Below, piece by piece: positions 1 through 21,483 of a DNA stretch of 21,483 nucleotides; the first letter of the stretch is position 1, and each line of letters opens with the position of its first letter. The position numbers were made by a program, and so were the translations under genes. This DNA comes from a virus. The stretch is from IMG/VR virus record IMGVR_UViG_3300025892_003037, positions 1 to 21,483 of that record; one strand, 5' to 3'. The notes under the pieces are model-generated. The model ran no database searches. It had not been told where the DNA came from and worked only from the letters and a program-made list of their open reading frames with translations.

Positions 1-1
1 T

Positions 2-2515
2 TATCCAACAACAGCTACTCAGGGAACTTATGCTGGAATTGTAGGTTCATATAGTACAGCACTTGATGATACTGGATTTGACCTAACAGCAACATATAAT
101 GGTAATCAAAATTATTCAGTGTATGTAGGATCTGGTTCTGCTGCATGGTCACAGTTTTCTAATAGTGTTCCTAAACCATATCAATGGCAACATGTTGCTG
201 TTACTAGAGATACTTCTGGAAACATAAGATTATTTTTAGATGGTGTTTTAGATTCTAGGGATAATGTGTGGTCAACTTCTGATGGAACTGCTGATGGAAC
301 TGTTTTAGACATTTCTAGTTCAAATAAACAATTAAGAATAGGACATTTTTGGGGAAATCAATATTATAATGGATATATAACAAATGTGAGATTATCAAAT
401 ACTGTAAGGTATGCAGCAAGTGGAAATTTCACTCCTTCAGCACAAAAATTTGTTAGTGATAGTAACACACTTTTCTTATATCAACCTTTCCAACCAAAAA
501 GCTCAGTAAATTCTTCTGTCTTTAATATCACAGATTCTTATAACAAAGGTGAAGCAAATAAAAACTTGACGTATGTTGGTAATACAAATGTAGTTGATTT
601 TTCACCATACAAAGGTGGAAGTCATGGAAGTTTTTATTTTCCTAGCAGTTCTGATTATGTAGAAGTTGCAGGTTCTTCTACACATACAGATTTTGAATTT
701 GGAACTGGTGCATGGTCTATAGAATTTTGGATAAATCCTAAACTAGTCAATCAATCAACTAGAAAAATAATTTTTGGATTTTCAACTTGTAATAATGATA
801 ATGATTGTATGGGATTTTATTCTTCTAGTGCTAGCTCGGCACATGCTTGGGAAATAACAAGATCATCCACAAATTACCATTGGAAAGATGCTAGCGTGAC
901 TGCAAATCAATGGTATCATATTGCTATTACATATGAGGGAAATTCAAGTGGAAAAATGAGAGTATGGAGAGATGGAGTTTTATTAGATCATGACCAATAT
1001 TCTACAAATAATAGTGCCACTAGTGGAACAGATGATTATGCAGTAAATTGGACTGTAAAAGATAATGGTACTTCTGTTGCACCAGATTTTAATCCTACCG
1101 GAAACTTAATGTTAAATAGAGGACATGAAGGTAATAATGGTGCAGGAGGGTATATTACTGATTTTAGAGTTGTAAAAGGTCATTTAGTTTATACAACGTC
1201 TGGAACAGGAAGAGGATTTACTCCTCCTTACGATGAATTAACAACAACAGGTGGATCATATTCTAGTTCAAATAATATAAGTAATCCATCTAGTTCCTCT
1301 TTACTTCTTCAGCCAGGAAAAGTTGCAGACTCTACCAACGAAGCAGCAAAAGACCCAGATGCTTATATGAAGGCGGTGATTTGGACGGGGGACGGTTCTA
1401 ATTCAAGAGATATTCCAATTGGGTTTAATCCTGATTTTGTCTGGATTAAAAACAGAACAGGGACTGCAAATTCTCATGCTACTTTCGACAGTGTTAGAGG
1501 TTTTGGGAAAAAACATTTATGGACTGATTTGACTAATGGGGAGACTGCAAATGAGTTTGGTCATGTCAGTGGAGTATCGAATAATAATATTACAGTTACT
1601 GCTGGCACATCGGACGATACTTATGTAAATAATTCTAACACTACATATGTTGGTTGGGTTTGGAAAGCTGGAGGTACACCAAGTGGAGGATTTACTGGAA
1701 CTGAAGCAATGGTAGATGGTGTTGAAACAACCACTACTGCATTGAAAGATGCTGCAGGTGCAAGTGTTACTCCTTCTGCAATGAGTGTAAACACAAAAGC
1801 TGGGTTTAGTATTGTTAAGTACATCGGGAATAACACTGCTGGTGCTACGATTCCTCACGGGCTTAGTTCGGCTCCAGAATTTGTAATAATTAAAAACCTA
1901 ACTGATTCAGTTTCAGCGAAATGGGGAGTTTTCCACAAGGACAGTATATCATCTGGAGTGCTTTATTTAGATGACGCTGCAGTGGCAGCAAGTGCTGATA
2001 CAAATGTATTTAATAGTTTAAATGCTTCTACGATTTCAACTATTAATACCATTACTATTGGTAATTATAATGGCACTAATGGTAATGGTGATGAACATAT
2101 AATGTACTGCTGGAACAGCGTAGCTGGCTATTCAGCATTTGGTTCGTATACTGGAAACGGGACTACCAATGGTGCGTTTATTTATACCGGATTTAAACCT
2201 GCGTGGGTAATGATAAAAGTTTATTCTTCTACTCTTACTGGTTCAACACCAGATTATTTTTCATGGTCAATATACGATAATGCTAGAAAGCCATACAATA
2301 CTAACCACTCTCCTTTGTATGCAAACTATGCTGTCCCAGAGAATTATAGAGGCAATGAAACAACTACCACAGGTGGTGACGCACTTCATTTAGATTTTTT
2401 AAGTAATGGATTTAAACTAAGAAATGGAGGGTCAGAAGTAAATCCTGCTTCAACATCGTATTGTATTTACGCAGCATTTGCCGAAGAACCAGTACCTTAT
2501 GCAACTGCGAGATAA
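2..2515 (+). CDS. LamG-domain and tandem-repeat phage surface protein (tail-fibre-like), 5' end outside window
   Basis: The frame is open from base 2 with no stop, so the N-terminus lies upstream; about 837 residues are visible. Two laminin-G/concanavalin-A-like jelly-roll segments are recognisable. The first (to about base 480) has the typical WQHVAVTRD...LFLDG strand pair and a GYITNVRLS end. The second (about 620-1230) has SIEFWINP, WYHIAITYEG, VWRDGVLLD and GYITDFRVVKG. From about 1367 to the stop there are three diverged copies of a module with the pattern GF-P-(D/E/A)-(F/W)-V-(W/I/M)-IK, seen at FNPDFVWIKN, SAPEFVIIKN and FKPAWVMIKV; the last ends FLSNGFKLR...YAAFAEEP, a pattern I associate with phage fibre or adhesin-type proteins. 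LamG folds commonly bind glycans, so a role in host-surface or capsid-surface recognition is inferred. It lies 25 bp upstream of the terminase gene, where T4 has gp16. No catalytic motif was seen. Confidence 0.75.
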   Translation, partial: YPTTATQGTYAGIVGSYSTALDDTGFDLTATYNGNQNYSVYVGSGSAAWSQFSNSVPKPYQWQHVAVTRDTSGNIRLFLDGVLDSRDNVWSTSDGTADGTVLDISSSNKQLRIGHFWGNQYYNGYITNVRLSNTVRYAASGNFTPSAQKFVSDSNTLFLYQPFQPKSSVNSSVFNITDSYNKGEANKNLTYVGNTNVVDFSPYKGGSHGSFYFPSSSDYVEVAGSSTHTDFEFGTGAWSIEFWINPKLVNQSTRKIIFGFSTCNNDNDCMGFYSSSASSAHAWEITRSSTNYHWKDASVTANQWYHIAITYEGNSSGKMRVWRDGVLLDHDQYSTNNSATSGTDDYAVNWTVKDNGTSVAPDFNPTGNLMLNRGHEGNNGAGGYITDFRVVKGHLVYTTSGTGRGFTPPYDELTTTGGSYSSSNNISNPSSSSLLLQPGKVADSTNEAAKDPDAYMKAVIWTGDGSNSRDIPIGFNPDFVWIKNRTGTANSHATFDSVRGFGKKHLWTDLTNGETANEFGHVSGVSNNNITVTAGTSDDTYVNNSNTTYVGWVWKAGGTPSGGFTGTEAMVDGVETTTTALKDAAGASVTPSAMSVNTKAGFSIVKYIGNNTAGATIPHGLSSAPEFVIIKNLTDSVSAKWGVFHKDSISSGVLYLDDAAVAASADTNVFNSLNASTISTINTITIGNYNGTNGNGDEHIMYCWNSVAGYSAFGSYTGNGTTNGAFIYTGFKPAWVMIKVYSSTLTGSTPDYFSWSIYDNARKPYNTNHSPLYANYAVPENYRGNETTTTGGDALHLDFLSNGFKLRNGGSEVNPASTSYCIYAAFAEEPVPYATAR

Positions 2516-2540
2516 AACTTTTTAGTTATTATATTATATC

Positions 2541-4196
2541 ATGCAACTTGACAATACTTCTTCCTATCTAGGAAATCCTCTACTGAAACGTGCAAATGTT
2601 TCAGTAGAGTGGACCGAAGAAACAATTTCTGAATATCAAAAATGCATGGAAGACCCACTGTATTTTGTTCAGAATTACATCAAAATTGTTTCATTGGATG
2701 AAGGTGTAATTCCATTTGATCTTTTTCCCTTTCAAAAAGAGATTATTGGTACGATACACAATAATCGTTTCACAATCTGCAAACTCCCTAGACAATCTGG
2801 AAAGACAACAACTCTTGTTGCCTACATTCTACATTATGTTCTTTTCAATAGCAATATCAATGTGGCAATCCTTGCAAACAAAGCAGCAACAGCAAGAGAC
2901 ATTCTTGCTCGACTTCAACTTGCATACGAAAATCTTCCCAAATGGTTACAGCAAGGTGTGCTTTCATGGAACAAAGGTTCTCTTGAACTAGAAAATGGTT
3001 CAAGAATTGTTGCTTCTGCAACTTCTTCCTCAGCAGTCCGTGGTGGTTCTTACAACATGATTTTTCTTGATGAATTTGCCTTTGTTCCCCATAATATTGC
3101 TGAAGACTTTTTCTCATCTGTTTATCCCACCATTTCTTCTGGTAAATCTACAAAGGTTGTAATTATTTCAACACCAAATGGCATGAATTTGTTTTATAAA
3201 CTTTGGAGTGATGCTGAGAATCAAATCAATTCTTATGTCCCAATTGAAGTGCATTGGAGTGAGATTCCTGGAAGAGATGAAAAATGGAAAACTGAAACCA
3301 TTGCAAACACAAGTGCAGAACAGTTCTCGAGGGAATTTGAATGTAACTTTTTAGGTTCAACAAATACACTAATCCATCCGACTAAGATACGCACAATGGC
3401 ATATCGGAATCCAATCAAATCAAATGTAGGATTAGATGTATATGAAAATCCAATAGAAGGCAACACTTATTTTCTGGTTGCTGATGTTGCAAGAGGATTA
3501 AGCAATGACTATTCAGCATTCATTGTTTTTGATGTAACCACTGTTCCTTACAAAATTTCTGCCAAATATCGAAACAATGAAATCAAACCAATGCTGTTTC
3601 CGAATATTATTAGTGAGATTGCAAAAGCATACAACACAGCTCATGTTCTTGTTGAAGTAAATGACATTGGTGAGCAGGTTGCGCATGCATTACAGTTTGA
3701 TCTTGAATACGGAAATCTTATCATGGCTGCAATGCGTGGGCGAGCAGGACAGATTCTTGGTGGTGGATTTTCAGGTGGGAAGGCTCAACTGGGAGTCAGA
3801 ACCTCAAAAGCAGTCAAATCAACAGGATGTTCGAATATAAAACAAATCATTGAGACTGATAAGTTAATTATACAAGATTATGACCTAATCACTGAATGGT
3901 CAACATTCGTTCAGAGAGGACAGTCCTATGAAGCCGAGGAGGGACATACGGACGATTTGGCAATGTGCTGTGTGATTTTTGGATGGGCTGTTCAGCAACA
4001 ATATTTCAAAGAACTTACGAATGATGACATTCGAGCTAGATTGTTTTTAGAACAACAAAGTCAGATTGAGCAAGACATGGCTCCATTCGGATTCATCGAT
4101 GATGGTGTAACTGATTATCATAATGAAGAAAGTGTGATTGATGAATATGGCACAAAATGGAATCCTGTAGTTCGTTCATATGATACACCATGGTGA
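2541..4196 (+). CDS. gp17: Terminase large subunit, gp17-like packaging ATPase/nuclease
   Basis: 551 residues against 610 in T4 gp17. It pumps DNA into the prohead and cuts the concatemer. The N-terminal ATPase has Walker A PRQSGKTT at 83-90, Walker B MIFLDE at 173-178 with catalytic E178, and a coupling motif STPNG at 210-214. The C-terminal RNase H-like nuclease has its acidic residues at D315 (VADVARG), E372 (LVEVND) and D471/D472 (GHTDDLA). The start chosen is the first ATG after the upstream stop. It has no visible Shine-Dalgarno, and a 12-bp hairpin lies in codons 13-23, so initiation may be weak or controlled. The sheath gene follows after 74 bp. Identity is clear from the motifs, length and neighbours. 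Confidence 0.96.
   Translation: MQLDNTSSYLGNPLLKRANVSVEWTEETISEYQKCMEDPLYFVQNYIKIVSLDEGVIPFDLFPFQKEIIGTIHNNRFTICKLPRQSGKTTTLVAYILHYVLFNSNINVAILANKAATARDILARLQLAYENLPKWLQQGVLSWNKGSLELENGSRIVASATSSSAVRGGSYNMIFLDEFAFVPHNIAEDFFSSVYPTISSGKSTKVVIISTPNGMNLFYKLWSDAENQINSYVPIEVHWSEIPGRDEKWKTETIANTSAEQFSREFECNFLGSTNTLIHPTKIRTMAYRNPIKSNVGLDVYENPIEGNTYFLVADVARGLSNDYSAFIVFDVTTVPYKISAKYRNNEIKPMLFPNIISEIAKAYNTAHVLVEVNDIGEQVAHALQFDLEYGNLIMAAMRGRAGQILGGGFSGGKAQLGVRTSKAVKSTGCSNIKQIIETDKLIIQDYDLITEWSTFVQRGQSYEAEEGHTDDLAMCCVIFGWAVQQQYFKELTNDDIRARLFLEQQSQIEQDMAPFGFIDDGVTDYHNEESVIDEYGTKWNPVVRSYDTPW
2578..2609. repeat. 12-bp perfect inverted repeat in the gp17 5' coding region
   Basis: CTCTACTGAAAC at 2578-2589 and GTTTCAGTAGAG at 2598-2609 are exact reverse complements around an 8-nt loop. 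In RNA this is a strong hairpin for such AT-rich sequence. It lies within codons 13-23 of the terminase gene, whose start has no Shine-Dalgarno. It may tune initiation or be an RNA-processing site; it has no U tract, so it is not a terminator. Confidence 0.6.
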
Positions 4197-4208
4197 AAAT
4201 CATTTTTT

Positions 4209-4216
4209 TATAAATA
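4209..4216 (+). promoter_or_regulatory. T4-type late promoter, exact TATAAATA, upstream of gp18
   Basis: TATAAATA is the T4 late promoter box recognised by gp55-RNA polymerase with no -35 element. It sits 55 bp before the sheath start, leaving a leader that ends in AGGAG at 4258-4262. This fits strong late expression of the sheath. Confidence 0.75.
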
Positions 4217-4270
4217 ATTGTATTGAAAACTTAAACTATATGATTTTCAACATTTTTAGGAGAAATAAAA

Positions 4271-6439
4271 ATGGCATTTCAAGTAAGTCCAGGTGTTCTC
4301 GTTAAAGAGATAGACTTGACAAATGTCGTTCCTGCTACTGCTACATCAATTGGTGGTATTGTTGGTGCCTTTGAAAAGGGTCCAATGAGTCAAATTACCA
4401 CAGTTGATTCAGAAAAACAACTTGTTGAGGTATTCGGTAAACCAAATAATTCAAACTTTGAATCATGGTTTACTGCAGCAAACTTTTTGCAATACGGAAA
4501 CAATCTAAAAGTTGTTAGAGCAGAAACAGGAGCAAGAACAGCGATCGCAAATGGTGGAACAACTTTGTTTACAGGTGCTGGCACAGATTCTGCTGGACCT
4601 TATACAATGTCTCAAAGTGTTGCTGATACGGGTCTTATCCAAGTTACTGTCGACAATGTAGAAACCACAGATTTCACAGTAGTTGGAGCTGATTTGACTT
4701 TCGGATCTTCAGTAGCAAATTCATCTACTATTACAATTAAACTTGGAATTAGAATTACTAATTCTGATTATTATGATAGTAATTATGCTGATGGAAGTGG
4801 TTCTGTAGGAAGTTGGGCATCTAAGTTTCCAGGAGACTGGGGTAATTCTGTAGGTGTTTCAATTTGTTCATCTGCTAATGCATATGAGCAATCAAATGTA
4901 ACAACTGTTGCTAATAATGCAGCAGCTGCTGGAATTCTTGATGCTTCCAGTGATGTTGTTGTTACCGATAGTGCGACTTTCCAAATTGGAGATATCGTGC
5001 ATTTTGGTGAAACTTCAGGACAACAATATGAAGTAACAGCAATTGTTTCTGGGACACATACTCTTACCATTCGTCAATTGGATAATCCAAATGGTGGTGG
5101 ATTGAAAACAGATATTGCATCAACTACTCAGATTCGTAGAAGATGGAAATTTTATGACCTTTTCAATGCTGCTCCAGGAACTTCTGATTGGGCAAAAGGT
5201 GTAGGATTGACATCTGCAAATGATGAAATGCATGTTGTTTTGTATGACACACAAGGCAAAATTACTGGATACTCTTCTACTGTTGCAGGAAATAGAGGAA
5301 ATTCAGTAATTGAAACATTTGCATTTTTGTCAAAACATCCTCAAGCCAAAACTCCTCAAGGAGGAATTAACTTCTATTCAACAGTAGTGAATAGAACATC
5401 AGAATATGTATGGTGGATGGATCATCCAACTGCAGGAACTGATTGGGGTTCCAATTTGAATTCTGCTGGAACCGATACGCAATTTGCAAGTTCTAATTTG
5501 CCAATTGTAGATACACTTTCAATTGGTTCCGATGATTTTGCTCCTACCATTGGAGATTTAAAAGATGGGTATGATCTTCTTGCTGATGCTGAAACAGTAG
5601 ACGTAAATCTAGTAATGGGTGGACAAACACCAGCTGGAGATGAGGCTTCTTTGACGCACGCAGTAAATATGATTGATTTTGCTGAAGGTAGAAAAGATTG
5701 TGTTTCATTTGTTTCGCCAAGAAGATCAGATGTTGTTGGTGTGCCTAGTTCAATTACTCAATCAAACAATGTTCTTGGATTCTTTAATCAACTACCAAGT
5801 TCTTCTTATGTGGTATTTGATTCTGGATACAAATACATGTATGATCGATACAATGATGTATTCAGATACGTTCCATTGAATGGTGATATTGCAGGACTTT
5901 GTGCCAATACTGATAGTGTTGCTGACACATGGTATTCTCCAGGAGGGTTTACTAGAGGTCAAATTAGAGGTGCAATTAAACTTGCATTTAATCCAAATAA
6001 AACGCAAAGAGATACGTTGTATCCTGCAAGAATTAATCCTGTTGTTTCCTTTCCAGGCGAGGGAACAGTTCTTTTTGGTGACAGAACAGGATTATCAAAA
6101 CCAAGCGCATTTGATAGAATCAATGTCCGCAGATTGTTCTTGGTACTAGAAAAATCTATTTCAAGAGCAGCAAAGTTTCAATTGTTTGAATTCAATGACG
6201 CATTTACAAGAGCACAATTCAGAAGTTTGGTTGAACCTTTCTTGAGAGATGTTCAAGCAAGAAGAGGCATTTCTGACTTTAAAGTAGTCTGTGATGATAC
6301 CAACAATAGTTCTGAAGTAATTGATAGAAATGAATTTGTTGCTGACATTTTTATTAAGCCTGCAAGATCCATTAACTTTATTACACTAAGTTTCATTGCG
6401 GTGAGAAGTGGTGTATCATTTAGCGAAGTAGGAGGATAA
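4271..6439 (+). CDS. gp18: Contractile tail sheath protein, gp18-like
   Basis: 722 residues (T4 gp18 is 659). It is the subunit of the contractile sheath around the tail tube. The N-terminus carries the family signature VSPGVLVKEIDLT followed by GGIVGAFEKGP. The C-terminal fourth has the conserved sheath core: FPGEGTVLFGDRT, INVRRLFLVLEKSI, FEFNDAFTRAQFRSLVEPFL and IKPARSINFITLSFIAVR. The middle, about residues 90-290, is rich in Ser, Thr, Gly and Asn and looks like the variable exposed domains. Translation starts behind AGGAG with 8-nt spacing, downstream of an exact late promoter. The stop lies 1 bp before the tube gene, and the tube's GGAGG lies in the last sheath codons, so the two are probably translationally coupled. 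Confidence 0.96.
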   Translation: MAFQVSPGVLVKEIDLTNVVPATATSIGGIVGAFEKGPMSQITTVDSEKQLVEVFGKPNNSNFESWFTAANFLQYGNNLKVVRAETGARTAIANGGTTLFTGAGTDSAGPYTMSQSVADTGLIQVTVDNVETTDFTVVGADLTFGSSVANSSTITIKLGIRITNSDYYDSNYADGSGSVGSWASKFPGDWGNSVGVSICSSANAYEQSNVTTVANNAAAAGILDASSDVVVTDSATFQIGDIVHFGETSGQQYEVTAIVSGTHTLTIRQLDNPNGGGLKTDIASTTQIRRRWKFYDLFNAAPGTSDWAKGVGLTSANDEMHVVLYDTQGKITGYSSTVAGNRGNSVIETFAFLSKHPQAKTPQGGINFYSTVVNRTSEYVWWMDHPTAGTDWGSNLNSAGTDTQFASSNLPIVDTLSIGSDDFAPTIGDLKDGYDLLADAETVDVNLVMGGQTPAGDEASLTHAVNMIDFAEGRKDCVSFVSPRRSDVVGVPSSITQSNNVLGFFNQLPSSSYVVFDSGYKYMYDRYNDVFRYVPLNGDIAGLCANTDSVADTWYSPGGFTRGQIRGAIKLAFNPNKTQRDTLYPARINPVVSFPGEGTVLFGDRTGLSKPSAFDRINVRRLFLVLEKSISRAAKFQLFEFNDAFTRAQFRSLVEPFLRDVQARRGISDFKVVCDDTNNSSEVIDRNEFVADIFIKPARSINFITLSFIAVRSGVSFSEVGG

Positions 6440-6440
6440 G

Positions 6441-7013
6441 ATGGCAACAATAGACGATTTCAAAGGTAAATTTGTTGGAGGCGGTGCTCGTCCCAATCAA
6501 TTTGAAGTTACTTTAACTTGGCCTCAAGGTGTTTCTCAAGTTGCAGATGCTCCCTTTTTCATTAAAACAGCTTCTCTTCCAGGACAAACAATTGGTGAAG
6601 TTGCGGTAGAATATCGTGGCAGAACTTTGTATGTTGCTGGTGACAGATCATTTGAACAATGGTCAACAACTGTTATTAATGATGAAACATTTGCTATCAG
6701 AAATGCTATTGAGCAATGGATGAATAAAATTCATAGTATTAGAAATAATACTGGTGAACCAAATATTAGCAATTATGTTGTTGATTTGGAGGTAACTCAA
6801 TATGGACGTGCTGGTGCTGCTATTAAAAAGCAAATAATTAAAAATTGCTGGCCTGTAGCAATGACTGCCATCGAGTTGAATTGGGATACCCGAGACACCA
6901 TTGAAACATTTGATGTTACTTGGAGATACACTGATTTCCAAGGAACAGGTGAAGCTGCATTCCCAGTTACAGCAGGAACAGCAGCAGTAACTGACGCTGC
7001 TGGTGGCGCATAA
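6441..7013 (+). CDS. gp19: Tail tube protein, gp19-like
   Basis: 190 residues (T4 gp19 is 163). It forms the hexameric rings of the inner tail tube. Family features seen are PNQFEVTLTWP near the N-terminus, FFIKTASLPGQTIGEVAVEYRG, a basic/aromatic segment GDRSFEQWSTTVINDE, the helix NAIEQWMNKI, and NCWPVAMTAIELNWDT...FDVTWRYTDF near the C-terminus. The last 20 residues are a low-complexity Ala/Thr/Gly tail, extra compared with T4. The GGAGG at 6431-6435 belongs to this start. It shares a fold pattern with the gene at 12509 in this window, consistent with known paralogy among tube-fold proteins. Confidence 0.94.
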   Translation: MATIDDFKGKFVGGGARPNQFEVTLTWPQGVSQVADAPFFIKTASLPGQTIGEVAVEYRGRTLYVAGDRSFEQWSTTVINDETFAIRNAIEQWMNKIHSIRNNTGEPNISNYVVDLEVTQYGRAGAAIKKQIIKNCWPVAMTAIELNWDTRDTIETFDVTWRYTDFQGTGEAAFPVTAGTAAVTDAAGGA

Positions 7014-7029
7014 TAAATACTAATAAATA
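7012..7029 (+). promoter_or_regulatory. Tandem near-consensus late promoter boxes before gp20
   Basis: AATAAATA occurs at 7012-7019, overlapping the gp19 stop, and again at 7022-7029. Each differs from TATAAATA in one base. The portal ATG is 23 bp beyond the second box. One or both may be late promoters; part of the resemblance could be AT-richness. Confidence 0.5.
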
Positions 7030-7051
7030 GTATTTAAAGAGCAATAACATT

Positions 7052-8632
7052 ATGGCACAAATATTTGGTTTCAAAATCACAAGAGCAACTGGTGAGGTAA
7101 GAAAAGATCAACCGACTTTTCCTACCTCGGATGATGGTTCTTATGATATTGCAGGAGGTGGGTTCTTCTCAGAATATCTTGACATGGAAGGTCGAGATAG
7201 AGGAGAACTTGATCTTCTGAAGAGATATCGGGATATTGCAATGCATCCTGAATGCGATTCTGCAATCGAAGATATTGTGAATGAAGCAATCGTATCTGAT
7301 GAGAGAGATCAATCTGTATCTGTCTCATTGGATAGATTGGAATATTCTGACAAGATTAAAAAGAAAATTCGTGAAGAATTTAACGCAATATTAAGTCTTT
7401 TGGATTTTAATGCTAAAGGGCATGATGTATTTAGAAGATGGTATGTTGATGGAAGAATATACTATCATAAAATCATAGATTCAAATAATCCAAAGAATGG
7501 ATTAGTAGAATTAAGATATATTGATCCTCGCAAGATCAAAAAAATGCGGGAAATACAAAAAGGAAAGAACAAAGACGGTGCTGATATTGTTGTAGGTATT
7601 GATGAATTTTATGTCTACAATGAAAAAGGCATTGAATATGCAACAGGGTCATCATCCGGATTAAGATTGACCAAAGATTCAATAGCATATTGTCCATCTG
7701 GTTTAATTGATGCCCAGAAAGGTCTTGTTCTTTCCCATCTTCAAAAAGCAATCAAACCTGTCAATCAATTAAGAATGATTGAAGATGCACTGGTTATTTA
7801 TCGACTCTCTAGAGCACCAGAAAGAAGAATTTTTTACATTGATGTAGGTAACTTGCCCAAAGCAAAAGCAGAGCAATATCTCAAAGATGTAATGAATCGT
7901 TATAGAAACAAATTAGTTTATGACGCCAAAACAGGTGAGATTCGAGATGACAGAAATCATATGTCCATGTTGGAAGATTTCTGGCTACCAAGAAGAGAAG
8001 GTGGAAGAGGAACAGAAATTTCCACACTTCCTGGAGGATCTAATCTTGGTGAAATTGATGACATAGAATATTTTAAAAAGAAACTTTATCGCTCATTGAA
8101 TGTTCCGATTTCTAGATTAGAATCTGAAGCAACATTCTCAATCGGACGTTCTGATAACATTACAAGAGATGAGCTAAAGTTCACAAAATTTGTTCAAAGA
8201 TTAAGAAAGAAATTTGTTGTTCTTTTTCATGATCTTTTACAAACACAGCTTATTCTCAAAGGTGTAATTGCTGCTGATGAATGGGGTGATCTTAAAGAAC
8301 ATATTCAATTTGACTTTTTACAAGATGGGCATTTTACAGAATTAAAAAATGCAGAAGTAATGAGAGAACGACTTGATATGCTTTCTCAAGTTGAAACATA
8401 TGTTGGACAGTTCTTCTCAAAAGAATGGGTTAAGAAAAATGTTCTTAAAATGTCTGATGAAGAGATTCAAGAGATTGAAGATCAGATTGAAAAAGAAGGA
8501 GATGATGGTGATGATGAATTTGATATGGGATCACCATTTTCCCAAGATAATTCTGCAGACTCACAACCTAAATCAGAACCTAACGATAATGAAGAAGAAC
8601 AAATACAATCACAATATTTGAAAGAAAAATAA
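7052..8632 (+). CDS. gp20: Portal vertex protein, gp20-like
   Basis: 526 residues, almost exactly the T4 length (524). It forms the dodecameric ring at the unique capsid vertex through which DNA passes and to which terminase docks. The core matches the family: LLKRYRDIAMHPECDSAIEDIVNEAIV, VFRRWYVDGRIYYHKIID, LRYIDPRKIKK, DALVIYRLSRAPERRIFYIDVGNLP, YDAKTGEIRDDRN, FWLPRREGGRGTEI and LNVPISRLESE. The last 50 residues are strongly acidic and polar, as in other gp20 proteins. AAGAG at 7036-7040 is a weak Shine-Dalgarno. It is the usual neighbour of the prohead core genes that follow 2 bp later. Confidence 0.96.
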   Translation: MAQIFGFKITRATGEVRKDQPTFPTSDDGSYDIAGGGFFSEYLDMEGRDRGELDLLKRYRDIAMHPECDSAIEDIVNEAIVSDERDQSVSVSLDRLEYSDKIKKKIREEFNAILSLLDFNAKGHDVFRRWYVDGRIYYHKIIDSNNPKNGLVELRYIDPRKIKKMREIQKGKNKDGADIVVGIDEFYVYNEKGIEYATGSSSGLRLTKDSIAYCPSGLIDAQKGLVLSHLQKAIKPVNQLRMIEDALVIYRLSRAPERRIFYIDVGNLPKAKAEQYLKDVMNRYRNKLVYDAKTGEIRDDRNHMSMLEDFWLPRREGGRGTEISTLPGGSNLGEIDDIEYFKKKLYRSLNVPISRLESEATFSIGRSDNITRDELKFTKFVQRLRKKFVVLFHDLLQTQLILKGVIAADEWGDLKEHIQFDFLQDGHFTELKNAEVMRERLDMLSQVETYVGQFFSKEWVKKNVLKMSDEEIQEIEDQIEKEGDDGDDEFDMGSPFSQDNSADSQPKSEPNDNEEEQIQSQYLKEK

Positions 8633-8634
8633 CT

Positions 8635-8811
8635 ATGAGCGAACATATTAGAAATTTTATTGATGCTATGGATGACAATAATAATATTGAAGCAAAAAAT
8701 CAATTCGAATTAGCAATGGCAGCAAAATTGTCTGATAATTTTGATAATAAAAGGCAAGAAATTGCTAAAACATTCATAAGACAAAATTCGGAAGTAGAGA
8801 ATGATGCATAA
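8635..8811 (+). CDS. Small prohead-core-like protein, 58 aa (gp67 position)
   Basis: The ATG lies 2 bp after the portal stop; the reading frame is 58 codons and overlaps the next gene by 11 bp. The product begins MSEHIRNFIDAMDDNN and contains EAKNQFELAMAAKLSDNF followed by a basic stretch DNKRQEIAKTFI. Short proteins of this look (acidic start, then an EA..F..AM..K pattern, then KR.E.A) occur between portal and protease genes in many myophages and are called prohead core proteins. T4 has gp67 and gp68 here. Position and coupling support a scaffold-core role; assignment to gp67 itself is inference. Confidence 0.7.
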   Translation: MSEHIRNFIDAMDDNNNIEAKNQFELAMAAKLSDNFDNKRQEIAKTFIRQNSEVENDA

Positions 8812-9052
8812 ACCATTTGATGAATTTTTTCAAGAGTTACAAGAAAAAAACGAATATAAACAATCTGATAGATACAAAACTCTTTCTCCAAAAATGAAAA
8901 AAGCAGTTGATGAAATTTTTAAGTTTTTGGAAACAAAACCTACTGATTTATTGTCGGCACTAGATAATTTTATTGAAAAAACTGCAGCAAAACATAAAAT
9001 CAAGTCTAGTGAATTAGTGAAGTATTTTGAGAAAGAAACACTAGAAGTATAA
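8801..9052 (+). CDS. Small protein in the gp68 position, unknown function
   Basis: 83 residues, starting at a double ATG (8801 and 8804) inside the end of the previous gene. It is highly charged and predicted mostly helical: FDEFFQELQEKNEYKQSDRYKTL, then KMKKAVDEIFKFLE, then LLSALDNFIEKTAAKHKI. No signal peptide, TM segment or catalytic motif is visible. T4 has the prohead core protein gp68 (141 aa) in this slot, so a role in head assembly is likely from position alone. I do not recognise the sequence family. The gp21 gene follows after 10 bp. Confidence 0.65.
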   Translation: MMHKPFDEFFQELQEKNEYKQSDRYKTLSPKMKKAVDEIFKFLETKPTDLLSALDNFIEKTAAKHKIKSSELVKYFEKETLEV

Positions 9053-9062
9053 AGGAATTACG

Positions 9063-9704
9063 ATGAAGCTCATTGCTGAACATATTCAAAATGTTGAATA
9101 TATAATTGAACAAAAATCTGGAAGTATGAAGATCAAAGGTATTTTCATGCAGGCAGAACAAAAGAATAGAAATGGTCGTGTTTATCCATTTCCTATTCTT
9201 GAAAAAGAAGTGAAAAGGTATAATGAGGAATTCATCAAAGAGGGTCGTGCATTTGGGGAACTTGGACATCCAGAAGGTCCAACAGTAAATTTGGACAGAG
9301 TTTCACATATGATTACACGACTAGAACCGAATGGAAAAAACTTCATTGGAGAAGCGAAATTATTGTCTACTCCAATGGGGGAAATAGCGAAGGCACTTAT
9401 TCGAGACGGTGGAAAGCTAGGTGTTTCTTCCAGAGGAATGGGTTCTTTGGAATCTAAAAATGGTGTCAACTATGTAAAGGATGATTTTTACCTTGCAACA
9501 GCTGCAGACATTGTTGCTGATCCTTCTGCTCCTCAAGCGTTTGTTGAAGGAATTATGGAAGGACGTGAGTGGGTCTGGAACAATGGTATTCTAAAAGAAG
9601 TTGCAATAAGTCAAATCAAAACGGATGTTGAAAAAGGTGCAAGAGCAAAAAATTCAAATTATCAAGCACTTGCATTCGCTAAATTCTTCAAATCTCTGAT
9701 TTGA
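9063..9704 (+). CDS. gp21: Prohead core maturation protease, gp21-like
   Basis: 213 residues against 212 in T4 gp21. It is a serine protease of the herpesvirus-assemblin-like clan that digests the scaffold and trims capsid proteins during head maturation. Visible family blocks are NRNGRVYPFPILEKEV near the N-terminus, GELGHPEGP with the likely catalytic His69, KLGVSSRGMG with the nucleophile Ser at 122/123, and DIVADPSAPQAFVEG (149-163) with acidic residues close to the active site. The start is preceded by AAAGGA at 9051-9056. It is followed directly by its substrate genes gp22 and gp23. Which of the two serines is the nucleophile is not certain from the sequence alone. Confidence 0.95.
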   Translation: MKLIAEHIQNVEYIIEQKSGSMKIKGIFMQAEQKNRNGRVYPFPILEKEVKRYNEEFIKEGRAFGELGHPEGPTVNLDRVSHMITRLEPNGKNFIGEAKLLSTPMGEIAKALIRDGGKLGVSSRGMGSLESKNGVNYVKDDFYLATAADIVADPSAPQAFVEGIMEGREWVWNNGILKEVAISQIKTDVEKGARAKNSNYQALAFAKFFKSLI

Positions 9705-9710
9705 TAAATA
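9703..9710 (+). promoter_or_regulatory. Near-consensus late promoter GATAAATA before gp22
   Basis: GATAAATA overlaps the gp21 stop codon and matches TATAAATA in 7 of 8 bases. The gp22 start is 36 bp downstream behind AAGGAG at 9733-9738, a spacing like the other late leaders in this window. Confidence 0.55.
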
Positions 9711-9746
9711 AATAATATAATTAGAACATTTCAAGGAGTATTTCAA

Positions 9747-11141
9747 ATGTCAGAATTAGACAAGACAATTGAACAACTTGAAGCAGAAATTTTGGAAGAA
9801 ATGGCAAGTGCTAATGAACCAAAAAAGTCTGCTACAAGTCCAGATAAGATGCAATCTGTTCCTGGAGAATCAGATGATCTAGGAGAGAAGCCAGAAGACG
9901 GAAATAAATCCGTAAAGAAAGCTGCTCCTCCTAAAACAAAAACAATTTCAGCTTCTACTGAATTTAATGATAAAGATTTAGAAGAGTTGGAAGAAAAGAA
10001 AAAAATGTCCATGAAAGAAATGGAAGATGATGAAGAAGATGATGATGAAGAAGAAATGGACGAAATGAAAATGATGAAGGCTGGAAAAAAACATGATATG
10101 AAAAAAGAAGAAGATGATGAAGAAGAAGATGATGAGGACATGGAAGAAATGTATCATTCATCTAAAAAAATGAAAAAAGAAGAAGAAGATGAAGAAGAAG
10201 ATGATGAAGAAGTAAATGAAGTAGCTATTCAAATGGGTATGAATGAAAAGAAGCCTGTTGTTGCTGTCGGTGTAAAAGGAATGGATAGTAAGGCATTCAA
10301 AAAGAAATTTAAAAACTATGCTGCTTATGAGAAATGGGCTGATTCAGATGCAGCTGATGATTTCGAAATCAGAAAGGTTATGAACGAAATGGATGAAACA
10401 TTAGAAGATCGACTTTCACAGATTGATGTTTCTGAAGATGTCAGTGCATTAACAGAAGGACATGATCTAACTGAAGAATTTAAAGAAAAGGCTTCCGTAA
10501 TCTTTGAAGCAGCAGTCAAGTCAAAACTGCGTGAAGAAATTCAAAGACTTGAAGAAGAAAAACAAGCAGAAATCGAAGAATATGTTGATGGTTATAAAGA
10601 TGAATTAGTTGAAAAGGTTGACAAATATCTAAATTATGTTGTAGAACAATGGACGAACGACAACCAATTGGCGGTTGAGCGTGGATTGAAGGGTGAAATT
10701 GCTGAAGACTTTATTGCTGGTTTGAGAACACTATTCGAAGAGCATTATATTGATGTTCCAAATGAGAAGTATGACGTTCTAGAATCACAAGCTCAGCAAA
10801 TTGAAGATTTGGAAAATAAACTCAACGAGCAGATTCAAAACAGTGTTGATTTGAAGAATGAAGTTTCAAAATACATTAGAGAATCAATTTTTGTTGAAGT
10901 TTCTGAAGATTTGAGTGATACAGAGAAAGAAAAGTTTGAGTCATTGGTAACTGAAACAGAGTATATTGATGAAGAATCTTTTAGATTCAAATTAACTGCT
11001 TTGAAAGAAAGTTACTTTCCAAAGACAAAAACTATTTCTGAATCTGTTGATACACAAGACACTTCAGTTGAAAATGTAGAAGTAAGTGGTACAATGGCAA
11101 AATATTTGCAAGCAATTACTACCACAAAAAACAAGTTTTAA
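9747..11141 (+). CDS. gp22: Prohead core scaffolding protein, gp22-like, with a large acidic insertion
   Basis: 464 residues, far longer than T4 gp22 (269). It builds the inner core on which the prohead assembles and is later degraded by gp21. The recognisable gp22 part is about residues 232-464: LTEEFKEKASVIFEAAVKS, a long heptad-like charged helix (REEIQRLEEEKQAEIEEYV), LRTLFEEHYIDVPNEKYD, coiled coil at about 340-380, and SFRFKLTALKESYF. Residues 91-157 are three nearly pure Glu/Asp blocks (91-107, 119-135, 143-157) separated by Lys/Met-rich linkers. A segment KAFKKKFKNYAAYEKWADS at 182-200 joins this to the core. Several (L/V)-x-E sites suit gp21 cleavage. At DNA level the acidic blocks are GAA/GAT repeats, so slippage could change their length. 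Confidence 0.92.
   Translation: MSELDKTIEQLEAEILEEMASANEPKKSATSPDKMQSVPGESDDLGEKPEDGNKSVKKAAPPKTKTISASTEFNDKDLEELEEKKKMSMKEMEDDEEDDDEEEMDEMKMMKAGKKHDMKKEEDDEEEDDEDMEEMYHSSKKMKKEEEDEEEDDEEVNEVAIQMGMNEKKPVVAVGVKGMDSKAFKKKFKNYAAYEKWADSDAADDFEIRKVMNEMDETLEDRLSQIDVSEDVSALTEGHDLTEEFKEKASVIFEAAVKSKLREEIQRLEEEKQAEIEEYVDGYKDELVEKVDKYLNYVVEQWTNDNQLAVERGLKGEIAEDFIAGLRTLFEEHYIDVPNEKYDVLESQAQQIEDLENKLNEQIQNSVDLKNEVSKYIRESIFVEVSEDLSDTEKEKFESLVTETEYIDEESFRFKLTALKESYFPKTKTISESVDTQDTSVENVEVSGTMAKYLQAITTTKNKF
10010..10213 (+). repeat. GAA/GAT-rich purine repeat encoding acidic blocks in gp22
   Basis: Almost uninterrupted GAA and GAT codons, broken by AAA and ATG linkers, make three imperfect units on the + strand. 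The tract is strongly purine-biased. It stays in frame and encodes Glu/Asp runs in the scaffold protein, so it is coding low complexity and not a non-coding satellite. Confidence 0.8.
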
Positions 11142-11147
11142 TAAATA
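11140..11147 (+). promoter_or_regulatory. Near-consensus late promoter AATAAATA before gp23
   Basis: AATAAATA overlaps the gp22 stop (TAA at 11139-11141) and differs from TATAAATA at one base. The capsid gene starts 31 bp later, behind AGGAG at 11164-11168. The major capsid gene of T4 also has a strong late promoter directly upstream. Confidence 0.6.
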
Positions 11148-11178
11148 TTTTTAAATAATTTTTAGGAGTTTAAATACA

Positions 11179-12459
11179 ATGTTCAAATCAGAACACCTTC
11201 AAGAAAAATGGTCACCTGTCTTGAATCATCAAGACTTGTCACCTATTACTGACAAACACCGAAGAGCAGTTACTTCTGTAATTTTGGAAAACCAAGAGCG
11301 TGCATTGAATGAAGATGCAAGATTCTTGGCTGAAGCAGTACCCACCAACTCAACTGGTGCTGACGTTGCTAATTGGGATCCAATTTTGATCTCTTTGGTT
11401 CGACGTGCTATGCCTAATTTAATTGCTTATGACGTTGCTGGTGTGCAACCAATGACTGGTCCAACTGGATTGGTATTTGCAATGAGAAGCAGATATGATT
11501 CTCAAGCAGGAGCAGAAGCATTTTATAATGAAGCTGACACTTCTCATTCAGGAACAGGCACTCATTTTGGAACAAATCCAGCTGTATTGAATGATTCTTC
11601 AATGAATACATATCTTTCTGGTACTGGAATGACAACTGCTACTGCAGAAGACTTGGGTGCAGGCACAGCATTTGCCGAGATGGCATTCTCAATTGAGAAA
11701 TTCAGTGTTGAAGCTAAATCACGTGCTTTGAGAGCTGAATACTCAATGGAATTGGCACAAGACTTGAAAGCTATTCATGGTCTTGATGCTGAAACTGAAT
11801 TGGCCAATATTCTTTCTTCTGAGATTTTGACCGAAATCAACCGTGAAGTAGTAAGAACCATTTACACAGTTGCTGAAGCAGGAGCACAAACTGATACCGC
11901 TAATCCAGGATTTTTTGATCTAGATGTAGATTCAAATGGTCGATGGAGTGTAGAAAAGTTCAAAGGATTGATGTTCCAAATCGAGCGTGATGCAAACGTA
12001 ATTGCTCAGAAGACTCGACGTGGGCGTGGTAACGTAATTATCTGTTCTTCAGATGTTGCTAGTGCCTTGAATCAAGCAGGTAAATTGGATTACACACCTG
12101 CATTGAGCAACAACTTGGGTGACGATGATACAGGAAATACTTTTGCTGGTGTATTGAATGGTCGATACCGAGTATACATTGATCCATATGCAGCAAATCA
12201 AGCAGCAAAGCAATTCTATGTAATCGGATACAAAGGATCTTCTTTTGCTGATGCTGGCGTATTCTATTGCCCATACGTTCCATTGCAAATGGTACGTGCT
12301 GTTGACAGCAACACTTTCCAACCAAAAATTGGATTTAAGACTCGCTACGGCATGACTTCAAATCCATTTGCTGGTGGTGCTACTGCTCCAGGAACAGGTT
12401 CATTGGCTGCTAATAGCAATGTATATTACAGAAGAGTTCAAGTTCTTAACTTGATGTAA
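11179..12459 (+). CDS. gp23: Major capsid protein precursor, gp23-like
   Basis: 426 residues, shorter than T4 gp23 (521) but similar to marine T4-like capsid proteins. It has the HK97-type major capsid fold. Diagnostic blocks are NWDPILISLVRRAMPNLIAYD, GVQPMTGPTGLVFAMRSRY, FSIEKFSVEAKSRALRAEYS, LAQDLKAIHGLDAE, TRRGRGNVIICSSDVASAL and YCPYVPLQMVRAVD. The N-terminal ~52 residues are a removable propeptide: LAE at 50-52 followed by AVPTN fits the gp21 cleavage rule of a hydrophobic residue, any residue, then Glu. The mature protein would have about 374 residues. The gene ends 11 bp before a terminator-like hairpin. Confidence 0.97.
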   Translation: MFKSEHLQEKWSPVLNHQDLSPITDKHRRAVTSVILENQERALNEDARFLAEAVPTNSTGADVANWDPILISLVRRAMPNLIAYDVAGVQPMTGPTGLVFAMRSRYDSQAGAEAFYNEADTSHSGTGTHFGTNPAVLNDSSMNTYLSGTGMTTATAEDLGAGTAFAEMAFSIEKFSVEAKSRALRAEYSMELAQDLKAIHGLDAETELANILSSEILTEINREVVRTIYTVAEAGAQTDTANPGFFDLDVDSNGRWSVEKFKGLMFQIERDANVIAQKTRRGRGNVIICSSDVASALNQAGKLDYTPALSNNLGDDDTGNTFAGVLNGRYRVYIDPYAANQAAKQFYVIGYKGSSFADAGVFYCPYVPLQMVRAVDSNTFQPKIGFKTRYGMTSNPFAGGATAPGTGSLAANSNVYYRRVQVLNLM

Positions 12460-12467
12460 TAAAAACA

Positions 12468-12475
12468 TATAAATA
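12468..12475 (+). promoter_or_regulatory. Exact late promoter TATAAATA inside the gp23-downstream hairpin
   Basis: The box overlaps the first five bases of the hairpin's left arm. A late transcript should begin a few bases downstream, near 12481, keeping only the last few bases of the arm. That RNA could not form the full hairpin, leaving the ribosome binding site of the 12509 gene free. Confidence 0.7.
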
Positions 12476-12508
12476 CTCCTAGAAAAACTATTTCTAGGAG
12501 TATTTTTT
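12471..12508 (+). terminator. 15-bp hairpin with U tract: gp23 terminator that also masks the next RBS
   Basis: AAATACTCCTAGAAA (12471-12485) and TTTCTAGGAGTATTT (12491-12505) are perfect reverse complements with a 5-nt loop, followed by more T residues up to 12508. This has the form of an intrinsic terminator after the major capsid gene. The right arm contains AGGAG at 12496-12500, which is the Shine-Dalgarno of the gene starting at 12509. RNA reading through from gp23 should therefore hide that site. Confidence 0.8.
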
Positions 12509-13045
12509 ATGGCTGTTGATTTACGATCTAATAAAAGATCAATCACGAATGTAGATTACATTCACAATTCACAATTTCGGTTTGTTATAACAAAACTTCC
12601 CACTGTTGAATATTTTGTAATATCCGTCAATCTTCCGCAAATATCTTTATCTGGTGAAGCAGAAATTAATACTCCATTTAAACAAATTTCATTTGGTGGC
12701 GATACAGTAGTATATGAAGATTTAAATGTAGAATTTCTTGTTGATGAAGATCTTAAAAATTGGTTGGAAATAAATGATTGGATTAAAGGTATAGGATTTC
12801 CAAGAACAAGAGAGCAATTTTCAACTGAGCTCGACAATTCTGTTCAACTACCGAATTCAATATATTCTGATGCTGCTTTAATTCTTTTAACAAATAAAAA
12901 TAATCCAAATTTACAAGTAACTTTCGAAAATATATTTCCTACACAATTATCTGGGTTGCAATTTACAACTCAAGGGACTGATACAGAAGTTTTAAGGGCA
13001 ACAGCAACTTTTAAATTTACAAATACAATTTTTGATAGATTATAA
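12509..13045 (+). CDS. Tail tube-fold protein after gp23 (possible gp3-type tail completion protein)
   Basis: 178 residues. The pattern follows that of the gp19 tube protein in this window: NSQFRFVITKLP aligns with PNQFEVTLTWP, VNLPQISLSGEAEI with ASLPGQTIGEVAV, then a GD motif, a VDEDLKNWLEINDWIKGI stretch that matches DETFAIRNAIEQWMNKI, and a C-terminal beta strand ATATFKFTNTIFD like VTWRYTDF. So it probably adopts the tube fold shared by gp19 and gp54. In marine T4-like phages the slot between gp23 and uvsY often holds the tail completion protein gp3; a gp3 role fits the length (T4 gp3 is 176 aa) but is not proven by sequence. Translation depends on AGGAG in the right arm of the upstream hairpin, which suggests late-only expression. 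Confidence 0.65.
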   Translation: MAVDLRSNKRSITNVDYIHNSQFRFVITKLPTVEYFVISVNLPQISLSGEAEINTPFKQISFGGDTVVYEDLNVEFLVDEDLKNWLEINDWIKGIGFPRTREQFSTELDNSVQLPNSIYSDAALILLTNKNNPNLQVTFENIFPTQLSGLQFTTQGTDTEVLRATATFKFTNTIFDRL

Positions 13046-13048
13046 ATA
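13041..13048 (+). promoter_or_regulatory. Exact late promoter TATAAATA upstream of uvsY
   Basis: TATAAATA overlaps the stop of the preceding gene (TAA at 13043-13045) and lies 27 bp before the uvsY start. It would allow late transcription of uvsY and the membrane module behind it. Two overlapping TATAAT hexamers follow at 13052-13064 but have no convincing -35. Confidence 0.6.
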
Positions 13049-13075
13049 TTGTATAATATATAATGTGAGATTGTA

Positions 13076-13486
13076 ATGACATATGAAGAACTGCAAGCAA
13101 TTGCCGAAAATGATATGAAACTTGAAAAAGATAATTTAGATATTGAGTCTCTCAAAATCCCAGAGCTTCAACACAAATACCTAAAATTTTTCTCTTCCTA
13201 CAACCTTCTTGCTAAAAAAGCAGATTCTAATTATAAAATTCTTTATAGAAAGAAATGGGAATTTTATTCCGGAAAAGATGAAACTCCATTTCCTTTAAAG
13301 ATTTTAAAACAAGATATATCAATATATCTTGACTCCGATGAAGAATTGATTGAAGCCAAAAATAAATTAGAATATTATAGAGATATTTTGTCTTTTTTAG
13401 AAGGTGTTTTAAAATCTCTAAATAATAGAGGATTTCAAATAAAAAATGCAATAGATTGGAAAAAATTTACTGAAGGATTAAATTAA
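13076..13486 (+). CDS. uvsY: Recombination mediator protein UvsY
   Basis: 136 residues; T4 UvsY has 137. UvsY loads the UvsX recombinase onto gp32-coated single-stranded DNA in recombination-dependent replication and repair. The sequence has the family layout: an acidic helical N-terminus (MTYEELQAIAENDMKLE), a KIPELQHKYLKFFSSYN segment, a central basic stretch ILYRKKWEFYSGK likely to contact DNA, and a C-terminal helix DILSFLEGVLKSLNNRGFQIKNAIDWKKF. The start has only a weak GAGA-type ribosome site. It is followed after 1 bp by an unrelated membrane-protein trio that separates it from uvsW. Confidence 0.9.
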   Translation: MTYEELQAIAENDMKLEKDNLDIESLKIPELQHKYLKFFSSYNLLAKKADSNYKILYRKKWEFYSGKDETPFPLKILKQDISIYLDSDEELIEAKNKLEYYRDILSFLEGVLKSLNNRGFQIKNAIDWKKFTEGLN

Positions 13487-13487
13487 T

Positions 13488-13925
13488 ATGTCTACATTTT
13501 TAAAATGGTGGTTGTTATTCATTCTTGTTATTATAGCATATTCAGTTAGTTGGTACTTTTCGTTCATCAATTTTTTGTATCAGAACGATTTTACAAAATT
13601 GAGTTTTGTGATACTTGCTATTTTCGCATTTACCACATTAGGAATAGGTTACAAGTATTACAAAGAAAATTATGATTTTGAATTGGAATGGTTTATATCC
13701 GAAACAGTCATTAGTCTTGGTATGATCGGTACTGTTGTTGGATTTATTTTTATGCTTTATTCTGCATTTTCAGAATTAAACGTAAGTGATACAATAAAAC
13801 TTCAACAAAGTATGATGTTAATGGCACAAGGTATGGGAACTGCACTACTAACCACATTGATAGGTCTTATTTCCAGTGTTTTAATAAAATGTCAATTAAT
13901 CATAGCAAAAGATGAAATCATATAA
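13488..13925 (+). CDS. MotA/TolQ/ExbB-like proton-channel protein, compact
   Basis: 145 residues, four predicted TM segments at about 8-28, 37-57, 70-93 and 113-138. The last two carry the MotA/TolQ/ExbB signature: SLGMIGTVVGFIFML in TM3, then a short polar loop and QGMGTALLTTLIGLISSV in TM4, with small and threonine residues where the ExbB channel lining lies. Family members form pentameric inner-membrane channels that use the proton gradient to drive a partner. The partner is the next gene, overlapping by 14 bp, with the ExbD/MotB layout. This protein lacks the long cytoplasmic regions of MotA or ZorA, so it is a minimal core. AAGGA at 13473-13477 precedes the start. No gene of this kind belongs to the T4 set; its function in a phage is unknown. 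Confidence 0.75.
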   Translation: MSTFLKWWLLFILVIIAYSVSWYFSFINFLYQNDFTKLSFVILAIFAFTTLGIGYKYYKENYDFELEWFISETVISLGMIGTVVGFIFMLYSAFSELNVSDTIKLQQSMMLMAQGMGTALLTTLIGLISSVLIKCQLIIAKDEII

Positions 13926-14541
13926 TAGTAATCTAGCATTCATAGATTTACTCTTTAATTTAATTCTTGGTTTTGTTTTTCTTTTTATTGTAAGTTTTAT
14001 TCTTATTAATGAACCTACAAAAAAAGAAGGTATAGAACAAAAAGCGGAATTTATGATTATTATGAATTGGGATTCAGACCATAACAAAGATATAGATTTA
14101 TGGATGGAAGGTCCAACAGGAAAGGTTGGATTTACATCATTAGAACAAGGAAATATGTTTCTTGATCGTGATGATCTTGGACATAGAAACGATTCTTATT
14201 TTGAAAACAATGTAAAAAAGATTGTGCACATAAATCGTGAAGTCATAAACATTCGTGGCATTGTTCCAGGTGAATATATTATAAATGCATTTTATTATAA
14301 TAACTTAGATCGCGATTTAATTACACATGTAAGTATTGAAGTTGTTAAACTAAATCCTTATACCCAAGTGTATCAAGGAACAAAAATATTTAAGCATAAA
14401 GGGCAAGAGGAAACATTTGTTAGATTTACAATGAAAAAAGACGGCACAGTGGAAAACATAAATCAATTAAAACGTGATATAGTTAAAGCAATGAGATTAA
14501 ATTCTTCAACATATCCAGAATCACTAAATACATCACCATGA
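13912..14541 (+). CDS. ExbD/TolR/MotB-like protein with C-terminal beta-sandwich-like domain
   Basis: 209 residues. One N-terminal TM helix at about 9-32 contains Asp12 (LAFIDLLFNLILGFVF), in the place of the single proton-carrying aspartate of ExbD, TolR and MotB. Residues 45-175 form a soluble, probably periplasmic, beta-rich domain: MNWDSDHNKDIDLWMEGPTG, LDRDDLGHRND, then IRGIVPGEYIINAFYYN and a segment ending TFVRFTM. The W-(D/S)...DIDLW..GP.G plus LDRDDLG pattern resembles DUF2135/YfaP-type domains, and I judge it homologous to bacterial proteins encoded beside small ExbB-like genes; that is from memory and should be searched. It has no peptidoglycan-binding OmpA-like domain as MotB has. 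It overlaps its channel partner by 14 bp and the next gene by 4 bp, so the trio is likely co-translated. Confidence 0.7.
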   Translation: MKSYNSNLAFIDLLFNLILGFVFLFIVSFILINEPTKKEGIEQKAEFMIIMNWDSDHNKDIDLWMEGPTGKVGFTSLEQGNMFLDRDDLGHRNDSYFENNVKKIVHINREVINIRGIVPGEYIINAFYYNNLDRDLITHVSIEVVKLNPYTQVYQGTKIFKHKGQEETFVRFTMKKDGTVENINQLKRDIVKAMRLNSSTYPESLNTSP

Positions 14542-15017
14542 CTTATATAATTATAGCAGGAATTATTCTTCTTAGTATTTTTCTCTATTTGTTAATAGAA
14601 CTTAAAAAAAGCATACATTTAATCTATGTAATTCCTCTTTCATTGTTTTTTGTAACAGGTTCATACTTTTATCTTGACAAATTATTCGGATATCCTGTTT
14701 CAAAAACTGATGAATCAAAATTTAAACTGTTAGCATTCGATGTTCAAGAAGATCAAGATAAAATATATTTTTGGATTCTTCAAGAAAATGAAGAAAAACC
14801 AAAGGCAATTTTTGTTCCTTATAGTCCGGATATGCATAAAAAACTTGAAAACATATCTGATCAGATGAATGAAGGTGCAGAATTTGAAGGTGAATTCCAA
14901 GATGGGGAAGATCAAAGTGATGAAAAGAAAAAGGAAAGAAATAACAATATTGATTCTAATTTAATATTTCATGAATTAGATGTGCCACACTATCTGCCAG
15001 ACAAAGATGGAAATTAA
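14538..15017 (+). CDS. Two-TM membrane protein, third member of the ExbB/ExbD-like module
   Basis: 159 residues, starting within ATGA shared with the previous stop. Two hydrophobic helices at about 2-21 and 27-47 are separated by a short basic turn (ELKKS), followed by a soluble region of about 110 residues. That region contains KFKLLAFDVQEDQDKIYFWILQ and KAIFVPYSPDMHKKLENISDQM, then a Glu/Asp/Lys-rich low-complexity linker (113-140). I do not recognise a named family. The IYFW...PYS...HKKLE pattern and the strict coupling to the channel pair suggest an accessory subunit. Its stop lies 11 bp inside uvsW. Confidence 0.6.
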   Translation: MTYIIIAGIILLSIFLYLLIELKKSIHLIYVIPLSLFFVTGSYFYLDKLFGYPVSKTDESKFKLLAFDVQEDQDKIYFWILQENEEKPKAIFVPYSPDMHKKLENISDQMNEGAEFEGEFQDGEDQSDEKKKERNNNIDSNLIFHELDVPHYLPDKDGN

Positions 15018-16482
15018 AAAGAAAAATGAAGTTTATCTTAAAATAGATTGCGAACCATCCGAAGCACGACAAATTTCATCATATTTTACATTTGAAGTTC
15101 CAGGGGCAAAATTTATGCCTGCTGTAAGAAACAGAATTTGGGATGGGAAAATTCGACTGTTTAATGTAATGACAGGAGAATTATATATTGGACTTCTTTC
15201 TTATCTTGCCGAGTATCTGCAACAACAAGAAATAAATTATTCACTTTCTCAGGAGTTGTTAAATGATGCTGTTTCTATTTCAACAAAAGATGTTGAGTCA
15301 TTCACAAAATATCTCAAACTTAAATCAGCTGGAAAAAATGTCAAACCACGTGACTATCAAATTGATGCCTTGGCACACGCAATTCGAAACAATCGGACAT
15401 TACTTATCAGTCCTACTGCTTCAGGCAAATCTCTTATTATCTACTGTTTGGTTCGATTCTATTTAAACATTTTAGAAGAAACAGAACAACAGAATATTCT
15501 GATTATTGTTCCAACCACATCTCTTGTTGAACAACTTGCAACTGATTTTGTTGATTACGGATGGCAAGAATCAAATATCCAAAAAATATATTCTGGACAT
15601 GATAGAAATGTAACACATCCTGTTGTTATTTCTACATGGCAATCTATCTATAAATTTCCAACAAAATACTTTGAGACATTTGGCGCAGTAATTGGTGACG
15701 AATGTCATTTATTTAAAGCAAAATCACTTTCAAATATTATGCATAAATTACATCTTACTAAATATAGATTTGGTTTGACAGGCACACTTGACGGCACACA
15801 AACACATCGTTTGGTTTTAGAAGGACTCTTTGGTCCTATTAAAAAAGTAGTCTCGACCAAAGAACTAATGGAAAAGAAAACTCTTGCAACTTTAAATATC
15901 CAAGCATTAGTTCTTACCTATAATGATGAAGAATGTAAACTTGTCAAGAAAATGTCTTATCCTCAAGAAATGGATTTTATCACTTCTCATTCAAAAAGAA
16001 ATAAATTCATCTGCGATCTTGCACTTAGACTAAAAAACAACACATTACTTTTATTTCAATACGTTGAAAAACATGGAGGTATTCTGTATGATCAAATAAG
16101 ATCATCAACAGAAAGACCTGTTTATTATGTTTATGGAGCTACCGACACGGAAGTCAGAGAAGATATAAGAAAGTTATCTGAAGAAAAAAATGATTGTATT
16201 ATTGTTGCTTCTTATGGAACTTTCTCAACAGGAATCAACATCAAGAATCTTCATAATATTATATTTGCTAGTCCGAGTAAGTCAAGAATTCGAACATTAC
16301 AATCTATAGGAAGAGGATTAAGAACAAACGAAAACAAATCATATGCTACATTGTATGATATTGCAGACGATCTAAGTTCCAGTAATAAGAAAAATTACAC
16401 TCTAAATCATTTTCAAGAGAGAATCAATATCTATAACACTGAGCATTTTAATTACGAGATACATAGGATTCGAATCTCTTGA
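15007..16482 (+). CDS. uvsW: UvsW-type SF2 helicase
   Basis: The start at 15007 is chosen because MEIKKKNEVYLKIDCEPSEA aligns with the T4 UvsW N-terminus; an ATG at 14980 would add nine unmatched residues. That gives 491 residues (T4 about 500). UvsW is an SF2 ATPase that migrates Holliday junctions, remodels stalled forks and unwinds R-loops, ending origin replication. The N-terminal domain keeps FMPAVRNRIWDGKIRLF. Helicase motifs are Walker A PTASGKS (136-142), DECH (231-234), LTGTLDG (motif III), an SYGTFSTGINIKNL block (motif V region) and QSIGRGLRT (motif VI, 432-440). It overlaps the upstream gene by 11 bp. Confidence 0.95.
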   Translation: MEIKKKNEVYLKIDCEPSEARQISSYFTFEVPGAKFMPAVRNRIWDGKIRLFNVMTGELYIGLLSYLAEYLQQQEINYSLSQELLNDAVSISTKDVESFTKYLKLKSAGKNVKPRDYQIDALAHAIRNNRTLLISPTASGKSLIIYCLVRFYLNILEETEQQNILIIVPTTSLVEQLATDFVDYGWQESNIQKIYSGHDRNVTHPVVISTWQSIYKFPTKYFETFGAVIGDECHLFKAKSLSNIMHKLHLTKYRFGLTGTLDGTQTHRLVLEGLFGPIKKVVSTKELMEKKTLATLNIQALVLTYNDEECKLVKKMSYPQEMDFITSHSKRNKFICDLALRLKNNTLLLFQYVEKHGGILYDQIRSSTERPVYYVYGATDTEVREDIRKLSEEKNDCIIVASYGTFSTGINIKNLHNIIFASPSKSRIRTLQSIGRGLRTNENKSYATLYDIADDLSSSNKKNYTLNHFQERINIYNTEHFNYEIHRIRIS

Positions 16483-16520
16483 TCACCAGCCAACACATCT
16501 ACTCTACATTTTCTGAAAGC

Positions 16521-16560
16521 AAATGTCAAGTTATTTTTTTTGCTTGACATTTATTTTTTT
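16521..16560 (+). terminator. Inverted repeat with T tract after uvsW; right arm is the gp55 -35 region
   Basis: AAATGTCAAG (16521-16530) and CTTGACATTT (16543-16552) are perfect reverse complements separated by a T-rich 12-nt loop, then TTTTTTT at 16554-16560. It could end transcripts from uvsW. The right arm contains the -35 hexamer of the gp55 promoter, so the palindrome could equally be an operator. The sequence fits both readings. Confidence 0.5.
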
Positions 16561-16572
16561 CTGAGGTATAAT
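16544..16572 (+). promoter_or_regulatory. Perfect-consensus sigma-70 promoter driving gp55
   Basis: TTGACA at 16544-16549, 17 bp, then TATAAT at 16567-16572: both hexamers and the spacing are consensus. Transcription should start near 16579-16580, giving a leader of about 17 nt with GGAG at 16589-16592 before the gp55 ATG at 16597. It would be read by unmodified host polymerase. Confidence 0.85.
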
Positions 16573-16596
16573 GGTTTTTATTTCTCATGGAGTATT

Positions 16597-17124
16597 ATGA
16601 AGAAACGGCACTATATTGACAATGAAGAATTTTATAACGCCATTAAACAATGGAGAGAAAATTATATTGAAGCTAAAGATCAAGGTGTTGAAACACCTCC
16701 CATTCCAGAATATCTTGGTGAATGTTTTTTAAAAATAGCAACACATCTTTCTTATCGTCCAAACTTTATCAACTACACATACAAAGATGAAATGATTCTT
16801 GATGGAATCGAGAATTGTATACAATATGCTCATAATTTTAATCACGAAAAATACAGCAATCCATTCGGTTATTTCACACAAATAGTATTCTATGCTTTCG
16901 TGCGTAGAATTCAAAAAGAAAAGAAGCAGCAACATATTAAGCATAAAATTATTGAAAACATAAACTTTGATCCTTCTATTATTGGAATAGAGGATAATGA
17001 GGATCTTTCAAATTATTATGCTGATTATCTTCAAAAGAACTTTCTTCCAGAAGAAGAAGTTTATAAAACAAAAAAAAGAAAAGTTGATAAACCAAAAGGT
17101 CTAGAGAAATTTTGTAAAGCATGA
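16597..17124 (+). CDS. gp55: Late transcription sigma factor, gp55-like
   Basis: 175 residues (T4 gp55 is 185). gp55 is a small divergent sigma that directs host RNA polymerase to TATAAATA late promoters, with the gp45 clamp and gp33 as activators. The sigma region-2-like core is clear at 64-118: DEMILDGIENCIQYAHNF, then NPFGYFTQIVFYAFVRRIQKEKKQQ. The C-terminus is basic with a short LEKF motif where T4 has its clamp-contacting tail. The start at 16597 was chosen over an in-frame ATG at 16540 because GGAG precedes it and the upstream ATG lies before the promoter -10 element. Its stop overlaps the gp47 start in ATGA. The exact late boxes in this window are the expected targets. Confidence 0.9.
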   Translation: MKKRHYIDNEEFYNAIKQWRENYIEAKDQGVETPPIPEYLGECFLKIATHLSYRPNFINYTYKDEMILDGIENCIQYAHNFNHEKYSNPFGYFTQIVFYAFVRRIQKEKKQQHIKHKIIENINFDPSIIGIEDNEDLSNYYADYLQKNFLPEEEVYKTKKRKVDKPKGLEKFCKA

Positions 17125-18182
17125 AAGTAGCATTAATTACAGACAGCCACTTTGGCGCTCGCTCGGACAATATTATTTTTAATGAATTCTTTTATAAGTT
17201 TTGGGAAGAAACATTTTTTCCATATTTGAAAAAACATAACATTAAAAATGTTATCCATCTTGGTGATGTTATGGATAGAAGAAAATTTGTTTCATATAAA
17301 ATTGCCAAAGATTTTCGTGAAAGGTTTTTACAACCCTTTGCTGACATGAAAATCCAACTTCATATGTTGGTTGGAAATCATGACATATTTTATCGCAACA
17401 CCAATGAAATTAATTCGCTGACAGAATTAATTTCAGGCAAATTTAACAACATTCAAGTTTATCAAGAATGTGATGAGATACATTTTAATGATACTCCTAT
17501 TTTAATGATTCCATGGATTAATAGTGAAAACTATGCTGATACCATGGAAAAAGTTAAAACCACAAAAGCACAAATTGTAATGGGTCATTTGGAAATCAAT
17601 GGATTTGAAATGCATGCAGGCAATTATGCTCAAGGAGGATATGATAAATCTTTGTTTAATAAATTTGATTTAGTATTTTCTGGCCATTTTCATAAAAAAT
17701 CTGATGATGGCCAGATATATTATCTTGGAAATACATATGAAATAACATGGGCAGATTATAAATGCCCAAGAGGGTTTCATGTTTTTGACACAGAAACAAG
17801 AGAACTTGATCGAATAGTTAATCCTCACACTATTTTTAATAAGGTGTATTATGACGATAGAAATTATAATTATTCTAATTTTAATTTGGATAATGTACAT
17901 GAAAAATACACCAAGGTTATAGTTGTAAATAAGTCAGATCTTTATGGTTTTGACTTATTCATAGACAAACTTTTAAAGAGTACAGCACATGAAGTAAAGA
18001 TTATTGAAGATTTTTCTGATCTTGATGCTGACAATGTTTCTGATGAAATTGTTGAAAAATCAGAAGACACTGTTTCATTATTGGATAACTACATTGATGA
18101 ACTTGATATTTCTTTAGATAAACAAAGATTGTCTGGTGTAATGAAATCATTGTATTTAGAAGCAAGTGAATTGGAAATATAA
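17121..18182 (+). CDS. gp47: Recombination endonuclease subunit gp47 (Mre11/SbcD-like)
   Basis: 353 residues; T4 gp47 has 339. With the ATPase gp46 it forms the Mre11-Rad50-type complex that resects DNA ends and processes host DNA. All metallophosphoesterase motifs are present: DSH at 8-10, GDVMDRR at 48-54, GNHD at 85-88, GHLE at 155-158 and GHFH at 188-191, all with the metal-binding Asp, His and Asn residues intact. The C-terminal half is acidic and ends with the helix KQRLSGVMKSLYLEASELEI typical of the gp46-binding end. ATG overlaps the gp55 stop by 4 bp. Its usual neighbour gp46 is not the next gene; four metabolic genes follow instead. Confidence 0.95.
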   Translation: MKVALITDSHFGARSDNIIFNEFFYKFWEETFFPYLKKHNIKNVIHLGDVMDRRKFVSYKIAKDFRERFLQPFADMKIQLHMLVGNHDIFYRNTNEINSLTELISGKFNNIQVYQECDEIHFNDTPILMIPWINSENYADTMEKVKTTKAQIVMGHLEINGFEMHAGNYAQGGYDKSLFNKFDLVFSGHFHKKSDDGQIYYLGNTYEITWADYKCPRGFHVFDTETRELDRIVNPHTIFNKVYYDDRNYNYSNFNLDNVHEKYTKVIVVNKSDLYGFDLFIDKLLKSTAHEVKIIEDFSDLDADNVSDEIVEKSEDTVSLLDNYIDELDISLDKQRLSGVMKSLYLEASELEI

Positions 18183-18197
18183 TTTATAAAGGAATAT

Positions 18198-19169
18198 ATG
18201 TTTAGATTCTTTACTGATAAAAGATGGAGATTGTGGAGTAGATTAGGAACACTGACCATTATTGCAGCAATCTGGTACATTGTTCAACTTGATGTGCAGA
18301 TTAATGAATGGTTTGGAAGATTTTATGATGCTTTACAAAAAGCACTATCACAACCTGGATCAGTTTCGCATGAAGAGTATTATGGATACATGTTTGATTT
18401 CTTTAGCATAGCAGGTATCTATATTATTGTGAATGTCATCTTCAACGGATTCTTAGTTAATCATTGGACATTTCGTTGGAGACAAAGTATGGCAGATTAT
18501 TATCATGAAAATTGGCAAAAAGTAAGACACATTGAAGGTGCCAGTCAGCGTGTTCAAGAAGACACATTAAAGTTTGCCAGATTAACAGAAAATCTTGGTG
18601 TTGGATTGCTTGAATCAGTTTTGATGTTAATTGCATTTGTTCCTATTCTGCACGGATTGAGCAAAGCAGTTACAGAATTTCCAATTTTTGGTCAGGTTGA
18701 TCATGGTCTTGTTTGGGCTGTAATTGTTACAGCATTGGGTGGGACTGCAGTTTTAAGTGTAATTGGTTCTAAATTACCTGGAATTGAATATGACATTCAA
18801 AAAGAAGAAGCAGCCTACCGTAAAGAGTTGGTGCATGGTGAGGATAAAAAGACAAGAGCAAAATTGCCACAAATTAATGGTCTATTTGATAATGTAAGAA
18901 CAATTCATTTCCGTTCTTATTTACATTACTTTTATTTTAATATTGCGAAATGGAGTTATTTACAAGGTATGGTAATTGTTCCTTATGTTGCTCTTGGTCC
19001 TAGCATTATTGCTGGTGGAATTACATTAGGTGTTGTAAGTCAAACCACAAGAGCATTCGGTAAAGTTGCAGAAAGTTTACAATTTATTATTCGTTCATGG
19101 TTACAAATTGTAGAACTCATGAGTGTATATAAAAGACTTCGTGAATTCGAAAAACAATTTAACAATTAA
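18198..19169 (+). CDS. SbmA/BacA-like inner-membrane transporter, N-terminally short
   Basis: 323 residues against 406 in E. coli SbmA. The SbmA/BacA family takes peptides and related compounds (microcins, proline-rich peptides, bleomycin; cobalamin in the mycobacterial relative) across the inner membrane, driven by the proton gradient in SbmA itself. Long stretches match SbmA: NHWTFRWRQSMADYYHENWQ, RHIEGASQRVQEDT, LPGIEYDIQKEEAAYRKELV followed by HGED, YFNIAKWSYLQ and a C-terminal VELMSVYKRLREFE. Hydrophobic segments lie near 15-32, 67-88, 137-155, 170-190 and 255-283. About 80 residues found at the SbmA N-terminus, with its first membrane segments, are missing; the frame begins at a good AAAGGA site (18188-18193), so this looks like a natural start. 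No ATPase domain is fused. I know of no such gene in the T4 core; it looks acquired from a proteobacterium. Confidence 0.88.
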   Translation: MFRFFTDKRWRLWSRLGTLTIIAAIWYIVQLDVQINEWFGRFYDALQKALSQPGSVSHEEYYGYMFDFFSIAGIYIIVNVIFNGFLVNHWTFRWRQSMADYYHENWQKVRHIEGASQRVQEDTLKFARLTENLGVGLLESVLMLIAFVPILHGLSKAVTEFPIFGQVDHGLVWAVIVTALGGTAVLSVIGSKLPGIEYDIQKEEAAYRKELVHGEDKKTRAKLPQINGLFDNVRTIHFRSYLHYFYFNIAKWSYLQGMVIVPYVALGPSIIAGGITLGVVSQTTRAFGKVAESLQFIIRSWLQIVELMSVYKRLREFEKQFNN

Positions 19170-19179
19170 AATTATTCAG

Positions 19180-19246
19180 ATTTTAATGCAAAGGGACGCA
19201 TTAAAATTTCCAAGATGTTCTTGGAAAACTCGATGCATGAAGCATC
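19180..19246 (+). promoter_or_regulatory. Three successive stem-loops in the leader of the BMP gene
   Basis: Hairpin 1 is ATTTTAATGC (19180-19189) with GCATTAAAAT (19198-19207), loop AAAGGGAC. Hairpin 2 is TTTCCAAGA (19207-19215) with TCTTGGAAA (19219-19227), a 3-nt loop. Hairpin 3 is GATGC (19232-19236) with GCATC (19242-19246). Hairpins 1 and 2 share base 19207, so they abut. None has a U tract. The BMP gene begins 28 bp later behind AAGGAG at 19265-19270. This could be an mRNA-processing or stability element or a ligand-sensing leader; I could not match it to a known riboswitch. Confidence 0.55.
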
Positions 19247-19274
19247 ACATTAACACAAACTCATAAGGAGAGTT

Positions 19275-20333
19275 ATGAAAAAGATCTTCGGAGTATTGAT
19301 GTCGTTGACATTGATTATGTTTTCAGTTGTTGCAATTGCAGCTAAAAAACCAACTGCAGGATTGGTTTTGGTTGGACCAAAAAGTGATGGTGGATGGAGC
19401 ATGAGACACTATCAAGGAATGGAAGAATCAGGATATGAATTTGATTATGTCGAATCTGTATCAGAAACTGATTCTGCTCGTGTGTTTAATAGGTTAGCGA
19501 GAAAGCATGATGTTGTATTTGGAACTTCATTTGGATATATGGATCCTATGCTACAAACAGCAAAGAAATTTCCAAACGTAAAGTTTATGCATGCCACAGG
19601 ATTTAAGACTGCGGAAAACATGAATAATTATAATTGTCGTTTGTTTCAAGCTAGATATTTGGCAGGTGTAGCAGCAGGTAAACTTACTAAAACAAATAAG
19701 ATTGGAGTTGTAGGTTCACATCCAATTCCTGAGATTATTTCAAATATTAATGCTATGACATTGGGTGCTCAATCTGTTAATCCTGATATTGAAGTAAACA
19801 TTATTTGGATTAATTCATGGTTTGATCCTGCTAAAGATATGGAAGCTGCTCGAGCATTGTTAAGTTGGGATGCAGATGTATTTTTTACAACTACTGATTC
19901 ACCATCAGTTGTAGTGATTGCTGAAGAAAATTCTACAACAGCAAAACCATTATGGGGTATGGGTAATGATGCTCCTATGAATTCATATGGTCCAAATCGT
20001 TATGCTACTGGTCCAATGTTCAATTGGGATGTATATTACAAACATGTAATGAAATCTATTGAAGATGATACATGGAAAGTTGATACACCATTTTGGGGAA
20101 TGAAAGAAGGATGCGTAGGATTGAGTCCATGGGGTCCAAATGTTCCTATGGATGTACAACTTCATGTTGAAGAAGAAATGGCCAAATTTGTGTCAGAAGA
20201 GTATGATACAACTTTTCCATTTTCTCGTGGTTACATGAAACAGGATGGGACTATTGTTCCTGCAGGATCTGGTCGTATGCAAGTAGATTCTATGGATCAT
20301 TATGTTGATGGTGTAATTACACCGATGCAATAA
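19275..20333 (+). CDS. Secreted BMP-family (PnrA/Med-type) solute-binding protein
   Basis: 352 residues. A Sec signal peptide is clear: MKK, a hydrophobic core to about residue 19, and cleavage after AIA at 20-22; no lipobox cysteine, so a soluble periplasmic protein. The mature part follows the BMP (basic membrane protein) periplasmic-binding family: GLVLVGPKSDGGWSMRHYQG, HDVVFGTSFGYMDP, NVKFMHATGF, CRLFQARYLAGVAAGKLT, IGVVGSHPIPEI, then SWFDPAKDMEAARALL. Characterised members bind purine nucleosides (PnrA) or related ligands and feed an ABC importer. No permease or ATPase is in the window, so it would have to use a host importer, as cyanophage PstS proteins are thought to do. The substrate cannot be read with certainty. 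Confidence 0.88.
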   Translation: MKKIFGVLMSLTLIMFSVVAIAAKKPTAGLVLVGPKSDGGWSMRHYQGMEESGYEFDYVESVSETDSARVFNRLARKHDVVFGTSFGYMDPMLQTAKKFPNVKFMHATGFKTAENMNNYNCRLFQARYLAGVAAGKLTKTNKIGVVGSHPIPEIISNINAMTLGAQSVNPDIEVNIIWINSWFDPAKDMEAARALLSWDADVFFTTTDSPSVVVIAEENSTTAKPLWGMGNDAPMNSYGPNRYATGPMFNWDVYYKHVMKSIEDDTWKVDTPFWGMKEGCVGLSPWGPNVPMDVQLHVEEEMAKFVSEEYDTTFPFSRGYMKQDGTIVPAGSGRMQVDSMDHYVDGVITPMQ

Positions 20334-20341
20334 CATTTATT

Positions 20342-20361
20342 TGGGGGAGTAAAATCCCCCA
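20342..20361 (+). promoter_or_regulatory. G5/C5 stem-loop between the BMP and oxygenase genes
   Basis: TGGGGGA (20342-20348) pairs with TCCCCCA (20355-20361) around GTAAAA. Five consecutive G:C pairs are striking in this AT-rich genome. There is no U tract, so it is more likely a 3' stability or weak termination element for the BMP mRNA than a classical terminator. It ends 9 nt before the oxygenase start, which has no Shine-Dalgarno, and so could also affect that start. Confidence 0.55.
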
Positions 20362-20370
20362 TACATTCTT

Positions 20371-21210
20371 ATGACAATACCAATTATAAATCATCTAGAT
20401 GATGATGCTCATTTGAAACTTGATGAAGCATTCAAGAATATCGGATTTGCTTATTTTGAAACGCAAACAACATGGCCAAAAATTCTTAATCACGCTAAAA
20501 AATTTTTTGCTTTACCATTAGAAGAAAAACTCAAATATAAGTACACTTCAACAGAGTCTAATACTGGCTATCAAGGGATGATAGAAAGTTTGACTCCAGG
20601 AACACCACCTGATTTGAAAGAGGCATTCAATTGGTGCAAGTATGGAGATGACAATAAATGGCCAGATCGTAATTTTGAAGATGTATGCTTAGAATGGAAT
20701 CTTGTATTAGATCTTATTAGTAAACATATTTTGAGATTAATTGAAAAGGTATTAGATTTACCAGAATTGTTTCTTATCAATAAACACAAAGAATCAACAT
20801 CTACTACAGCAAGAATGTTACATTATCCTGCTTGGAATGATAAAATACAAGAAAATCAAATGCGTGGTGGGGAACATACTGATTATGGAACAATCACTAT
20901 ACTTTTTACTGATGAAAATCCTGGATTACAAATAAAGCCAAGAGAAACGGATGAATGGATTGATGCTCCTTATATTCAAAATACATGTATTGTGAATGTT
21001 GGAGATTTGCTTCAACGCTGGACTAATGACATTTATGTTTCAACTCCACATCGTGTTGTAAATGAGCATCTCAATATCAGTCGTTACAGTTTTCCATATT
21101 TTGTTCATCCAAGAGACGATGTTCAAGTTGATAGTTTGGTGGGAAATCAAAAGTATGAAACAATCGGTGCAAAAGAATATTTGGTTTGGAGACTTAATCA
21201 GAGTTATTAA
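20371..21210 (+). CDS. Fe(II)/2-oxoglutarate-dependent oxygenase, isopenicillin-N-synthase family
   Basis: 279 residues. The N-terminal part has the DIOX_N layout (IPIINHLD... then a helix and IGFAYFE). The double-stranded beta-helix carries the iron triad H169 and D171 (EHTDYGTITILF) and H227 (STPHRVV), and the co-substrate motif R238-Y-S240 (RYSFPYF). All required residues are present, so activity is likely. NVGDLLQRWTND is also a family block. Substrates of this family are very diverse (peptides, flavonoids, ethylene precursor, thymine), so function cannot be assigned. It lies between a binding protein and GMP reductase, which makes a nucleobase-related substrate possible but unproven. Its closest look is bacterial or plant-type IPNS-like proteins, not the short 2OG-Fe(II) proteins common in cyanophages. 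Confidence 0.88.
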   Translation: MTIPIINHLDDDAHLKLDEAFKNIGFAYFETQTTWPKILNHAKKFFALPLEEKLKYKYTSTESNTGYQGMIESLTPGTPPDLKEAFNWCKYGDDNKWPDRNFEDVCLEWNLVLDLISKHILRLIEKVLDLPELFLINKHKESTSTTARMLHYPAWNDKIQENQMRGGEHTDYGTITILFTDENPGLQIKPRETDEWIDAPYIQNTCIVNVGDLLQRWTNDIYVSTPHRVVNEHLNISRYSFPYFVHPRDDVQVDSLVGNQKYETIGAKEYLVWRLNQSY

Positions 21211-21212
21211 AT

Positions 21213-21483
21213 ATGAGAATAGAAAACGAAATAAAATTAGATTATAGTGATGTATTGTTAAGACCAAAAAGATCCACATTAGGTTCAAGAAAAGAAGTAT
21301 CTTTAGAAAGAACATTTTCTAAAATTGATTGCCATGGTATTCCTATTATGGCTGCAAACATGGATGGTGTTGGCACGATACAAATGGCAAAAGAGTTATC
21401 AAAATATAAAATGTTTACTTGTTTAAAGAAAACATATGATGTTTCTACTTTAATTGAATTTTTTTCAAATAAGGATAATTGCA
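21213..21483 (+). CDS. guaC: GMP reductase, N-terminal part (runs off window)
   Basis: The ATG lies 2 bp after the oxygenase stop; 90 codons are open to the window end. The translation closely follows the E. coli GuaC N-terminus: MRIENEIKLDYSDVLLRPKR, STLGSRKEVSLERTF, then IPIMAANMDGVGTIQMAKEL. The RPKRSTL.SR..V.LER block distinguishes GuaC from IMP dehydrogenase, which has a different opening. GuaC reduces GMP to IMP with NADPH, releasing ammonia, in purine salvage. The catalytic Cys loop lies beyond the window, so activity cannot be checked. Probably co-transcribed with the oxygenase. Confidence 0.85.
   Translation, partial: MRIENEIKLDYSDVLLRPKRSTLGSRKEVSLERTFSKIDCHGIPIMAANMDGVGTIQMAKELSKYKMFTCLKKTYDVSTLIEFFSNKDNC

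Follow-up and report, generated by a model that had tools for sequence, protein, structure and literature searches.

Ion-driven motors of the MotA/TolQ/ExbB class drive flagella and gliding, energise iron uptake, stabilise the outer membrane and act in phage defence. All described motors of this class that we found in the open-access literature are bacterial, and the main texts of three motor surveys (PMC9389320, PMC12505986, PMC12204202) yielded neither a DUF2135-type nor a phage-encoded motor. Two of these main texts treat ZorAB of Zorya as a motor-type defence system (PMC12505986, PMC12204202), and one sets out recently proposed vWA-type 5:2 motors, whose Asp-bearing partner has a periplasmic domain other than that of TolR (PMC12204202).

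We analysed a stretch of 21,483 nt (IMG/VR virus record IMGVR_UViG_3300025892_003037; hereafter the window, with positions given for the whole stretch) from a marine T4-like phage; its major capsid protein is 75% identical to that of Methylophilales phage Melnitz and 68% identical to that of Pelagibacter phage HTVC008M. Between uvsY and uvsW, where the preliminary description had reported them, three overlapping ORFs occupy positions 13488-15017 on the plus strand. We refer to them as gene A (13488..13925, + strand; 145 aa), gene B (13912..14541, + strand; 209 aa) and gene C (14538..15017, + strand; 159 aa); A and B overlap by 14 bases, and B and C overlap by 4 bases. We put at roughly 70% the probability that A, B and C together are an ion-driven motor of MotA/TolQ/ExbB type with periplasmic output.

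The upstream border of the cassette is the gene for the UvsY recombination mediator (13076..13486, + strand; PF11056, 2.2e-33), and the downstream border is a UvsW-type helicase gene (14980..16482, + strand; UvsW_N, 5.7e-10; phrog_16, 1.6e-103), the listed ORF start of which overlaps the 3' end of C. In Melnitz, uvsY is directly followed by a gene with the size and place of uvsW, with no trio between them, and in HTVC008M the slot holds a different single gene (276 aa) without a Pfam match; because these contents differ, we regard the trio as a cassette in a variable slot. Against relatives differing at 8-28% of nonsynonymous sites, dN/dS was 0.06-0.09 for A, 0.12-0.24 for B and 0.12-0.27 for C, which indicates purifying selection on all three and argues that the genes are real. 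By this measure, A is the slowest-evolving of the trio.

Gene A, which appears to encode a minimal channel subunit, matched PF01618 at 1.8e-6 (28.2 bits, against a curated cut-off of 22.9), and a profile of 39 A proteins matched solved PDB chains of MotA (3.3e-7), PomA, TolQ (2.4e-4), ZorA and ExbB (0.012). These matches place A in the MotA/TolQ/ExbB superfamily, as had been proposed from the window, and A probably has the four transmembrane (TM) helices proposed with that assignment, in agreement with its hydrophobicity and a MotA-type layout. The spacing between TM2 and TM3 is ~13 residues in window A, leaving almost no cytoplasmic domain; many bacterial A copies are longer by 70-100 residues, mostly within the TM2-TM3 loop. 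Residues G78, G81, T82, T123 and G126 are nearly invariant. Thr82 (codon 13731..13733, + strand) lies in the TM3 motif LGMIGTVVGF, which aligns with GMIGTLVG of PomA/MotA, and Thr123 (codon 13854..13856, + strand) lies in the TM4 motif GTALLTTLIGL, which aligns with ALLTTLYG of PomA/MotA. In PomA, T158 is essential for Na+ conduction, and T185/T186 are likewise essential (PMC6677748). Based on our own alignments with PomA, from which the exact residue-to-residue assignment is taken, Thr82 and Thr123 would correspond to the ion-path threonines of the stators.

AlphaFold2 (pLDDT 88) predicted that the product of gene B has a TM helix over residues 6-32 and a beta-sandwich over residues 47-184, and the sandwich is predicted to be periplasmic. 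The helix carries Asp12 (codon 13945..13947, + strand), so that B has the one-TM partner with a conserved Asp that is a feature of 5:2 motors, as the preliminary description had anticipated; from its conservation in homologues, Asp12 is the putative ion-carrying aspartate. Pfam, PHROGs and NCBIfam searches returned a significant family for neither window B nor window C, and a B profile gave chance-level matches only against PDB sequences. When B was used in a fold search of the PDB, the best match was 2qng (E 3.8e-4), followed by DUF4425 proteins, including a Ca2+-bound one; no ExbD was among the listed fold matches. Matches to PF09906 (DUF2135), the family exemplified by YfaP, were found in 11 of 58 B members at E 0.0018 or weaker; window B itself had no match, and one bacterial B (G096 hit, locus L322) scored above the family cut-off (22.3 vs 22). 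These matches support the suggested relationship between the periplasmic domain of B and DUF2135; in the trio, however, the domain shares a protein with an Asp-bearing TM helix, and its gene is linked to an ExbB-like one. An OmpA (peptidoglycan-binding) Pfam match was absent from B, in keeping with the earlier view of a non-standard periplasmic domain lacking a peptidoglycan- or TonB-binding part. Residues W53, D60, D62, D87, D88 and E110 of B are invariant, although D87 and D88 belonged to the B search patterns and their invariance is therefore partly by construction; D12, W53, D60, D62 and E110, as well as all of A and C, were absent from the patterns of the three scans.

Gene C encodes two hydrophobic stretches and a soluble domain, consistent with the two-TM protein originally described, and it also has a charged linker and a conserved tail. 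AlphaFold2 predicted a beta-beta-beta-alpha-beta fold (pLDDT 83), for which a fold search found nothing significant. The loop between the two TM segments of this hairpin is rich in K/R (mean of 2.2 K+R), and there are 0 K+R before TM1; given this loop and the uncharged N-terminus, the soluble domain of C is predicted to be periplasmic. C adjoins A and B in nearly all loci.

Using tblastn, we found no match to window A, or to a marine A, among named phages, A being too short and too divergent; B was hence used to recruit loci. Within 50,697 named-phage records, B occurs solely in Rhizobium and Sinorhizobium phages (27 records), among them T4-like Pootjesviridae, phages of 64-68 kb, one phage of 171 kb and the temperate phage 16-3. 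All six named-phage loci that were read out contain A, B and C in order as unannotated ORFs. B is also present on at least 363 IMG/VR contigs. The complete trio was found at 167 of 172 viral loci, a set that includes some contigs fetched twice and from which 113 distinct phage B sequences remain in the conservation analysis; the other 5 stand on contigs, or on pieces from contig ends, that measure 4.3-5.7 kb. In the 16-3-like Rhizobium and Sinorhizobium phages, small ORFs or homing-endonuclease-like genes lie between A, B and C (L004, 2106-4994; L007, 2710-5165; L339, 1157-4299), and trypsin-like peptidase genes lie just upstream of the trio in 16-3 and TM3_3_14B.

The module is not phage-specific. 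Bacterial genomes hold B at 160 or more places, and of the 80 bacterial loci read out, nearly all that lie on a sufficiently long contig include A and C as well. B was detected in 28/229 gammaproteobacterial and 28/240 alphaproteobacterial genomes sampled (~12%), and chromosomal trios were found in Gamma-, Beta- and Alphaproteobacteria. Both a proteobacterial chromosomal operon and a module of several phage lineages, the trio behaves as an inseparable gene set. The chromosomal operon, the unannotated copies in cultured Rhizobium and Sinorhizobium phages and the IMG/VR contigs all go beyond the preliminary description, which had proposed a search for the trio in phages and bacteria. Our searches of the open-access literature turned up neither a phage-encoded motor of this kind nor an account of the bacterial operon. 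Three alphaproteobacterial contigs (L122, L140 and L143) carry B without a detectable adjoining A or C, and the partners may lie at another genomic position or have diverged too far to be recognised; the L122 genome has three B matches.

In about 10 of the 28 alphaproteobacterial genomes, B belongs to a remote subfamily, and the trio is present in all ten remote loci inspected, one of which is gammaproteobacterial. The B protein of phage 16-3 has 41% identity to this subfamily vs 32% to window B, suggesting at least two independent acquisitions. In the B tree, 21 bacterial rows fall in one clade (100/97), the phage rows around them are more diverse, and six label changes are needed; as the tree has no known root, transfer between bacteria and phages may have gone in either direction in most lineages.

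We counted the candidate ion-path residues among distinct proteins that reach, or are readable at, each position, in loci recruited by B alone. Asp12 of B is present in 111/111 phage, 73/77 bacterial and 10/10 remote bacterial homologues; Thr82 of A is present in 112/113 phage, 69/72 readable bacterial and 10/10 remote homologues, and Thr123 in 112/113, 74/74 and 10/10, respectively. The conservation of Asp12 and of the TM3/TM4 motifs, on which the preliminary description had staked its reading, therefore holds at the sequence level. Exceptions are confined to bacteria for Asp12: a gammaproteobacterial clade (L135, L151, L154 and L165, and also L322) has Ala at this position and keeps the trio. 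Two C-family genes occur in L154, L165 and L322, and the threonines of A are still present where readable in the Ala12 clade. In another bacterial clade (L093, L103 and L136), Lys replaces Thr82 of A, with the Asp of B and the trio kept; this variant is possibly a salt-bridged or locked form. Given these two clades, the family may not always be ion-conducting. A membrane scaffold or periplasmic binding complex, with an ExbB/ExbD-like shape and no ion conduction, would accommodate both substitutions in intact operons as well as the much shortened A. However, the ion-path residues are near invariant elsewhere, the remote subfamily included, and A is the protein that evolves slowest, and we consider a non-motor complex quite unlikely. 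The protein sequences give good support to a motor nature.

The trio is like ExbBD (Ton) and TolQR (Tol-Pal) in the PF01618 superfamily of A, the single-TM Asp-bearing partner and the envelope location. It differs from them in that B has a DUF2135-like beta-sandwich and not an ExbD/TolR fold, A is minimal, and the two-TM C stands in place of TonB/TolA. No TonB-, TolA- or Pal-like partner for reaching the outer membrane adjoins the trio; a TonB-like gene was not among the listed neighbour families, and TolR, TolA, TolB and Pal were not in the neighbour annotations examined. Identity with ExbBD-TonB was rejected because neither the ExbD periplasmic fold nor a TonB partner was found, and identity with Tol-Pal was rejected because none of its four named components was found in those annotations. 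By profile score, the TM3/TM4 motif of A is closest to that of MotA/PomA, and the Thr and Asp ion-path residues match those of the MotAB/PomAB stators; however, phage A lacks the torque-generating cytoplasmic domain, B lacks the OmpA-like peptidoglycan-binding domain, and no flagellar genes were noticed nearby. MotAB identity was accordingly rejected on the missing Pfam OmpA match and the short TM2-TM3 segment of window A. The trio shares a non-TolR partner domain with the vWA-type motors (PMC12204202), and some bacterial copies of the operon adjoin a VWA-FHA gene, but the partner domain in the trio resembles DUF2135, and the trio adds C as a conserved third protein.

Membership of Zorya was likewise rejected. 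A resembles ZorA over the channel core, with weak matches to ZorA models (3.8e-6 for the window and 7.5e-9 for phage 16-3); however, the trio lacks the ZorA-type cytoplasmic tail and the ZorB-type peptidoglycan-binding domain, neither B nor C gave a convincing PADLOC match, to ZorB or otherwise, and no adjoining ZorC/D/E-like effector was noticed. The ZorA resemblance, the defence role of ZorAB (PMC12505986, PMC12204202) and the position of the trio a few kb from immX in temperate phage 16-3 would all suit superinfection exclusion, with a Zorya-like motor guarding the infected cell from competing phages. Besides the missing Zorya parts, gene context argues against this role, since phage neighbours are mostly replication, nucleotide and chaperone genes and the bacterial copies inspected adjoin housekeeping rather than defence genes; we regard it as unlikely. 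Since it lacks features that define the Ton, Tol, MotAB and Zorya systems, the trio should be treated as its own family within generic ion transporters.

In bacteria, a gene for a DUF3108-like lipoprotein lies directly downstream in 28 loci and a VWA-FHA membrane protein gene is a neighbour in 10, and upstream neighbours encode a YkuD L,D-transpeptidase (18) together with a DUF302 protein (14); the YkuD, DUF3108-like and VWA-FHA genes are envelope genes. Phage neighbours comprise recombination, replication and nucleotide genes, chaperones (Hsp20, Hsp70), ClpS, peptide deformylase, Fe-S assembly genes and trypsin-like peptidases. An endolysin was matched once in the listed families (141 neighbour protein representatives), and in the window the trio is grouped with uvsY/uvsW/gp55/gp47, away from lysis genes. 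This context, together with the orthologues that are stable chromosomal genes in many bacteria, disfavours the lysis-timing or proton-leak role that had been among the initial suggestions, in which the device would dissipate the membrane potential or break the outer membrane and so trigger or help lysis. Such a role would suit a membrane location, and an ungated stator leaks ions, with plug-less PomAB slowing growth (PMC6677748), but we hold it to be very unlikely.

In the window, an SbmA/BacA-family peptide transporter gene (18198..19169, + strand; PF05992, 4.5e-132) lies three genes downstream of C, 3.2 kb from the trio. It opens a host-type run downstream of gp47 (18198-21210) that continues with a PnrA-like (Bmp) periplasmic binding protein and a 2OG-Fe(II) oxygenase. 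Marine phage contigs L031, L035, L044, L048, L049, L056 and L060 have a recurrent host-type cluster drawn from Hsp20, ClpS, SbmA, Nfu and an FeS_assembly_P protein. SbmA/BacA (PF05992) was found inside the flanks of 33/172 trio loci, and in several distinct branches of the B tree (L061, L259/L274, L031/L044, L049/L056, L239/L278 and L051) it either follows C immediately or lies no more than ~350 nt away. Conversely, 10 of the 34 SbmA phage loci of at least 15 kb have a trio within 10 kb. SbmA as an obligate fourth component was rejected on the 33/172 count; the linkage is a hint at function and not a fixed partnership.

In the mechanism that we propose, A, B and C would form an inner-membrane energy transducer driven by H+ or Na+. 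By homology with 5:2 motors, the stoichiometry would be A5:B2, with a pentamer of A surrounding a dimer of B helices. Ions would pass via Asp12 of B and Thr82/Thr123 of A, causing relative rotation, and work would be delivered in the periplasm through the DUF2135-like beta-sandwich of B and the neighbouring domain of C. Because phage A has almost no cytoplasmic domain, a cytoplasmic output is unlikely, and because both soluble domains are placed in the periplasm, the output should be periplasmic. Stoichiometry, ion flux, the identity of the ion, rotation and the biological role are what we infer; the computations themselves show the homology of A, the conserved ion-path residues, the fold of B, the unity of the trio, its distribution and the recurrent linkage to SbmA. 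During infection, the phage would most likely use the trio to maintain the energy supply or the functioning of the host envelope; in a subset of phages, the trio may join the phage SbmA/BacA peptide importer in supporting the envelope or nutrient uptake. Among roles during infection, we rank envelope or uptake support first, superinfection exclusion second and lysis third; taken by itself, the envelope or uptake role is a tentative proposal that we think has perhaps one chance in three. The fuller proposition is that several phage lineages possess a complete and functional motor of this type, rotary and ion-driven. ExbB-like A, DUF2135-type B and two-TM C would then constitute a new family and the first such motor known from viruses, and it would power some periplasmic task while infection proceeds, in a subset jointly with an SbmA-type peptide importer of the phage; we place this proposition slightly short of an even chance.

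A new motor family maintained by selection across hundreds of virus contigs would imply that phages equip the host with an envelope motor of their own. The operon is also found in about one-eighth of the sampled gammaproteobacterial and alphaproteobacterial genomes, where we came upon no account of it. Because the trio is present in cultured Rhizobium phages, including the classic phage 16-3, its role is directly testable.
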